DNA of 64,000 bases. Source: Nocardioides daphniae (GTDB taxonomy: Bacteria > Actinomycetota > Actinomycetes > Propionibacteriales > Nocardioidaceae). A program made the translations under genes and the position numbers. The notes beneath the pieces were generated by a model. It did not search any database. It was given only the letters and a program-made list of their open reading frames with translations, and was not told the DNA's origin. Below are positions 1 through 64,000 of the stretch, piece after piece; the stretch's first letter is position 1; every line of letters starts with the position of its first letter. The stretch covers positions 62,001-126,000 of the forward strand of contig NZ_CP038462.1 in assembly GCF_004777465.1 (NCBI RefSeq), written 5' to 3'.

Positions 1-506
1 GCAAGCAGCTCGCCGGACTCCAGATCGGCCGTCTCGACATGATCCCGCGGGACATGACACCGGGCTCACGCACCAAGCCGCTCGACATCGCCGGCACCAA
101 GGTGGCGGACCTGATCTGCTTCGATGTGGCTTTCGATGACTCCGTGACAGCGCAGGTGCGAAGGGGGGCTGAGCTCGTGACAGTGCAGACCAGCAACGCT
201 TCCTTCACCGGCACCGCCCAGCTCGAGCAGCAGTTTGCGATCACCCGATTCCGGGCCCTGGAGACGGGACGAACAGTCGTCGTTGCATCCACCAACGGGA
301 TCAGCGGCGCGATCGGTCCCGACGGCGAGGTCCTGGCCAGGCTGGAACCCCGCACCACGGCCGTACTCGAGGTCACGGTCCCGCTCCTCGACCGACAGAC
401 CAATGCTGTCCGCTTCGGGGCTCTGGTCAAGAACCTGATCGGTCTCATCGGCATCGGCGCCATGGTCGCAGCTGGACTACGTCTCCGCCGCGGAGAGAGC
501 ACGTGA
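1..506 (+). CDS. lnt: Apolipoprotein N-acyltransferase, C-terminal part (gene cut by window start)
   Basis: The frame is open from base 3 and ends at 506; the 5' part lies outside the window. The visible part is the C-terminal half of a nitrilase-type (CN hydrolase) domain. LICFDVAFDD carries the expected catalytic cysteine, and the segment AITRFRALETGR with VVASTNGISGAIGPDG is the usual Lnt signature. A final hydrophobic segment (LIGLIGIGAMVAAGL) is the last membrane helix. Lnt adds the third acyl chain to lipoproteins at the outer face of the membrane. The stop overlaps the next start (GTGA). An Lnt copy in a metal island fits the several lipoproteins encoded here (cupredoxin, DUF305, glycosylhydrolase-like). 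Confidence 0.85.
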   Translation, partial: KQLAGLQIGRLDMIPRDMTPGSRTKPLDIAGTKVADLICFDVAFDDSVTAQVRRGAELVTVQTSNASFTGTAQLEQQFAITRFRALETGRTVVVASTNGISGAIGPDGEVLARLEPRTTAVLEVTVPLLDRQTNAVRFGALVKNLIGLIGIGAMVAAGLRLRRGEST

Positions 507-1390
507 CCGGCCGCCACCGGGCGTCGCCTCCGGGCGCGTCAGCCGGGCGCGGCCGCCACCGGGCGCACAGCCCGCGCACCCTCAGAGCCAGACGCGGGGT
601 CGGCGCCGTGGCCATGCTGGGAGGAATCGCCGTCATCGTTGCTGCCAGTGTCGTTAAGGTCGGACCGTTCGTCATCGAGGCGATGCACGGATCTCGTCAA
701 GCCGTCGGTCCGGCCGCGGGTCCGACGGCTCCGGCCGAAGCGGACCGACCCGCGGGCCAGACAACGCCGCTATCGGGCGAGGCGCAGGTGCAGGAAGTTT
801 CGCCAAGCCCATCGGTAGCGCCACCGACGAGAAACCCCGTCAGGCGGCGGACAACACCTGCGGTCCCAGAGCGAGGACCCGGAACATTCAGGATCGCCGC
901 CCAGACCGTCAGCGGGAGGGAGACGGTAGGGGCGGGGGAGTCGGTCACCTACACCGTTGAGATCGAGCACGGTGTTCCCTTCGACCAAGCAGCCGTCGCG
1001 CACTCCGTCGACCGCACCTTGACCGATCCGCGGGGATGGACCGCGAACGGAGGCGAGGCGGTGCGCCGGGTGGCCGGTCGGGCCGACTTCCGGATCGTCG
1101 TGGCCACCCCGGCGACCACCGACGCCCTGTGCGCACCCCTGGACACTGGCGGCCGGCTCTCTTGTCGCAACGGCAACCTGGTCGTCCTCAACGCCTGGCG
1201 CTGGGCGAATGGAGCCGACGCCTACCGGAGCGTGGCGCAGTACCGCCGCTACCTCATCAACCACGAGTTCGGCCACGCCTTGGGCAACAGTCATCGGGAC
1301 TGTGGCGAACCAGGGGGGCTGGCCTCGGTCATGGTGCAGCAGACCAAGGGGCTTCAAGGGTGTCGGGCGAACCCGTGGCCGTTCCCGTGA
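503..1390 (+). CDS. DUF3152 secreted protease-like protein (copy 1)
   Basis: 295 aa, GTG start overlapping the lnt stop by 4 bp, so probably translationally coupled. An arginine-rich N-terminus precedes one transmembrane segment (about residues 35-53), a proline-rich linker, then the DUF3152 domain starting at GPGTFRIA. The end carries HEFGHALGNSHRDC, an HExxHxxGxxH zinc-protease motif, and a possible Met-turn (VMVQQTKG). This suggests a membrane-anchored extracellular metalloprotease; activity is inferred from the motif. A second, frameshifted copy lies at 49635-50464. Confidence 0.8.
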   Translation: MTGRHRASPPGASAGRGRHRAHSPRTLRARRGVGAVAMLGGIAVIVAASVVKVGPFVIEAMHGSRQAVGPAAGPTAPAEADRPAGQTTPLSGEAQVQEVSPSPSVAPPTRNPVRRRTTPAVPERGPGTFRIAAQTVSGRETVGAGESVTYTVEIEHGVPFDQAAVAHSVDRTLTDPRGWTANGGEAVRRVAGRADFRIVVATPATTDALCAPLDTGGRLSCRNGNLVVLNAWRWANGADAYRSVAQYRRYLINHEFGHALGNSHRDCGEPGGLASVMVQQTKGLQGCRANPWPFP

Positions 1391-1403
1391 GGGAACGGCC
1401 ACG
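1374..1403. terminator. Bidirectional hairpin terminator
   Basis: Perfect 13-bp stem with a 4-nt loop (CGTGGCCGTTCCC / GGGAACGGCCACG). The loop contains the DUF3152 stop codon. It separates two convergent genes ending at 1390 (+) and 1424 (-), so it can serve both strands. No T-run follows. Confidence 0.7.
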
Positions 1404-1423
1404 AGGAGCGCCAGCCGAACCGG

Positions 1424-2743
1424 CTACAGCCCGAACAGGAGGTAGAGGCCGGTGAAGGTGTAGGCCACCATCACCAACAGGAGCGGCAACTGAGCGGTCG
1501 AGTGGCTTCTTGGCGGCAGCAGTTTGATCGCGCGATCGTGCGCCGAGACGACACCCAGGACGTGCCCGGTCACGATCGCGAGCACCTTGACGCTCGCCAG
1601 GAACGTCGGATGCAGCGACAACCAGATGTTCACCTGCCGATCGGCGGTCCCGAACAGGTTCATCCCGTTGCCCAGGGGGTCGCTGGCCAGGATGAGCGTC
1701 AGCTGGCCAGTCTCCACCAGCAGCGTCAGGTAATGAGCGACCATGTAGCCGACGATGATCGGCACCATCGAGTGCGCCATCAGTCCCGGCACCTGACGCG
1801 CTGGCACTTTCGCCGAGCGTGACGGCCCAGCAGTAGCCAACCAGAACATTCCTCCGACCAGCAGGCACACGCCGAGCAGCAGCAGCGTCTCGACCCATGT
1901 CACGTCGAGCGAGGTGGATTGGGTGTACTGCAGCCACGTCGTTGACCCAGCGAAGCTGTCGAACGCGGTCGATCCGAGAAGGACCGCCGTGACGGCCAGC
2001 AGCCCGGGGCGGGCCGGGACGCCGGCGAGGTTGCGCAGGGGCGACACGACCTCGATGGCCCCGTTCGTGTTGCGCCGCCACGGCGACAGGTGCGCGACGA
2101 GAGTCGAGTAGGCCTCGAACGGATCGGCCTGCTCGAACCATGCCTGGCCGAACAGCACGCCGCCACCCGCCACGAGGACCACGTAGAACAAGAGCCACAG
2201 CCCCACCGTGGCGAGCGCCGTACCGTCGGGCGAGACGAGCTCGGTCCACACGAACGCGAACAGACCGAGAGCAGCGGGCCACAGGCCGACTCCCGCCGGA
2301 AGACGACCCAAGCCAGATTCCGGATCGATCCGCAGCACTCTGGCCACGGCGAAGGAGATGGTCCGTGCCGGGCTGACCGCCTTGATGATCGGCCCTAACA
2401 GCAGCGAAGCCGGGACGAGACCGACCCACAGCAGCACGTAGAACATCCCGAAGACCGGATTGCTGCCGAGATCGTCCTGGCCGGCCACGGTGGCCCAGAC
2501 GGCGAAGCCGAACAGGGCCAGGCCCAACGCACGAAGCCCCACGCGCGTCGCCATCGCATCGACGAAACCCGTGAGTCCGGGGGCGAGAAGCCGCCTCCGG
2601 TCGGTGCTCTCGAAGCGAGGCTGGCGCCAGGCCAGGAGGAGCACGGCGAAGGAGATGGTGAGCGCAGCCGACCCGCCGACCACCGCGCTGGACGCGGAGA
2701 TCGGCAGGTCGGCGCCCCCGCCCATCCCGTGGGCGGAGATCAT
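1424..2743 (-). CDS. Polytopic membrane protein, copper-cluster family (copy A)
   Basis: 439 aa with about ten hydrophobic segments and no recognisable catalytic motif. It begins MISAHGMGGGADLP. Conserved-looking blocks are LFAFVWTELVSPDG, DPFEAYSTLVAHLSPW and SMVPIIVGYMVAHYLTLL, all shared with the interrupted gene at 3969-5301, so the two are tandem paralogues. Relatives in actinobacterial genomes are sometimes labelled 'fenitrothion hydrolase', which I would not trust as a function. It follows the cupredoxin-like lipoprotein by 2 bp, so they form one transcript. The histidine-containing membrane loops and context suggest a metal-related (copper) role; this is inference. Confidence 0.6.
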   Translation of the reverse strand: MISAHGMGGGADLPISASSAVVGGSAALTISFAVLLLAWRQPRFESTDRRRLLAPGLTGFVDAMATRVGLRALGLALFGFAVWATVAGQDDLGSNPVFGMFYVLLWVGLVPASLLLGPIIKAVSPARTISFAVARVLRIDPESGLGRLPAGVGLWPAALGLFAFVWTELVSPDGTALATVGLWLLFYVVLVAGGGVLFGQAWFEQADPFEAYSTLVAHLSPWRRNTNGAIEVVSPLRNLAGVPARPGLLAVTAVLLGSTAFDSFAGSTTWLQYTQSTSLDVTWVETLLLLGVCLLVGGMFWLATAGPSRSAKVPARQVPGLMAHSMVPIIVGYMVAHYLTLLVETGQLTLILASDPLGNGMNLFGTADRQVNIWLSLHPTFLASVKVLAIVTGHVLGVVSAHDRAIKLLPPRSHSTAQLPLLLVMVAYTFTGLYLLFGL

Positions 2744-2745
2744 CG

Positions 2746-3213
2746 CTACTTCACCGTCACCACGGCGACGACTGCCTCGGAGTCGTGCTCCTCGATCTCG
2801 ACCGTGCCGGGGGTCTTGATCACCAGCTTCTTGGCCGAGGTGCCGGCCGGAAAGTCGACGTACTGCTCGGGCTTGGAGTGCACGTGCAGCTGCCCTGCGC
2901 GGTCGGTGTCGAAGTCGATGGTGATCGTCTCGCCCGGCGCCGCGCTGAGCTCCTGGGCGTTCGGTCCCACCTTTGTGCCCTTGACGGTCACGGCGAACGA
3001 CGGGCCGACCGGCTCCGGCGTGGCGGTCGTGGGCTCCGGCGACGGTGTCGTCGTCGCTGGCTCCGTCGATGTTGCCGCGGTCGGATCGGTCGCTCCGGTC
3101 GAGGGCGTCCCGGCGTCCGGGCCGGTGTCCTCATCAGCGGGACCGGAGCAGGCGCTGAGCGCAAGAGCGGCCGTGATGGCTGCCGTGGCAAGCAGAGTGC
3201 GGTTCTTCTTCAT
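2746..3213 (-). CDS. Cupredoxin-like lipoprotein
   Basis: 155 aa from the ATG at 3213, chosen because GGAG lies about 8 nt upstream; an ATG 12 bp further up is possible. A lipoprotein signal (MKKNRTLLATAAITAALALS, then AC at the lipobox) is followed by a Thr/Pro/Glu-rich linker of about 60 residues and a C-terminal beta domain (about residues 85-155). That domain has the cupredoxin-like pattern of a GTKVGPN start, a GQLHVHSKP strand and a final TVEIEEHDSEAVVAVVTVK. His-X-His and a late His resemble copper ligands, but a Cys ligand is absent. It is probably an extracellular metal or redox partner of the membrane proteins downstream. Confidence 0.6.
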   Translation of the reverse strand: MKKNRTLLATAAITAALALSACSGPADEDTGPDAGTPSTGATDPTAATSTEPATTTPSPEPTTATPEPVGPSFAVTVKGTKVGPNAQELSAAPGETITIDFDTDRAGQLHVHSKPEQYVDFPAGTSAKKLVIKTPGTVEIEEHDSEAVVAVVTVK

Positions 3214-3306
3214 GTGGTTCTCCATGCGTGAGAAAGGTTCGTGGGGGCGGACGTCGACAGCCGCCGGCGCGAGCGTCGCGCGGGGCTCGTCTCCTCCCCC
3301 GGGGTT

Positions 3307-3972
3307 TCAGGTCGAGGGCATCGGTGCGAGTGGTGGGCCACGGCGACTGATCGAGCCGATCGACTCACGCAGACGGCAGGCGCGATCCTCCGGCCGCGGG
3401 CTCAGCACTCTTGCCCGCGCGGTGCAACGCATCGGCGCGCCCGTGGGGGTCGTGACCCAACCCCAGAGCAGTGCGAGCAGTGCCCATGCCGATTGCTCGC
3501 CGCGCCACAGCCACCAGGCGACCCCAGCCGCTGCGGCGAGGTGCGCCGCCATCATCGGCGCGTCGGTGCCGGCGACGTGATCGACCAGGTGCTGGAGCCC
3601 GGGCGTGGCCGTGGTTGTCGCCCTGTCCGGATCGGGTACGACGGCGAGCTGATCGCGCACCCCGCCGGGCCGGGCTCTCTGGAGGGGCGGGACCGGTCGG
3701 GCCGCGACGGGGGCATGAGGTGCCACGTGACCCGCGGTCACGGTGAGAAGCAGGTGCACGGCGGCCTGGCCGCCGCCGACCAGGACCACGATCCGCACGT
3801 AGCCCGCCGGTGTGGTCAGCGCCGCTGCGGCGATCACGAGCAGCGAGCTGAACGCGGCGACCGCGGTGATCGGGCCGGGCAGGAGCCCGCCTGCCGTCAC
3901 GTGAGCGGTCGTGCCAAGGGCGGTTGCCACGGCGGCAACCAGGAAGGCGCGGGTCCACAGCATCGCGTTCAT
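3307..3972 (-). CDS. Membrane protein of the copper-type cluster, unknown function
   Basis: 221 aa. Four hydrophobic segments (about 8-30, 35-52, 58-80, 145-185) and an Arg-rich tail. A histidine-bearing segment (AAVHLLLTVTAGHVAPHAP) could bind metal. The start overlaps the stop of the upstream membrane gene (ATGA at 3969-3972), so both are translated together. The family is seen beside the large membrane protein and cupredoxin-like lipoprotein in actinobacteria; no enzymatic motif is visible. Confidence 0.5.
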   Translation of the reverse strand: MNAMLWTRAFLVAAVATALGTTAHVTAGGLLPGPITAVAAFSSLLVIAAAALTTPAGYVRIVVLVGGGQAAVHLLLTVTAGHVAPHAPVAARPVPPLQRARPGGVRDQLAVVPDPDRATTTATPGLQHLVDHVAGTDAPMMAAHLAAAAGVAWWLWRGEQSAWALLALLWGWVTTPTGAPMRCTARARVLSPRPEDRACRLRESIGSISRRGPPLAPMPST

Positions 3973-5301
3973 GCCGAGAACAGGAGCATGAGCCCCCCGG
4001 CGGTGAAGCCGACCATGGTGATCAGCAGCGGGAGCTGACCGGTGATGCGGTGCGTGGACGGCAGCACCTGGAGGGCGCGGTCGTGGGCGGCGACCGCAGC
4101 GGCGACATGTCCGACCACGACCGCGAGAACCTTGAGAGTCGCCAGGAACGTCGGGTGGTAGGAGAACCAGAACGTCGGTGCGACTCCGGCGGTGCCGAAC
4201 AGGTCCCAGCCCTTCCCGAACGGGTCGCTGACCAGCGACAGGGTCTGCAGGCCGTAGTCGACGAAGAGCGTCAGGTAGTGGGCGACGAAGTACGCCACGA
4301 TGATCGGGACGAGTGAGTGTGCGAACAGATCAGGGAGCCTGGCGCGACGAACGTCCTTCGCGGCTCGGGTCAGCACGCAGCCGGCAGCGAAGACGACACC
4401 CGCGCCCACGCAGAACACGATGAGGGCGATGTTGTTGAGCACGTTCGCCGACAACGAGCTGCCGTAGATCGTGCGAAGCCACCACTCCGACTTGCCGAAG
4501 GAGTCGAACGCCGTGCTCCCGAACAGGACTGCCATGACCGCAGTGAGGCCGGCGGTGGCTGGTGTGGCGGCCAGGTTCGCCAACGGACTGCAGAGCACGA
4601 TCCGGGGCCGGGACGTCGCCGTCTGCTCGGTCCTCCACGGCGAGATACGCGCCGCGAGGGTGGAGAAGACCTCGAACGGATCCGCCTTCTCGTAGAACCC
4701 CGAGCCGAAGACCGCACCGCCGACCAGCATGATGGCCAGATAGGTCACGCACCAGAGTCGGACGTCGCCGAGCTGGCTGCTGTTGTCGTAGACCAGCTCG
4801 AGCCACACGAAGGCGAACAAGCCGATCGCAGCTGGCCACATGCCCAGTCTCGCCGGGTACTCAAGCACGCCCGCGCGGGGTCGCCTCCGGTGACCCGAGC
4901 CAATCCGGCGTGGATGGTCCGCACGGGACTGATCGCCTTCCACACCGGCCCGAACAGCACGGATGCGAAGGGAAGTCCGACCCACCACCACACGTAGACC
5001 ATGCCGAAAACGGGTTGGTCAAACTGTCCTGCCCGAACAGCGCGGCGGCCGCTGCCAGCACGAACGCTGCCATTCCGACGACCCTGAGCACGATCCGGGA
5101 GCTGTGGGAGAGAAGCAACCGGGACGCCGTCGCGGGGAGGGGCCGCCCGGCGGGCGCCTGCGGCCCTTGATAGCGGGAAGAGCGCCACGCCGTCGCCAGG
5201 ACCACGAAGGAGACCACGAGCGCTGCGCTGGCGCCTCCCACCGCGAGTGACAGGGGGATCGGCAGGTCCGCCTGACCGCCGACGCCGTGGGCCTCGATCA
5301 C
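3969..5301 (-). pseudogene. Polytopic membrane protein, copy B, broken by two frameshifts
   Basis: Paralogue of the protein at 1424-2743. The N-terminus reads VIEAHGVGGQADLP from a GTG at 5301 that overlaps the DUF3093 stop. The frame shifts near 5010-5014 (NP/VFGMVYVWWWVGLP) and again near 4870-4880 (GDPARA/GVLEYPARLGMWP); each break is explained by one missing G/C. Past the second break the C-terminal 320 residues are intact, including DPFEVFSTLAARISPW and SLVPIIVAYFVAHYLTLF. Either sequencing error or a real pseudogene. Confidence 0.65.
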
Positions 5302-5744
5302 CGGATGGCCGCATCTTCGGTCGTCGGCGGCCCCACCGGCGCCGTCAATGCTGCGGCGAGCGCCCGCGGTCGCCGCGAGCTCACCAGCCCAGTACGCGGC
5401 GTCGGATCGCGTGGATCGTCGAGCGTGATCCGGACCCCGGCGGTGACGTACGGCCTCAGAGCCAGGAATGCCCGAGCGTCCGCTTCGGGGCCGGACACCG
5501 CCCTCATCCTCGCGGCCTCGAGCACCTCGACCTCGCCCAAGTAGCGCCGTTCGATGCGCGCGCGCCCTGCCTGGAACCATTCGTCGGTCACCACAATCCG
5601 CGCCGACCCGTACCATCGGAGGAGCCAGATCAGGACGACCAAGAGTCCACCGGTGATGTACCAGGGCAGCGGGCCGGGGATGGCAGCAATCATCGCTAAC
5701 CAGAAGCTGGCCACCATGAGACCCCACTGGATCCACCAGCGCAC
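5298..5744 (-). CDS. DUF3093 membrane protein
   Basis: 148 aa from the GTG used here. Two adjacent transmembrane segments at the N-terminus, then a soluble part with WFQAGRARIERRYLGEVEVL and a late GVRITLDDPRDPTP, matching DUF3093. The family normally starts some residues earlier with a Y-x-E-R-L-x-V-P motif. That motif (YRERLRVP) is encoded in frame just upstream of 5744 but has no start codon. A strong GGAGGAG followed by ATG near 5831 is in another frame, so a small indel in the tandem TACC repeat at 5766-5777 may hide the true start. Function unknown. Confidence 0.6.
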   Translation of the reverse strand: MRWWIQWGLMVASFWLAMIAAIPGPLPWYITGGLLVVLIWLLRWYGSARIVVTDEWFQAGRARIERRYLGEVEVLEAARMRAVSGPEADARAFLALRPYVTAGVRITLDDPRDPTPRTGLVSSRRPRALAAALTAPVGPPTTEDAAIR

Positions 5745-5866
5745 AGGTACGCGAAGCCGCTCGCGGTAGGTAGGTACTACCCGCGCCGGGCTGCCGCGCG
5801 GCGAACGCAGAGCACCATCTCAACTCCTCCGACACCGGTCACCGGGGACCAATCACCGCTCGCCAA

Positions 5867-6090
5867 TCACCGGTCGCGCCGAGGACGCACGCACACCCAC
5901 AGCAGCGCGACACCAAAGCCGGCCATGATCGGCCCAACTGCACCCAGCGACCGAGATGTTTCCCCGCCGAACACCCCCCCCACGAGAGCAGCGTCCAATA
6001 GCCCCCCAGGGCGGTCAGCAACAGCGCAGGGGGCAGCCCCACAGCGAGGATGCGCGAACGCGGTGTCCGACCGTAGCGTTGCTCGTCCAT
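5867..6090 (-). pseudogene. Small two-helix membrane protein, frameshift at a C8 run
   Basis: ATG at 6090 with GAGG upstream. It encodes MDEQRYGRTPRSRILAVGLP, a hydrophobic helix, then after an 8-base C run at 5974-5981 the reading continues in another frame with GGETSRSLGAVGPIMAGFGVALLWVCVRPRRDR. One extra C restores a 74-aa protein with two helices. It follows the M15 peptidase gene by 5 bp. Function unknown. Confidence 0.5.
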
Positions 6091-6095
6091 GGCAG

Positions 6096-6926
6096 CTACC
6101 TCGTTCCCTCGATGTACTCCCAGTGCCAAGGCTCCGGTCGCGACCCGCCAGATCGCGCCCAGGCAGGGTTCTCCCAGCCGAAGCGCTCCGCGTTCTCCAG
6201 CATCCAGACGTACTGATCGGTCCCGAAGGTCTCGACGCCGCCGCACAGGTCGACGGCCACCCCCCACCCGTGATTGCTGGTTCCCGGCTGGGCGGCCAGG
6301 CCAGGCTTGACGGCATAGAGCCGCTGTTGGCTCGCCAGGTCGCGATACCCGTCGGTCAGGCAGGGTTGGTCCTCGAACCGGGACTTGTAGGCAGCACTGA
6401 GCCTCGCCCAAGCTGCGGCTGCATCCCCGCGAAGGTGGAATCCGTCGGGTAGTTCGCAAAGGCTTGCGTCGGGGATCTGGCCGTTGGGAGTTGTCGACTC
6501 CTGAGCAGTCGTGCGGCACGTCGAGAGCCATGATGGCATCCGATTGGTGGTCCGCGACTCTGCCCGCGTTGCACTCCGGCTCAGCGTCGGCTCTCGCCGG
6601 CTGAGGTCGACGGTCGCATCAGGGATGGGCCGGTTCCTAGCTGTTCTACTCGAGCCCCCTTCTTCCACGGGCGAGGCGCTCGACTGGGTTGAGTCCTCCT
6701 GAGCTGTGGCACTGGTCTCGTCCAACCATGGGCCGGGTGCAATCCCTGCGCCGATGGCCCCGACTGTCGCCAGCGCGGCCAGCGTACCGAGCGTCCGACG
6801 CGAGGACGCCCTGCTGGGTTTCGTGGCCCGATGGCGACCCCCGTTCGAGCCATCAGGCTCCGGCGCCTCTGCTCGCTGGCGATGTGCGTGGCGCGTCAAC
6901 GCCCGGTGCTGCGGTCGTTGACCCAC
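6096..6926 (-). CDS. M15-family D-alanyl-D-alanine carboxypeptidase (VanY-like)
   Basis: 276 aa from the GTG at 6926, preferred because AAGGAG lies 7 nt upstream; the ATG at 6974 has no ribosome site and abuts the operator. One membrane anchor (TLGTLAALATVGAIGAG) and a low-complexity linker precede the peptidase domain (about 150-276). Motifs are TDGYRDLASQQRLYAVKPGL, SNHGWGVAVDLC and EPWHWEYIEGTR, giving the His/Asp/His zinc ligands. Members trim the terminal D-Ala of peptidoglycan stem peptides. It diverges from copD across a CTACTA-N7-TAGTAG dyad, which suggests control by a BlaI-type repressor. Confidence 0.85.
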   Translation of the reverse strand: MGQRPQHRALTRHAHRQRAEAPEPDGSNGGRHRATKPSRASSRRTLGTLAALATVGAIGAGIAPGPWLDETSATAQEDSTQSSASPVEEGGSSRTARNRPIPDATVDLSRREPTLSRSATRAESRTTNRMPSWLSTCRTTAQESTTPNGQIPDASLCELPDGFHLRGDAAAAWARLSAAYKSRFEDQPCLTDGYRDLASQQRLYAVKPGLAAQPGTSNHGWGVAVDLCGGVETFGTDQYVWMLENAERFGWENPAWARSGGSRPEPWHWEYIEGTR

Positions 6927-6984
6927 TCGGGAACTCCTTGAATCGTCCACCGCGGTCGACACGGCGTTCAGCATCTATCGCGAA

Positions 6985-7003
6985 CTACTATAGGAAGTAG
7001 TAG
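6985..7003. promoter_or_regulatory. Operator dyad A (CTACTA-N7-TAGTAG)
   Basis: Perfect 6+6 dyad around TAGGAAG in the divergent region between the M15 peptidase (-) and copD (+). It is one of five copies with identical 7-bp spacing in the window. Probably a BlaI/CopY-family repressor site. Confidence 0.65.
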
Positions 7004-7085
7004 GTAGTGGGCCAAAACGCTGGCTCGAAGCCCCGGGAGGTCTCCACCAGGGGTCATAGGAGTCGCCCGGGCAGAGGAGCAGAAG

Positions 7086-8219
7086 GTGACACATCGCTCT
7101 GGGGCGCTAGCGATGGTGGTCGGCTCGATCCTGATCGGAAGCTTGGCCTTGGCCGTCTTGACAGTGACGGATCCTCAAGCCGCTCCTGTTGAGGGCCTGC
7201 CCGATCCCGGCCTCTTCACCCGTTGGGGTCTTCCCGTCGCCCGAGGTGCTCGCGACCTCTGTGCTGCGTCCACGATCGGCCTGTTGTTCGTCGTGGCAGT
7301 CCTGCTTCCTCGAGACCCTCGCGCCCGAGCCCGCCTAGCGGAGGCAAGAGCGCGAGGCGTAAAGGCAGCGAGCGTCAGCGCCGGACTGTGGGCGCTCGCC
7401 AGCGCCGCGGTCTTCGTGCTCGCCTACTCCGACACGGCGGGTGTTGCGGTTCTCGAGCCGAGCCTCTGGGTGCGGATGCCGACCTACATCATGAGCGTCG
7501 ACCTGGGACAAGCGAACCTGATCAGCACCACTTTGGTCGTCGCCGTTTCCCTGGGTTGTCTTGTCGCACGCAAGGTGGACGACGCGGAGATAGCAGTCCT
7601 GCTCGGCTCCCTCTCCGCCTTGTGGCCGGTCGCGTCCACTGGCCACGTATCCACCGATGCCGATCACCAGCAGTCTGTGCTCCTGCTTTTTTCGCACCTT
7701 GTCGCCGTGAGCATCTGGTTCGGAGGACTCGCGGCCTTCGGCCTTCTGCAAGGACACATCGGCCGCTACCGAGACGCGGTGCTCCGCCGATACTCGGTCA
7801 CCGCAGCCTGCTGTCTGGCAGCCGTAGCCATGTCGGGGGTCCTCAGCGCGATCCTCCGGCTTGGTTCGTGGACTGCGCTGAGCTCCTCGTACGGAGCCTT
7901 GATCCTGGCCAAGGCCGTGCTCCTTCTCGCGCTGGGAGCCATCGGCTACCTCCACCGTCGACGACTCGTCGACAATGCGCCCACCTGGACGGCTCTCGCT
8001 CGCCGCCGGTTCGCCGAACTCGCCGGAGGGGAGTTGCTCGTCATGTGCGTCGCAGTCGCGCTGGGTGTCGCGCTCGGGGGCACGCCGCCCCCCGACACGG
8101 GCGTGTCATCGAGTCCCCCAGTTGACAGATCGGTGCTCAACGATTCAGCCCGAGGGGGGCGAGCCGCTCTGGTGCTGGGGAGACTGAGCGGCCCGCCTCC
8201 TATTCTTCATAGTAGATAA
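7086..8219 (+). CDS. copD: CopD-domain copper transport membrane protein
   Basis: 377 aa, GTG start. About eight to nine membrane segments; the core TGHVSTDADHQQSVLLLFSHLVAVSIWFGGLAAF matches CopD, with conserved His in the H-x-HLVA-x-x-IWFGG region. CopD proteins move copper across the inner membrane. Many actinobacterial homologues continue into a CtaG-like domain after a Pro-rich linker; here the protein stops shortly after that linker (GTPPPDTG), so it is the short form or lost its second half. Its last codons overlap operator dyad C. Confidence 0.75.
   Translation: MTHRSGALAMVVGSILIGSLALAVLTVTDPQAAPVEGLPDPGLFTRWGLPVARGARDLCAASTIGLLFVVAVLLPRDPRARARLAEARARGVKAASVSAGLWALASAAVFVLAYSDTAGVAVLEPSLWVRMPTYIMSVDLGQANLISTTLVVAVSLGCLVARKVDDAEIAVLLGSLSALWPVASTGHVSTDADHQQSVLLLFSHLVAVSIWFGGLAAFGLLQGHIGRYRDAVLRRYSVTAACCLAAVAMSGVLSAILRLGSWTALSSSYGALILAKAVLLLALGAIGYLHRRRLVDNAPTWTALARRRFAELAGGELLVMCVAVALGVALGGTPPPDTGVSSSPPVDRSVLNDSARGGRAALVLGRLSGPPPILHSR
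8197..8215. promoter_or_regulatory. Operator dyad C (CTCCTA-N7-TAGTAG)
   Basis: One mismatch from the shared dyad, with the same 7-bp spacer (TTCTTCA). It sits at the very end of copD, 76 bp before the fliL-like gene, where that gene's promoter would lie. Confidence 0.5.
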
Positions 8220-8290
8220 CCCTCAAGAACAGCACGCGACGCGCCGAATACATGGGGCAGAAGATCGGATGCGAAGTCGAGGAGTAGCTG

Positions 8291-8734
8291 ATGCCCCCAC
8301 CAACGGCCGAGAAGAGTCCCCCGCCGTCGAAGGTTCCCCAAGCGCAGGGTCCCGGCGGAGGGAAGGCGAAGTGGATAGCCCTCGTCTGTGTGCTCGCCGC
8401 CGTCGGCGGAGTCGGCTGGCTGAAGTTCCAGCCGGGAGCGAGCAAGGAGCCGAAACCTGGCGAAGTGATGGTCCTCGAGCCCGTGCAGTTGAACTTGGCG
8501 GCGGGCAGGTACCTGAGGGTCGGCCTCGCCCTCCAACTCGCTGAGGGGGTCAAGGAGGTCGATGGATCACGGGCGCTCGACGCCACGATCACCCGGTTCT
8601 CCGGTCTGCCTCTCTCGGCCCTCGACGAGACAAAGGAACGCGACCAGCTGAAGGCCGAGCTGACCGACAAGCTCACGCAGCTCTACCCCGACGAGGTACT
8701 TGACAGCTACTTCGTCGAGTTCGTAACCCAGTGA
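8291..8734 (+). CDS. fliL: FliL-like (flagellar basal-body-associated) membrane protein, orphan
   Basis: 147 aa, ATG preceded by GAGGAG. A Pro/Gly-rich cytoplasmic tail, one transmembrane helix (about 28-45) and a periplasmic FliL domain. Seen are PGEVMVLEPVQLNLAAGRYLRVGLALQLAEG, a DATITRFSGL segment and a final YPDEVLDSYFVEFVTQ. FliL normally helps the flagellar stator, but no other flagellar gene is in the window, so it may act elsewhere. Its stop overlaps the start of a 45-aa gene (GTGA). Confidence 0.75.
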   Translation: MPPPTAEKSPPPSKVPQAQGPGGGKAKWIALVCVLAAVGGVGWLKFQPGASKEPKPGEVMVLEPVQLNLAAGRYLRVGLALQLAEGVKEVDGSRALDATITRFSGLPLSALDETKERDQLKAELTDKLTQLYPDEVLDSYFVEFVTQ

Positions 8735-8868
8735 CGAGCAGGACCGCCGTCGAGCGACTTGGGGGCGAACACGGCAGCACCTGTCGTCGCGCCTATACCC
8801 TCCTCATCGGCACGGCAGCGGCCAATCTTGGCCTCGTGGTGTTCGCCGCGGTCAAGCTGGACAAGTGA
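8731..8868 (+). CDS. Small membrane protein, 45 aa
   Basis: GTG at 8731 overlaps the fliL-like stop (GTGA), so it can be read by reinitiation. It has a basic N-terminal part, one hydrophobic helix (TLLIGTAAAANLGLVVFAAV) and the end KLDK. The overlap and clean helix support a real gene; function unknown. Confidence 0.45.
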   Translation: MTSRTAVERLGGEHGSTCRRAYTLLIGTAAANLGLVVFAAVKLDK

Positions 8869-8940
8869 CAACGCCCGCGTCAGCAGTCAGCCAGGTCGCA
8901 GGACACTCGCCGCCTCGTCATCGACTTGGATGAAACGAAG

Positions 8941-9204
8941 TCAGCCCTGGTCGCTGTCTTCCTTGGACCGCGCCTCGCTGTTCTCGGTCATGCGGCCTGC
9001 GCGATGCTCGACCTTCAAGGCGAGCGCGTTGCGCTGCGGGCCGAGGACGATGTACGACGCGACCCCGCTCACTAGGAACGCGATGATGAGGACCATCAGG
9101 ACGTTGGCCGAATCGTTGATGAGGGACCACGTCGCGAACACAACGCCGAACGTGACGGCGAACAGGCCGCCACGCAGGGCGGTGTAGATCCAGAACTCCT
9201 TCAC
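8941..9204 (-). CDS. DUF4229 small membrane protein
   Basis: 87 aa. Two membrane helices (LRGGLFAVTFGVVFATW and VLMVLIIAFLVSGVASYIVL), then LGPQRNALALKVEHRAGR and an acidic tail, matching the DUF4229 family. Function unknown. An operator dyad lies 39-57 bp upstream of its start. Confidence 0.75.
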   Translation of the reverse strand: MKEFWIYTALRGGLFAVTFGVVFATWSLINDSANVLMVLIIAFLVSGVASYIVLGPQRNALALKVEHRAGRMTENSEARSKEDSDQG

Positions 9205-9242
9205 CCCGCAAGGGTAGGCCAGCCGGCTCGTTTGAACCGCAT

Positions 9243-9261
9243 CTACTAAGCTGAGTAGTAA
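9243..9261. promoter_or_regulatory. Operator dyad B (CTACTA-N7-TAGTAA)
   Basis: Dyad with spacer AGCTGAG and one mismatch at the outer base, upstream of the DUF4229 gene on the minus strand. Same architecture as the other four dyads. Confidence 0.6.
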
Positions 9262-9803
9262 CGGCGCGGATCATCCGTTGCGCACCCGGTCAGACCGGCA
9301 AGCGCGGTGAAGCGAGGGAGTGACGAGGAGCTGCTGCTGTCGTGTCGGCGATCCTCAGATCACAGTCGGGAATCTTCTGACCGCCCCGGTGCCAGATAGT
9401 TGGAGATCGTCACGGACCAGGTCCATGCGCGCAGCCGCGGCGTCGAGGTTGGACTGGCTGGCCTCTGGTCGCTCGATGAGAGTCTGCAACCGGGCGGTGT
9501 CTACGGTATCCGGACGCAGCCCCCTGAGCTTCCCACGGCCCGGGAACCAGCACGAAGAGGCCTGCAGCACTGATCGCTGCGGCCGATGTCTACTCATCCA
9601 GTGCCTGCAAGGATGCGGCGCCCGCTTGGAATGGTTGTCTGCCTCCCGACGACAACTGCTGCGGCGGCGACAGGCATGTCGAGATGCGGTGAAGATCGAC
9701 GAACCTCCCGCGGCGAACGTTGACGAAACAGTGCCGCGCGTGACCGTTGATCAAAGTTGCGCGTCGCAAGCCTGCGACCCGCCCGAGGTACCGATGCGTC
9801 AAA
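9262..9803. other. Gene-poor junction between the left island and the CBASS operon
   Basis: About 540 bp with no convincing gene. The only open frame of note (9355-9597, minus, 80 aa) has no ribosome site or recognisable family. No tRNA, inverted terminal repeat or obvious attachment site was found, although an element boundary would be expected here. Confidence 0.4.
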
Positions 9804-11087
9804 TCAATGAGTTGGGAGGACCTGCTCGATGGCGCCGGTAGCGGCAGAGGGGCGAATCTTCATGGTGGCGACGTAGCGCGCCCGATAGTCAGCGTCGCCT
9901 TTGGCAGGGTCGGTGTCGTCCCACTCGTAGGTGGTGACCCGGAGGGTGTTGCAGAGCCTGCCGACAAGGACCGCGATGGGGAACGGGCAGCGAAGCAGGA
10001 GGTGCGCTTCTGCGTTGTTGTTGGTCTCGGAGAGTTCGCGGATGTGGTGGGCCGCTTCGGCTGCGACGGCCCCCGCGTCATCAGGGTTGATGAGGTCGTC
10101 GGTCCCGAGCCGAAGATGGCGCCAAGCAGTGAGGGTGTCCCCCTGCTCGTCGAGGTAGCGCTCGTAGGCGGCATCGCTCCGGCGCTGGAGCAGATCGAGG
10201 TAGATGGCGACCTTGGACCTTCCGGTGGAGCTGAGCTGAGGATTCGAGCCACTGCCCGTGACTTCGAGCAAGGCGGGGTCCGACAGGTCCGCCTCGGTGC
10301 CGCTGGTCCACGAGTCTCCGCGTTGGTCGACGACTTCAAGGTTCCCGACGCGTGAGGAGGGGATCGCGGCGCCGAGGGCGAAGGCGACGGTGAGGTGGGC
10401 GCCTCCTCTGACCTGTACGCGCTTGGCCGAGGAACGGGTCACTGCGCCGGGAATGAACCGGATGACGTCGGCTAGGTCTACGAGGCCGGGGACGCTGGGT
10501 AGCCGCTCGTGGGTGTTGGGGCGGATGCGGATATCGAGTTCGCTGCCGGTGCGGTCGTAGACCTGTGGGGTGTTGCGGGTCTGGATGCTGATGTTGAACG
10601 TGTCGTCGGTCCCGTTGAGTTCTCGCTGGGCGGCGATGCGGTGGAAGACGAGCTTCCCGACGAGGTTGATGAGCCCTGCCCGGTTGGCGGGAGATTGGTC
10701 GACGCTGTTGAGGGTTCCGGGGCGCTTCAGGAGGACGCGATCTGGGGCGTCGTAGTCCAACTTCCCTGGTTCGCGCTCCACGGCGTTTGCGATGCCGAGA
10801 ACGAACTGCGGGTGGTCGGAATGAAGTTCGATGAGTCGGGGGGACTCGACGTGCTGGACCACTTCGCTTTTTGCGACTTCGGGTGTGATGACGAGGATGG
10901 CGCCGGAGAGGCCTGCGTTCATCGCTTCGTTGAGCCGCTGTTCGGTGTCGCCGGGCGGGAGGTCGTCACGGTCGCGCCAGACGGGGATCCCTGCCGCTCG
11001 GAGAAGCCATGCGAGTTCGGCGGTGATGTCGGTGCCGTCGCTTTGGCGGTAGGAGATGAACACCGGGTCTGTTGGGTTGATGCTCAT
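9804..11087 (-). CDS. TIR-SAVED CBASS effector
   Basis: 427 aa; ATG at 11087 overlaps the JAB gene stop (ATGA) and has AAGGAA upstream. Residues 7-130 form a TIR domain: PVFISYRQSDG opens it, and E49 or E54 in GDTEQRLNEAM is the likely NADase glutamate. The C-terminal half (about 215-427) is SAVED: AHLTVAFALGAAIPSS, a WTSG strand, AEAAHHIRELS and HLLLRCPFPIAVLVGRLCN. By family knowledge SAVED binds the cyclic oligonucleotide made by the CD-NTase, TIR domains assemble into filaments and destroy NAD+, stopping phage growth. It is the last gene of the operon. Confidence 0.9.
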   Translation of the reverse strand: MSINPTDPVFISYRQSDGTDITAELAWLLRAAGIPVWRDRDDLPPGDTEQRLNEAMNAGLSGAILVITPEVAKSEVVQHVESPRLIELHSDHPQFVLGIANAVEREPGKLDYDAPDRVLLKRPGTLNSVDQSPANRAGLINLVGKLVFHRIAAQRELNGTDDTFNISIQTRNTPQVYDRTGSELDIRIRPNTHERLPSVPGLVDLADVIRFIPGAVTRSSAKRVQVRGGAHLTVAFALGAAIPSSRVGNLEVVDQRGDSWTSGTEADLSDPALLEVTGSGSNPQLSSTGRSKVAIYLDLLQRRSDAAYERYLDEQGDTLTAWRHLRLGTDDLINPDDAGAVAAEAAHHIRELSETNNNAEAHLLLRCPFPIAVLVGRLCNTLRVTTYEWDDTDPAKGDADYRARYVATMKIRPSAATGAIEQVLPTH

Positions 11088-11554
11088 GTCGGTTCCTTGT
11101 CGCTGAGCGGTGGGAGGTTGCCGGTGCTCCGGATGGCACATGGGCGCGGTTTCACCGTGACGATCCGCTGTGCGTCGAGTGCGTAACTCGTTCCGGTGCG
11201 TCTGAGGACGATGGATGTTGGGTTGGGCGCAAGCGGGTGACGGATGGAGATGAACGCCAGTGAGGCAAGGTCGGTGGGGCTGGGGCCGACGTCGCTGGGG
11301 TGGCTGTGCCAGTCGCCGAGGTAGCCCAGGCGGGGATCTTCGCGTCTTGCCGCGCGGACGGCAGGCTGGGTGGTTCCGTGCGGAATCCGGTAGTGGTGAC
11401 TGCCCCGGTCGCGGCTCGGGATTTCAATTGCACCGACGACCCATGGCCGGCCGTCAGCGTGGACACCGACGAGAATTCCTCCGGTCTCGTGGGGAAATGA
11501 GTTGTTGGCCGCCCGAATCATGGCGGCCTCAGCTGATTCAGAGATCAGGAGCAC
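11084..11554 (-). CDS. cap3: Cap3: JAB/JAMM isopeptidase of CBASS
   Basis: 156 aa from a GTG at 11554, 7 nt after the cap2 stop; GGAGGAG lies about 15 nt upstream, a long spacing, so the start is not certain. JAMM metalloprotease motifs are complete: HETGGILVG (Glu23) and GDWHSHPSDVGPSPTDL (His83, His85, Ser92, Asp95). By analogy with known type II CBASS, Cap3 removes the CD-NTase from conjugates made by Cap2 and so tunes signalling. Its stop overlaps the effector start. Confidence 0.9.
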   Translation of the reverse strand: MLLISESAEAAMIRAANNSFPHETGGILVGVHADGRPWVVGAIEIPSRDRGSHHYRIPHGTTQPAVRAARREDPRLGYLGDWHSHPSDVGPSPTDLASLAFISIRHPLAPNPTSIVLRRTGTSYALDAQRIVTVKPRPCAIRSTGNLPPLSDKEPT

Positions 11555-11561
11555 GGGTCTG

Positions 11562-13097
11562 TCATGCCGCTCCTCCGCTGGGAGAGGCGGGGCTGTCGAG
11601 TGTCCCGGGGCGGTCGAACGGCGGGTCCATCGCCCGGAGCACGATGATCCGTTCGTCGGACCTCTCGCGCCGTCCGGTGAGGTAGTCGATGGCGGCGTGG
11701 GCGATGTCGGCAGCAACGGCGAGGACGCTGGTGGGCGGGGCGTTGTTGACCGGTGCTGTGCAGCCCAATTCGAGGAACCCCTGGGCGGACGCTGCGAGGT
11801 CCTCGGGTGGGAGTGCGCGGTAAGCAGGGTTAGCGGGGCGTCCCGCAATACGGGTATCGCCCTCCGCCTGCCGCTGAACTCGCGCGAGTGCGCCTTGGTG
11901 GTACAGCGCTCCGGTGATGAGCGGGGTGCCCGTCCGGCGGCAGACCTCCGCGAGCGCGGCGCTGACGTGAAAGATCCCGGTGCAGTCGATGACGAGATCG
12001 ACACCCTCGATGGTCTTCGCGAGAGCCGACGGATTGCTTGGGAGGTACTTAGCCGGGGTGACGGTTACCCATGGGGCGCGCTCCTTTGCAGCGACGAGGA
12101 CTCCGATGGCCTTGTCGTAGCCCACTGCGTACTTGTCGGCGACGTGACGTACAAGGTTTGCGGTCGTGAGAGCGTCTTCGTCGTGGAGTCTGAGGTTAGC
12201 CACTCCACTGCTGGCCAAGGTGACCGCGACATGTCCTCCGACCGATCCTGCTCCCGCGATGAGGACGGTCTTGTCGGCGAGTAGTTCGCGGTCGGGACCT
12301 GCGCGGCGTTGGCGCGCGAGATGGTCGTTCGCTGAGGCTGCCATTGCTTCGGCTCTCAGGGTTTCCCCTGCTCCTGAGAGGAGCAGGGCGACGGCGTCGT
12401 GTTCCCTGTCGTGCCTGGGCCAGCCCACCACGATGAAGTCGTATCCGCCGCTTGCGTCGGCCGCACCGACGTCGGTTCGATCCGCGAGTCCCTGAGCGAG
12501 GTCGGCGCCTTGTTTCTTGGTCAGTGCTTGCTCGACGTCCGTCAAGTTGCGTGGCGCTTGTCCGATGTCGTTACGCAAGTAGAAGACGCCCCGCAGCAGA
12601 TCGGCGACCTCGGCATCCTCCGGTGAACCCATCAACAGAGTGTTGCCGCGCTTGATCGCGACCAGCGGCGTCTTGAAGCCGTTGCTGCCCTTCTTGACGA
12701 GGTCATTGAATGGGAGCTCGGCCCGCCACCCGGAGTGCCGGTCAAAGGGGAGATAGGCGTCCAGAGCACGGTCCTCTACCCGGAAGCCATTTTGGGCTCT
12801 GGCTGCCCATTCATCGAGGCGGGACCAAAGCACTTCGATGTCAATGCCTGCGATCTGCGCTGGGTCGTCCTCCGCCCAGAGGCAGACGGTGCCGTTAGCT
12901 GCATGGTCGGTTCGGAGACCATCGACCCTGACGTGGGCGTATCGGAGCGGCCACCCTTGGTAGAAGGTGACATGCATAGTCGTCGCCTCAGTCAACGGAC
13001 GGAGGCTCTCGCGGAGCGGGCCTGTCCAGATTGCTTGCCCGCTGCCAGGCTGGGGCGAGAAGCTAACATCGAACCAGCCCACCGCAGAACCGCTCAA
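11562..13097 (-). CDS. cap2: Cap2: fused E2-E1 ubiquitin-like conjugating enzyme of CBASS
   Basis: 511 aa from a TTG at 13097; GGAG lies 17 nt upstream and an in-frame GTG 15 nt downstream is an alternative. The N-terminal E2-like part (1-130) has GTVCLW (Cys72, candidate catalytic Cys) and a helix EVLWSRLDEWAARAQNGF. A linker leads to a ThiF/E1 adenylation domain (about 265-511) with nucleotide loop AGAGSVGGHV (281-290), DED at 306-308 and ELGCTAPVNN holding the E1 cysteine (Cys446). It charges and attaches the CD-NTase C-terminus to targets, priming second-messenger synthesis. The gene lies 44 bp after the CD-NTase gene. Confidence 0.88.
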   Translation of the reverse strand: MSGSAVGWFDVSFSPQPGSGQAIWTGPLRESLRPLTEATTMHVTFYQGWPLRYAHVRVDGLRTDHAANGTVCLWAEDDPAQIAGIDIEVLWSRLDEWAARAQNGFRVEDRALDAYLPFDRHSGWRAELPFNDLVKKGSNGFKTPLVAIKRGNTLLMGSPEDAEVADLLRGVFYLRNDIGQAPRNLTDVEQALTKKQGADLAQGLADRTDVGAADASGGYDFIVVGWPRHDREHDAVALLLSGAGETLRAEAMAASANDHLARQRRAGPDRELLADKTVLIAGAGSVGGHVAVTLASSGVANLRLHDEDALTTANLVRHVADKYAVGYDKAIGVLVAAKERAPWVTVTPAKYLPSNPSALAKTIEGVDLVIDCTGIFHVSAALAEVCRRTGTPLITGALYHQGALARVQRQAEGDTRIAGRPANPAYRALPPEDLAASAQGFLELGCTAPVNNAPPTSVLAVAADIAHAAIDYLTGRRERSDERIIVLRAMDPPFDRPGTLDSPASPSGGAA

Positions 13098-13141
13098 ACG
13101 CCGCGTCGTCGTAGGTCTCCACGTTCTTGGCTCGTAGATTC

Positions 13142-14188
13142 TCAGGCGAAACCGCGGGGATCGTTGCTGCCCACTGCACCCACGGCGGTGACGGCTCCGA
13201 TCGGGAACCCGGCTGCGTCACAGCCCTCGGGTAGCGGGAGGACCTGTCCTCGGTCGTTCGTGCCGAGGATGTCGCGCCAGATCTTCGCGGCACGACACCT
13301 GTCTGCGGCGAGCGCTTCGCGGCCCTTGGCAGCGAAGTCCTCCAGTCTCCATGCCGTCTCGTTCCACTGGCTGGGCGAAAGTTCGGGCTGCATCTTCGTG
13401 CCGAAGACCGGGTCGGCGAGGCCCTTGTCTGCAGCCTTGCGGAACTCTGTGGCGACAGCGTCGAAGGTGCTGACGAGGAGTTCGGCGTACGAGCCACCGA
13501 AGATGCTTCCGGTCTTCCACGCATGGAAGCATCCGACTTCGACGGCGAGGCCACCGGGGCGGGCATCACCGAGGTGCACGTGACGGATCTGGCGCATGAG
13601 CCGAACGACGGGTCGGTAGGCGTTCGCTCCGTCGACGGTCGGGGTCTGGTCGCTGACGGCGAGTGCGTTGGTGTCAGCGGCGAACTGGACGGGGTTGGTC
13701 TGGATCCAGCGGCTCTCTTCCTTTCGCCACAGGTCGCGGTTCCGGTTTGGGATGCCCCAGTGCCCGGTGTCGCCCCACTTGACCGCAGGGACCGCGTCGA
13801 CGCTGAACTGTTGGTCGTCAGGAAGGCTCGGGGCGGCGAAGTCGATTTTGAGGCTTCGAGCCTGCTGGGTCACACGCCCTCCACGCTCGGTGGGGCCGTA
13901 CTCGTCCACCAAAACGTCACAAACCCTTTTGTAGATGATCTCCGGGTCAAAGCGGTTGGTGCGGTTCTGGAGTCTGAGGAAGATGTCGACGTCCTTGCCC
14001 GGGTACCGCGCGGTCTGCCGCGCGTAGGAACCAATGAGGATCGGATCGATCCCCCACTCCTTGAGCGTGGGGTCGGCTTCGAGCACTGCGCGAACCTCCC
14101 GCTGCGCATCCTGTGCACGCTTAGCCTTCTCGCCGTGCAGGGTCACGTTGCGGGCGGCGTCGCCGAACTGACTGCTGAGTGTTTCCAC
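13142..14188 (-). CDS. CD-NTase (cGAS/DncV-like nucleotidyltransferase) of CBASS
   Basis: 348 aa from the GTG at 14188, chosen because GAGGGAG sits 4 nt upstream and it leaves 52 residues before the GS motif, the usual length. The frame stays open to a GTG at 14458, which would add 90 residues. Active site: LIGSYARQTARYPGKDVDIF (Gly53-Ser54, Asp66, Asp68) and SLKIDFAAP (Asp116). A C-terminal helical half follows (PVVRLMRQIRHVHL, SYAELLVSTFDAVATEFR). It makes the cyclic oligonucleotide sensed by the SAVED effector. The C-terminus ends NDPRGFA; Cap2-type systems conjugate the CD-NTase through its last residue, here Ala, which fits. Confidence 0.88.
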   Translation of the reverse strand: METLSSQFGDAARNVTLHGEKAKRAQDAQREVRAVLEADPTLKEWGIDPILIGSYARQTARYPGKDVDIFLRLQNRTNRFDPEIIYKRVCDVLVDEYGPTERGGRVTQQARSLKIDFAAPSLPDDQQFSVDAVPAVKWGDTGHWGIPNRNRDLWRKEESRWIQTNPVQFAADTNALAVSDQTPTVDGANAYRPVVRLMRQIRHVHLGDARPGGLAVEVGCFHAWKTGSIFGGSYAELLVSTFDAVATEFRKAADKGLADPVFGTKMQPELSPSQWNETAWRLEDFAAKGREALAADRCRAAKIWRDILGTNDRGQVLPLPEGCDAAGFPIGAVTAVGAVGSNDPRGFA

Positions 14189-14509
14189 GCTTCTCCCTCG
14201 CAGGTCCTTCCCGAGACCGTGCTTCGAGATTAGTTGCCACCACCGACAGATTCCGGGTGGTTCAGGGATCGCGGCCAGCTGGAGATAGCGATCAGCTGCG
14301 ATCCGGACCGCGTCCGGGTCGATCCGCAAGCACGCGGACAAGATCGACAAGGGCTGCAACAGCGTCCAGTCGAGCGTGGGGAGGTTGCTCAACCAGGCAT
14401 TCGACGCATTTTCCGGCGTCGCCCTCGAGGCCACAGACATCGCTGTTGAAAACTCCACCCCGGACAGTGCCGGAGTCGTCGCCTGAACCCGAACCGCTCA
14501 CCGGTTGGC

Positions 14510-14537
14510 GGCCGCGCTGGACCCTCCCAGCGCGGCC
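14510..14537. terminator. Hairpin upstream of CBASS
   Basis: 11-bp perfect stem GGCCGCGCTGG / CCAGCGCGGCC with a 6-nt loop, not followed by a T-run. It may insulate the CBASS operon from neighbouring transcription. Confidence 0.4.
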
Positions 14538-14696
14538 GGCGGCGCCTCAATGTCTACCGATTCAGTGTTCTTGAGGCGAAAGTTCGATCGCCTCGTATTC
14601 GCTGCATCTCGACAAGGCACTCGTTCGCAAGGGGCTGACGGAAGTCTCTTCAACTTTCGGAGGGACAGGGGCGTCCCCCCGCTCTGACCTGTGCAA

Positions 14697-14728
14697 ACGC
14701 AGGATCGCCCGCACCGCTGATCCTGCGT
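14697..14728. promoter_or_regulatory. Inverted repeat before the 14824 gene
   Basis: 10-bp perfect inverted repeat ACGCAGGATC / GATCCTGCGT with a 12-nt spacer, about 95 bp before the start of the 14824 gene. It may be an operator or an attenuator-type stem. Confidence 0.4.
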
Positions 14729-14823
14729 CCCCCTCCGAATCGGGGGTTTGGGGGGACGGATGCGGGGACGCCCGCTCGCGACCTTTCTGCCGTGCACAGA
14801 CACGGACGAAAGGAGCGAGTGCG

Positions 14824-15777
14824 ATGAGTGTGGGCGACCAGCTCGGCCTCGACGACAACAGCGAACTGCTCGACCAGGCCCGCCAGAAGTGGCCCGCCTG
14901 GGTGGCCGCGGATCCACGGCTGGGGGTTGTCGAGGAGTTCGACGATCTGCGGGCTTGGCTGCCCTCGGTGGACAGCGCAGCCTCTGACGAGGTCCTCCTG
15001 GCGCTGGCCATGTTGGCGGCCCCCGATGGCGGCGACGACATCGCCGCCGCGGCCGCGCTCGCCAAGTGCCTGCTGCCCGGCGCGTGTCGGCTCGCAGGCT
15101 GGCTGAGCACGCTGCCTCCCCACGAGGTCTTCCGCGACAGCCAGCCCGTCGCGGCCGGCTCCTGGTCGGCCGTCGAGCGGATCGACGAGCTCGTGGCCTC
15201 CCAGCTGTGGATCGAGGTCCGGACGTTCAAGTGGCGCCGGCTGCGCAAGGTCGCCGCGAACATCCTGATCAACACCCGTGTCGGTGTCCTCCGCGAGGTC
15301 GGTGACTTCTTCTGCGTCTCCCGGGCCGACCGCACCTGGGCGAACACCACCCTCGTGGAGTCCTTCTCGTCCGGCGACCTGGCGGACGGCGACGCGGGAG
15401 CGTGGAGCGCCACAGCGATGCCGACCGAGCGGGTCGCCGGCGCGCTGTTCCACCGTCCCGAGATCCTCGCCGACGCCGGCCCGGAGCAGGAGGAGCAGTC
15501 GGCGACCGAGGAGCTGCTGGAGCTGCTGGCGTGGGCGTGTGAGAACCGGGTGATCAGCGCGGCCGACCGCTACCTGCTGCTGTGCCTTGTCGACGAGGCC
15601 GACCGGGTCGAGACCCGCAACCTGACCCGCGGCTGCGGCGGCCTGCTCAGCAACGAGGTGTCCAGCCGGGTCGCGCCTCGCGTCGGGGTGTCCGAGGCAA
15701 CCGTCCGTCGCCACGGCTCGCGCACCGTGCGCGCGCTTGCCGCGGCCGCCCCCAGGAAGTTCGGCCATGACGAATGA
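14824..15777 (+). CDS. Sigma region 4-like HTH protein of the mobile element
   Basis: 317 aa, ATG with GGAGCGAG upstream. No membrane segment. The C-terminal 90 residues form helices ending in a helix-turn-helix (NEVSSRVAPRVGVSEATVRRHGSRTVRALA), like sigma region 4 in shape. Middle segments RRLRKVAANILINTRVGVLREVGDFF and a conserved-looking MPTERVAGALFHRPE have no family I recognise. It is first in a run of overlapping transfer-type genes (coupling protein, hypothetical proteins), so it may regulate element genes. Confidence 0.5.
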   Translation: MSVGDQLGLDDNSELLDQARQKWPAWVAADPRLGVVEEFDDLRAWLPSVDSAASDEVLLALAMLAAPDGGDDIAAAAALAKCLLPGACRLAGWLSTLPPHEVFRDSQPVAAGSWSAVERIDELVASQLWIEVRTFKWRRLRKVAANILINTRVGVLREVGDFFCVSRADRTWANTTLVESFSSGDLADGDAGAWSATAMPTERVAGALFHRPEILADAGPEQEEQSATEELLELLAWACENRVISAADRYLLLCLVDEADRVETRNLTRGCGGLLSNEVSSRVAPRVGVSEATVRRHGSRTVRALAAAAPRKFGHDE

Positions 15778-15833
15778 GCCCAACCGTGATCGCTCCCACC
15801 GCCTCACGACACATAGGCGACTGGAGGTGGTGA

Positions 15834-16754
15834 AGCCCGTGCCGACACCCGCACGCCGAGCCTTTCTGGCACGGCCTCCTGCACGGGGCACTGAACGGCG
15901 ACGACCGCACCGCCGGCAACACCGTCACCACGGTGCAGCAGGCGGTGTCGCTGTTCTTCCAGGCCGACATCCGGCGCAGGTGCATCCCCAGCCCAGGCCA
16001 TCCCGCCACGGACCTGGCCGACGTGATCCGCCGCCGCGGCACCATCTACCTTCTCGGCCGCGAGGACCCCTACGCCTCGGCTAGCCCGCTGATGACCGCC
16101 GTGGCAGAGCACGTCTTGGACACCGGGCTGCTGCTGGCCAACAGCTCCCCGTGGGGAGGCCGGCTGTGCCCGCCCCTGGTCTCGGTGCTCGACGAGCTGC
16201 CCTCCACCGCACCGCTTCCCACGCTGCGCACCCGGATGGCCAACGAGCGGGCACTGGGGCTCTCGTTCATCTGGGCCGCCCAGACCCGTCCCCAGCTGAC
16301 CAGCATCTTCGGCGAGCACGAGGCCCGCGCGCTGCTCGGCCTCACCAACACCCTGGTGATGTTCGGCGGCTCCAAGGACGTCGCCTTCAACCAGGAGATC
16401 TCCGACCTTCTCGGCCAGGTCCGGATCGGTCGACGCACCCACCGCGGCAGCGGCGGCGGCTACGAGGGCGACGACATCGCGATCATGCGGCCCGAGGAAG
16501 TCCGCCAGCTGCCCGAGCGCCAAGCCCTGGTGATCGCCGAGAACGGCAAGCCGATCATCGCCAAGCTGCACCGCTGCGTCGAAGGCAAGGCCGGCGAACG
16601 GCTCCTGGCCGACCAGCGGGCGCTGCGCGAGCGCCTGACCAACGACCGGCGCATGGTCATCACCCCCGAGGCCCGCGCCACCGCCGCGCTCGTCGAGGCC
16701 CGCCGCCTCGGCTTCGTCGACGACGAGAACGACCACACAAGGAGTGACCTGTGA
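15834..16754 (+). pseudogene. Type IV coupling protein (TraD/VirD4-like), C-terminal remnant
   Basis: The frame is open from 15834 and carries FWHGLLHGALNGDDRTAGNT, TIYLLGREDPYASASPL, PLVSVLDELPSTAPLPTLRT, LSFIWAAQTRPQLTSIFGEHEA and LGLTNTLVMFGGSKDVAFNQEIS. These are the TraM-recognition/C-terminal motifs of VirD4-type ATPases, including a Walker B-like VLDE. The N-terminal half with membrane helices and Walker A is missing. A possible start (MTNEPNRDRSHR, ATG at 15766) overlaps the previous stop in another frame, so an internal deletion is likely. Without the N-terminal half it cannot pump DNA. Confidence 0.75.
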
Positions 16755-17464
16755 CCACCGAGCAGCAGACCCGCCGGGCGGCGCCCACACTGATGGTCTT
16801 CCCGTTCCCCGTCGCCGGCGACCACGTCCGGCTCGCCTACCGCGAGCTCCACATCGCCATCAACGGCACCGAGGAACAGAAGAAGGCGCTGGGCAACCAC
16901 GCGCTGCTGCCGCGGCCCTGGGAACCGGCAACCTGCCTGGACCCCGAGCTGCGTCACGACCTGTGGGAGTGGCTCGAGGACGTCGTGATCTGGCTCAACC
17001 GCGAGTACACCTGGGACGTCTCCGGCCTCATCCCGAGCTGCTGGCCCCTGCACCCGCACCTGGTCCACGAGATCGCCGTCCTGGCCGACCAGCGCCGACG
17101 TGCCGGCCTGGCGCTGACCAGTGACGCGCTCGAGGAGTGGCACCGCTACTGCCTGACGGCGTTCACCGACCGCATGCGCAACAGGCTGCGCGCGCACTGC
17201 GATGACGAGCACAAGAGCTGGCCAGCCAAGCCGCGCCACAACGAGCACCTGGCCGACGCCAGCCGCCAGCGACGCGAGAACACCTTCGCCCACGACATCG
17301 ACGCCCTGCCCGTCAACCGCCGGGCCCACGAACAGCCGCCCGCACCGGCAGGCCCGCCGCGGCTGGGCCTGGTCGACCTCGACACCGGCGAGATCCACGC
17401 CGACGACGACGAGCTGGGCGGCGCCGGGCCGCGCACCCGCACCGAGAAGGGACCGAGGGAATGA
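16751..17464 (+). CDS. Element-associated hypothetical protein, 237 aa
   Basis: GTG start overlapping the coupling-protein stop. Soluble, rich in Trp (DLWEWLEDVVIWLNREYTWD, SCWPLHPHLVHEIAVLADQRRRAG). A block LTSDALEEWHRYCLTAFTDRMRNRL follows, then a low-complexity tail ending with VDLDTGEIHADDDELGG. Proteins of this kind sit beside TraD-like genes in actinobacterial integrative elements; function unknown. Its stop overlaps the next start. Confidence 0.5.
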   Translation: MTTEQQTRRAAPTLMVFPFPVAGDHVRLAYRELHIAINGTEEQKKALGNHALLPRPWEPATCLDPELRHDLWEWLEDVVIWLNREYTWDVSGLIPSCWPLHPHLVHEIAVLADQRRRAGLALTSDALEEWHRYCLTAFTDRMRNRLRAHCDDEHKSWPAKPRHNEHLADASRQRRENTFAHDIDALPVNRRAHEQPPAPAGPPRLGLVDLDTGEIHADDDELGGAGPRTRTEKGPRE

Positions 17465-17832
17465 CACAGGCAACGATGCACGTGAAGGAACGCTCCGAGG
17501 CGATCCAGCGCGCCCAGCGCGCACTCAAGGCGCTCGGCGAGCACCCGCGCTCGAGCAAGAAGGAGCTCGGCCACGCGCGCGAGCACGTGAACGCCTGCTA
17601 CTCCCACGCCTCCGGCGAGCATGTGTGGAGTGCCGTCGCGCAGGTCGAGGCGATGGCCGAACGCCGCTACGGCGTGCCGAGCACCGAGGAGCAACGGCAA
17701 CAGACCGAGGCAGCGGGCGAGGACCTCGAGGAGCCGGCGACAGCCGCACGCGGCCGAGCGGCGGAGGACCGCGCGATCCCTTCCACGTCGTCGACGACGG
17801 ACGTAGAGCTCACGCCCACTTCATCGCGATGA
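17461..17832 (+). CDS. Element-associated small hypothetical protein, 123 aa
   Basis: ATG overlaps the preceding stop (ATGA). The N-terminal 80 residues look helical (KERSEAIQRAQRALKALGEH, GHAREHVNACYSHASGEHVW), followed by a disordered Glu/Ala/Thr-rich tail. No family recognised. It is coupled to a further tiny gene by ATGA. Confidence 0.45.
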   Translation: MTQATMHVKERSEAIQRAQRALKALGEHPRSSKKELGHAREHVNACYSHASGEHVWSAVAQVEAMAERRYGVPSTEEQRQQTEAAGEDLEEPATAARGRAAEDRAIPSTSSTTDVELTPTSSR

Positions 17833-17969
17833 AGCGGCCGCGACGGCCTCGAACCGGCCTCACAGCGCTTCTGAGAGACGCGGAACCCCGCCTCGCGGGC
17901 ACTCCCGACCCGTCCGATTGTCAGGGAGCGATTCTGAGCGCGCTCGCCGCGGCCGACGGCCGGGCATAG
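17829..17969 (+). CDS. Tiny hypothetical protein, 46 aa
   Basis: ATG at 17829 overlaps the preceding stop (ATGA). Basic start MKRPRRPRTGLTALLRDAEP and end AILSALAAADGRA. Supported by overlap and operon position only; could be non-functional. Confidence 0.3.
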   Translation: MKRPRRPRTGLTALLRDAEPRLAGTPDPSDCQGAILSALAAADGRA

Positions 17970-17983
17970 AACGGCCCGATCTG

Positions 17984-18361
17984 ATGACCCCAGCGCTCCT
18001 CCTCATCGTGGCGATCGCCTACCTCGGCGGCGCCGTCCTGGTGGTCGCAGCGCTGGCGAAGGCGCTCTCGTCCTGGTCCGCCAGCTGGCGCAAGCGCAGC
18101 CACGCTGCCCTGGCCGACGAGGGCCTGCAGGACAAGGCCGCCGCGGCGATGGCGGCCGCCGCCGCGCTCGCGAACGTCGCGCCCCCGGCGACCGACGTCG
18201 TCGCCTACCTCGGGACGCCCACCGGAGACGACGCACGACCCGCGGGCGATGGTGGCCTGGCCGTGACCCGCTTCCGGTCCGGGCACCCTGCCACCGTGGT
18301 GTTCGCGCAGGCCGCACTCACCGGCCTGAGCCCTACGGCGCTTCAAAGCCTGGCCGCGCAC
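17984..18361 (+). pseudogene. M48 metalloprotease, N-terminal half (split by the 18362-23948 element)
   Basis: ATG at 17984; 126 residues up to His126 in LSPTALQSLAAH. The frame then runs into foreign sequence and stops at 18394. It has an N-terminal membrane helix (LLLIVAIAYLGGAVLVVAALA) and VTRFRSGHPATVVFAQAALTG, as in HtpX/M48 proteases. The missing part, starting exactly at ELGHVVRREH, is found at 23949. Joining the two gives AAHELGHVVRREH, a perfect HExxH zinc motif, and a 269-aa protein in frame. Confidence 0.85.
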
Positions 18362-18507
18362 GACCTATTGACCGCACCAACTGGAGTGTCCTGAGCCGTC
18401 CCCGGGCGACCAGTGCGGCACGACTCGCCGGTCGATGGGGATGTCCGCCGTTCCCGAGGCTTTGCGTGCTGCCGTTCGTCGCGACGACGAGCGGAAGGAC
18501 ATCTGGG

Positions 18508-19656
18508 ATGGAGCGTGACGTGACGGCTTTGGTCGTCCCGACCATCGGCGCCGTGGCCAGCATCGACGCGGCGCCGGGCACGGTGCTGCTGGATGCGACT
18601 GGCGAGCCGGTCGAAGAGGTCAGCGAGTTCTTCGCCACGATGGTGGCCTGCGGCGCGAGCTTCAGTTCGCTGCGGTCCTATGGCCTGGCGCTGCTGCGTT
18701 GGTGGCGGTTCCTGGCTGTCATCGAGGTGCCTTGGCAGCGCGCGGGCCGGATCGAGGCACGCGACTTCGTGTTGTGGATGCGGCTGGTGGGCCCAGCAGG
18801 CCGGCCGGGCGGGTACGCGCCGGCGACGATCAACCACGCCCTCGCGGTGGTCAAGATGTTCTACGCCGACCGGACCCGCGCCGGCGACGGGCCACTGGTC
18901 AACCCGGTCCCCGACGCCGTCCATCGAGCCGGACGGAGGTCCCAAGCGCATCACAATCCGATGCAGCCCTTCGCGCCAGGACCGCGGGCGCCACTGCGGC
19001 AGAAGATGCCTGAGCGGATTCCTCGCCACCTGCCCGACGGGCTCTTCGACGAGCTGTTCGCTACGTTGCGCTCGGACCGGGACCGTGCCCTGCTGGCGTT
19101 CTACGTCTCGACCGGTGCCCGCGCCTCTGAACTCCTCGGCGTCACCGTGGACCTCGTGAATCCCGGCGACCAGCGCATCGGCGTACGTCGGAAGGGCTCG
19201 GGCCGGTTGCAGTGGCTACCCGCCTCCGCGGATGCGTTCGTGTGGCTTCGGCTCTACGAGCAGCAGACCGAGCGTCCGGCCGGCGAGCAGGCGTTGTGGC
19301 TGACCCGGCGACGTCCGGTGCGCCCGCTGACCTACTCGGCAGCCCGGCGAATGCTGCAACGGGCGAACGAGTCGCTGGGCACGGCCTGGACGCTGCACGA
19401 CCTGAGGCACACCGCCGCTCAGCGGATGGTCGACGACCCCGCCATGTCGTTGACCGATGTGCAGTGGGTGCTGGGCCACGCCCACATCACCACGACCCAG
19501 CTCTATCTGCGTCCGCGGGAGGAAGAGGTCGTCGCCCGCGTGCTGGCCCATCACCGCGACCGGGTTGAACGGCCGTCCACACCACCACCGCCTGTGGACA
19601 CGGCGGGATACTCCGCCGAGGTGCTGGCGGTGCTGTTCGGCGGGACACGGCCATGA
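18508..19656 (+). CDS. Tyrosine recombinase 1 (TnpA-like)
   Basis: 382 aa from the ATG at 18508 (GGAAGGAC upstream). An N-terminal core-binding domain is followed by a catalytic domain with TGARASELLGV (Arg), TLHDLRHTAAQRM (HxxR), VLGHAHITTTQLYLRP (His and Tyr nucleophile). The set is complete, so it should be active. It cuts and rejoins DNA at the element ends. The gene overlaps the second recombinase by 4 bp. Confidence 0.9.
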   Translation: MERDVTALVVPTIGAVASIDAAPGTVLLDATGEPVEEVSEFFATMVACGASFSSLRSYGLALLRWWRFLAVIEVPWQRAGRIEARDFVLWMRLVGPAGRPGGYAPATINHALAVVKMFYADRTRAGDGPLVNPVPDAVHRAGRRSQAHHNPMQPFAPGPRAPLRQKMPERIPRHLPDGLFDELFATLRSDRDRALLAFYVSTGARASELLGVTVDLVNPGDQRIGVRRKGSGRLQWLPASADAFVWLRLYEQQTERPAGEQALWLTRRRPVRPLTYSAARRMLQRANESLGTAWTLHDLRHTAAQRMVDDPAMSLTDVQWVLGHAHITTTQLYLRPREEEVVARVLAHHRDRVERPSTPPPPVDTAGYSAEVLAVLFGGTRP

Positions 19657-22126
19657 GCGACCACATCGACCCGGTCGCCCACCTTCAGAAGGCCGCGCGC
19701 CCGTCGCGCAACGTGCCCGCCAACAACGGTGGCCTACGCCCCAAGGCGCCGACCCCGACGCTTCCGACGCCGGCGATCGCCCGGCCGACAGTGTGGGCCG
19801 CCTCCCAGATGAGCTATGAGGAGTTGCTCGCCGCGGTCCGCGACCTGGAATCCGCGAACGGCACCACGTTGTCGAAGCAGATCCGCAGCCAGGTGTTGTT
19901 CGCGGAAACCCTCCTCGGTTGGCTGCTGAGGTTCCCCGGGGAGTCGTGGCAGCAACGGTGGCACGCCTCCGGTGCGGACGCAGCCGGAAGGGACTGGACC
20001 GCCTTGGCCGCCGAGCCCGACAGACACGGGCACCTTGTCGCTGCTGCGGGCAGGCTCCTGCTGCTGGACGTGATCCGTCCCGACTACTCCTGGCTCTACG
20101 CGACCCAGGCCACACCCAGACTCTACGAACGGCTCCGGACGCTGCGTGATCCCGCGGGGTTCGCCGACATGGAGCGTCTTTGCGACGCGGATGCGCGGAT
20201 GCTGCCGAGCGACCGGCGCCAGGCGTTGAACCAGCTCACCAGGATGCTGGTCCACAACGGCGGCACGTTGGGCGACATCACCCTGCCGGACTGCATCGAG
20301 GCCCACCGTGCGCAAGACGGCTACCGTGGCCGGTCTCACCCCCGCTGGTACACGCTGCTCCGGGAGGCCGCGATCCTGCCGGCCGACAGCCCGCCGACCA
20401 TCTTCGCCGCGTCACGGCGAGGGCAGTTGACGATCGAGGAGATGGTCGACCGCTACGACGTCGTGTGCCGTCCGGTCAGAGACCTGTTCGTCGCCTACCT
20501 CTACGAACGCCGTGCCGCGATGGACTACAACTCCATCCGCTACCTCGCGGCCAAGCTCGTCCTCTTGTTCTGGCGCGACCTGGAGATCCACGAGCCCGGC
20601 ATCGAGTCCCTGCACCTGACCGACGAGGTCGCGCGTCGCTGGAAGACCAGGCTCAGCGGCCCGGTGCTGTACGGCAGCAACCGCGTCGGGAAGAAGCGCG
20701 AGGACCCCTACACGATCCTCATGGCCGTCCGTGCTTTCTACGCCGACCTCTCCCACTGGGCGCTGGAGGACTCCGCCCGATGGGCCACCTGGGCCGCACC
20801 CTCCCGGTCAACTCCCGCGACCTGGCCGGCATGACCAAGATGCTCAAGCAGTCGCGGTCGCGCACCCACCAGCGCATCCGGGAACTCGCGCCCCTACTTC
20901 CACGGCTCGTCGACGCAGCCAGCGACACCCGAGCGGCAGCCAAGGAGCTGCTCGATGCCGCCGCAGCGACCCCGCCCGGCCAGTCGTTCACCCAGGATGG
21001 TCACACGCTACGACGAGCGACCCTGAGCGACGACGGGAGCCGCGGCCGGAAGGTCAGTCGTGGCCACGTTTACGTCGACAATCCGGAGTCCGGCGGCACC
21101 AGCGACCGGCCGCAGGACAATCGCCGGAACCTAAGCCTTGAGGCCGACCGGGCGTTCTGGGCGTGGGCGCTGGTCGAGGTGCTGCGTCACACCGGGGCAC
21201 GCATCGAGGAAGTCCTCGAGATCACCCACCGTTCCTTCGTGTCCTACCGGCTGCCCTCGACTGGTGAGGTGATCCCGATGCTGCAGATCACCCCGTCCAA
21301 GACCGACAAGGAGCGGCTCTTGGTCATCGGCCCCGAGCTCGCAGTGGCGTTCGCCGAGATCATCTCCCACGTCCGCGGCGACAACGAGCAGCTGCCGCTG
21401 GTCAGCCGCTACGACAGCGCCGAACGCGTGCACAGCCCCGAGCTTCCGTACTTGTTTCAACGGCCCTATGGGATAGGCAGGACCGCGATGAGCTCCTCCT
21501 ACGTCATCAAGCTGCTCGACGAGCTGGTCACCACCGCGAAGATCACCAACAACGGCGGCACACCGGCCAAGTTCAGCCCCCACGACTTCCGAAGGATCTT
21601 CGCCACCGAGGCCGTAGCGTCCGGCCTGCCCGTGCACATCACCGCCAAGATCCTGGGCCACGACTCGATCGCGACGACCCAGACCTATGCGGCGGTCTAC
21701 GACCAGGACGTGATCGAGAACCACCGTGCCTACATCGCCCGCCGGCGAGCACTGCGGCCGTCTCAGGAGTACCGCGAACCCACCGACAGCGAATGGGACG
21801 AGTTCCTCGGCCACTTCGCCCAACGCAAACTCGAACTCGGCACCTGCGGGCGTGCCTACGGCACCGGCTGCCAACACGAACACGCCTGCATCCGCTGCCC
21901 CATGCTCCGTCCCGACCCCGCACAGCACCAACGGCTTCAGCAGATCATCGACAGCCTCGACGGCCGGATCGCCGAGGCCAGCAATCGGGGCTGGCTCGGC
22001 GAGGTCGACGGCCTGCGAACCAGCCGCGCCGCCGCCGAACAGAAACTCACCCAGATGCAGCGCACCGCCACCAACCTCGGCCTGCCCACCGTCCGGAGCC
22101 GACTCGACCCGTCGCCGGATGCGTAA
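19653..22126 (+). pseudogene. Tyrosine recombinase 2 (large, TnpB-like), one frameshift
   Basis: About 824 aa if the single frameshift near 20800-20806 (WATWAAP then PVNSRDLAGM) is repaired; one missing base explains it. The N-terminal 390 residues are a helical domain. The catalytic part has VLRHTGARIEEVLEI (Arg), SPHDFRRIFATEAV (HxxR), KILGHDSIATTQTYAAVY (His, Tyr). A C-terminal extension holds a Cys-rich cluster (CGRAYGTGCQHEHACIRCPM), a probable zinc finger, then a coiled coil. This long form with a zinc tail is typical of the second recombinase of Tn554-like pairs. Confidence 0.8.
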
Positions 22127-22189
22127 GGCGAAGCTCTCTCGCCGTCAGGCCACGAACAGGCCGCGGAGACCCGGGGTGGGTGTCGCCCC

Positions 22190-22363
22190 ATGACCGCCGT
22201 TCTAGCCGACGACGCGAAGTCCATCGCGGTCGCGCTCGTTGCCGCGTGGCGATCGCTCCGAGGCCCAGTCGTCGATCGGCTGAGGCGGCGCATGAAGCTG
22301 CGGGAGAGTCTCGAACTCCGCGCGATGGGATCCAGTGTCAACCCCGGAACCAGCCGAGAGTGA
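22190..22363 (+). CDS. Small basic protein, 57 aa (possible TnpC-like position)
   Basis: ATG at 22190 overlaps the stop of a 24-residue ORF (22119-22193, MRKAKLSRRQATNRP) that itself overlaps the recombinase 2 stop. It reads MTAVLADDAKSIAVALVAAW and then a basic helix (RLRRRMKLRESLELRAM). Position after the second recombinase matches tnpC of Tn554, but I see no sequence link. The pair could be one gene split by an indel. Confidence 0.35.
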   Translation: MTAVLADDAKSIAVALVAAWRSLRGPVVDRLRRRMKLRESLELRAMGSSVNPGTSRE

Positions 22364-22470
22364 CACGCGTCACACTGGTGTATAGTCGCTATCGATCGGC
22401 CAAGAGCGAATCCGATGGCGTCGGTCGAAGCGTCGTTGCGAGGGAGGGTCCGCCAGTGCGGTCATAGAGA

Positions 22471-23016
22471 ATGCGTAGTCTCTGTCTCGGCTCGGCAGCC
22501 GTTGTCTGCCTAGGATTTCTCGTCGTTGCTCCAGCCATGGCTGACGAGTGGGGTTCCCAAGACGGCAACACTGGTGCGCACCCCGATGAGGATCCGCACT
22601 CGTATTGTCTGGGGAGTTCCGTGTCTGCTGACCTCGAGGAGAACATCGACGCCGCAGCATGGAACGCACTTGATCCCACGCAGGTTAACGTCAATTACAG
22701 TTCGACCTGCCAGTTGACGGGCGCGGGCGAGACGGATGTGGTGTGGACTCAGGGGAATATCGCATCTGGGGCACTCGCGTGGACCGACTGCGACGACTAC
22801 GAAAGCGACCCTCCGACAAATCAGTGCGACCAGAATTACGTCCGCGTCGACTTGGCAACGGTCAATCAAGGGGTGGACGACGAGATCGATCAGACCATAA
22901 CAACGTGCCATGAGTTCGGGCACACCGCAGGCCTGTCGCACGGTTCGACCCAGGACGACTGCATGGAGAACGTGTCAACCTCCAATCACAAACGCGCTCA
23001 AGTGGCGTCGCTATAG
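22471..23016 (+). CDS. Secreted metzincin-type metalloprotease (element cargo)
   Basis: 181 aa. Sec signal peptide (MRSLCLGSAAVVCLGFLVVA, cleavage after APAMA). The C-terminal part has TTCHEFGHTAGLSHGSTQDDCM: the full HExxHxxGxxH zinc motif with a Met-turn-like CM nearby, and six or more cysteines for disulfides. The pattern resembles matrixin/snapalysin-like proteases. Base composition is lower in GC than the flanks, as expected for transferred cargo. A palindromic GTGAC-N4-GTCAC lies about 100 bp upstream. Confidence 0.75.
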   Translation: MRSLCLGSAAVVCLGFLVVAPAMADEWGSQDGNTGAHPDEDPHSYCLGSSVSADLEENIDAAAWNALDPTQVNVNYSSTCQLTGAGETDVVWTQGNIASGALAWTDCDDYESDPPTNQCDQNYVRVDLATVNQGVDDEIDQTITTCHEFGHTAGLSHGSTQDDCMENVSTSNHKRAQVASL

Positions 23017-23079
23017 CGCTCACCACATCGATGACCACATCAACCCGTGGTTCTGATCTAACGAGAAGGGACGGTTGAC

Positions 23080-23700
23080 ATGGCAAAGCGATGGTTCGCC
23101 GCGACGCTGAGTATTGCCGTGCTCTTCGGGGTAGGGGCATGCTCGAACGAGAAGACTCAAGCCACTTCACAGGCGAACTCGCCGGTAGCGGACTCGGAAC
23201 GCGCAGATCCTTCTGCTGCTCTGGTCGCGCATCTACGCGACACGTCCTCGGCTCGGTACGAGCCGTTCGAAACACCGAAGGACATGCTTTCTGACGCTGA
23301 CGTCGCGATCATGGGTGAGGTGGTCTCCGTAGAGCTCGCGATGATCAGAAACGAGTTCGACGGCCAAGGCGGAGTTGTTGTAGGAGTCCGACCTCTAGAG
23401 GTTTGGAAGGAACCCAAAGGCGAGCCGGCCGAGTTGACGTACTTCGTGGTACGCCGCGCAAAGAACGTCGGGGTCGAACCCTTCCGCGCAGGACTTCCCG
23501 TTGGCCATAACGTCGCGATCTTCGGATACACGTCCGATGTTCAGTTCATAGAAGGCGATCCTGGCCAGCCCATCCTTGAACCGGCACCTCAGGGTCTGTT
23601 CATCGAGACCGACGCCGGGTTGGCGAACGTGTACGCCCCCGGCGACGACGGCTGGCCAGAGATCAAGACGATTAAGGATCTTGCCGCCTCGATTCAATAG
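23080..23700 (+). CDS. Lipoprotein of unknown function (element cargo)
   Basis: 206 aa, ATG with GAGAAGGGACGG upstream. Lipobox VGAC at residues 18-21 (C21 acylated), then a Ser/Ala linker and a beta-rich domain (MLSDADVAIMGEVVSVELA, GGVVVGVRPLEVWK, GHNVAIFGYTSDVQF). No family recognised. It follows the secreted metalloprotease; the two may act together outside the membrane, which is inference. Confidence 0.6.
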   Translation: MAKRWFAATLSIAVLFGVGACSNEKTQATSQANSPVADSERADPSAALVAHLRDTSSARYEPFETPKDMLSDADVAIMGEVVSVELAMIRNEFDGQGGVVVGVRPLEVWKEPKGEPAELTYFVVRRAKNVGVEPFRAGLPVGHNVAIFGYTSDVQFIEGDPGQPILEPAPQGLFIETDAGLANVYAPGDDGWPEIKTIKDLAASIQ

Positions 23701-23948
23701 TGTCTGGGAACTGCTGCGTCGACATGCGAGATGGGAGTTATTAGGCGTAGTGCGGATGGACCCCCGCGTGCGGAATTTGCAGCAGGACGCACGCTGCGAT
23801 CGGTCGGACAAGAGACGCCCAGCCCGAGATAGGATCTCGATGCGAGATCCAACCATCCAGTGCGGGTTAGCACGTTCGGGGCCGCCCGGCACACCTGAGT
23901 GGCGTGATAGGCCGCGATGAGCCAGCCGGTTCGCTTTGGTGCAGAAAA

Positions 23949-24380
23949 GAGCTCGGCCACGTCGTCCGACGTGAGCACTCCTCGGCCGCGGCGCGCTACG
24001 GCTGGCTGGTCGGCTACCTGGCTCTGATGCTGGCCGGCGGAGGGCTCACCGCCACGGCTCTCCTGGCCGCGCCCCAGATGGCGGGGCCGGCGATGCTGGC
24101 GACGACGAGCGCCGCATTGGCTTTCCTCGGTCTCCAGGTCGCCTTCGACCGGCGCGAAGAGATCGCCGCCGACCTGTTCGCCGTAGACCTGACCCGCGAC
24201 CTCGAGGCAGCCGCCGAGCTGATGAGCTTCTACGAGGAGAACGTCACCAAGCCCCCGACCAGCGGTGGTCTCGGCCGAGCCTGGGCGCAGTTCGAGCGCC
24301 GCTGGTTCGCGACGCACCCGGCCCCCCAGGCCCGGCTCGCAGCGATGCGGCGACACCTGGTCGACCAGCAGACCGACTAG
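23949..24380 (+). pseudogene. M48 metalloprotease, C-terminal half
   Basis: Begins at Glu of the split zinc motif (ELGHVVRREHSSAAARY). Two membrane helices follow, then REEIAADLFAVDLTRDLEAA, the third zinc-ligand Glu region of M48, and a final FATHPAPQARLAAMRRHL. The preceding codon is AAA (Lys) from the element instead of CAC. A chance GTG at 23904 could start translation but would give KELGH, without the first zinc ligand. The stop overlaps the convergent gene by 2 bp. Confidence 0.85.
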
Positions 24381-24868
24381 CTCTCGCCGCTTCGTTCTGC
24401 CAGGGCCAGCGACCGCGGCGCCGTGCCGTAGGTCAGCACTCCCTCCTTCGCCAGCAGGCGGACGATCCTGGCCCGCAACGCCGGCGGCCAGCCCAGCTCG
24501 TCGCCCAGCTCGGTCCAGGTCGGTCCGGTGCCGGTGCGCTCCCAAACGCCGGCGACATAGGCCGCGGCTCGGTCAGCGTCACGCGCGGCCGCATCACGAG
24601 CGGCAGAGGAAGCCTGCGCTCTGGCCTGCTGCTGCTCGTGCCAGCCAGCCTCGAAGGCCGCCAGCGCGGGCGCGGCCCACCCCGGGGACTGGGCGGTGAG
24701 GTGCACCGCCAGTCGATGACGCGGCAGTCCAGGTCTGCCCGCAGCACCGACCAGGTCGACGTACTCGGTGACCAGGTCGTCCGGGGGAGTGCCCTCGTAG
24801 CCGGCGGCCGCGAGGAACTTCCGTACCTGGGCACGTGTCGCTCGCCGGGGCTGGTTCGTGTCGGGCAT
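24377..24868 (-). CDS. Element hypothetical protein with C-terminal winged-helix-like region
   Basis: 163 aa. The N-terminal part has RATRAQVRKFLAAAGYEG and DDLVTEYVDLVGAAGRPGLP; the middle is an Ala/Gln-rich helix (EQQQARAQASSAARDAAARD). The C-terminus (GPTWTELGDELGWPPALRARIVRLLAKEGVLTYG) looks like a small winged helix. It lies just after the relaxase gene on the same strand, so probably in the same transcript. Function unknown. Confidence 0.45.
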   Translation of the reverse strand: MPDTNQPRRATRAQVRKFLAAAGYEGTPPDDLVTEYVDLVGAAGRPGLPRHRLAVHLTAQSPGWAAPALAAFEAGWHEQQQARAQASSAARDAAARDADRAAAYVAGVWERTGTGPTWTELGDELGWPPALRARIVRLLAKEGVLTYGTAPRSLALAERSGES

Positions 24869-24935
24869 GGCACCTTGATCGGCTGGGGACGGGGCCGCCC
24901 AAGGCTAGCGATCGACCGCGGTCGTGGCTCGAACT

Positions 24936-27900
24936 TCAGCGGCGCGGGGTGCCGCGGCGAGGCGGCCGCGGACCATTCACGTCCTGCCGGTCGCGGGCCG
25001 CACCTTGCGACCGTGGCGGTGCCGGGCTGCCCTCGCCGGTGTCGATCGGGATCTCGAGGCGAGACACGATCCGGTAGCGCAGATCGCGGGCGGGGCTGTC
25101 GCCCAGCGGCTTCTCAGCGACCAGGCCGCGTGTGGCGGCGTCGACGTCGTGACCCTGGTCGTGGCCCTCCTGCAGCATTGCCGCGGTGGCCGGCCAGTCG
25201 CCCTGCTCGAGCAGACGCGGGTCGAGCTCGCGGGCCAGGGGAGCCCACCGCTCGGCGGGGGTCTTCTCGGCCGCGGCAACGAGGCGGGCGCGAACCTCGC
25301 TGCTCTTGTGGAGCTCGGCCAGCGCCGCCTTGCGCGGGTCGGCGTCCCAGGTCTTGACGGCGTCGCGCAGGTCGCGTCGCGCCTGCAGCTGGGAGAGCTG
25401 CAGGCGGGCCCGGATCTGGTTGACGCCCGGCTCCCAGGCGCGGCTGGGACGGGCCGAGAGAATCCTCATGGCCGCGACTCGCGCCTGCTCGGGGGCGAGG
25501 TTGTCGAGCCGCTCGGTGAGCATGGTCGCCAAGCGAGCGGAAGGCCGGCTGGCCGCTGGACACCGCCGCCGTGAGCGCTGCAGGCCCTCGCTGGGCGAGC
25601 AGGTCGGCAGGGTCCAGGCCGTCGGGGAACCGAGCGTAGCCGGGGTCCAGGCCGTGCGGGGTAAGCATCCAGAAGTCGCGCTCGGCCGCGACCTGGCCGG
25701 CGAGGTCGGCGTCGGTGGCCACGATCGGGTCGCGGCCCACCGCTGCCAGCTGGGCGGCCTGCTCGTCCGTCAGCGACGTGCCGAGCGGCGCCACACCGAG
25801 GTAGAGGCCGGCGCTGGCCAGCGTGACCGCCACGGCGTCCATCGGGCCCTCGACGATCACGGGGACAGCGCCCTCGGCGAGCAGCTCGTCGACGACACCG
25901 AACAGCTGAGCGCCCTTGTGGAACAGCGGGGTGTCGGCGGTGTTGAGGTACTTCGGGCCGCCCTTGTCTGCGTCGGTGAGGTCGGGCCGGCGTCGGCCGA
26001 CGAAGCCGAGCACCTCGCCCTGGTGGATCACCGGGAACATCACCCGGTCGCGGAACCGGTCGATGAGGCGACCGGTGCTGGCCTCGGTGGCGACCCCGGT
26101 GGCCACCATCTCGGTGTCGCTGACGCCGCGACCGCGCAGGTGGTCGACCAGGTTGGTCCACCCGGCCGGCGCCTGCCCGGGGCGGAACCGCTCGTCGCCG
26201 GCGAGGTCGACTCCGAACCGTCCGGTGAGGTAGTCGCGGCCCCACGAGTCGGCGAACCGTGCCTCGAAGAACGCCTGTGCCATGTCGTTGATCTCGAGCA
26301 TGCGTTCACGCGAGACGGGGGAGGCGTGCCACTCGTCGGCCCGCTGGTACATGAGCCGGAGGTCGGCGTCAGTGGGCTCCAGGCGGGTGCCGCCGAGGTC
26401 GCGGATGTAGGCGGCCAGGGTGAGGTCGGGTTCGACGTACTGGTCCTGGTCGACGTCGACCATGTCTTCAGCGGTGGCGGCGACGGCGTGACCGTCGGCC
26501 GTGTGCTCGTCGACGTCGACCAGGTGCTCGTCGTACGGGCCGGGGTCTTCGGCGAGCGGCCAGCCGGTCCAGTCGGGGTCGGTGGCGTGGTCGACGAGCG
26601 TGGCCGGGTCCGGCTCGACGCCGTCCCACAAGTCCGCCGGCGGCTCGTCGAAGTCGTAGGCGTGCGCGTGCTCATCCGGGGCGGTCTCCAGCGCGATCGA
26701 GGTCCGCCAGACCAGCGCCTGGCACTCGTCGACGCCCTCCCAGCCGTCGCTCGGCATCGCCCGCCCGGCACCCAGCAGGTCCTCGACCTGCCAACCGCGC
26801 TGCACGCCGTGGTCCACGTTCGCCACCAGCGCGGGCCACCAGGTGCTGGCCTGGATGCTCGCGGCGCGCTCGTGACCGAACAGGTCCGCCAGCCGCGGCG
26901 TCCACTCGGTGGTGACGCCCTCACCGTGGGAACCATCGCCGATCTGGGAGGCCACGGCCGGAGTGAGCTGACGAGCCATGCGCCACCACACGGCCGCCGC
27001 AGCGTGCTCGTCGGGCAGCGGCCCGGCCGGGTGGTCGGATGCGGTGGCGGTGCGCAGCATCTGGTGGGCGGTGACGCCGGCGCGAGACATCGCGGCCAGG
27101 CGCTCGGCGAGCAGCGGGGTGAACTCGTCGTCGCGGACCTGCGGGGCGAGAGAGTAGAGCAGCTGGCGCCATTCCTTGAGGGCCGGCGTGTGGTCGCCGG
27201 TGACGGCGCGGTTGAGCCGTCGCTGCCAGGTCGCGGAGGCCCTCTGCAACTGCGGTGCACCGGTCGGTCGCCGGTCGTCGACCGGGACCTGCATGGCGGC
27301 CCGCCAGACCTCGACGTCGGCCACCGTGGCGGCCTCGGGCCGCAGACCGTTCTGGGCCCACACCGGCAGGGCGCCCTCGTCGGTCGCTCGCGTGTGGACC
27401 TGCTCGGCAAGCTGTGCGACCAGGTGCGCGCGCTGGGAGAGGTAGGCACCCCAGTGCGGGTCCTCGGCCAGGCGGGCCGGAACAGCCGGCATCCACGGCA
27501 GCGGCCCGGCGCCGGCGTTACGCAGGCCCGAGGCGTCCAGGCGCCAGTCAAGGACCGCGGCGCGATCGTGCGCGCTCTCAAGCTCCCGGTCGCCGGCGGC
27601 CGCCCGAAGTGCGTCGACGGGGTTCTCGCCGGCCGCACCGAGCAGCAGCAAGTGGGCCCGCAGGGTCGGCCAGGCAGCCTCGTCGGCCAGCCCGGGAACG
27701 AGCGTCTCGACCGCGTTGTCCATGGCGTCGACCACGCTGACCGGGGCACCGTTGGCGCGCTGGCCGACGTGCTCGTGGCGCAGGAGGTCCTCGGCGGCGA
27801 CGTAGAGGCTGTCGAGATAGCGCTGGGATGCCTCGCCGAGCCGGGTGGCCGGGTCGGCCTGCTCGCGGATCAGGCTGGTCGCGGACCGCTGCGTGTCGTC

Positions 27901-30864
27901 GCGCGCCAGCATCGACTCGAGGATGTCGGTCGGCGTGAGCGGCCGGACCAGGGTCGGGTGGATCACCGAGTGCGGGTCGCCGTCCCCGACCACCTCGAGG
28001 TACACGTGGTTCGCGTGCGCGCCGCGAGTCATCATCGTGTAGAGCTGCTGGCGCGACTCGCTGCCGGTGGCCAGGCCGTGCATCGTGTCGGCGGTGACGC
28101 CCTGGGCGGTGTGCACGGTGCACGCGTAGCCGAGCTCGGTAGATCGGGCGACGTAGTCAGCGGGCAGCCGCACGGTGCGGCCGTGCTGGGTGTGCTGGAC
28201 CGTGAGCTCGCCGCCGCCGTGGATCTCCAGCACGTTCCACCGGTCGCCGTTCTTGACCCAGTCGGTGGCCGAGGTCCGAAGGCGACGGTCGTTCTCACGG
28301 GTGATGATCAGCTCGCCGATCGAGGCCTCGTTGCCGTCGGCGAGCCGGCGGACCGGGCCGCTGGCGGCGACGTCGGCCGGGTCGATTCCCTCGAGCCGGT
28401 GCGCGCGGGCCTGCTGGTTCAGCTCGCTGACCAGGTCGCGGGTGGGAGCGAGCATGATCGAGTCCAGCCCGTCGGCGCGGTCGGCCTGCCAGGCCGCGAA
28501 GACGTCCTCGGTCATGGTGGCCAGGTCACCGACGTGGACGCGGCCGCGGTCGAGGTAGAACCCCAGGGCCTCGGTCTTGCCCTCGCGCAGCGCGAGCGAG
28601 GCGGCGCCCTCGGCGGGGTCCTTGAACCGGACGAGCTCGGTCAGCTGCAGGGCTCCGTGGGTGGCGCGGATGTCGCGCAGCACGCCGCCGGCGCCGATCG
28701 CGGACAGCTGCTGGTCGTCGCCGATCAGTCGGACGCTGCCGCCGCGCTCGAGGATGTAGGAGACCGCCGCGTCCAGCGAGAGGGTGTCGGCCATCCCGGC
28801 CTCGTCGATGACCACGAGGGTGGAGGAGTCGATGCCGGCGACCCACGCGGGCATCGCGGCGCCGGACTCGCGGGCCTCTTGCAGCGAGTGGGTCAGCTTG
28901 GCCAGGGTGTCGGTCTGGGTGTCGATCTGGGAGCGCAGGGCGTCCGCGGCCGCCGCTGAGGGAGCCAGGCCGATGATGGTGCCGCCGCCATCAGCCCAGG
29001 CGCTGGCCAGGGCTCGCATCGCGGTGGTCTTGCCGGATCCGGCGGGCGCGATCGCCAGTTGCAGGCGGGCGCCGGAGGTGGCCATCTCCTTGACCAGGGT
29101 GGCCTGTCCGGCGTTGAGGGTGATGCCGTTGGCGGTCGACTCCAGCAGTGCCAGGTCGACCGAGGGTGCCTCGACGGCGTAACCGTCGTGGCGGCCGGCG
29201 CCCTCGACCAAGCGCTGCTCGGCGGCCAGCACCTTGCCGGAGGTGAACAGCTCGGCGCCGCTCTGGGTGTAGACCGAGGCCCCGTCCGCGCGCCGCAGGT
29301 CGACCGGTTCGCTGATGGTGTCCCAGGGGCGGGCCATGCTCACCGAGCGGCCGTCGAGGACCTCGCCGACGAGCAGGTCGACGACCTGGGAGACCTGGTT
29401 GGTGGGCACGTTGGCGCCCCGGACCTGCCGCTGGGCCTCGGCGTAGACGTGCCAGTACTGCCAGGTGCTCCGGGCTCCCTCCATCGTCGACACGATCCGG
29501 TCGCTGGTCTTGGCGAACCAGGCCGAGTCGGCCAGCGACCGCGCTGCGCCCTTCGGGTTCAGTGCGCCGTGGACCATCTGCTTGACCCGCTGCGGGGTGC
29601 CCAGCACCTCGATGGCCTCACGGCTCCAGGTGTCGCGCTGCTCGGCCAGCGAGCGCGGATCGTGCTTGGCCTCGCGGGTCTCCAGCGTCGCCTGCTGGGA
29701 CAGCTGGATGGTCTCCACCGGCGTGGGCGGCCGCCCGTGGGTGGCCTGGAACGCGGCCGCGAGGACCGTGCGGCGGTCCTCGACGTTGGCGCGGCGCTTG
29801 GAGAAGCGCCGGTTCAGCTCGGGGTCGACGCCGACGATCTCGCGCACCGGTCGCTTGCGGGCGTCCTCGTTCGGCCGCTCCTCGAACCGCACGCCGAGGG
29901 CGTCGACCAAGTGCCGCTCGAGCGCGGTGTTGTAGGTCTCCGACGCCGAGACGACCGCCTTGTGGAGCGGCCGGCCGTCGATGGCCAGCCACTTGCCGTC
30001 GAGGGTCTGGACCTTGTTCGCCACTGCGACGTGGGTGTGCAGGTCAGGGTCGCCGGCACGGGAGTCGCGGTGGGTGAACGCCGTGGCGATCAGGCCGCGG
30101 ACGTCGACCTGGCGGACGCCGTTGGTGCCGCGGCGGGTGAACAGTGCCTTTGACTCGATGAAGCCCAGGGCGTCCTTGATGGCCGCCTGGTGGGCCCGCT
30201 CGATGACCGCAGCGGTCTTCGGGTCGGAGATCGCCCACAGCACCGAGACGCTCTTCACCGGGGAGAAGGTCAGGTCGTAGCCGGCCACGGCGTTGGTCTT
30301 CGGGCGGGAGTGCTTGGCGATCGCGGCGGCCAGCTCTCGTGCGTCGGTGGGCTCGCGGCCGTGCTCGGCACGGAAGAACTCGGTGCCCACCTCGGTGCGG
30401 ACCTTGGCCCGGTCGGCTGCGGGGACCGGCCAGTCACCCGGCAGGCCGGCGGCCTCGTTGATGGCCGCGATGCGCTTGGCGACCTCGATCCGGAACGGGC
30501 TGATGTCGTTCTCGTAGACCTTGTACGGCGTCCCGAGCTGGCGGGCGGTCTTGTAGTCCGCCTCGGTCGGCCGGTCGACTCCCTCGCGGCCGATGCGCAG
30601 GTCCAGATCCTTGGTCCGCTGCGTGGCCAGCGGGTGGTGACCGGAGCCGAACAGGCTCTGCATGTGGTCGGCGGTGACGATGTCGCCGGCGTCGATGCCC
30701 TCCAGGCCCTCAATGCCCGAGCCGACCCACACCCCGGGGGTCTCGCCCTTTCGGTGTAGTAGCTCGGCCAGCCCGGTGTGGCCCTTGTCGGTGGCATCCA
30801 GCGCTGCGACCTGACGGGTCAGGTAGTCGTACCCCGACCCCGCCGTCAGCTTGTGGAGGCTCAT
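24936..30864 (-). pseudogene. MobF/TrwC-type relaxase fused to a RecD-like helicase and a DnaG-like primase/Toprim region, one frameshift
   Basis: About 1,975 residues if one extra base near 25539-25540 is ignored. ATG at 30864 follows GGGGA; a GTG at 30870 is possible. Domains: TrwC relaxase (1-450) with N-terminal tyrosines (GSGYDYL, about residues 12-14) and the metal triad in GDPDLHTHVAVAN (about 273-285). SF1 helicase (560-1050) with IAPAGSGKTTAM Walker A and STLVVIDEAGMAD. Middle region; then about 1480-1790 a DnaG-like catalytic core (DYLTGRFGVDLA, GEVLGFVGRRRPD, PKYLNTADTPLF) with Toprim motifs VIVEGPMDAVAV and DPIVATDADLAGQ. After the frameshift: MLTERLDNLAPEQARVAAMRIL. It would nick oriT, unwind and prime DNA in transfer. 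Confidence 0.85.
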
Positions 30865-31188
30865 CGTCACGGTCCCCTACGTGCGCGCGGGCGCGCGGTG
30901 CGATCACTTCCGGCCGGATTTCTGATGTGTTCGTTCTATTCGGCAAACCGAGAATGCAAGAGGTGTGTGGCACTTCGTTGGTCGCGAGAAATCGGGGGGA
31001 CGCTGAGGGGTGTCGGTGACGGCGCGGTCGTCGGGTTCGGACTGGCTGGGCTCGTCGGGTCTGGCTGGGCTGGATCGTGGGTCGAGGTCGTCGGGTTCGG
31101 AAGATTTTTCGCCGATGGTGATCGCACGGGCACCGGGATTTGTCGTAGGTGGCTGTCAGAGTCCATGTCGACACGGAGTGAGGACCGA
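30865..31188. other. Intergenic region upstream of the relaxase, candidate oriT
   Basis: 324 bp between the divergent relaxase and 31189 genes. It contains a GTTC-N-TTCTATTC box at 30929-30941, an inverted repeat TTCGG-CAAA-CCGA near 30939-30951, and a 16-bp direct repeat with 60-bp period. MobF relaxases usually nick close to their own gene, so this is the most likely oriT. Confidence 0.4.
31026..31101. repeat. 16-bp direct repeats, 60-bp period
   Basis: GGTCGTCGGGTTCGGA occurs exactly at 31026-31041 and 31086-31101; a partial third copy (CTCGTCGGGT) lies between. GGCTGGGCT repeats also occur inside. Regularly spaced repeats are common at oriT or plasmid control regions. Confidence 0.65.
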
Positions 31189-31584
31189 ATGAGTCAGCAG
31201 ACGATCAAGCAGCAGGCGCGGCGTACGGCGCGGGAGATGGCCGAGAAGCGGCGCAAGGAGCGTGAGGAGCGCGAGCGGCGGGTGATCGACCTGGCCGAGC
31301 AGGTCATGGTTGCGATCGGTCAGCGGGATGCGGCGGTGGCCGAGACCGAGAAGCGTGCCGGTGAGGCGCTGCGGGAGTTGACCGAGGTCGAGGGGCTGTC
31401 CCTGGGCGAGGCCGTGGAGTGGTGCGGTGAGACGGTCACCGTTCGGGAGGCGACGCGGCTGCGGCGTCTCGCCAACGCGGACAGCGACGCGCGCGAGGAC
31501 TCGGGGGACGACTCGGGGGACGACGGCGCGGCGCTGGCGTCGGCTGGAAGTGGGGGAGCGGGTGCCGGTACGGCGGCTGGATGA
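31189..31584 (+). CDS. Basic coiled-coil hypothetical protein of the element
   Basis: 131 aa from ATG 31189 (GAGG upstream; ATG at 31165 also possible). A charged helix (QARRTAREMAEKRRKEREER, then ERRVIDLAEQVMVAIG) and an HTH-like SLGEAVEWCGETVTVREATRLRRL precede an acidic/Gly-rich tail with SGDD repeats. Divergent from the relaxase and next to the candidate oriT, it may be an accessory mobilization protein; this is inference. Confidence 0.5.
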   Translation: MSQQTIKQQARRTAREMAEKRRKEREERERRVIDLAEQVMVAIGQRDAAVAETEKRAGEALRELTEVEGLSLGEAVEWCGETVTVREATRLRRLANADSDAREDSGDDSGDDGAALASAGSGGAGAGTAAG

Positions 31585-32089
31585 CGCCGGCCTCGCGGCG
31601 GTCGCGGCGGCCATCGCGGACCCGGCAGTGCTCACCCGCTACGGGGCGAAGGTCGCCACGGTGCCGGGCAGTGAGTGCCTGTGGTGGACCGGCGCGGTGG
31701 CGGGCCGGTCCGAGCGGGAGCGCACGGACGGCGGTGGCCATGGCCGGTTCTGGTACGCGCCGGGGCGGGTGATCATCGCTCACCGGTTCGCGTACGCGGT
31801 CATGCACGGCGTGGACGCGCTCGCGGAGGCGCGGCTGCTCGGGCACCGCTGTCACAACCCGCTGTGCCAGCGGATCGCGCCGGAGCACGTCGTGGTGTCG
31901 AGCGCGGCGCAGAACCGACGTGAGTGGTCGGTGCAGCGGCGGCTTCCGTACAGCACGCTGGCCGACCCGCGCGGCCCGCGTCGACGTGCGCGGGAACTGC
32001 GCGACCTGGCGCGTGAGGACCCGCAGCTCGTGGCCGACGACCTCGCGCGGCTCCAGGAGCTGCTGGGCGAGCAACTGACCTTGTGGTGA
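31562..32089 (+). CDS. HNH-endonuclease-like protein
   Basis: 175 aa from the GTG at 31562 (GGGGAG upstream), overlapping the previous gene by 23 bp. The core reads CLWWTGAVAGRS, GHGRFWYAPGRVIIAHRFAYAVMHG, LLGHRCHNPLCQRIAPEHVVVSSAAQN. The His, Cys/Cys and N residues match the HNH/beta-beta-alpha-metal pattern of actinobacterial phage and plasmid nucleases. A strong terminator follows. Confidence 0.65.
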   Translation: MPVRRLDDAGLAAVAAAIADPAVLTRYGAKVATVPGSECLWWTGAVAGRSERERTDGGGHGRFWYAPGRVIIAHRFAYAVMHGVDALAEARLLGHRCHNPLCQRIAPEHVVVSSAAQNRREWSVQRRLPYSTLADPRGPRRRARELRDLAREDPQLVADDLARLQELLGEQLTLW

Positions 32090-32109
32090 GCCCCGGCCCC
32101 GGACGCAGT

Positions 32110-32146
32110 GAGACCGCCCGCAGCGATCAGCGCAGCGGGCGGTCTC
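32110..32146. terminator. Bidirectional hairpin terminator
   Basis: 12-bp perfect stem GAGACCGCCCGC / GCGGGCGGTCTC with a 13-nt loop, between the convergent ends at 32089 (+) and 32162 (-). Confidence 0.75.
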
Positions 32147-32161
32147 TGGTGTCGGGGGCGG

Positions 32162-32533
32162 TCAGTCGTGGTGACCGTCGAGGAGCCGTCCGAGCGTCTC
32201 CCACAGGTCGAGGTAGCCGTCCGCGTCCTCGGGTGCCTGCTCGCCCCATCGGGCGTGAAGGTCGCGGATGCGGTCGAGCCGGTCGAGGCGGTCGGGCAGC
32301 GCGGTACGTGCGGCGGCCATGAACTCCGCGTCGGGCGCGTGTTCGGGAACGTCACCGCCGCGTGGGTACTTCTTGACCCCGAGCCGCTGCCAGTGAGCAC
32401 CTGCGTAGGCGACGAGGATGTTGTCCGGGATCAGGGCGTCGGCGGCGGTGGCGCGGATCTTGTCGCCGTGTGGGGTCCACGGCCCGGGAGTTGCGCGCGC
32501 TTCCAGGGCGCGCAGGGCGGCGTCGTCGCTCAT
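32162..32533 (-). CDS. Phage/plasmid-type hypothetical protein with ARATPGPW motif
   Basis: 123 aa. Starts MSDDAALRALEARATPGPWT; the LEARATPGPW stretch is frequent in small phage proteins (Ead/Ea22-like). The middle has AGAHWQRLGVKKYPRGGDVP and the end a helix LDRIRDLHARWGEQ. Function unknown. The start overlaps the upstream gene by 4 bp; it is last of a four-gene run. Confidence 0.5.
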   Translation of the reverse strand: MSDDAALRALEARATPGPWTPHGDKIRATAADALIPDNILVAYAGAHWQRLGVKKYPRGGDVPEHAPDAEFMAAARTALPDRLDRLDRIRDLHARWGEQAPEDADGYLDLWETLGRLLDGHHD

Positions 32534-32772
32534 GCTGGCTGGTCCTCCCGAGCGGCGAGGTCGAGCCGCCCGGAGGCGGCGGTGGCTACGGCGGTGATGC
32601 GGGCGGCGAGCGCCCGCAACTCGGCGGGCGTGCCTTGGATCGCGACCACGTCGTCACCGGCGAGGGTCAGGACGGGCTGGCGGTGCTCACCGGCACCCAC
32701 CCAGTCCTCGCCGGGGGTGAACACCTGGACGCTGGTCTCGCGGGCTGCCAGCCACTCGATGTGCGCGCTCAC
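32530..32772 (-). CDS. Small hypothetical protein, 80 aa
   Basis: No recognised domain. A short beta region (QPVLTLAGDDVVAIQGTPAE) and a helix (LRALAARITAVATAA). It overlaps both neighbours by 4 bp, which supports a real coupled gene. Confidence 0.4.
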   Translation of the reverse strand: MSAHIEWLAARETSVQVFTPGEDWVGAGEHRQPVLTLAGDDVVAIQGTPAELRALAARITAVATAASGRLDLAAREDQPA

Positions 32773-33074
32773 GGGGTCACCTCGGCGGGGGCGGTGCCGA
32801 TGAGGCGGCGGAAGGCCTGCACGTCGGCCTCGAGGGAGAACAGACGGCGGCGGTGCTGGTCGTTCTCAGCGCCCACGTCGGCCAGGACTTCGGCGAGGCC
32901 GTCGAGGAACGCCACGATGGCGTCGGCGGTGACCGCCTCGCGCGTGGCGCTCCACGGCGTCGGGACGCGGCTGCTGGCGGCGTACGGCATCGTCGTCATG
33001 GCGGCGAGGATGCGGCGCTGGTCGCGCTCGGTGATCACGGTGCCGGTCGGCTCCGGCTGGGTCTGCTCGGTCAT
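32769..33074 (-). CDS. Small hypothetical protein, 101 aa
   Basis: Helical, with RRILAAMTTMPYAASSRVPTP and a coiled stretch AIVAFLDGLAEVLADVGAEN. No family recognised. It overlaps the preceding stop by 1 bp and the next start by 4 bp in the same operon. Confidence 0.4.
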   Translation of the reverse strand: MTEQTQPEPTGTVITERDQRRILAAMTTMPYAASSRVPTPWSATREAVTADAIVAFLDGLAEVLADVGAENDQHRRRLFSLEADVQAFRRLIGTAPAEVTP

Positions 33075-33535
33075 CAGTGCTCCTGTTCGGTGGTGCGGGT
33101 GGCGTACTCGGCGTGCAGGGCGTCCAGCGCCGTGGCGACGCTGGACAGGGCCGCGTCCAGGTGGGCGCGGGCGGTCTCGGGGGTCCAGCGGCGGACGTCG
33201 CGCAGCCGGTGCTCGATGACGATCAGGTCGCAGGCCGTCTCGCTGAGGGTGTGCCGGTCCTTGGCGGCGTTGGCCTCGACGTCAGGGGCAGCACCGGTCG
33301 TGGCGTTGTCTCGCTTCGCGATGGTGACGAACTGGTTGAGCGGCAGGTGGCGGGCGCCGAGAACCAAGGCTGCGACGTGGACCTCGCGTCCTGCGCGGCC
33401 GGGCTCGTCCACGGTCACCGTGGTGATGGGGAACGCGACGCCGGTGTCCGGGTCGACCAGCGTGTCTGTGGGTCGGAGATCCCAGGCGCGGACCTGCTCG
33501 GTGGCTTGGCCGGTGTGGGTGGTCGTGTTGACCAT
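33074..33535 (-). CDS. Hypothetical protein, 153 aa
   Basis: The N-terminal half is beta-rich (RPTDTLVDPDTGVAFPITTV, EVHVAALVLGARHLPLNQFV); the C-terminal half is helical (SETACDLIVIEHRLRDVRRW). No family recognised. It lies 80 bp after the DUF932 gene and probably shares its transcript. Confidence 0.4.
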   Translation of the reverse strand: MVNTTTHTGQATEQVRAWDLRPTDTLVDPDTGVAFPITTVTVDEPGRAGREVHVAALVLGARHLPLNQFVTIAKRDNATTGAAPDVEANAAKDRHTLSETACDLIVIEHRLRDVRRWTPETARAHLDAALSSVATALDALHAEYATRTTEQEH

Positions 33536-33614
33536 GGCTCCTCCTTCGGTTGGGCCGGTGGCGGGCCGGACTCGGGGTCTCAGCCCGCCACCGGAGGCCT
33601 TGTGGGTCGGACGG

Positions 33615-34619
33615 TCAGGCCGGGGTGAGCGCGGTCCAGGCGCGGCGCTTGATCCGGTCGGGGTCGTCGCTGGTGAGGACGCGGGTGGCGCGGGCGGTCT
33701 TCTCGTCGCCCTTGGTGCGCACCGGCGCGTAGTGGTCGACGTACTCCGCGACGGCCTGGTAGCCGGCCCACGCGGTGTCGCGGATGCCGGCCTGCGTGTC
33801 GGCGTCGGCGAAGAGCCAGTGAAGCCGGGAGCGGCGACGACGCTCGGTCTCGCGGACGCGCTTGGTGGCGTGGGCCTCGGCCTTCCCGAACGTGGCGTCG
33901 ATCAGGGCGTCGAACGCGGCGTCGGTCATGGTCTGCTGGATCAGCCGCTCGGCCTCGACCTGGAACGAGTCGACGTAGGTGAAGGTCAGCCCGAGCGCAT
34001 CGCGGGCGGCCTGCACGGCGGCCTTGGCGTTACGGGTGTGCCGGATCGAGAACGACGACTCGTGGTTGCGCAGGGCCGCGCTCTGGGTGTTGGCGCACAC
34101 GACGCGAACCGGGGTCACGAGGATGCGGAACGCGCTGGAGCCGTCGTGGCTGTTGAGCGCGGCGATGTTGAGGTCGACGCGGTCGGTGCCGCCGACCGTG
34201 AGTGAGTCCGGCAGCTGCATGGTGATGAACAACTGCCGCCCGCCGCGCAGCGACCCGGCGGTGTCGAAGATCGCGCCGGACTCGTCGGCCAGCAGGTTCA
34301 GGAACTCGGCGTGATCCTCGTTCTGCAGCGGCGTTTACCCGCCACCCACGACGCCGAGCGCCTCGGGCTCGCCGGTGAACGGGCTGGTGCGCACCGTGGC
34401 GAAGCCGGGGACCTCGATCGCGGTGACGCCGCCCTCGCTGACCTCGGCGGTGGTGAGCGGCAACTTCCGGACGTCCCAGCCGCCCAGGTGACCGAGCCGC
34501 ATGGCCTCCTCGGCGGTGAACGCGCGGTCGCGGACGGAGGTGCCCAGCCGGTGCCAGGCGTCCTTGCGGGCGAAGACGGCGGCGGCCTGCGTGCCGTGGG
34601 TCTCGATCTCGTGTGACAT
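33615..34619 (-). pseudogene. DUF932 plasmid/phage-like protein with an in-frame stop
   Basis: ATG at 34619 (CGGAGG upstream): MSHEIETHGTQAAAVFARKD, DAWHRLGTSVRDRAFTAEEA, FATVRTSPFTGEPEALGVVGGG. Then a TAA at 34335-34337, then in the same frame TPLQNEDHAEFLNLLADESG, SLRGGRQLFITMQLPDSL and the rest. In the family a tyrosine normally sits at this point, so TAC/TAT changed to TAA. The product is probably only 94 residues, or the base is wrong. Function of DUF932 proteins is unknown; they are common on actinobacterial plasmids. Confidence 0.8.
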
Positions 34620-34683
34620 GTCGGGGTCCTCCGGGTAGCGGATCAAACGAACTGAGTTCATTCTATGGTTTCTATTCCACTGT

Positions 34684-34712
34684 GGGCGGTTCTCCACAGG
34701 GAAGAACCGCCC
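34684..34712 (-). terminator. Hairpin terminator after the ParB-like gene
   Basis: 10-bp perfect stem GGGCGGTTCT / AGAACCGCCC with a 9-nt loop, 23 bp after the ParB-like stop and before the DUF932 promoter on the minus strand. Confidence 0.65.
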
Positions 34713-34734
34713 TCAGGTGGGGGAGGGGAGCCGG

Positions 34735-36339
34735 TCAAGCGGCGCTGTCGCTGGCCTCGTCGTGCGCGTCGCCGTCGTCAGCGCTGTCGTCCTTGGTGCT
34801 CGGCTGCTGCTCCTCGCCGAGCAGGATGCGCTCGACCTCGCTGGGCTGGTAGCCCCACGCCACGAGCGCGCTGAGCACGCGGGCGTCCCACGCGCAGGGG
34901 TTGCGCCACGTGTGCTTGCCGGTCGTGGCCTCCCATGCGGCGACGACGGCGGCGAGCGTGGTCATGGTCGCGGCCTTCGGCGTGCTCGCCTTGGTCGCGA
35001 TCTTGCGGCACTCGTCGTGGCCAGCGCCGTAGTAGCCGCTCGGGCGGTCGATCCCGAGCAGGGTGAAGAGCATCGGGTGCCGGTGGTCCAGGGCCTTGCT
35101 CAGCGAGTGGTGGCCGGTGACGACGGCCTCGCAGATCAGGGCCTCGGCACCCTTCGGCGCGGTCTTGCGGGCGACGAACGAAGCCAGCCACTCGCGGCGC
35201 ACCGTCTCCGCGCTCGCCCAGGCCTTGTTGTTGGCGATCACGCGGCGGCGCTCCTCGCGTCGGGCCTCGGCCTCCTCCTCGCTCTCGCCGTCGTCGTCGC
35301 CGCTGTCGGCGGTTGTGCTCCCGGAGCCGCCGCCGCGACGACACAGCCCGGAGGCGTCGAGGTCGGTGACCACCCAGACCGGCACGTACTGCTGGTAGGG
35401 CTCGGCAGGCTCGTAGTCCTCGTCCTCCTCGTCGCTGCCGTCCTCGCTCTCGTCGTCGTACTCGTCCTCGGGGTAGACCCACTCCTTGACGACCTGGACG
35501 CGAGCGCCGGGGACGTTGGGCCACTCCTCCTCGGGCAGCGGCTCGCCCTCGGCGGTGACCAGCCGCTCGATGCGCAGCACCTCGTCGGCCTGCTCGACCT
35601 CCTCGGCGGTCAGCACCGGCAGGCCCTCGGCGCGCAGTCGCTCGACCTCGGCGGCGTCGGCCGCGCGCTCGGCGGCCTCGTCGCGCAGCCGCTGGGCCTC
35701 GTGGGGCAGGGAACGACGCCAGCGCTTGGCGTTCTCCAGCCGCTCGACGGCCTCGGGGTCGTGCTCGAACTCGGCGAAGATCGCGGCCTCCTCCAGCGTC
35801 AGGTCCCCGGAGTCGAGCCGGTTGCGGCTCTGGTCGGCCTTGGTGACCGCCAGTGCGGCGTTCACGGTCGGACGGTCGATGCTGGTGCGCTTGGCGATCT
35901 GTGCCGCGCTCACGCCGAGCAGGGCCAGCTGCTCCACGCCCGCGACGATCTCGGCCTCCCGCATCCCGGCGCGGTGGATGTTCTCGACCATCTGGTCACC
36001 GATCCGGTCGGCGTCGGCGGGCTGGGACACGACACGCGCCGGAATCAGGCCGGTGGGGGTGCCGACCTCGGCGGCGGTCACGGTGCGGCGCTGGCCACGC
36101 AGTAGGACGTACTGGCCGTCCTCGTTGCGGTAGACCGTGACGGCCTCCAGCACGCCGCGCTCCTTGATCGACTTGCGGAACTCCTTGTGGTCGGGGCGCA
36201 GGTCGGTGCGGACGTTGGTGCCGATGATGATCGCGGCGGGGTCCAGGTGCAGGAACTCCTCCGTCTGGACGGTCTCGGTGGCCGCGTCGGCGGGGGTCTC
36301 GGCGGGGGTCTCGGCGGGGGTCTGGATGGTGTCGGTCAT
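34735..36339 (-). CDS. ParB/Spo0J-like DNA-binding protein with acidic C-terminal extension
   Basis: 534 aa from ATG 36339 (GGAGGACAGC upstream). A short Thr-Pro-Ala-Glu repeat near the N-terminus precedes the ParB/Srx domain (about 30-125; IIIGTNVRTDLRPDHKEFRK, YVLLRGQRRTVTAAEVG, MVENIHRAGM). The HTH domain follows (LLGVSAAQIAKRTSIDRPTV), then coiled helices, a very acidic stretch (DEYDDESEDGSDEEDEDY) and a C-terminal helical domain (PKGAEALICEAVVTGHHSLS). The GERR-like box here is LLRGQRR. No ParA is in the window, so it may be a regulator rather than a partition protein. Confidence 0.8.
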   Translation of the reverse strand: MTDTIQTPAETPAETPADAATETVQTEEFLHLDPAAIIIGTNVRTDLRPDHKEFRKSIKERGVLEAVTVYRNEDGQYVLLRGQRRTVTAAEVGTPTGLIPARVVSQPADADRIGDQMVENIHRAGMREAEIVAGVEQLALLGVSAAQIAKRTSIDRPTVNAALAVTKADQSRNRLDSGDLTLEEAAIFAEFEHDPEAVERLENAKRWRRSLPHEAQRLRDEAAERAADAAEVERLRAEGLPVLTAEEVEQADEVLRIERLVTAEGEPLPEEEWPNVPGARVQVVKEWVYPEDEYDDESEDGSDEEDEDYEPAEPYQQYVPVWVVTDLDASGLCRRGGGSGSTTADSGDDDGESEEEAEARREERRRVIANNKAWASAETVRREWLASFVARKTAPKGAEALICEAVVTGHHSLSKALDHRHPMLFTLLGIDRPSGYYGAGHDECRKIATKASTPKAATMTTLAAVVAAWEATTGKHTWRNPCAWDARVLSALVAWGYQPSEVERILLGEEQQPSTKDDSADDGDAHDEASDSAA

Positions 36340-36670
36340 GCTGCTGTCCTCCATGAGTAGAATAGAAAGAACTGACAGGACTAAGTCTCCCAACGGAGGC
36401 CGACACCTACCGGGCCGCAGGGCAGACCTGTGGAAAGGTGGGCACGTCCCGAGGGTGGGGAAAACCCCGGCCCGCACGGGCGCGGACTCCGCTGCGGCGG
36501 CGCGGCGCAGCTGCACCTCGTAGCTGGCTGGGACGGAAGGAATCGAGCGACAGTGGGAACGGCTGCACACGGCCCCGCCCGGGAATGCAGCGGCGTTGGT
36601 GTTAGCCGCTGCAGCTCGCCGGCGATCGCTCCCGACCCGCGGGCAGGGGAGCGGCTGAGGTGATGGTGGC
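36340..36670. promoter_or_regulatory. Divergent promoter region of the ParB-like gene
   Basis: 331 bp with no gene. A GTTC-N-TTCTATTC box on the minus strand (36360-36372) lies 21 bp upstream of the ParB-like start; related boxes occur at 30929 and 34656. The rest is GC-rich with short imperfect hairpins and no clear origin features. Confidence 0.4.
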
Positions 36671-37126
36671 GTGACCAGCCAGACCACGATCCCGGTCGGG
36701 ATCTACTGGAAGCCCGGCGTGTGGGACCTCGCCCGCTCGGCGTACGTCGCCGACCTGGACACCGATCCCGACTCGCCGGGTTCGTTCGTCGGTTGGCTCG
36801 CCCAGGCGCTCGAGCTGCACGCCCGACGTTCGCCCCAGCAGCGGGCCGAGCTCGCGGCCGCCGGCGAGAACCATCCCGCCCTGGTCAGCGTGACCCGCAA
36901 GAGCTTCAACAAGAAGCACGACCTGCCGGCGTCGACGATGGAGACGGTCGAGGATGCCCTCGTCGCTGATCGCCAGGAGCTCGGCCGGATGCTCGCCCGC
37001 TCTGCGTTCGCCCAGGAGGCGGTCATCGCCGCGGCCGAGGACTCCCGCCGGCGGCTCGGCCGCGAGCTGCCCCCGCCACCTCAGAAGCTCAGCAACCGAC
37101 CGCCGCGGCGTCGGCCAGCAACGTAG
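36671..37126 (+). CDS. Element hypothetical protein, 151 aa
   Basis: GTG start. The first half, IPVGIYWKPGVWDLARSAYVADLDTDPDSPGSFVGWLAQALELHARR, resembles the small ribbon-helix-type proteins of actinobacterial plasmids with a recurrent WxPGxWDxARSAYxAD motif. The second half is helical and ends Pro/Arg-rich. It diverges from the ParB-like gene, so a DNA-binding partner role is plausible. Function unknown. Confidence 0.5.
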   Translation: MTSQTTIPVGIYWKPGVWDLARSAYVADLDTDPDSPGSFVGWLAQALELHARRSPQQRAELAAAGENHPALVSVTRKSFNKKHDLPASTMETVEDALVADRQELGRMLARSAFAQEAVIAAAEDSRRRLGRELPPPPQKLSNRPPRRRPAT

Positions 37127-37184
37127 CCTCGGCAAGGGTGCCGGCACGGGGTTTGCGTCGGCAGCTACGCGTAGCGTCCTTTCC

Positions 37185-37223
37185 AGCGCCCCGATCCGGT
37201 ACCCGAGAGCCGGTCGGGGCGCT
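37185..37223 (+). terminator. Rho-independent-like terminator
   Basis: Stem AGCGCCCCGA-CCGG / CCGG-TCGGGGCGCT with one bulged base, followed by TCTTTG. It lies between the 36671 gene and ssb. Confidence 0.7.
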
Positions 37224-37397
37224 TCTTTGCGCCTCCGGTGACCGCCCCTGCCTCCGCGCAGACCCCTGCTGCCGCTCCACGCGAGCTCGAGCGGACCGGA
37301 AACAAGTTCGGGCCAGGTGATCGCTGCCGGACCTCGATCGGACCTAGGTGATTGCGAGACCGATTCCCGACGTCTCGCCGTCACCTAGGAGGAAGTC

Positions 37398-37787
37398 ATG
37401 TCCACCACCGTCACCTTCGCCGGCAACCTGGCCGAGGTTCCCGAGCTGCTCTACACCCGCGAGAACAAGCCGTTCGTCAGCTGCCGGGTCCTGGTCAACC
37501 GGCGCGTGCAGAACGACGAGGGGGAGTGGGTCAACGACGAGCCCACCGCCCACAACGTGAAGTTCTTCGGCTCGGCCGCCACCCACGTGCACGACAGCTG
37601 CGGATCCGGCGACCCGATCTTCGTTCACGGCCTCGAGCGCACCGAGAGCTGGCCGGACAAGGAGACCGGCGAGAAGCGCACCAAGGACGTCGTGGTCGTC
37701 GACAACCGCTTCGGCGAGGTCGGCCTCTCGCTCAAGTACGTCTCCGCGCGCATCGACCGCGCCCCGCGCGCGGCCCAGGCCAGCTGA
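37398..37787 (+). CDS. ssb: Single-stranded DNA-binding protein
   Basis: 129 aa, ATG with AGGAGGAAG upstream. OB fold: TTVTFAGNLAEVPELLYT, FVSCRVLVNRR, HNVKFFGSAATHV, GDPIFVHGLERTESW and VGLSLKYVSARID. It lacks the acidic DIPF-type tail of chromosomal SSB, as usual for plasmid copies. It would coat transferred single strands and fits the relaxase/primase context. DUF4192 follows 20 bp later. Confidence 0.9.
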   Translation: MSTTVTFAGNLAEVPELLYTRENKPFVSCRVLVNRRVQNDEGEWVNDEPTAHNVKFFGSAATHVHDSCGSGDPIFVHGLERTESWPDKETGEKRTKDVVVVDNRFGEVGLSLKYVSARIDRAPRAAQAS

Positions 37788-37807
37788 GCCCCAGGAGGTT
37801 CGCCCCG

Positions 37808-38835
37808 ATGGATCTCGTGGTTCAGTCCCCCGACGAGCTGCTCGCCGCGGTGCCGCACGTCCTCGGCTTCAAGCCCGAGGAGTCGATCGTCCTAGTGCCG
37901 TTCCGGCCCGGGCGGCCGATCATCCGCGTCGACCTCCCGACGAACGCCGCCGGCCGCGAGCAAGTGTGGGACGCCATCAGCGGCCCCTACGGCCGCCACG
38001 CCCGCCCCGGCGCACGCCTGGCCATCCTCTGCTTCACCGAGGACCGCCGCAGCGCCGAGCTGGCCAGTCAGCACCTGTCCAACCGCCTCGAGACAGTGGG
38101 CATCACCACCCATATCCGACTGTGGGCCGACGGGGAGCGGTGGCGTGAGTTCAACACCGGCCAGACCGGCCTGCAGACCCAGGACACTGCCGAGCGCATC
38201 GCGGCCGCGACCGTGCTCGCCGGGGCCGCCCAGCCGGCGGCCAACCGGGCCTCCCTCGCCGCATCCATGGTCGGTGACCGTGAGCCGATCGCCCAGCTGC
38301 TCTCCGCGGCTCGATCGGCGGCCGCGACGAGCACGCCAGGCGTCGAGCGGGACTGGGCACTGGACCGGCTCGAGCAGTTCCACACCGACGGCAACCGGCT
38401 CTCCGACGTCGACGGCGCCCGGATGCTCGTTGCGCTGGAGACGATCGGCACCCGCGACGCGCTCTGGGAGGACATGAGCGGGAGAACAGCACCTCCCACA
38501 TGACGCTGTGGAACGACCTCACTCGTCGCGCCCCGGACGAGGTCCGCGCGGCGCCGGCCTCCATGCTCGGGTTCGCCAGCTGGCTGCACGGCGACGGCGC
38601 GAAGGCCTGGTGCGCGCTGGACCAGGTGCCCGCCGACCGGCCCTACTCCATGGCCGCCATCGTCGCCTCGGCCCTGCAGAACGGCATCCACCCACGCGAG
38701 TGGGAGCGATACCAGACCCAGATGCGCGACCTCGCCGGCGAACTCGACGAGTCCTTCGTCCCCCAGCCGCCGAGCCAGCAGCGCGACCTACCGGGCACCC
38801 GGCCCGTCACCGACCGACCCGCCCCGGGCCGCTGA
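37808..38835 (+). pseudogene. DUF4192 protein, one frameshift
   Basis: Starts MDLVVQSPDELLAAVPHVLG; FKPEESIVLVPFR and RPGARLAILCFTED are typical DUF4192 strands. The frame breaks near 38479 (WEDMS / GRTAPPT). Adding one C gives WEDMSRENSTSHMTLWNDLTRRAPDE without a gap, then the C-terminal FASWLHGDGAKAWCALDQVP. Full length about 342 aa. DUF4192 proteins are common in actinobacteria; function unknown. Confidence 0.75.
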
Positions 38836-38848
38836 GGAGGAAACCGCC

Positions 38849-39013
38849 ATGAACCACGACGACACTGACCCGATCGACCAGGCCCAGCCCAGCGCCATCG
38901 AGCGTCAGCTGCGCCGCCTGGTGGGGCCCGAGCCCGCGGCCTACGCACCCGACAAGCGCCTCGACGTCATCCACGAACCCGACCTCGAGCTGCTGTGGGG
39001 AGGCCCGGCATGA
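38849..39013 (+). CDS. Small acidic protein, 54 aa
   Basis: ATG with GAGGAGG upstream; stop overlaps the DprA start (ATGA). It contains IERQLRRLVGPEPAAYAPDK and ends LDVIHEPDLELLWGGPA. Good ribosome site and overlap on both sides support a gene. Function unknown. Confidence 0.45.
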   Translation: MNHDDTDPIDQAQPSAIERQLRRLVGPEPAAYAPDKRLDVIHEPDLELLWGGPA

Positions 39014-39800
39014 GCGTCGACGTCGACGACGCCGACCGACTCGCCCCGCGTCACCCTCAGCCGGACCATCGAGCCCGGCGACCTGCGCGTGACCGGGCTG
39101 GTCAGCGAGCTCGGCGCCAGCAAGGTCCTCGACTACCTCGAGGCCGCCGGCAGGGTCGAGTCCCACTGGGGCTTCGGCATCGCCCAAGAGGTCGGCCGGC
39201 TCGGCCACGTCGACCCTCCCAGGTGCTCGAGCAGGCCAACGAGCAGGGCATCCGCTTCATCGTCCCTGGCGACGCCGAGTGGCCCACCCAGCTCGGCGCG
39301 CTCCGCGGCGCCGGCGCCCTCCACGACCGTGGCGGCGAACCCGTCGGCCTATGGGTCCGCGGATCCCACGACCTACGCCAGCTCGCCGGCAACGCAGTCG
39401 CCGTCGTCGGCTCACGAGCCGCCACCAGCTACGGCACTGAACAGGCAACCGAGCTGAGCCGCGACCTCGCCCGGATGGGGCACACCGTCATCAGCGGTGC
39501 CGCGTACGGCGTCGACCAGGCCGCACACCGCGGTGCGCTCCTTGCGGGCGGCCCGACCATCGCGGTCCTGCCCGGCGGCGTCGACCGGCCCTACCCGGCC
39601 GCACACGCCCAGCTGCTCGATGCGATCGCCGAGCGCGCCCTGGTCGTCTCGGAAGCGCCCCCGGACACCGCCCCCACCCGCACCCGATTCCTGGCACGGG
39701 ACAGGATCGTCGCCGGCCTCGCCGAGGGAACCCTGGTCGTCGAGGGCGCCGTACGCAGCGGCGCCCTGAACACCGCCCACTGGACCACCAACCTGCACCG
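39010..39800 (+). pseudogene. dprA: DprA-like DNA-processing protein, frameshifted and truncated
   Basis: ATG overlapping the previous stop. Two indels (one extra C at 39044-39047, one missing base near 39214-39217) join MSVDVDDADRLA to RVTLSRTIEPGDLRVTGLVS and then QVLEQANEQGIRFIVPGDAE. The Rossmann core is clear: VAVVGSRAATSYGTEQATEL, VISGAAYGVDQAAHRGALLAG, TIAVLPGGVDRPYPAAH, LARDRIVAGLAEGTLVVEGA, SGALNTAHWTTNLHR. After that the usual PVxAVPG continuation is absent and an unrelated tail follows. DprA loads RecA on incoming single strands. Confidence 0.75.
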
Positions 39801-40001
39801 CCCACGGCGATCCGGCACTACGTCGGCTGGACGCAGCAGGCGAACCCGCGAAAGCGGATCAACCGCCACGGCCGTGCCGCCCAGCGCGAGATCGTCTACC
39901 TGGAGCCGGGCACGCTGCGCGACGAGGAGGCGATGAAGCGTGTGGGCGTCTGCCCCAAGTGCGGCGAGAGTCTGCGCGACTCCTTCGCTGCGCGGCCCTG
40001 A
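39801..40001 (+). pseudogene. C-terminal remnant of an unidentified protein fused after DprA
   Basis: In the frame that opens at about 39800 the sequence reads ATAIRHYVGWTQQANPRKRI, then NRHGRAAQREIVYLEPGTLR and a zinc-ribbon-like half CPKCGESLRDSFAARP. It is unlike the DprA C-terminus, so a deletion probably joined two genes. The upstream part is not in the window. Confidence 0.4.
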
Positions 40002-40021
40002 ACGCCGCGCAGCGGCGCAGG

Positions 40022-40290
40022 TCAGTGGTCGGGACCGGTCCAGTTCGGGTCCACAGGGACCGGGATCAGGTCCTCGATCCGCAGCCAGTCCATCTTCACG
40101 ACCGGTTTGAGTGCGGCGTCGTCGTGCCAGACCACGAGGGCCTCCAGCGCCGTCCCTCGCGCTTCCAGTCGAGGATGAGACCCCGGGACGGCTTGAGCCG
40201 GCCGGTATTACGGATCAGCACGAACCGCACGTCGCCGTACGGCCGCCACGCGTCGTTCTTCGGCGGGTTGGCAGACACGTCGGCGCTCAC
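40022..40290 (-). pseudogene. Small hypothetical protein B of an SOS-boxed pair, one frameshift
   Basis: GTG at 40290 overlaps the stop of the paralogous gene upstream. Frame 1: VSADVSANPPKNDAWRPYGD, VRFVLIRNTGRLKPSRGLIL, DWKREG. After a break near 40150: ALVVWHDDAALKPVVKMDWL and a final EDLIPVPVDPNWTGPDH. One missing base gives 89 residues. RGLILDWKREG...ALVVW parallels PGLLLEWRRAG...GRVVY in the neighbour. Confidence 0.55.
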
Positions 40291-40589
40291 TCGGTGGTGA
40301 GCAGTTCGGCCGGGATCCACTCCTCGACCGTGGCCCACCGGCCTGGTCGCAGCTGCGCGAGGTAGACGACCCTGCCCTCCCACAGGTGCCCGGCCCGCCG
40401 CCACTCAAGGAGCAGTCCCGGCCGCGGATGTGCGGCGTCGACGGGAACGCTGACCCAGCAGTGGCGCCCGGGATGCTCGGGACCAGCTGCAGCTGCGGCC
40501 GGCCGCGATGTGCTGCGGTCGGTGGAGTCGACGCGGACGCGACCCTTCAAGGGGATGCCCGCCCCGCGCCCGTAACCGCCGCCTGCCAT
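40287..40589 (-). CDS. Small hypothetical protein A of an SOS-boxed pair
   Basis: 100 aa, ATG at 40589. Basic N-terminus MAGGGYGRGAGIPLKGRVRV, then GRHCWVSVPVDAAHPRPGLL and LEWRRAGHLWEGRVVYLAQL, ending RWATVEEWIPAELL. Such small proteins are often found next to SOS mutagenesis genes (dnaE2/imuB) in actinobacteria; I recall this from context, not from a search. A LexA-type box lies 12 bp upstream of the start. Confidence 0.55.
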   Translation of the reverse strand: MAGGGYGRGAGIPLKGRVRVDSTDRSTSRPAAAAAGPEHPGRHCWVSVPVDAAHPRPGLLLEWRRAGHLWEGRVVYLAQLRPGRWATVEEWIPAELLTTE

Positions 40590-40600
40590 GACGCCTAGGG

Positions 40601-40616
40601 TAGAACACGTGTTCGA
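40601..40616. promoter_or_regulatory. LexA SOS box
   Basis: TAGAACACGTGTTCGA: a perfect GAAC-N4-GTTC core with one outer mismatch to the actinobacterial consensus TCGAAC-N4-GTTCGA. It lies just upstream of the minus-strand pair and 80 bp before the + strand gene at 40696, so it could control either. Confidence 0.75.
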
Positions 40617-40695
40617 AGTGCGGGCGCTGTGAGGTAGTCGTCGAACGTCGTCGAACCGACCTCGTTGTGTCGGTCGAGTGCCGTAGTTTCTGGCC

Positions 40696-41477
40696 ATGAA
40701 CAGTCACGGCCGCGCGGCTATCCGGTTCACCCTGAACGGCCAGCGCTACGAGCTCGCGCGAGAGGACGTCGAGGCGCGCCTGGTCGACGTGAACCCGGAC
40801 GCGATCCGCAAGCACGCGGTGAGGGTCAACGACACCTGGTTCCCGGCCGTCCAGGCCTTCGAGGTCGCCACCGGCATCCCGCGCTCCGAGTTCATCTCCC
40901 ACACCGCCGCCGGCACCTGGCCGCGCTGGGGTTCGAGGTCGAAGGCAACGTCGAGTCACGCACGACGTCGTTGCCCACCGTCAGCGCCGCCGCTCCGGTG
41001 CCCGTTGCGCAGGCCGCGCGACCGGCTGGCGCAACGCCGGTGGTCGGAGGAGGGGAGTGGCACACCGAGGCCAACGTCCAGGCCGCACTGGTCACCGCGC
41101 TGGCCGGCGAGGGCTGGCGCATCCTCTCGGTCGCCAACACCGCCACCAAGGAGCACGGCATCGACGTCATCGCCTCCCGCGACGGCCTCACCGTCGGCGT
41201 GGAGGTCAAGGGATTCCCGAGCCGCAACTACGCCGACCCCGCACGGGCCGGCGAGGCCAAGCGCACCAGCCCGAGCACCCAGGCCGGCCACTGGTTCTCC
41301 CAAGCCGTGCTGGCCGCGATGCGGCTACGCGGCAAGGAGCCCGGCTGGGGCAGCGTGATCGCCCTGCCCGACTTCCCGCGCTACCGCGACCTGCACGCCG
41401 AGACGGCCGGGTCGCTCGCCGCGGCGCAGATCGAGGTCTGGTGGGTCGAACAGGACGGAACGGTGCACCGTTCGTGA
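40696..41477 (+). pseudogene. Restriction-endonuclease-like PD-(D/E)XK protein, one frameshift
   Basis: ATG 40696; MNSHGRAAIRFTLNGQRYEL starts an N-terminal domain (RKHAVRVNDTWFPAVQAFEV, IPRSEFISHTA). A break near 40907 is repaired by one base (SHTARRHLAALGFEVEG). The C-terminal nuclease fold has EANVQAALVTALAGEGWRIL, HGIDVIASRDGLTVGVEVKG (Asp and E-x-K), SPSTQAGHWFSQAVLAAMRL and WWVEQDGTVHRS. About 260 aa. First of four + strand genes with nuclease-type folds; the stop overlaps the next start. Confidence 0.7.
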
Positions 41478-42181
41478 CGGCCCCGAAGTGGTACCGCCGG
41501 CCGGACGGGGCCGGCCTGGTATTCCGGAAGCCTCCGCGACTGGCCAGCTGGAACAAGTCGACCGACCCGGACCAGGTGCGGCTCCGCGAGTACCTCGAGG
41601 ACACCGCACAGCTCGTATCGCCCCAACTGACGGCCGGCGGCCCGTGGGCGCTGCTGCTCGAGGTCGGGCTGCCGGCCGCGCGCGACCTGGTCGACATGGC
41701 TGACCTGGACAACTACGCCTTCCCGCTGGCCACCCGGCTCCGCAACGAGGACCTGGTGACGGTCTGGTGTACCAAGAAGCACGCCGAGACCTCACGAGTG
41801 CACGTCGCGCCCGCGCACGAGACGCCGGGGCCCGGAACGACCTTTACGGTCCGTACCACCGCCTCGGCCTCGACGACGGCCTACAAGGAGCAGGTCCGGT
41901 CCGCCGTGGTCGACGCCGCGGTGATTCCCGCAGGCGCCGTGCAGTTGCAGCTGGCCTTCGTCGTCGGGCCGCAGCGCAACTGGCTGACCCTGTGGAAGCC
42001 CACGATCGACGCTCTCGACCCGCTGCTGGGCCGCACCCGCGACGATCGCGACTGGCATCCCCAGGACGGGCGGATCACCGACCTCGGCCTGCACGTGGCC
42101 GTCGACCCCTCACTTGGCCACGACATACTGATCAGCATCGCCGCGGCTCCAGCCGCCCCCGGAATGGAAGATCCCGCATGA
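41474..42181 (+). CDS. Hypothetical protein, possibly RusA-like
   Basis: 235 aa, GTG overlapping the previous stop. N-terminal half: WYRRPDGAGLVFRKPPRLAS and LREYLEDTAQLVSPQLTAGG. C-terminal half: VQLQLAFVVGPQRNWLTLWK, PTIDALDPLLGRT, DGRITDLGLHVAVDPSLGHD. The order 'LWKP-x-IDAL...DGRI-DL' resembles RusA Holliday-junction nucleases, where Asp residues in similar places bind metal. The match is weak. Coupled to the GIY-YIG gene (ATGA). Confidence 0.4.
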   Translation: MTAPKWYRRPDGAGLVFRKPPRLASWNKSTDPDQVRLREYLEDTAQLVSPQLTAGGPWALLLEVGLPAARDLVDMADLDNYAFPLATRLRNEDLVTVWCTKKHAETSRVHVAPAHETPGPGTTFTVRTTASASTTAYKEQVRSAVVDAAVIPAGAVQLQLAFVVGPQRNWLTLWKPTIDALDPLLGRTRDDRDWHPQDGRITDLGLHVAVDPSLGHDILISIAAAPAAPGMEDPA

Positions 42182-42987
42182 CGCTCACCTTCGCCTCGAT
42201 CATCGCCAGCGCCGGCCTCGACCCGGCCGCGGCCATGGTCATCCGGCACGCCTACGTGCGCGAACACGAGGACGGGACGGTAGGGCTCCACGGCGACTCC
42301 TCGGACGAGGAGATCTTGGCCTACACGAGCGTCCAGGTGGCCAACCCCCGGATTTTTCCGGCACAGCCTCCAGGTGTTTGGATCGTGTTCCGCCCCGAGG
42401 GCGGCGACCGCGCTCGGCTGTGGTCCGTCCTGGTGAACCATGGAGAGACGCAGAACGACGGGCTGCGTCGCACCTTCCACCTCGAGCACTCCGAGCTGAT
42501 GAGCGACCTGCGGAACCGGCTCGTCATCGGCTGGCGCTCCCCGCGGACGTGGCGGATCCACGCGACCACCGCGGCCGGGTACCCGGTGATGGAGATCGCC
42601 GACGCCGAGCCGGTGAGGTTCCCCGGGTTCGACGCGCTCACGCTGGACTACCCCCAGCTGCAGGCCGTCATCCGGGAGCACCGCTACGCCGCCTGGCGCA
42701 CCGCACTCTCGTCCGTGATCGGGGTCTACCTCATCACGGACACCCGCGACGGCCGCCACTACGTGGGCAAGGCCGACGGCGCCGAGAACATCCTGCAGCG
42801 CTGGGCCGCGTACGCGACCAACGGTCACGGCGGCAACGTCGAGCTCCGCAACCTGGACCCGTCCAGCTTCCGCCTCTCGGTGCTCAGGGTGTTCGATCCC
42901 GCCACCCCGACCCGCGAGATCGACGCCGCCGAGAGTCACTACAAGTACGCGCTCGACTCCCGCCGGCACGGCCTCAACCGCAACTGA
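42178..42987 (+). CDS. GIY-YIG nuclease-domain protein
   Basis: 269 aa. The N-terminal 170 residues are a domain of unknown type (GVWIVFRPEGGDRARLWSVL, RRTFHLEHSELMSDLRNRLV). The C-terminal part is GIY-YIG: GVYLITDTRDGRHYVGKADG with Y-V-G, an R in LQRWAAYATNGHGGN, and E-S-H-Y-K-Y near the end as the catalytic Glu region. It probably cuts DNA; the N-terminal domain may recognise the target. Translationally coupled to the gene upstream. Confidence 0.75.
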   Translation: MTLTFASIIASAGLDPAAAMVIRHAYVREHEDGTVGLHGDSSDEEILAYTSVQVANPRIFPAQPPGVWIVFRPEGGDRARLWSVLVNHGETQNDGLRRTFHLEHSELMSDLRNRLVIGWRSPRTWRIHATTAAGYPVMEIADAEPVRFPGFDALTLDYPQLQAVIREHRYAAWRTALSSVIGVYLITDTRDGRHYVGKADGAENILQRWAAYATNGHGGNVELRNLDPSSFRLSVLRVFDPATPTREIDAAESHYKYALDSRRHGLNRN

Positions 42988-43027
42988 CCACCAGCTTGTT
43001 GTCGGCGGTGTCCAGGAGAGTGCCCTC

Positions 43028-44299
43028 GTGCCACTGACGGCGCAGCACGCCTCGGCCGGCGTGCTCGACGCAACCGTTGATCCGCTCGGCGAAGGAGTGC
43101 TCTGGGAGGCGATCCACCGGGCGCGACCCCGCGCGCACCTGACCTGCCGAGAGTGCGGCCACGGGCTTCACGCGAAGGTCTCGCCCAAGGGGCTGCGGTT
43201 CTTCGCCCACGACCGCGCCGCTCCGACCTGCTCTCTGGTCGGTGAGACGATGGCCCACCGACTGCTCAAGCTGCAACTGGCCTCAGCCATTCGCGATGCC
43301 GGGTGGTATGCCGAGCTCGAGGTCGCCGGGGACGGCTGGCGGGCCGACGTGCTGGCGACCAGCCCCGACGGCGCCCACCGGATGGCTTGGGAGGCTCAGC
43401 TGGCACAGATCACCGTCGACGAGCTGCGTGAGCGCACTGCTCGGATGGAGGCTTCCGGTGTGCCGGTGTGCTGGGTCACCGATCACGAGCGGCCGTGGAT
43501 CGGAGCGGTCCCCGCCATCCGGCTGTCCCTGGTCGACGAGCCCGGGCCGCCAACGGCCGTGGATGCCACGGTCATCGACGGGACCGGCGTGTTCTGCGAG
43601 TCGTGGTGTCCGCGCCGGCGCTGCGAGAACGACGGCGGTGCCCCCGGTCCTTGTCCTGGTCACGGCTGGTGGCGCCCGGTTGAGCCGGGCCTGGACCTCC
43701 GCGTGTTCGTCGCCGGCGTCCTCGCCGGCACGATCAGAGCGCACCGGACTCCCAGGTACAGCAGGCTCTTCACTGAGTCCGAACGGATCGTCTGGACCAC
43801 CCGGCCTCACGTCATCACCGAGCGCACCCAGCTGGAAGCCAGCGAGCGTCGCCGTGAACACGACGGCCTTGCGACGGCGGAGCATGAGCGACACCTGGCG
43901 GCGATCGCGGCCAAGCTCGCCCGCCAGCAGGCACTCACGCCGCCGGCGGTCGAGCGCGTCGGCCGAGAGGCGCGCGGCTACGTCGGCGTGCGAGACGCGA
44001 CGCCCGAGTGGGCGATGGGCGTGCCGCTGTTCGTCCACGACATGCCGCAGGGCGTGATCAGCCCGGTGGTCAGCAGGATCTCGGCCGAGGTTCGTGCGCG
44101 ACTCCGGGGCCTGACCCTGTTCGTCGCCACTGAAGCGGAGCGGCGGGCTCTCGCGCGGGCATGCGGACCCGAGCAGAGGATCGTGCTGTTCGAGGTCGAG
44201 ATCCCGGACCAGCCGCAGCCGCCGGCGGCGATCTACTCGGGCACCTTCTGGAGTCGGCGGCAGTGGGCGGCTGCTGCCTCCCGACGAACCAGGCGTTAG
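43028..44299 (+). CDS. CoiA-like competence/nuclease-fold protein
   Basis: 423 aa, GTG with AGGAGAG upstream. A zinc-ribbon-like start (LTCRECGHGLHAKVSPKGLR, FFAHDRAAPTC) and a nuclease-like core (ETMAHRLLKLQLASAIRDAG, WYAELEVAGDGWRADVLATS, RMAWEAQLAQITVDELRERT) match CoiA-type PD-(D/E)XK proteins. Asp of WRADVL and Glu-x-Gln of WEAQ are the likely active site. A long charged helix follows (RREHDGLATAEHERHLAAIA). CoiA acts on DNA during recombination in competent cells. Its stop overlaps the convergent DUF429 gene stop by 3 bp. Confidence 0.65.
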   Translation: MPLTAQHASAGVLDATVDPLGEGVLWEAIHRARPRAHLTCRECGHGLHAKVSPKGLRFFAHDRAAPTCSLVGETMAHRLLKLQLASAIRDAGWYAELEVAGDGWRADVLATSPDGAHRMAWEAQLAQITVDELRERTARMEASGVPVCWVTDHERPWIGAVPAIRLSLVDEPGPPTAVDATVIDGTGVFCESWCPRRRCENDGGAPGPCPGHGWWRPVEPGLDLRVFVAGVLAGTIRAHRTPRYSRLFTESERIVWTTRPHVITERTQLEASERRREHDGLATAEHERHLAAIAAKLARQQALTPPAVERVGREARGYVGVRDATPEWAMGVPLFVHDMPQGVISPVVSRISAEVRARLRGLTLFVATEAERRALARACGPEQRIVLFEVEIPDQPQPPAAIYSGTFWSRRQWAAAASRRTRR

Positions 44300-44757
44300 C
44301 GCCGGACCGGCAACGCGATCCAGCCCTCCACGGCCGCGGCCGCGAGGTGCTCCGTGGGGATCTCGTCGGTCTCTCCTCGGCGCGCCAGGCCGGCGATCGC
44401 CGCGCAGAGAACCGCGTCGAGGGCATCGTCAGTCTGGATGCAGAGATCGGCGTACTCGCCCAGCTGGAGCCAAGGCAGCACGCATCCGATCAGCTGGACC
44501 AGCGCAGCGCGCCGGCGCGCGTTGGCCGGTTCGCGGCCCTTGTATCCCTGGTGGGGGAGGCCCCAGAGCTTGAGTGCAGCCGCCGGGTAGACCTCGACGA
44601 CGGGACCGGCGCGGCCCGTCCGACCGACCTCGATGCCTGTGACGGTCGCGCCGTCGTCGGTCCATTCAAGGGTGGCGACGCCGGTCTTCTTCGGGTCGGC
44701 CGACAGGTCGATGCCGGCGGTCAACATGACCGATCGTTGCGCCACGATGCGGGGCAT
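44296..44757 (-). CDS. DUF429 RNase H-like nuclease-fold protein
   Basis: 153 aa from an ATG that shares the A of the previous TGA; an ATG at 44727 (MLTAGIDLS) is an alternative. AGIDLSADPKKTGVATLEW has the first acidic residue of the RNase H-like fold. VVEVYPAAALKLWGLPHQGY and TDDALDAVLCAAIAGLARRG supply the family motifs (E-x-YP, DD-x-DA), ending EGWIALP. Predicted nuclease; substrate unknown. Last gene of the minus-strand operon. Confidence 0.75.
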   Translation of the reverse strand: MPRIVAQRSVMLTAGIDLSADPKKTGVATLEWTDDGATVTGIEVGRTGRAGPVVEVYPAAALKLWGLPHQGYKGREPANARRRAALVQLIGCVLPWLQLGEYADLCIQTDDALDAVLCAAIAGLARRGETDEIPTEHLAAAAVEGWIALPVRR

Positions 44758-45344
44758 CAGGAAGCGAGGTTGACGCGGTAGACGGACGGGTCCGCAGCCG
44801 CCACAACGGCTTGGCGGTCGTACTCGACCAGGGTCGGGTCGGTGAGTGCACACGTCACCACGGCCAAGGCCCAGTCGGGATCGGTCTCGGCGGTGCGCAG
44901 CTCGTTGCGGGTGAGGAGGATCGAGGGCATGGAGCTGGACACGCCTTTGACCTCGAGGTGGCGCTGCTCGTCGTGGCGCGTCGCGGTCAGGTCCCAACCG
45001 CACTTGAGGTGCGCGACGCGGGTGATGGTCCAACCAGCTGCTTCGTAGTGGCGCTGGACCGCGGCCTCGGCGGCCAGCTCGACTTTGCGGCTGGTGGCCG
45101 GGTCACCGAAGCCGGCGCCCCACGCGCCGACGGCGATCGTGCTCGAGGTCTCGCGTGGGTCGCCGGGGTGAACTGGGGTCTCGAGCATGCCGCTGTACTC
45201 CCGGATCAGCACTGGCACTGAACGTGGGTGGGTCCGGTAACCCAGTCCGCGCTCGGTGAGGAGCTTGACCAGGTCGGTGCGGAGCGGGATCAGGCGATGG
45301 CGTGTCTCGGTGCCGATCTCAAGCAGCTCGGCCCACAGGGTCAT
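44757..45344 (-). CDS. DUF3883 (PD-(D/E)XK-like) protein
   Basis: 195 aa. N-terminal MTLWAELLEIGTETRHRLIP and LLTERGLGYRTHPRSVPVLI. C-terminal VELAAEAAVQRHYEAAGWTI, LKCGWDLTATRHDEQRHLEV, KGVSSSMPSILLTRNELRTA: the G-x-D...EVKG pattern with a following LTRNE is DUF3883. DUF3883 domains occur at the ends of many defence helicases; here the domain is alone. It overlaps the DUF429 gene. Confidence 0.7.
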   Translation of the reverse strand: MTLWAELLEIGTETRHRLIPLRTDLVKLLTERGLGYRTHPRSVPVLIREYSGMLETPVHPGDPRETSSTIAVGAWGAGFGDPATSRKVELAAEAAVQRHYEAAGWTITRVAHLKCGWDLTATRHDEQRHLEVKGVSSSMPSILLTRNELRTAETDPDWALAVVTCALTDPTLVEYDRQAVVAAADPSVYRVNLAS

Positions 45345-45365
45345 GATGTTGCCCGGGGAGCGGTG

Positions 45366-45548
45366 TCAGTCGCCGTCGTGGGGCGCTGCGGTGTCCCACA
45401 GGTAGGCGTGGAGGAGGGTGAGGAGCTCTTCCTGTTCCTCGGCCGGGTACAGCTTGAGCGGGACGCGTGCGAGGCCGGCGTCGTCGGCTCGCGTCAGGCC
45501 GGCGCGGATCAGCTCGACGAGCCTGGCGTTGGAGTCCTGTGAGGTCAC
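45366..45548 (-). CDS. Small hypothetical protein, 60 aa
   Basis: GTG start overlapping the upstream stop. NARLVELIRAGLTRADDAGL and EEQEELLTLLHAYLWDTAAP, two helices. No family recognised. 21 bp before the DUF3883 gene. Confidence 0.4.
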   Translation of the reverse strand: MTSQDSNARLVELIRAGLTRADDAGLARVPLKLYPAEEQEELLTLLHAYLWDTAAPHDGD

Positions 45549-45859
45549 GGCGATCGCTCACGGCCCCGCGGGTAGTCGACGTCGAAGTGGTCGGCGATGA
45601 TCTGCGTGGTCTCGCATCCCCAGCCGGACCGCCGGTCCATCGGGCCCGGTTCGTCATCGAGGGAGTCGCAAACGCCGGTGCCGGATCCGCAGTCGCGGTG
45701 CAGCGTCAAGAGCTTGCGTGCGAGCGGGTCGTTGATCGTGTTGAGTCGTCGCATCGCGTCCACCCACCGCGAGACCGGGGCGGTGGAGTCGTCGACCTCG
45801 TGCACGACGTCCATGTGCCACGCGGCGCTGGCCTCTTCGTCGTACTCGTAGCGCGTCAT
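45545..45859 (-). CDS. Hypothetical protein, 104 aa
   Basis: ATG overlaps the previous stop (ATGA). Acidic: MTRYEYDEEASAAWHMDVVH, WVDAMRRLNTINDPLARKLL. The later part has three Cys (HRDCGSGTGVC, WGCETTQ). No family recognised. Part of the minus-strand run 46113-44296. Confidence 0.4.
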   Translation of the reverse strand: MTRYEYDEEASAAWHMDVVHEVDDSTAPVSRWVDAMRRLNTINDPLARKLLTLHRDCGSGTGVCDSLDDEPGPMDRRSGWGCETTQIIADHFDVDYPRGRERSP

Positions 45860-46113
45860 CAGCGCATCCCGAAGTACGAGGTGATCCGGTCGACCTGCTT
45901 CTGGTCCAGCAGCGCCGGCCGGCATGCCCCGTAGGCGTTGGTCAGGTCGATGACGAGCTGGCGGGTCTGGTCGAGGCTGAGGTCGATGGTCGCCGTCTCG
46001 CCGTCGGTGCTGGTGACTTTAAGGTCGACGCGCTGCACGTCCTCATCGACATATCGGGCGTGTGCGCCGATCTTCTTGGCCCGCACGGCCTCGCTGCGCT
46101 TGAAGATTCCCAC
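45859..46113 (-). CDS. Small hypothetical protein, 84 aa
   Basis: MGIFKRSEAVRAKKIGAHAR, then a beta-rich VDLKVTSTDGETATIDLSLD, then TRQLVIDLTNAYGACRPALL. It could be a small binding protein; no family recognised. First gene of the overlapping minus-strand run; the RES toxin gene ends 59 bp upstream. Confidence 0.4.
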   Translation of the reverse strand: MGIFKRSEAVRAKKIGAHARYVDEDVQRVDLKVTSTDGETATIDLSLDQTRQLVIDLTNAYGACRPALLDQKQVDRITSYFGMR

Positions 46114-46172
46114 GCTCGCATCGTGGCATGTCGACCCGTCGGACAGGGGCGGAACAGCGGCGGCAGCCGGCT

Positions 46173-46894
46173 TCAGGTGGTCGACCAGCTGAGGCGGAGG
46201 ATCCGGAAGGCCTCCTGGACGTCGGGGTGCTCGGGGGAGAGGGCGTGGTGCTCGATCGCGTCGAGGGTCCGGCTGATCGCCTGGTCATCGGCCCGCTCGA
46301 ACACGGCCCACAGCGTGAGGTCGTCGCCGTGGCGGGGGCGAACGTGACGCCGTCGAGCTCTGTGGTCGCGTGCAGGTAGGTGGCCACCGACTGAGTGAGC
46401 GCTCGCGGCCGCCCGTCCTTGAGCGCGGCCGCGTCGAAGTCGTGCAGGTTGCGGCGATGGGCGAGGGCGACGAACTGCGGCCGCAGGGCCGCGATGGACT
46501 CCGCAGCGGTCACCGCGCAGAAGCGTCCCGTCAGCGTTGCGCTCGCCGCCGAACGGGGCTCGAGCCAGGAGTAGGAGATCTCGCCGGCGCGAGCCGTCGG
46601 GTGCATCGCGGCGTCCTCGTCGTCCTCCTCGATGTCGTCGAGCTCGAGCGCGAGGGTTGGGTCTGGCCGGAAGCCGGCGAGGACCTCGAGGAGGCAGGCT
46701 AGGAGAGTGGATCCGGCGTAGATGGTGCGGAAGTTGCCCTGCCGGTCATCCCAGCGGCCGTGGAACCTGCCATCGGCGCCCGCCCACTCCCAACCCGACC
46801 AGGCCCAGGGCTCCGGTTTGAAGCCGACGCGCCAGACCTGCTCGGCCGCGTCGACGACGACCAGCTGCGCCCCTTCAGCCACCAGCGGAGTCAC
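46173..46894 (-). pseudogene. RES-domain toxin, one frameshift at a G5 run
   Basis: GTG at 46894 overlaps the antitoxin stop. RES motifs: TIYAGSTLLACLLEVLAGFR (Arg-x-Tyr/Glu region), GRFCAVTAAESIAALRPQFV, TQSVATYLHATTELDGVTFA. The frame breaks at the GGGGG run 46334-46338; adding one base continues with RHGDDLTLWAVFERADDQAI and EHPDVQEAFRILRLSWSTT. About 240 aa. RES toxins such as MbcT are NAD+ phosphorylases that deplete NAD+. As written the toxin would lose its C-terminus. Confidence 0.75.
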
Positions 46895-47292
46895 CCGGCC
46901 GCAGCGAACGCGCGCGCGGACGCCAGGACCTCCGGGCCGACCTGCTCCAGGTCGCCCTCACGCAACAGCCGCGCCGGCGCGACGTCGTCGAGTCGAGGGT
47001 TCATGCCCTGGAACCACGCCTGGACGACCGTGGCCGAGTCCTTCGCGCGCAGCAGTGCCGCGATCCGGTAAGCCATTCGCAGCCGGTTGACGACCTCGGT
47101 GGACGGGGTGCGCGCGTCGTCGGCGTCGGCCCACTGACGCACGGCCCGGGTCTCCTGGACCGAGCCGAGGTAGGCCACGAGCTTGGCTCCGAGGAGGTCG
47201 CGCAGCCGCTCGACGAGCTCCGGCGTGGACAGCCGCACCGACTCCTCGTAGGCGCGAAGGTCGCCGCGGGCGATGGTCGACTGAGTGCTCAT
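46891..47292 (-). CDS. Xre/MbcA/ParS-type antitoxin of the RES pair
   Basis: 133 aa from ATG 47292. N-terminal DNA-binding helices (SVRLSTPELVERLRDLLGAK, SVQETRAVRQWADADDARTP). The C-terminal toxin-binding domain is VVQAWFQGMNPRLDDVAPAR, then LLREGDLEQVGPEVLASARAF, as in MbcA. It neutralises the RES toxin encoded by the overlapping next gene and probably represses the operon. Confidence 0.8.
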   Translation of the reverse strand: MSTQSTIARGDLRAYEESVRLSTPELVERLRDLLGAKLVAYLGSVQETRAVRQWADADDARTPSTEVVNRLRMAYRIAALLRAKDSATVVQAWFQGMNPRLDDVAPARLLREGDLEQVGPEVLASARAFAAAG

Positions 47293-47611
47293 ACTTGCAG
47301 TGTGCCACCTGGCGCAGTGCAATCCAATACTGAATCGCAGGATAAATCACAGGTGAGATCACACCGTCGATAACAGTGATTATGTCAACCTTGGCCCGTC
47401 GGGGCCAGCCGGCAAGCCGGGCGTAGGTCACTGCCGCTGACGAGGACGCCGGTGCCCTCTGCGGCAATCCCACAGTGGCGTCTGCTGCGCGGAGGATGAC
47501 ATGTCGTTCAGACCGGGGGGCTGACCAGCAGACCTCCAAACCAAGGCTTCGCGTCAACGGCTGGTGACAGGCCAGCCGACCGCGAATCGCAGACTGCCTA
47601 GAATCAGGACC
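47293..47611. promoter_or_regulatory. Toxin-antitoxin promoter and boundary region
   Basis: About 320 bp without a convincing gene. An A+T-richer stretch (47330-47390), unusual for this window, contains the probable toxin-antitoxin promoter. This is also where the mobile element would end on the right; no tRNA or repeat matching the left junction was found. Confidence 0.35.
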
Positions 47612-48073
47612 ATGCGGGACCTCCGAACTGCGACCCGGGCACCCGGCGCGCGCCTTGCGCTCGCCGCCGTGGCCGTGGCCCTGTTCGGGCTCATGTCGAT
47701 GCACGGCTGGGGCTCCCACGCCGGCGCACACCTGGCGACCCCGCTCCCGGGTCCGAGCGACATGACGGCCGTGTCCCACGATCGAGCACACGGCGCCAAC
47801 CCCGCTACCGGCGACGCCGCCCTCGCCATGGAGGGGTCGAGCGAGCCGGCGTCCGGCGCCCCGACCCAAGCCCCGGACGGCCAGGACGGCGGCGGGCTGC
47901 TCGAGCTCTGCCTGGCGATTCTCGCCGGGTTCCTCCTCGGCGTCGCACTGCTGTTGGGCCGACGCAGCCTCCGCCTTGCTCGGGGCACTCTGCAGAAATG
48001 GTCGCTTCCGGTGTTCATCGGGCGGGATCGTGACCCGCCCGACCTGCGCAGACTCTGCGTGATCCGCTGCTGA
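47612..48073 (+). CDS. DUF6153 membrane protein
   Basis: 153 aa. N-terminal helix ARLALAAVAVALFGLMSMHG, a His-rich extracellular loop (HGWGSHAGAH, MTAVSHDRAHG), then a second helix with LLELCLAILAGFLLGVALLL. This matches DUF6153, often found just before DUF305 in actinobacterial copper islands. His/Met residues could bind copper. Function unproven. Confidence 0.7.
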   Translation: MRDLRTATRAPGARLALAAVAVALFGLMSMHGWGSHAGAHLATPLPGPSDMTAVSHDRAHGANPATGDAALAMEGSSEPASGAPTQAPDGQDGGGLLELCLAILAGFLLGVALLLGRRSLRLARGTLQKWSLPVFIGRDRDPPDLRRLCVIRC

Positions 48074-48154
48074 CAGGCAGTCGCCACGAGACACCCACCG
48101 GGTGACTCGGACATTCGCCTGCCCAGACAACGGTCACACAGATGGAGAATACTC

Positions 48155-48715
48155 ATGCGCAAGACCCTCGCCGCCGCCCTCGTTGCGGCCTCCTTGCTCA
48201 CCCTCGCGGCCTGCGGCAACGAAGATGACAGCGGCTCCGCCGCCGGGCACAACGACGCCGACGTCGCCTTCGCCCAGCAGATGATCCCCCACCACCAGCA
48301 GGCCATCGAGATGGCGCAGCTCGCTGAGACCCGCGCCCAGAGCCCCGACGTCAAGGACCTGGCCGCCGACATCGAGGCGGCCCAGGACCCCGAGATCGAG
48401 ACCATGACCGGGTGGCTGGACTCCTGGGGCGAAGAGGCACCCGGTGAGGGCGGACATGGCGAACACGACATGTCCTCGGACGACATGGCCGGGATGATGA
48501 CCGAGGAGGAGATGGCTGACCTCGAGGGCTCCTCGGGATCCGCGTTCGACCAGATGTTCCTCACCATGATGATCGAGCACCACCAGGGCGCGATCGAGAT
48601 GGCGCAGACCGAGCAGGCCGAGGGCGAGTTCCCCGACGCCCTCGCGCTGGCCGAGGAGATCGAGAGCGCCCAGACCGAGGAGATCCAGACGATGCAGGAG
48701 CTGCTCAAGCCCTGA
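48155..48715 (+). CDS. DUF305 copper-associated lipoprotein
   Basis: 186 aa. Lipobox LAAC at residues 17-20. Two ferritin-like helical repeats with FAQQMIPHHQQAIEMAQLAE and FLTMMIEHHQGAIEMAQTEQ, the HH-x-x-A-x-x-M signature of DUF305, separated by a Met/His-rich linker (GGHGEHDMSSDDMAGMMTEE). It probably binds copper or silver outside the membrane. A strong terminator follows. Confidence 0.9.
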   Translation: MRKTLAAALVAASLLTLAACGNEDDSGSAAGHNDADVAFAQQMIPHHQQAIEMAQLAETRAQSPDVKDLAADIEAAQDPEIETMTGWLDSWGEEAPGEGGHGEHDMSSDDMAGMMTEEEMADLEGSSGSAFDQMFLTMMIEHHQGAIEMAQTEQAEGEFPDALALAEEIESAQTEEIQTMQELLKP

Positions 48716-48725
48716 CGTCCTCCCG

Positions 48726-48763
48726 GTGTCGGGCAGGCGCGCCCGCGCGCGCCTGCCCGACAC
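48726..48763 (+). terminator. Strong hairpin terminator after DUF305
   Basis: 16-bp perfect stem GTGTCGGGCAGGCGCG / CGCGCCTGCCCGACAC with a 6-nt loop, 11 bp after the DUF305 stop. The next gene starts 23 bp after it, so part of its mRNA may also fold. Confidence 0.8.
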
Positions 48764-48785
48764 CCCTCACATCGGAGTCCACGCC

Positions 48786-49620
48786 ATGAACCGATCCCGC
48801 CTCGCCACCGCGACCCTCGCGCTCACCACGACCATTCTGGCGGCCGGGTGCAGCAGCGAAACCCCGACCCAGGTCCCCTCCCCCGACGCCACAGAGGTCG
48901 GCCACATCCACGGGCTCGGCATCGATCCCGCCGACGACACCCTCTACGTCGCCACCCACTTCGGACTCTTCCACGTCACGGACGACGAAGAACCCACGCG
49001 GGTCGCCGACCGGTATCAAGACACCATGGCCTTCACCGTGGTGGGACCGGGCCACTTCCTGGGCAGCGGCCACCCCGACCTCCGCGAGGACCTGCCCCCG
49101 CACCTCGGCCTCATCGAGTCCATCGATGCCGGCCAGACCTGGAGGCCGCTCGCCCTCCAGGGCAAGGCGGACTTCCACATTCTCGAGCCTGCCGGCGACG
49201 TCCTCTACGCCTACGACGCCACCTCCGGACGCCTGCTGCGCACAAGGACCGCGCAACCTTCGAGGAGGTGCTGACCGCCCCACTGCTCAGCGTCGCAATC
49301 ACCGAGACCCAGGACCAGCTGATCGCGACCACAGACCAGGCACAGCTCATCACCATCAACCCCGAAACCGGCGAGACGCGCAAGCTCGGCGGCCGGCCAC
49401 CACATACCTCGACACCGCACCCGACGGCACCCTCGCCGCGATCGCCCCGGACGGGGCCATCCACATCAGCTCCGACGACGGACAAGACTGGAAGGAGGTC
49501 GGCTCGATCGGCGGGCAGCCAGCCGCCTTCACGATCAGCGACCAGGGTTGGTACGCCGCCACCGACACCACAGTTCTTCGGTCCACCGATTCCGGCGCGA
49601 CCTGGGCCCGAGTGCTCTGA
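48786..49620 (+). pseudogene. F510_1955-type glycosylhydrolase-like lipoprotein (BNR repeats), two frameshifts
   Basis: ATG 48786, lipobox LAAGC. VGHIHGLGIDPADDTLYVAT is the signature start of this beta-propeller family, then LGLIESIDAGQTWRPLALQG (Asp-box). Breaks at about 49243-49246 (GRLLRT/KDRATFEEVL) and 49398-49402 (LGGRP/TTYLDTAPDG) each need one base; a second Asp-box appears at STDSGATWARVL. About 278 aa. The family accompanies DUF305 in metal islands; substrate unknown. Confidence 0.7.
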
Positions 49621-49634
49621 CCCGAGGCACAACG

Positions 49635-50464
49635 ATGAGCAAGCACAGAGAAACGCCACGTCACCGCGGCGCCCATCGCGCACCCAGGCGACGGCCACCG
49701 GCCTGGCTCGCCGGGCTGGCGGCACTGATGATCACTTCCGCAGTCGCGGTGCCCGCGCTGCTCATCGCGCAAGCCGTCCCGGAGCTCGACGGCGCCGATC
49801 GAGATGCTGATGTCTCACTGCCGCCCGACTTGGCGGATCCTTCCCCGCCGCGGGCGAGCGGACAGCCGGACGGGGAGGTAGCGGCGGGCCGACATAGAGG
49901 CCCGGCACCGGCCAGGCGCACTCCCCCGGTCCCACGAGTTCCCGAACAGGGGCCGGGCACCTTCCAGGTCGCGGCCGCGCCAGCCGTCTCTACCGAGGGG
50001 GCCACCACCTACCGGGTCGAGGTCGAGGACGGACTGCCCTTCCCGGCGTCACAGGTCGCACAGTTCGTCGAAGAGACGTTGACCGACCAGCGGGCTGGGC
50101 GACCCGCCATCGGGTCGTCCGCGTCGACGGCCACGCCGACCTGCGCATCGTCCTCGCGACCCCTGAGACGGTGGACGAGCTGTGCACGCCGCTCGACACC
50201 GGGGGCCGCCTGTCCTGCCGCAACGGCGACAACGTCGTGATCAACGCGTGGAGATGGCAGTTCGGCGCGGAGAGCTACACCGGGGACCTGACAGGCTATC
50301 GCCGGTACGTCGTCAACCACGAGACCGGCCACGCGCTCGGCTACGCCCACGTCGGCTGCCGCAAGCCCGGAGAACTCGCGCCGGTCATGCTGCAACAAAC
50401 CAAGGGCCTCGAGGGCTGCGAGCAGAACCCGTGGCCCGCCCGCGCGGACCTCGTCGACCACTGA
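49635..50464 (+). pseudogene. DUF3152 protease-like protein (copy 2), one frameshift
   Basis: ATG 49635; basic N-terminus, one membrane helix (LAGLAALMITSAVAVPALLI), a linker, then GPGTFQVAAAPA. The frame breaks at the GGG of 50092-50094. Adding one G gives LTDQRGWATRHRVVRVDGHA and continues through LDTGGRLSCRNGDNVVINAW and HETGHALGYAHVGC (HExxHxxGxxH). It has the same layout as copy 1 at 503-1390. Confidence 0.8.
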
Positions 50465-50780
50465 CAGACGCACGAGCACCAACATGTCGCGCCGCCCGGT
50501 CTCATGGGTGGCGCGCCCGCCGGCTGCGCATCTTGCTCGGGCCGGGAGTCATGCGGGGCGGGACGAGTACATGATCACCGCGACTCCGAACAGGGCCACC
50601 GAAGCAAGTTTGGTCGATCAGCGGACCGGCGACAACCGCGCCTTCTGGGCCGGTGGCAATCAGTGGGCTGGGTCGTAGTGCTCACGTCAAGGTGCCCGCG
50701 AGCAACTGGATACTCGCGTACTATCCGCCATAGTATTGAGGCAAGCGAGCTAGCTCGGTCATCCCGCGAGAGGCAGCCGA
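50465..50780. other. Intergenic region with operator dyad E
   Basis: 316 bp between the DUF3152 copy and DUF2752. Apart from the dyad at 50718-50736 I see no gene; short open frames here have no support. Confidence 0.4.
50718..50736. promoter_or_regulatory. Operator dyad E (GTACTA-N7-TAGTAT)
   Basis: TACTA (50719-50723), 7-bp spacer TCCGCCA, TAGTA (50731-50735). Including the first and last spacer bases the longer dyad is TACTAT-N5-ATAGTA. Same architecture as dyads A, B, C and F. It lies 45 bp before the DUF2752 gene. Confidence 0.6.
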
Positions 50781-51323
50781 ATGCAGCACGATCCCAAACT
50801 CCAAGGTCCCGGGAACAGGCCTCGTGAACGAGCAGCGGAGCAGGGAGCGCCCTCCATGGCGTCCAACAGCTATCGCGCCGATGCTGTACCAACTCGCGGA
50901 CGTCTGTCGGTTAGTTGGGACCGGCGAGATGGGCATATCGCCGTCACCCTCGTTGCCCTCGGTCTCACCGCCATCGCGGTTGGGATGGCGATCTTCGGCC
51001 TGCCGCCATTCAGTCTCGGCTCGCCGATCCACGAGCTGGGTATCACGTGCCCGTTCTGTGGCGGCACCAGGTCCGCTCGATTGACGACTCAGGGGCACCT
51101 CGTGGAGGCCTGGCGCTACAACCCGTTGGGCATCCTCGTCGTCGCTGTCTCAGCGGTTGTCGTCGTGCGAGCAGCATTTGGAGCTATTACTCGGCGGTGG
51201 CTCAACGTTGCTGTCGAACTTACGCCTCGAACGCGGCGGGTGCTGCTCGTCGCCGGCCTAGTGCTATTGATGCTTCTTGTGATCAGGCAGCAGATGCGGG
51301 CCGATCTCCTTCTGGGGGGCTGA
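50781..51323 (+). CDS. DUF2752 membrane protein
   Basis: 180 aa from ATG 50781 (ATG at 50856, MASNSYRADAV, is also possible). Three membrane helices and the DUF2752 core LGITCPFCGGTRSARLTTQG with a CxxC, then WRYNPLGILVVAVSAVVVV. Function unknown; the CPFCGGTR motif may bind metal or be redox-active. Preceded by a regulatory dyad. Confidence 0.75.
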   Translation: MQHDPKLQGPGNRPRERAAEQGAPSMASNSYRADAVPTRGRLSVSWDRRDGHIAVTLVALGLTAIAVGMAIFGLPPFSLGSPIHELGITCPFCGGTRSARLTTQGHLVEAWRYNPLGILVVAVSAVVVVRAAFGAITRRWLNVAVELTPRTRRVLLVAGLVLLMLLVIRQQMRADLLLGG

Positions 51324-51348
51324 GGCGGCCTCGGCCACCGGCCCCATC

Positions 51349-52599
51349 TCAGGACCGGCGGCGGGCGATCTGCTGGATGGCGAAGCCCCGTTGCGGGATC
51401 GCGGGAAGCCTCCGGTAGTCGATGGGGGCGGCTGGCTGTCCGGGCTTGTACTCCATGTGCCTGACCAGCTGATCCAGAGCGACGCCCATGAGGCGGGTTG
51501 AGATGGGCTCGCCCGGGCACCGATGGTGCACAGCCGGGTCGCCGCCACCCTGGGGCACGAACGCGAACGGGCCCGGATCGGCTCCGAGGAACCGTTCGGG
51601 GTCGAAGCGGTCCGGGTGCTCCCACGCTCGGGGATCCCGGTTTGTTCCGTACAAGTCGAGCAGGACCCGACGACCCTTGGGGAAGTGGTGACCTCGCCAT
51701 TGGAAGTCATCGCGCACGATGGCGGTAACGACCGGGAAGAACGGATAGGTGCGCCGAACCTCCTCGATGAATGCCAAGTCTTCAGTGCCGTCGCCCTGCG
51801 CCAGGCGGTCCCGCCAAGCGCGGTGCACGTCGAGTGCGTGTGCCAGGAACGTGATGTAGACGGCCGTCGCGACGGTGGGTCGGAGGACGTTGAGCAGTTC
51901 CACGGCGGCGATCCGGAGCTCCATCGGCCGTCCGTCGGATTCGCGGTGGCTCGCGATCACCGATGCAGCGGCTGAGTCGGGGACAGCCAGTTGATCGGAG
52001 CGGATCTGCTCGAGGACATCTGTTGCCCATCGTTCAGCTGCCCTCCGTGCCGCCCGTGACCGCAGATGCCCCAGTCCGACATCGCCGGCGGCGTCGAAGA
52101 GGGCAGTCAACTGCCGAGTCCGGACCTCGACCTCCGCCTCCGGAAGGGGGACGCCGGCCCATTCGCAGGCCGCTCGGGTCAAGAGCAGCTGCACCTGTGG
52201 GTACAGGTCGATCTGACCGGCCACCTCCCAGTCCCCGACCGCTCGCTGCCACTCTCGGGTGACGACCTCGGCCAAGGCTTCGACCCGGTCGGGCTGGTTG
52301 ATGCGGAGGAACATTGCCTTGCGGCGTCGGTGGCGCTCCCCATCGAGGCCCTGTACTCCACCCTGGCCGAAGAGAGTCTTCTGCAGGGGTGGCGGTGCGG
52401 CTCCAGCCCGCTGGAACCGCGTCGGATCGTAGAGGATCTCGGCGGCTTCGGCGCCGGTCATGCAGGTCGTACGGCGCAGCAGCAGCCGGGTCTCGAAGAC
52501 GTCGTCGTCGAGTTCGGCGGCTCGGCGGGACACGAATCGGTACGGGTCTCGCAGGAGCGCGAGCGTGCTGTCGGCGCATGTGATCGCAGAAGGCTTCAC
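51349..52599 (-). CDS. Cytochrome P450, CYP152-like fatty-acid peroxygenase
   Basis: 416 aa. Haem-binding region GPFAFVPQGGGDPAVHHRCP with the cysteine ligand. NVLRPTVATAVYITF has the Arg-Pro pair that replaces the usual acid-alcohol pair in CYP152 and binds the fatty-acid carboxylate. IVRDDFQWRGHHFPKGRRVL and NRDPRAWEHPDRFDPERFLG complete the P450 C-terminal half. Such enzymes use H2O2 to hydroxylate or decarboxylate fatty acids. Convergent with DUF2752; an oxidative-stress role is inferred. Confidence 0.85.
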   Translation of the reverse strand: MKPSAITCADSTLALLRDPYRFVSRRAAELDDDVFETRLLLRRTTCMTGAEAAEILYDPTRFQRAGAAPPPLQKTLFGQGGVQGLDGERHRRRKAMFLRINQPDRVEALAEVVTREWQRAVGDWEVAGQIDLYPQVQLLLTRAACEWAGVPLPEAEVEVRTRQLTALFDAAGDVGLGHLRSRAARRAAERWATDVLEQIRSDQLAVPDSAAASVIASHRESDGRPMELRIAAVELLNVLRPTVATAVYITFLAHALDVHRAWRDRLAQGDGTEDLAFIEEVRRTYPFFPVVTAIVRDDFQWRGHHFPKGRRVLLDLYGTNRDPRAWEHPDRFDPERFLGADPGPFAFVPQGGGDPAVHHRCPGEPISTRLMGVALDQLVRHMEYKPGQPAAPIDYRRLPAIPQRGFAIQQIARRRS

Positions 52600-52812
52600 G
52601 GGTGCTCCTTCGTGGGCGTCGCTTCGACGCTATTGGCAGTTCCCGGCTCGGTGCAGCGTACACTGTCCATTGATCTCCCATCGTTCACGCCTCTGAGCGA
52701 CGGCGACCCACCTAGACACTTGCCAACGCAGTTGCGCCACCGGTCCGCAGGATCGAGTCGTGGCGGTTGTGGTGCTGGCCACGAGGGTCTTCAACTTCCT
52801 CAGCAGCACCGG

Positions 52813-54359
52813 TCAGCGCGCATCGTTGTCGGGGACGCTAGTCGCCTCCGGCGACTGCCGACCCTCCTCGCTGTCAGGTGAGGGTTCCCCTGGAAGGAGC
52901 CAGCCCGTGAGTAGCGCGCTGACCCCTGCGGTGACGGCTGTCGCGATCAGAACTAGCGACATGCCGTGCAGGTAGGCGGCGTTCCGCACGGCGAGGGATG
53001 GCTCACCGATCCGAGCGGCGGCGGTGAGCGCGCCGGCGATGGACTCGCGCGCGGCGGCAGCCGCCGCGGCCGGTAGTCCGGCGGTGTCCACCCGGCCGGT
53101 GTAGCCCTCAGCCAGCAGGCTGCCGAGGAGTGCGACGCCGAGGGCGCCGCCGGTCTGGCGCAGGGTCATGGTGATCGCGGTGCCGGATCCGGCCTGCTCG
53201 GTCGGCAGCGCATCGAGCACGGCATCCATGGCGGGGGCGAGTGCCATCCCGATGCCGAGTCCCGCTATGGCGAGCCAGGCTGCGACAAACCCGTATCCGG
53301 ACGCCACGTCCGTTGCTGCACCCACTCCGACACCCGCAGCAAGCACTGCCAGGCCAGCCGAGACGGGCACCCGGTAGCCGACACGCGCCGCGAGCCGCTC
53401 CCCCGTCGGTGCACCGACAACGAGTCCGCCGATCAGCGGTAGCAAGCGGATCCCGTAGCGAGGGGGTCGTGACCGGCTACGAACTGCAGGTACTGCGGTA
53501 CCACAAACAGCAGGCCGAGCATGCCGAACGTCACGAGGACGCCCGCGACGCTGGCCCACAGGAACTGAGGCCGGGCGAACAGGTGCAGGTCGATCATCGG
53601 TTCGCGTACGCGCAGCTCCCAGGCGGCGAAGCCCGCCAGCACCAGCAGCCCAGCGGTGATGGCGCCCACGGTCACTGGATCGGACCAGCCGCGCGTGGGG
53701 GCCTCGATGACCCCGTACACGAGTGAGGTCAGTCCGACGGTGGACAGGACCGCGCCGCCGATGTCAGGGCGACGTGGCGACGGGTCGCGCGATTCCGGGA
53801 GCAAGACCGCGATGGCGATCGCGCCGACGAGCGCAATGGGGAGGTTGATGAGGAAGATGGAGCCCCACCAGAAGTGCTCGAGCAGGTAGCCGCCGATGAT
53901 CGGCCCAAGTGGGATGCCCACGCCGAGACCCATCACCAGGACCGAAACCGCCTTGCCGCGCTCGGAGGGTCCGAACAGGGCGGCAAGGACAGCGAAGGCG
54001 ACTGGCATCAAGATGGCGGCGTCCACACCCATCACCCCGCGAGCGGCGATCACCAGGGCGGCTGAATCTGCCCACGCGGCGATCGCGGAGGAGATCCCGA
54101 AGAGCCCCAGCCCGATCAGAAGCAGGCGCCTGCGGCCATACCGGTCCCCGAGGGCCCCGCAGGTGAGCATGAGTCCGGCGATCACCAGGACGTAGGCATT
54201 GACCATCCACTGCAAGCCGTCGGTGCCGACCTCCAGCTCGGTCGCGATTGTCGGGAGCGCGACGTTCATGATCGTGATGTCGAAGCCGAGCGTCAGGACA
54301 GCCAAGCCCAGGGCCGCGAGCGCCCACCATCGTCGCGGGTCGTCGTAGCTCGTCGTCAC
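52813..54359 (-). pseudogene. DHA2-family MFS drug exporter, one frameshift
   Basis: ATG 54359: MTTSYDDPRRWWALAALGLA, TLGFDITIMNVALPTIATEL, GALGDRYGRRRLLLIGLGLF (motif A). A break near 53450-53456 (GHDPLATG/IRLLPLIGGLVVG) needs one base. The second part has PTEQAGSGTAITMTLRQTGG, typical of DHA2 (14 TM) exporters. About 515 aa. It starts 31 bp downstream of the MMPL gene on the same strand, so they may be co-transcribed. Confidence 0.8.
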
Positions 54360-54389
54360 TATGCTCCTCCTTCCGGGTCGGGCGGTGGA

Positions 54390-56566
54390 TCAGTCGGTGA
54401 GGCCGAGCCGGTTGTGCAGGCGACACAGCGGCGCGGGGGCCCACCAGTTCGCCTCACCGGCGAGCCGCATGATCGCGGGAACGAGCAGGCCGCGGACGAT
54501 GGTGGCGTCGAGGACGACCGCCAATGTCAGACCGACGCCAATGACCTTCAGAGCGGTCAGGTTCGAGGCAGCCAAGGCCACGAAGACGGTGACGAGGATC
54601 GCGGCGGCTGCTGTGATCAGTCCACGGTGCGCTGCAGGCCTTGGGCTACCGCCTCCGTGGTGCTGGCGCCGTTGCGATGAGCCTCGGTAATGCGGGACAG
54701 CAGGAAGACCTCGTAGTCCATCGACAAGCCGAATGCGATGCAGAAGACCAGCACCGGCAGGGTGGTTTCCAGGGTGCCGGTTGGGGTGAAGTCGCCGACC
54801 AGCCAGCGCAGGTGTCCTTCCTGGAACACATAGACCAGGGCGCCGAACGTGGCGCTGAGGCTGAGTAGGTTGGTCACGATCGCCTTCAACGGGATGAGCA
54901 GCGACCCGGTGAACAGGAACAGCAGGACGAATGTCGACAGCGCTATCACGGTCAGCGCCCACGGCAACCGGTCCGCGATCGTGTCGGTGGCGTCGACGAG
55001 GGTGGCTGCGGAGCCGCCGACCAGCACGTTCCCTGGCGCCGGCTGGTCGCGGATGTCGGACACGACATTGCGTGCGTCGGCGGGGTCCGCGGCGGACGGC
55101 GTGACGGCCAGCCATGTTCCGGAGGGGGCGGTGTAGCGGGCCCTCAGGCTTGCGGCTTCGTGGCTTGTTGGGACGGTTCCTTGCCCGTCGGCGTACTGAC
55201 CGGTCGCGGTCTCGACCCTCGTCACCCCGGGCAGCGCTGAGAGTCGTATGGCGTACTCGTCCAGCTCCCCGGCTCCTGCGCCGGCGTCGTTTCCTGCCGG
55301 CAGCACGACGGCGATCTGGTCCTCGGCCGCGGCCGGGTAGTCGCGGGCCAGTTGTTCGGCGGCTTCGGCGACGGGGTGCTCTGCGGGCAGGGTTCGGTGG
55401 TCCAGAAGCCCGAACCGCACGCCGGTGAACGGCAGGAGCAGCAGGATGAGTACGGCGCTGACCGAGGCGAGGATCAGGACGGGGCGGCGCATGACGAGGG
55501 CGGCGATCCGGTGCCAGGTCTGCCGCTCCTCTCCTACGCCGGCGCGCCGTCGGGTGATCCGCCGGCGGAGCGGTGCGAACAGGTCGGCCCGGTCGAGCCG
55601 GTGTCCGACCAGGGCGAGCAGCGCGGGGACGACGACCACCGCCGTCGCCGCGGCGAGCGCTGTGACCGCGATCCCGGCGTAGCCCAGCGACCGCAGGAAG
55701 GGCATCGGGAACAGAAGGAGCGCCGACAGGGAGAGCGCCACCGTGACAGCGGAGAACACGACGGTGCGCCCGGCGGTGCGCACCGCGACCACCACCGAGG
55801 TCTCGACCGAGCGCCCGCCGCGGCGTTCCTCACGGAACCGGGTGACCAGGAACAGGCTGTAGTCCACCGCCAGTCCGAATCCCAGCGCGGTGGTCAGGTT
55901 GAGGGCGTAGCTCGACATGGTGGTGGCGTCGGCGATCAGCCCGAGCACTGCCAGCGTCCCGACTACCGCTCCGGCACCTACGAGGAGGGGTAGGCCGGCT
56001 GCGATCGCCGAGCCGAAGACAAGCAGAAGTACAAGCAGGGTGATCGGCAAGGTCACCATCTCCGCGGAGACCAGGTCGCTCTCCGCCTGCTCGTCCACCG
56101 CCAGGCCCACCGCCGCGGGACCGGTTGGGCTCACTCGCAGGCCGGTCGCCGCCCCCTCGATGTCGTCGATGATCCTCCCTGCCGTCTCCTGCGCCGCGTG
56201 CTCGCCACCGGTCAACTGCAAGGCGATCAGGGCGGACCGGTCGTCGGCGCCGCGCAGCGACGGGTCCGGCGTCGTCCAGTAGGACTGCACACCGGCGACT
56301 CCGGGCGTCTGGCTGAGCTGCTCGGTGAGCTAGCGACCCGATTGCACGGCATCCGGAGAGTCGACAGTGCCGGTGCTCGTCTCGACGATGAGGACCAGGT
56401 TTGGCGGGCCGCCGGGGAAGTGGCGGGTCAGCACCTCGGCTGCCTGTTGCGACTCTGCCGACGGATCCAGGTAGGCGCCAGAGACCAGCTTGTCGCCTGC
56501 ATCCCGCCCGGCCAGCACTATGAGCAGCAACGCCGTCATCAGCACCCAGCCGCGGCGACGGAGCAC
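54390..56566 (-). pseudogene. MMPL/RND-family transporter, in-frame stop and one frameshift
   Basis: The start is uncertain (GTG at 56566, VLRRRGWVLMTALLLIVLAG). A TAG at 56330-56332 interrupts VQSGR/LTEQLSQTPGVAGVQSYW in the same frame. Downstream: TMSSYALNLTTALGFGLAVD, YSLFLVTRFREERRGGRSVE and SMDYEVFLLSRITEAHRNGA, the MMPL GxxxDY and DYxxFL motifs. A missing G near 54622-54626 breaks QRTV/GLITAAAAILVTVFVAL. About 725 aa when repaired. Probably exports hydrophobic compounds or lipids. Confidence 0.8.
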
Positions 56567-56691
56567 GAGACCGACGAACCACCCAGGCTCCGCGTCGTGC
56601 TCTCGCGTCCCGCTCCTCCGGCTACGAACCGCTGTCTCTGCGATGGCGAACCCCTTATGCGCTATCCGCTAACAGCGGCAGTGGACGATCA

Positions 56692-56707
56692 ATAGTTCGG
56701 ACGCTAT
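56692..56707. promoter_or_regulatory. ArsR/CmtR-type operator
   Basis: ATAG-N8-CTAT dyad 9 bp before the ArsR start, in the divergent region with the MMPL gene. Metal-sensing ArsR repressors typically bind such A/T-ended dyads over their own promoter. The site is inferred from position and symmetry. Confidence 0.4.
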
Positions 56708-56716
56708 CATCGGCGT

Positions 56717-57103
56717 ATGTCGATGACAACGGCGAATGGCGACCCGGCTCTGCGGCGCGGAGCATCTCTGTTCCACGGCCTCGCCGATCGCAACCGGCTG
56801 GCGATCGTCCGTCAGCTGTCCGCGGGCGAGCGCCGGGTCGTGGACCTGACCGAAGCTCTCGGGCTGGCCCAAGGCACGGTCTCCGGGCACTTGGCCTGCC
56901 TGCGCGAATGCGGCCTGATCGTCGGTCGGCCTGAGGGGCGACAGATGTTTTACTCCATCGCCCACCCGGAACTGATGGAGCTGCTCGCGGCGGCCGAGCA
57001 GGTCCTGGCACTGACCGGTGACGCAGTCGTGCTCTGCCCCAACTTCGGCGCCGAAACGCTCACCGACACCACCCCTACGACGACTGAGGAAGTAGCACCG
57101 TGA
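56717..57103 (+). CDS. ArsR/SmtB-family metal-sensing repressor (CmtR-like)
   Basis: 128 aa. Winged HTH: SLFHGLADRNRLAIVRQLSA, RRVVDLTEALGLAQGTVSGH, LACLRECGLIVGRPEGRQMF. Cys in ACLRECG and C-terminal LCPNFG could be the Cd/Pb ligands, as in CmtR. It overlaps the P-type ATPase gene by 4 bp, so it most likely controls it. Confidence 0.85.
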   Translation: MSMTTANGDPALRRGASLFHGLADRNRLAIVRQLSAGERRVVDLTEALGLAQGTVSGHLACLRECGLIVGRPEGRQMFYSIAHPELMELLAAAEQVLALTGDAVVLCPNFGAETLTDTTPTTTEEVAP

Positions 57104-59072
57104 CGGACGCCTGCGGCTGCGGCCACGACGAGCCCCGCAACGACGACGGCGAGCTTGAGGAACACGAGCCTGAACGACTCTGGCAGGTCAGCGAGCTAAG
57201 GTTCGCCGCCCTCGCCGGAGTCTTCCTGCTCGCGGGATTCATCGCCGACCGATCCGGCGCCTCCGACTCGACCGTGGTCGGGCTGAATGCGATTGCCCTG
57301 GCGCTCGGCGCCTGGACCTTCGTCCCGAACACGTTGAGGCGCCTGACCAAGGGCAAGATCGGCGTCGGCACCCTGATGACGATCGCGGCGATCGGCGCGG
57401 TCATCCTCGGCGAGGTCGCCGAAGCCGCGATGCTGGCCTTCCTCTACTCCATCAGCGAAGGCCTGGAGGAGTACGCGGTTGCCCGCACCCGCCGAGGGCT
57501 GCGCGCCCTGCTGTCCTTGGTCCCGGCCGAGGCCACCATCCTCCGCGCCGGCGCTCAGGTCACCGTCGTCCCGGCCGACCTGGTGATCGGTGACCTGCTT
57601 CTGGTCCGCCCAGGTGAGCGCGTCGCCACCGACGGCGTCATCCGCAACGGTCGCACCGCGCTGGACGTTTCCGCCCTGACCGGCGAGTCCGTCCCGGTCG
57701 AGGCCGGCGTCGGTGACACCGTTTACGCCGGTTCCATCAACGGCACCGGCGTCCTCGAAGTCGAGGTCACCACCACCGCGGAGGACAACTCCCTGGCCCG
57801 GATCGTCACGATCGTGGAGGCCGAGCAGTCCCGCAAGGGCAACGCACAGCGCCTTGCCGACCGGATCGCCAAGCCGCTGGTGCCGGGGATCATGGTTCTC
57901 GCCGCCGTGATCGCGATCATCGGTAGCCTGCTGGGCGACCCGTCGACGTGGATCGAGCGCGCCCTGGTCGTCCTGGTTGCCGCCTCGCCGTGTGCGCTGG
58001 CGATCTCCGTGCCGGTCACCGTGGTTGCCGCCATCGGCGCCGCGAGCCGCATCGGCGCCCTGGTCAAGGGCGGCGCCGCCCTCGAGGCTCTGGGTCGGAT
58101 CCGCACGGTCGCCCTGGACAAGACCGGCACCCTGACCCGCAACCAGCCGGCCGTGGTCGACGTCGCCACTGCTCCGGGACAGACCCGCGAGCTGGTCTTC
58201 GACATCGCGGCCGCCCTGGAGTCTCGCAGCGAGCATCCGTTGGCCCGCGCGATCCTCGCCGCCGTGCCCGAGCACCGCGACGCCGACGACGTCGAGGCGG
58301 TTACCGGGGCCGGCCTGACCGGAACGGTCGCCGGGCGGCCCGCCCGGCTCGGCCGGCCAGGCTGGATCCCCGCCGGCGAGCTCGCCGAGCAGGTCAAGGC
58401 CATGCAGGAGGCCGGCGCGACGGCAGTGCTGGTGGAGTACGACGGAACCGTGATCGGTGCCGTCGCCGTCCGCGACGATCTCCGTGCCGAGGCCGCCGAG
58501 GTGGTCGCCCGCCTCCAGGCCGGTGGCTACGAGGTCGCCATGCTGACCGGCGACAACGAACGGACGGCAAGCGCCCTGGCCGCGCAGGCCGGGATCAGCG
58601 ACGTGCACGCCGAGCTCCGGCCTGAGGACAAGTCCGCCATCATCGCGCGCCTGCGCGAGAGCCGGCCGACCGCGATGGTCGGGGACGGGGTCAACGATGC
58701 CCCAGCCCTCGCGACCGCCGACGTCGGGATCGCGATGGGCGCGATGGGCAGCGATGTAGCCATCGAGACCGCCGACGCGTCGCGCTGATGGGCGAGGACC
58801 TGCGCCACCTGCCGCACAGTCTGACCCACGCCCGCCGCGCACGGTCGATCATGCTGCAGAACGTCGGCCTCTCTCTCGGCCTGATCGCCATCCTGATCCC
58901 GCTCGCTGCCTTCGGTGTGCTCGGGCTTGCCGCGGTGGTCCTGGTCCACGAGATCGCGGAGATCTTCGTGATCGGCAACGGTGTGCGTGCCGGCCGGGCC
59001 CGCCCGCTTCCCCCGGCCCCGGCGGATGCGCCCGCGGCTCCCGCGGTGCCGACGGAAGTCGGGGCCAGGTGA
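57100..59072 (+). pseudogene. P1B-type heavy-metal-transporting ATPase, one frameshift near the C-terminus
   Basis: N-terminal CGCGHDEPRNDDGELEEHEP metal-binding tail. Motifs: SALTGESVPVEAGVGDTVYA, TM6 VAASPCALAISVPVTV (SPC), VALDKTGTLTRNQPAVV, EVAMLTGDNERTASALAAQA, GDGVNDAPALATADVGIAMG. A break near 58776-58779 (IETAD/VALMGEDL) needs a small indel; the last two helices, with VVLVHEIAEIFVIGN, follow. About 657 aa. SPC plus HE in the last helix points to the P1B-4 group (CtpD/CzcP-like; Co, Zn, Cd, Fe). Confidence 0.88.
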
Positions 59073-59614
59073 GCTCCCGGCCGACCGCTCCGGCTCGCCG
59101 CGTGCGGACCGCTCGGGCCGCTCGGGCGGTGGTGTTCCTTGCCGCTGCCGCAGTCGCTGCTATCGACCTCAGCGCGAAGGCAGTCTCCGAGGCGCGATTG
59201 ACCGACTCGACGGTCGACCTCGGACCGATCAAGCTGCAGTTGGCCTACAACCCCGGCGTGGCCTTCAGCATGGGCGACAGGTTGCCCGCCGGTGTCATCG
59301 TGGGCCTCACCGCCACGATCTCCGTCGCGTTCGCTGTCTACGCCTGGTATCGCGCTCCGCGCGCCGGGCGGCTCGAGCGGGTAGCCGGGGGCGCCGTCAT
59401 CGGCGGCGCCGTTGCCAACGTGATCGACCGCGCGGGCGACGGAGTGGTCACCGACTACCTGCACACCGGGTGGTGGCCCACCTTCAACCTCGCCGACACC
59501 TTCCTCGTCACCGGGTGTATCGCCATCGCCTTACTGCACGCCCGCCCAGAACGCGTGCCGAGCACCCCAGAGCCGACGGTAGACAATCCCGGCGCCCCGA
59601 TCAGTGGGCAATGA
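59069..59614 (+). CDS. lspA: Signal peptidase II (lipoprotein signal peptidase)
   Basis: 181 aa; GTG overlaps the ATPase stop. Four helices. Catalytic aspartates in ANVIDRAGDGVVTDYLH and TFNLADTFLVTG; LAYNPGVAFSMGD is the family N-P-G-x-A-F motif. It cleaves lipoprotein signal peptides before the lipidated Cys. LspA next to a metal ATPase is common in mobile metal-resistance clusters. Confidence 0.92.
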   Translation: MSSRPTAPARRVRTARAARAVVFLAAAAVAAIDLSAKAVSEARLTDSTVDLGPIKLQLAYNPGVAFSMGDRLPAGVIVGLTATISVAFAVYAWYRAPRAGRLERVAGGAVIGGAVANVIDRAGDGVVTDYLHTGWWPTFNLADTFLVTGCIAIALLHARPERVPSTPEPTVDNPGAPISGQ

Positions 59615-59684
59615 CGACGCTTGATGAGGACCGCCTCGTTGCGCTGAGTGACCACGTTTTGACCCGAACCAAGGAGACATGGAC

Positions 59685-60272
59685 ATGACCACGTCCGCGT
59701 TGCAGGCGATCGGCCTGTTCATGGTCACCAACATCGACGACATCATCGTCCTGTCGCTGTTCTTCGCCCGCGGAGCGGGGCAACGAGGCACGACTAGCAA
59801 GCTCATCGTCGGGCAATACCTCGGATTCGGCGCCATCCTCCTCGCCTCGGTGGCCGTGACCTTGGGTGCCGGACTGTTCCTGCCTGACGCCGCTATCCCG
59901 TACTTCGGTCTCATCCCATTGTTGCTGGGCATCTACGCCGCCTGGCAGGTGTGGCGCAATGGGGACGATGACGACGACGACACCGAAAGGCCCATCAGCG
60001 CACTGGCAGTCGCCGCGGTCACCTTCGCCAACGGCGGAGACAACATTGGGGTCTACGTTCCGGTATTCCTTGCGGTCGGCACCGGGGCGCTGGTGGCCTA
60101 CTGCGTGGTGTTCCTCACGCTGGTTCTCGTCCTCGTCCTTACCGCGAAGTTCGTGGCGACCCGCAAGCCGATCGCGGAGGTGCTGGAGCGTTGGGAGCAC
60201 ATCTTGTTCCCCTTAGTGCTCATCGTGCTCGGTCTCGTCATCCTGATCGAGGGTGGCGCGTTTGGCTTGTGA
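59685..60272 (+). CDS. cadD: CadD-family cadmium resistance transporter
   Basis: 195 aa from ATG 59685 (ATG 6 bp earlier possible). Five membrane segments; AIGLFMVTNIDDIIVLSLFF and VTFANGGDNIGVYVPVFLAV are the paired N-I-D-D / G-D-N motifs of CadD, separated by an acidic loop (NGDDDDDDTE). It exports or sequesters cadmium. A putative thiol-redox operon begins 68 bp later behind its own dyad. Confidence 0.9.
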   Translation: MTTSALQAIGLFMVTNIDDIIVLSLFFARGAGQRGTTSKLIVGQYLGFGAILLASVAVTLGAGLFLPDAAIPYFGLIPLLLGIYAAWQVWRNGDDDDDDTERPISALAVAAVTFANGGDNIGVYVPVFLAVGTGALVAYCVVFLTLVLVLVLTAKFVATRKPIAEVLERWEHILFPLVLIVLGLVILIEGGAFGL

Positions 60273-60300
60273 CCGCCTGACGGGCGTGCCACGACGTCAA

Positions 60301-60319
60301 CTACGATGCCTCTTAGTAG
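60301..60319. promoter_or_regulatory. Operator dyad F (CTACGA-N7-TAGTAG)
   Basis: One mismatch from the shared dyad, spacer TGCCTCT. It lies 22 bp before the DsbA-like start, overlapping the promoter or 5' end of the thiol-redox operon. Confidence 0.6.
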
Positions 60320-60340
60320 AAACGAACGAAAGGCATCCCC

Positions 60341-61000
60341 GTGAAGCCCCAGCTCAAGGTCTCCCTGCTGGTCGCCGGTCTCTTCGTCGCCGTGCTGGCG
60401 GTGCTGCTGGTCGTCACCGGCCGGGACGGCGGCGGGGCCGACGCCGACGCCCCGGGTGGTGCAACCGACAGCCGACTGGTGCGCGAGGACAGCCGGATCA
60501 TCGGCGAGCGGGGCAGCAGCGATGTCGTCCTCGTCGAGTTCCTCGACTTCGAGTGCGAGGCCTGTCGTGCGGCCTTCCCCGTCGTGGAGGACATGCGCGA
60601 GATGTACGGCGACCGGGTCACCTTCGTTGCTCGCTACTTCCCGCTGCCGGGGCACTTCAACGCTGAGCGGGCGGCTCGGGCGGTGGAGTCGGCGGCTCGG
60701 CAGGGGAAGTTTGAGGAGATGTATCACAAGATGTATGAGACTCAGGCGTCCTGGGGTGAGCAGCAGGTGCCGCTCGATGACCTGTTTCGGCAGTTCGCCG
60801 AGGAGATCGGCCTCGATATGGGGCAGTACGACGCCGACTACGCCTCCGAGGAGGTGGCAGATCGCGTGCAGCGCGATGTCGAGGACGGCATTGCGCTCGG
60901 CGTGCAGGGGACGCCGACCTTCTTCCTCGACGGGGAGCGTTTCGAGCCGACGTCGGTCGACGACTTCGACAAGGCCCTCGAGGAGGCCGTGGCCGAGTGA
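60341..61000 (+). CDS. DsbA-like membrane-anchored thioredoxin-fold protein
   Basis: 219 aa, GTG start. N-terminal membrane anchor (VSLLVAGLFVAVLAVLLVVT). Thioredoxin fold with EFLDFECEACRAAFPVVEDM (CEAC active site) and a cis-Pro loop VQGTPTFFLDGERFEP. It oxidises Cys pairs in secreted proteins. The gene overlaps the VKOR gene; the pair forms the usual actinobacterial disulfide relay. Confidence 0.88.
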   Translation: MKPQLKVSLLVAGLFVAVLAVLLVVTGRDGGGADADAPGGATDSRLVREDSRIIGERGSSDVVLVEFLDFECEACRAAFPVVEDMREMYGDRVTFVARYFPLPGHFNAERAARAVESAARQGKFEEMYHKMYETQASWGEQQVPLDDLFRQFAEEIGLDMGQYDADYASEEVADRVQRDVEDGIALGVQGTPTFFLDGERFEPTSVDDFDKALEEAVAE

Positions 61001-61608
61001 CGCTCGCAACCAATTCCACCCGGGCACCGGAGCGGGCGCTCGGTCTCCTGCTGCTGATTGGCGGCCTGATCGGTTTCGCGGCAGCCTTCGTTCTGACCGT
61101 GGAGAAGGTAGCTCTCCTCACCGATGCCGGGTACGCCCCGTCGTGCAGTCTCAACCCCGTTCTCAACTGCGGGTCGATCATGAGGACGTCGCAAGCTGAG
61201 GTGTTCGGCTTTCCGAACCCGCTCATCGGGGTCGCTGCTTTCCCGGTGGTTGCCGCCACTGGTGCGATGATCCTCGCCGGCGCTCTCCTTGCTCGCTGGT
61301 ACTGGCTGGGCCTCCAGATCGGCGTCACCCTGGGCGCTGGGTTCATCGGCTGGCTGATCTTTCAGAGCCTCTACCGAATCGGCGCGCTGTGCCCGTACTG
61401 CATGGTCGTCTGGGCGGTCGTCCTCCCCGTCTTCTGGTACGTGACTCTCCGCAACGCCCAGGCTGGCAATTTCGGCCGCCGTGTGGCCGGCTCTGCGCCG
61501 GTTCGCGTCCTGGCCGAATGGCATTTGCTCGCACTGACGCTGGTGTTCCTGGCGGTGCTGGCGCTGATCACTGAGCAGTTTTGGTACTACTGGCGGACGC
61601 TCGCGTGA
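60997..61608 (+). CDS. Vitamin K epoxide reductase (VKOR)-family protein
   Basis: 203 aa. Four to five helices; loop cysteines in [16 protein letters not shown] and the quinone-side CxxC in [16 protein letters not shown]. It reoxidises the DsbA partner and passes electrons to quinones. Actinobacterial VKOR replaces DsbB. Coupled to the DsbA-like gene by overlap. Confidence 0.9.
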
Positions 61609-61618
61609 GGGTGATCAC

Positions 61619-62398
61619 GTGAACGGCTTGCAGGAGACCGTGCTCTCCGGATCCCTCCTTCTGGCGGCCCTCGTCGCGGTGGCCGCCGGGGTCGTGTCGT
61701 TCTTCTCTCCTTGCTCGCTGCCGCTGGTGCCGGGGTATCTCTCCTATGTGGCGGGCGTGTCCGGGCAGGAGTCTGCCGTCGTCCGCGAGCTGAAGGGCGA
61801 GGTGCCGTCCCACCGAGGGCGCACCGTGCTGGGGGCGCTGCTCTTCGTGCTCGGCTTCGCGATCGTCTTCACTAGCTACGGCGCATTGTTTGGAGCGTTG
61901 GGTTCTCAGCTTGTGCGTCACCAAGACACGATCATCCGCGTCTCCGGCGCCCTGACGATCGTGTTCGGCCTGGTGTTCGCGCTGTCCGGCGCACGCGTGC
62001 CGCTGCTCGGGCGCACGATGCGCCTGAGCTATCGACCACGCGTCGGTCTCGCGGGAGCGCCGTTGCTGGGAGTGGTGTTCGGCGTCGGCTGGACCCCGTG
62101 CATTGGCCCGGCGCTCGCGGCGGTGCTGACCTTGGCTACGAGCTCGGCAACTGCCGGTCGGGGCGCCGTCCTGGCGTTCGCCTACAGCGTAGGGCTCGGG
62201 CTGCCGTTCCTTCTCTCGGCGCTGTCGGTCAGCAAGGCTATGCGACGTTTCGCCTGGGCCCGGCGACACGGGATGACGGTTGCCCGAGTCGGCGGCGGAT
62301 TCCTGATCCTGCTCGGCGCCTTGCAGCTCACCGGTGCCTGGTCAGAGCTGATGGCATCGCTGCAGTCCCTGATCACCGGGTGGAAGACACCGATTTGA
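61619..62398 (+). CDS. ccdA: CcdA-type thiol-disulfide membrane transporter
   Basis: 259 aa, GTG 10 bp after VKOR. Six helices. Conserved cysteines in [19 protein letters not shown] and [18 protein letters not shown]. It carries reducing equivalents from cytoplasmic thioredoxin to outside partners such as TlpA. The order CcdA-TlpA is the standard reductive branch, so the operon holds both oxidative and reductive branches. Confidence 0.9.
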
Positions 62399-62417
62399 GC
62401 ACCGCCGGGAGCGAGAA

Positions 62418-63037
62418 GTGAAACCAGAACCCACCGAAGAGCCCGTGCCATCCTCGCGCGGGATGCGCGTCTTGACCCTGATCCTGATTGCGGCCGCGAT
62501 CGCCTTGCTGGCGTGGGTGGTGGCGGGCCGTTCCGAGGGCGATCCGCGCGCTCGGGCCGAAGGCGGATCGGTCATCGAGGAGTACGCCGTCGAAGACCGC
62601 CCCGCCGGCGAGCCGTTCCAAGCCCAACTGCTCAGCGGCAAGCGGCTCGACTCAGCGACCCTCGACGGCAAGGTCGTCGTCTACAACGTGTGGGGTTCTT
62701 GGTGCGCACCCTGCGTCGCCGAGGCGCCTGACCTCGTCGAGGTCGCGAACGAGTTCGCAGGCGAGGTCACCTTCGTCGGGATCAATGTTCGCGACAATGA
62801 TGCCGCCGCCAGGGCGTTCGAGCGCGAGCACGGTGTTCCCTACGACAGCATCACCTCCGGCGACTCCGCAGAGGCGATGGGCGCCTTCCACAACTCCCTG
62901 GCGGCTGCCGCGGTTCCGACGACGCTGGTCGTCGACCGCGAAGGACGGGTGGCGGCGAGGGCGATCGGGCCCGTCACGCAACGACGTTGCGCAACCTGCT
63001 CGAACCGGTTCTCGCCGAGGTAGACAGCTCGGAGTAG
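62418..63037 (+). pseudogene. TlpA/ResA-like membrane-anchored thioredoxin, frameshift near the end
   Basis: GTG start; one membrane anchor (VLTLILIAAAIALLAWVVAG). Thioredoxin core VVVYNVWGSWCAPCVAEAPD (CAPC), NVRDNDAAARAFEREHGVPY, cis-Pro AAAVPTTLVVDREGRVAARA. The frame breaks near 62976-62982; a one-base change continues TTLRNLLEPVLAEVDSSE to a stop at 63037. The break touches only the last helix, so the product may still work. Partner of CcdA. Confidence 0.82.
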
Positions 63038-63046
63038 TCCGAGACC

Positions 63047-63982
63047 CTAGGCGAGCATCGTCTCGCAGCCGGTCACCACCATTTCGATCATGGGCATGAT
63101 CGCCAGGACCAGTGGGGCGGCCAACAGCACGACGGTCCCGACCAGCACGGCGGTGCTCATTCGGCGTGACCAGCCGCCGTGGTGCCCCGTCAGCCGCTGC
63201 ACGCGCGCGACTGCCGCGACGTCCCCGGCAGCGAGCCCTGGTTGCGGCGCGCCGCAGCCCAGGGTGACCAGTGCGCGCGCGAGTCCCCGTGGATCGCGAG
63301 CGGCGTCGTCGGCCTGCATCTCGATCAGCATGGCGATCTCCTCCTGCGCCGTCCGAAACACTCGTAACGGGCCGAATGCGCGGCGAAGCACCTGGGCCAC
63401 GGCGAGCGCGATGTCGTGGCGCGAGCGAAGGTGCGAGCGTTCGTGAGCAAGGACGAGATCGAGCTCTTGGTCGGTGAGGACCTCCAGGGTGGCGCTCGTG
63501 ACAACGATGCGCCCCCGTAGTCCTGGAAGGCAGTACACCAGTGGCGTGCTGTGCTCGATGACGACGAACCCGCGGGGGTGTTCCTCGCCCAGAAGGGCTA
63601 GCACGCTGACCTGGGCGCGACGTGCCCGGATGGTGTTCCGTGCGGTCGTGGCCGTCAGCCAGCACAGCCTGAGCACGAGCCCGGCCATGCCGAAAAGCGC
63701 GATGGCGGCCAGCTCGGGGCCGGCGGGTGTGAGGTAGTGCTCGACGACCTCGGGGATGCTCGTCGCCCACATGTGGGCCAGCGCGTCGGCCAGGGGTGAC
63801 AGCGGTGCAGCGAGAACCAGACAGAGCATGAAGACCGCTACGACCAGCGAAGCGCTGAGGCCCTGCCAGGCCAGCACGCCCCAGCCAGGGGCGCGCTTCA
63901 CCCAGCCCGCCCTGACCAGCATCCGGGGGGCAACGGTTGCCATGGCGACGGCGAAGAGCAGAAGTGCGATCGGCGCCAGCAT
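63047..63982 (-). CDS. M56 BlaR1/MecR1-like membrane metalloprotease
   Basis: 311 aa. Four to five membrane helices and the zinc motif VLAHERSHLRSRHDIALAVA (HExxH), with a later acidic helix MLIEMQADDAARDP for the third ligand. No penicillin-sensor domain is fused. M56 proteases with this layout cleave BlaI-type repressors to switch on target genes. It starts 3 bp after the stop of the gene at the window edge, the usual BlaI-M56 pairing. Confidence 0.85.
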   Translation of the reverse strand: MLAPIALLLFAVAMATVAPRMLVRAGWVKRAPGWGVLAWQGLSASLVVAVFMLCLVLAAPLSPLADALAHMWATSIPEVVEHYLTPAGPELAAIALFGMAGLVLRLCWLTATTARNTIRARRAQVSVLALLGEEHPRGFVVIEHSTPLVYCLPGLRGRIVVTSATLEVLTDQELDLVLAHERSHLRSRHDIALAVAQVLRRAFGPLRVFRTAQEEIAMLIEMQADDAARDPRGLARALVTLGCGAPQPGLAAGDVAAVARVQRLTGHHGGWSRRMSTAVLVGTVVLLAAPLVLAIMPMIEMVVTGCETMLA

Positions 63983-63985
63983 GTG

Positions 63986-64000
63986 TCAGGCGCCTTCGTC
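63986..64000 (-). CDS. C-terminus of the gene preceding M56 (probably a BlaI/CopY-family repressor)
   Basis: Only the last four codons (Asp-Glu-Gly-Ala) and a TGA are in the window. The identity is inferred from the tight coupling to the M56 protease, which in actinobacteria almost always follows a BlaI-family gene. Confidence 0.4.
   Translation of the reverse strand, partial: DEGA

Follow-up and report, generated by a model that had tools for sequence, protein, structure and literature searches.

The window analyzed here is a stretch of 64,000 nt from Nocardioides daphniae (GCF_004777465.1, contig NZ_CP038462.1, positions 62,001 to 126,000), in which the gene of an M48 metalloprotease is interrupted by a 5587-bp element (18362..23948, + strand). 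The 5′ half of the gene (17984..18361, +; open frame from 17918) is homologous to intact M48 genes and ends in LQSLAAH. The 3′ half (23949..24380, +) starts with ELGHVVRREH and matches PF01435 (E 1.7e-9), and its first six bases, GAGCTC, agree with those of intact M48 genes. As an earlier note on this DNA had claimed, removal of bases 18362-23948 joins the two frames into a 269-aa protein with AAHELGH (Pfam Peptidase_M48, E 2.2e-12), and the cut seen at the junctions lies exactly between the His and Glu of HExxH. The element ends, which were placed by the identity boundary with the plasmid pCHL and by empty sites (described below), are ambiguous by 2 bp because GA is common to both junctions; only this GA is shared, and the absence of a long target duplication was likewise borne out. 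Protease function would be lost through the insertion.

The element opens with a 6-bp left spacer, GACCTA (18362..18367, +), which, being identical in the window, pCHL, and Nocardioides 21Sc5-5, is probably borne by the element and not derived from the target. The spacer is followed by the left subterminal inverted repeat TTGACCGCACCAACTGG (18368..18384, +), and the right repeat is TTTTCTGCACCAAAGCG (23932..23948, minus-strand reading). The GCACCAA repeats that the note had pointed out are present at 18374-18380 and, as the inverse TTGGTGC, at 23936-23942. The end patterns of the family elements are T[TA]GACCGCAC on the left and TGC[AG]G[AG]AAA on the right. Rfam and tRNA scans of the 64-kb window gave no matches, and a pattern scan showed that the other HExxH stretches in the window (n = 3, near 1261, 22908, and 50317) are all uninterrupted.

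Two PF00589 matches within the element agree with its proposed identity as a Tn554-like two-recombinase element with a Cys-rich tail. The upstream match (E 8.8e-20) is a TnpA-like tyrosine recombinase of 396 aa (18466..19656, +). The long TnpB-like recombinase is present in the window as two overlapping ORFs, an N-terminal part (19653..20834, +) and a C-terminal catalytic part with the Cys-rich tail CQHEHACIRCPML (20832..22126, +; PF00589, E 5.6e-15), because a single 1-nt gap relative to pCHL cuts the frame inside the gene. Thus, the long recombinase of the note is whole in pCHL, where TnpB is a single 767-aa CDS, and in G014, where it is one ORF of 822 aa, but not in the window copy, which may be dead because its TnpB is split. 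In Nocardioides sp. QY071 and strain 21Sc5-5, neither recombinase gene has a broken frame. The end of tnpA and the start of tnpB share 4 bases, which leaves no room for a gene between them. A RIT element, with three complete recombinases each bearing the catalytic tyrosine, was also considered and was rejected, since the three ORFs correspond to TnpA and a split TnpB.

Downstream of tnpB lie two putative cargo genes. The first (22471..23016, +) encodes a metzincin-like protease whose Matrixin score equals the Pfam cut-off and which carries HEFGH with CAT as the His codon; this segment is shared with pCHL at 99.6% identity and shows a gap of 2 nt close to its end. The second (23080..23700, +) encodes a putative lipoprotein of unknown function that matches no family at cut-off. 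The DNA similarity to the copies in G014 and G230 extends to the terminus of TnpB and no further (element base 3742), and neither the window ORFs nor the DNA comparison with G014 and G230 revealed a third shared ORF after TnpB, in the place of TnpC.

The Nocardioides plasmid pCHL carries a 99.9% identical element (99.90% over 3924 bp and 99.58% over 1673 bp), whose two junctions match those in the window and which interrupts another M48 gene at the identical H|E point. The flanks are only 76.2% and 75.5% identical, and the identity changes exactly at the junctions. Because the element is 99.9% identical and the flanks only about 76%, the window and pCHL copies are, on this comparison, independent insertions at one point. 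They could instead descend from one inherited insertion later made identical by gene conversion, as the shared site and the common spacer GACCTA might suggest; we regard this as very unlikely, since about 24% of bases are different in each immediate flank right up to the element ends, and the ArdC-type insertions of the same clade (described below) are separate events in any case. A search for empty M48 genes, as the note had suggested, yielded seven intact homologues, two of them from near-identical Pimelobacter plasmids, and HELGH or HELAH was uninterrupted in 7/7. The insertion is confirmed not to be a chance observation, because these homologues are uninterrupted and the same element occurs with the same junctions in the diverged M48 gene of pCHL. 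The reading that the two halves are separate natural genes, with recombinase genes between them by chance, could draw on the open frame of each half and on a GTG start upstream of the right half. It is refuted by the seven intact single-gene homologues, by the Pimelobacter records, in which M48 is a single CDS, and by the sharp identity boundary with pCHL at both element ends, and we give it practically no credence.

TnpA identity exceeded 60% in 10 of the 93 rows of the family set. In the TnpA tree, these ten rows group together in a single branch with an SH-aLRT value of 93, which is below the tool's mark of 95. The left junction falls after the first His of the zincin motif in 9/10 (two M48 and seven ArdC-type genes), and the tenth copy (L118) is cut at CAC|GAG in a non-zincin DUF222 gene. 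For L046, L048, and L050, the target gene was read on the left side only; the sites read on both sides show CAC|GAR in 7/7 (window, pCHL, L023, L035, L047, L106, and L118), although the second half in L106 is ELAY and the motif there is not HExxH. Intact ArdC genes read at the site (n = 21) were all unhit; one of them (L145) belongs to the host genome. Among these ArdC genes and the seven intact M48 genes together, 25/28 carry the longer consensus GCNCAC|GARCTCGSNCAY. At the two-sided sites, GCNCAC fits 5/7 and the longer consensus only 3/7, so that the sites do not establish any recognition past CAC|GAR.

The note had proposed a conserved protease motif as the address of the element. This held for the motif codons, which are cut in 9/10 clade copies, and failed for M48 specificity, since seven of the ten copies are in ArdC-type genes and one in a DUF222 gene; copies in unrelated targets were what the note had named as refuting its proposal, and they count against M48 and in favor of the codons. 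The address, as far as the sites indicate, is motif-encoding DNA and not M48 as such. Specificity for genes of conjugative modules (M48 or ArdC), with the HExxH position incidental, would be compatible with the 9/10 copies in these two families and with the transfer genes that adjoin the M48 genes of Pimelobacter and pCHL. However, no Pfam family unites M48 and ArdC, and yet both are cut after the same His codon, L118 is cut at CAC|GAG in a DUF222 gene, and other clades cut other motifs; we therefore consider this explanation very unlikely. Our preferred reading, to which we assign a probability of about 0.88, is that the insert is a site-specific actinobacterial Tn554-related transposon addressing a short CAC|GAR-centred DNA of zincin motif codons. 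TnpA and the long TnpB would act on the element in a circular or equivalent form, recombining it with this short target, which is available because zincins encode an AHE-type motif. Insertion would occur directly after the CAC (His) codon, with the hexamer of the target (GAGCTC in the window) remaining at the right junction. Since M48 and ArdC genes have the motif DNA in common, the element could enter families that are unrelated and resemble each other in little else, and would separate the catalytic HE pair each time. The junctions, the independent insertions at one point, the empty sites, and the conservation of the target across the clade are observed; the enzymatic recognition of the DNA, any extent of it beyond CAC|GAR, the circular intermediate, and the loss of protease function are inferred.

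Actinobacterial Tn554-related transposons were described in 2012 in a paper whose first author we take to be Van Houdt. In the available passages of that work, a short (about 350 aa) and a long (611–828 aa) tyrosine recombinase are adjacent in the same direction, some recombinase couples lack TnpC, the elements occur on plasmids of Rhodococcus, Nocardioides, Streptomyces, and others, and multi-copy genomes could have several similar attB sites (PMC3414803). Judged by its sequence, our element fits this group: it has a same-strand normal and long pair (396 aa with 767 aa in pCHL or 822 aa in G014) and shows no TnpC, which is optional there. Those passages name no gene for the targets, which are here mapped to conserved-motif codons. 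The Firmicutes elements Tn554, Tn558, Tn559, Tn5406, and Tn6188 carry tnpA and tnpB and, according to a 2013 report, use one preferred site in radC, where a strongly conserved motif immediately precedes the point of insertion (PMC3788773). Tn554 proper also inserts without target duplication (only GA is shared here), but it has tnpC, and its target is radC instead of M48, ArdC-type, and DUF222 genes. Strand-biased circularizing integrative elements (SE), as described in 2023, also carry Tfp and Srap, with Tfp between the two recombinases, whose frames overlap in our element, and have the 6 bp of the target on the left side and those of the donor on the right (PMC10214605); here the target 6 bp are at the right. 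The Tn554/SE footprint rule (target hexamer left, donor right) was not supported by the two-sided copies, in which the right hexamer has GAA or GAG in 7/7 and the left starts with GAC or GAT, and has no Glu codon, in 5/7; L047 (left GAACTG) and L118 (left GAGCGG, right GAGCGC) are uninformative.

Homing elements, such as inteins and group I introns, sit in conserved active-site motif codons and thereby have targets in many hosts. Their removal by splicing spares the host gene, whereas the element here has no such effect and uses tyrosine recombinases. The open-access titles and abstract openings listed included no paper in which transposons of this kind target HExxH or signature motifs, and no open-access paper joined Tn554 with ardC.

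The genome-contig scan found 121 TnpA relatives, of which the best 80 were retained, corresponding to 78 loci. A search across the class, covering 394 genomes at E ≤ 1e-100, yielded two further copies (52–53%). The plasmid collection gave 456 records, one at ≥99% (pCHL) and 455 below 60%; the surrounding region was inspected for 6/456. The 17 records from the phage collection were all below 60% identity, with none covering 80% of TnpA, and none of the 4 matches of a TnpA pattern scan of viral contigs was a relative. The family set comprised 96 rows, reduced to 93 by dropping L045, L049, and L085 (duplicates of L035, L023, and L036). In the left-end pattern reading, six rows lay too close to the end of their contig, and for three others the pattern gave no left end (L048, L106, and L119); the left junctions of L048 and L106 were read separately. 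Target labels were given by eye to 61/93 rows, in 19 target classes, and 32/93 are unlabelled; the motif names (GGDEF, GRKTD, IstA, Cys-tail, and so on) are presumed assignments, and Pfam was used to check 19 left fragments and five joined targets. Conserved motifs in the proteins of mobile elements account for many of these classes. The labels track the TnpA tree, changing 18 times on it versus 40–47 times in 200 shuffles (L064 left out). Matched two-sided junctions in other conserved motifs were found in other clades for at least 15 of 31 loci tested, using loose patterns from which chance matches, above all in L044, were dropped; for the reversed TnpB-tail cases (such as L018, L053, and L061), only the left junction was read.

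In elements labelled as targeting a TnpB tail, the target hexamer is present in the element's own tnpB in 0/12 distinct tails, versus 23/56 in the others. The hexamer is also missing from 33/56 distinct tails of other elements, which counts against self-avoidance. A second point against it is that in L077, L082, and L087 the own tail differs by an amino acid (HEN) and not only by synonymous codons.

Across the family, it is probable that each clade addresses one signature-motif codon stretch (HExxH, GGDEF, IS110 GRKTD, IS21, Tn3, IS1380, TrwC relaxase, T2SSE-type ATPase, RtcB, Ku, endonuclease VII, or the TnpB Cys-tail of the family itself), that many clades thereby disable rival mobile elements, and that the TnpB-targeting clades guard their own tnpB by recoding, mostly synonymous. 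Such a landing rule for a transposon class means that borders may be found as a conserved motif joining in frame. That some clades insert into other transposases and into a relaxase hints at parasitism among mobile elements, and the recoding of the own target is a case in which self-immunity could be tested. Because the address is under protein-level selection, it would be present in many hosts and unrelated genes, and this would explain how a site-specific element stays mobile across species.

The element (18362–23948) is flanked by an upstream frame that ends SLAAH and a downstream frame that begins ELGHVVRREH. When the element was removed in silico, the flanks fused into a single M48 frame (Pfam Peptidase_M48, E 2.2e-12), which bears out the earlier note's proposal that it lies between two in-frame M48 halves. 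The borders are precise to 2 bp, because GA is the sole sequence common to both element ends. GACCTA-TTGACCGCACCAACTGG forms the left end, and the right end is TTTTCTGCACCAAAGCG in reverse; the repeats there are imperfect, and the GCACCAA inverted repeat proposed earlier is exact within both. With its catalytic pair split, the M48 protein of the window is predicted to have lost its function.

The same element is also present in pCHL, a plasmid of Nocardioides sp. QY071, with identities of 99.90% (3924 bp) and 99.58% (1673 bp); there, a stretch with an IS1380 transposase gene extends it to 7222 bp. Comparison of junctions, which had been suggested as a check, showed that this copy, too, interrupts an M48 gene and that its insertion point is identical to the base. 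Since the elements are near-identical and identity in the flanks up to the junction is no more than 76.2% over 361 bp and 75.5% over 429 bp, the simplest reading is that the two copies represent separate insertions at one base. The window copy may be stranded, because a 1-nt gap relative to the 99.9%-identical pCHL copy splits the frame of TnpB, the long recombinase, at 20780–20834; a TGA stop overlaps an ATG start at the break, where reinitiation is possible.

Empty M48 genes, also suggested earlier as a check, were found in other genomes. The joined M48 protein matched 6 of the 58 genomes searched, namely the host, with its split gene, and five with a single uninterrupted frame. Two near-identical Pimelobacter simplex plasmids each have one annotated M48 CDS flanked by transfer genes and a relaxase. 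All 7 uninterrupted homologues contain HELGH or HELAH, with codons CAC GAG CTC.

A genome-contig scan for TnpA, the short recombinase, from which the best 78 loci were kept, together with plasmid and whole-genome loci, yielded 93 rows after removal of duplicates. TnpA identity to the window exceeded 60% in 10 rows (next row, 54%), which we refer to as the clade. ArdC-type genes are the targets in N. carbamazepini (L023), Rhodococcus (L047), and a contig of an Acidimicrobiia bin (L106), identified by Pfam ArdcN, and in Nocardioides 21Sc5-5 (L035), another contig of that bin (L048), a Bacillota-labelled MAG (L050), and Subtercola boreus (L046, with KTMIH and then the element at the end of its left-flank contig), identified by similarity to the ArdC of genome G014. 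An actinobacterial contig (L118) has a DUF222 gene cut at RH/ERT (the slash marks the insertion point), and an additional ArdC match in its genome is apparently unhit. Both sides of the target were read in 7 of the 10 clade rows; these two-sided sites are HELGH, HELAH, HELGH, HEFGH, HEAAH, an altered HELAY (L106), and the DUF222 site. Thus, the M48 HExxH codons are the integration site in the window and pCHL, but the clade is not confined to M48 genes. The N. carbamazepini relative (L023:2893-13991) spans 11.1 kb and has a broken TnpA frame; by eye, its cargo ORFs resemble genes for MMPL and MFS transporters, a methyltransferase, and a two-component system.

CAC/GAR occurs at 7/7 two-sided sites, and the left flank ends CAC in 10/10 clade rows; the metzincin-like cargo protease at 22471–23016 contains HEFGH with the His codon CAT. 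A longer stretch, GCNCAC/GARCTCGSNCAY, is present in 25 of 28 intact genes (7 M48 and 21 ArdC) versus only 3 of the 7 hit sites, so any recognition beyond CAC/GAR is tentative. ArdC-like genes are common: of 209 genomes from the genus, 60 gave a match at E<=1e-80, and two of these matches are the split genes of G014 and G230. The 21 ArdC genes read at the site were uninterrupted, one of them in the host (G000:C1:2047872). Near 1261 and 50317, the window has two further uninterrupted HExxH stretches with CAC GAG, both after AAC rather than GCN, a hint that sequence outside the motif is also required. We favor, at a probability of about 0.88, a site-specific Tn554-related transposon aimed at zincin motif DNA centered on CAC/GAR.

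The left hexamer is GACCTA in the window, pCHL, and 21Sc5-5, whose right hexamers are GAGCTC or GAGTTC, and GATCTG in N. carbamazepini. Because it is incompatible with the target's Glu codon in 5 of the 7 two-sided copies (compatible in L047 and L118), the left hexamer is most likely element-borne, and the target's own hexamer would remain at the right. By contrast, PMC10214605 reports the opposite footprint rule for strand-biased circularizing integrative elements and Tn554-related elements.

In the wider family, 61 of the 93 rows received target labels by eye (19 labels). Besides the TnpB Cys-tail (C.HEH/AC.RCP), the labelled targets include Tn3 transposase (YREGQE/D and SALV/H), IS110 (GRKT/D and LED/A), IS21 IstA, IS1380, TrwC relaxase (GDPQVHD/H at the left junction of L121 and L122; right side not found), T2SSE ATPase (GHEGGC/G), a diguanylate cyclase with GGDEF split exactly (GGD/EF; L093), RtcB (HSGSR), endonuclease VII (HGYVR/G), Ku, a plasmid helicase, DUF4192, and others. 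Left target fragments matched a fitting Pfam family in 19/19 cases, 16 of them at or above the curated cut-off (below it: L080 rve, L110 Endonuclease_7, and L038 SNF2); one of the 19, L115 (AAA ATPase), has no label in the tree. Of the 31 loci tested, 15 showed a matching right target half immediately behind a TTCAGAGAA-like end. Mapped onto the TnpA tree, the 19 labels require 18 changes, the minimum possible, versus 40–47 in 200 shuffles. Genome G045 has three copies (L040, L041, and L042) with identical TnpA, 44% identical to that of the window; the L040 flank is a DUF4192 gene.

L056, L059, L063, L072, L077, L082, and others are labelled as inserted in the Cys-tail codons of a different Tn554-like tnpB, with both orientations apparently used. 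GCCTGC was present in all five such targets with the right side determined (six tested; L059 had no match). In the inserters' own tnpB tails, it occurs in 0 of 12 distinct tails (14 inserters) versus 23 of 56 among the others (Fisher p 0.0057, with rows not independent). Their own Ala codon at the site is GCT in 11/14 and GCC in 0/14 (others, GCC in 30/45), even though Ala is most often encoded by GCC in the eight inserter tnpB genes counted; the first His codon is CAT in 12/14 versus 14/62 in the others. The tails of L077, L082, and L087 also differ by an amino acid (HEN). Judged from these codons, the inserters' own tails are apparently recoded and devoid of the hexamer.

An actinobacterial Tn554-related class was described in 2012 (PMC3414803), and a 2013 study (PMC3788773) reports that Tn554-like elements enter radC immediately downstream of a motif that is highly conserved, whereas the present clade enters the zincin motif codons of M48 and ArdC-type genes. 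Among the papers listed by our open-access literature searches, none dealt with HExxH or ArdC as targets of such elements. Therefore, the class itself is known, the HExxH/ArdC targeting is apparently new, and a broader targeting rule appears to lie behind the HExxH case.
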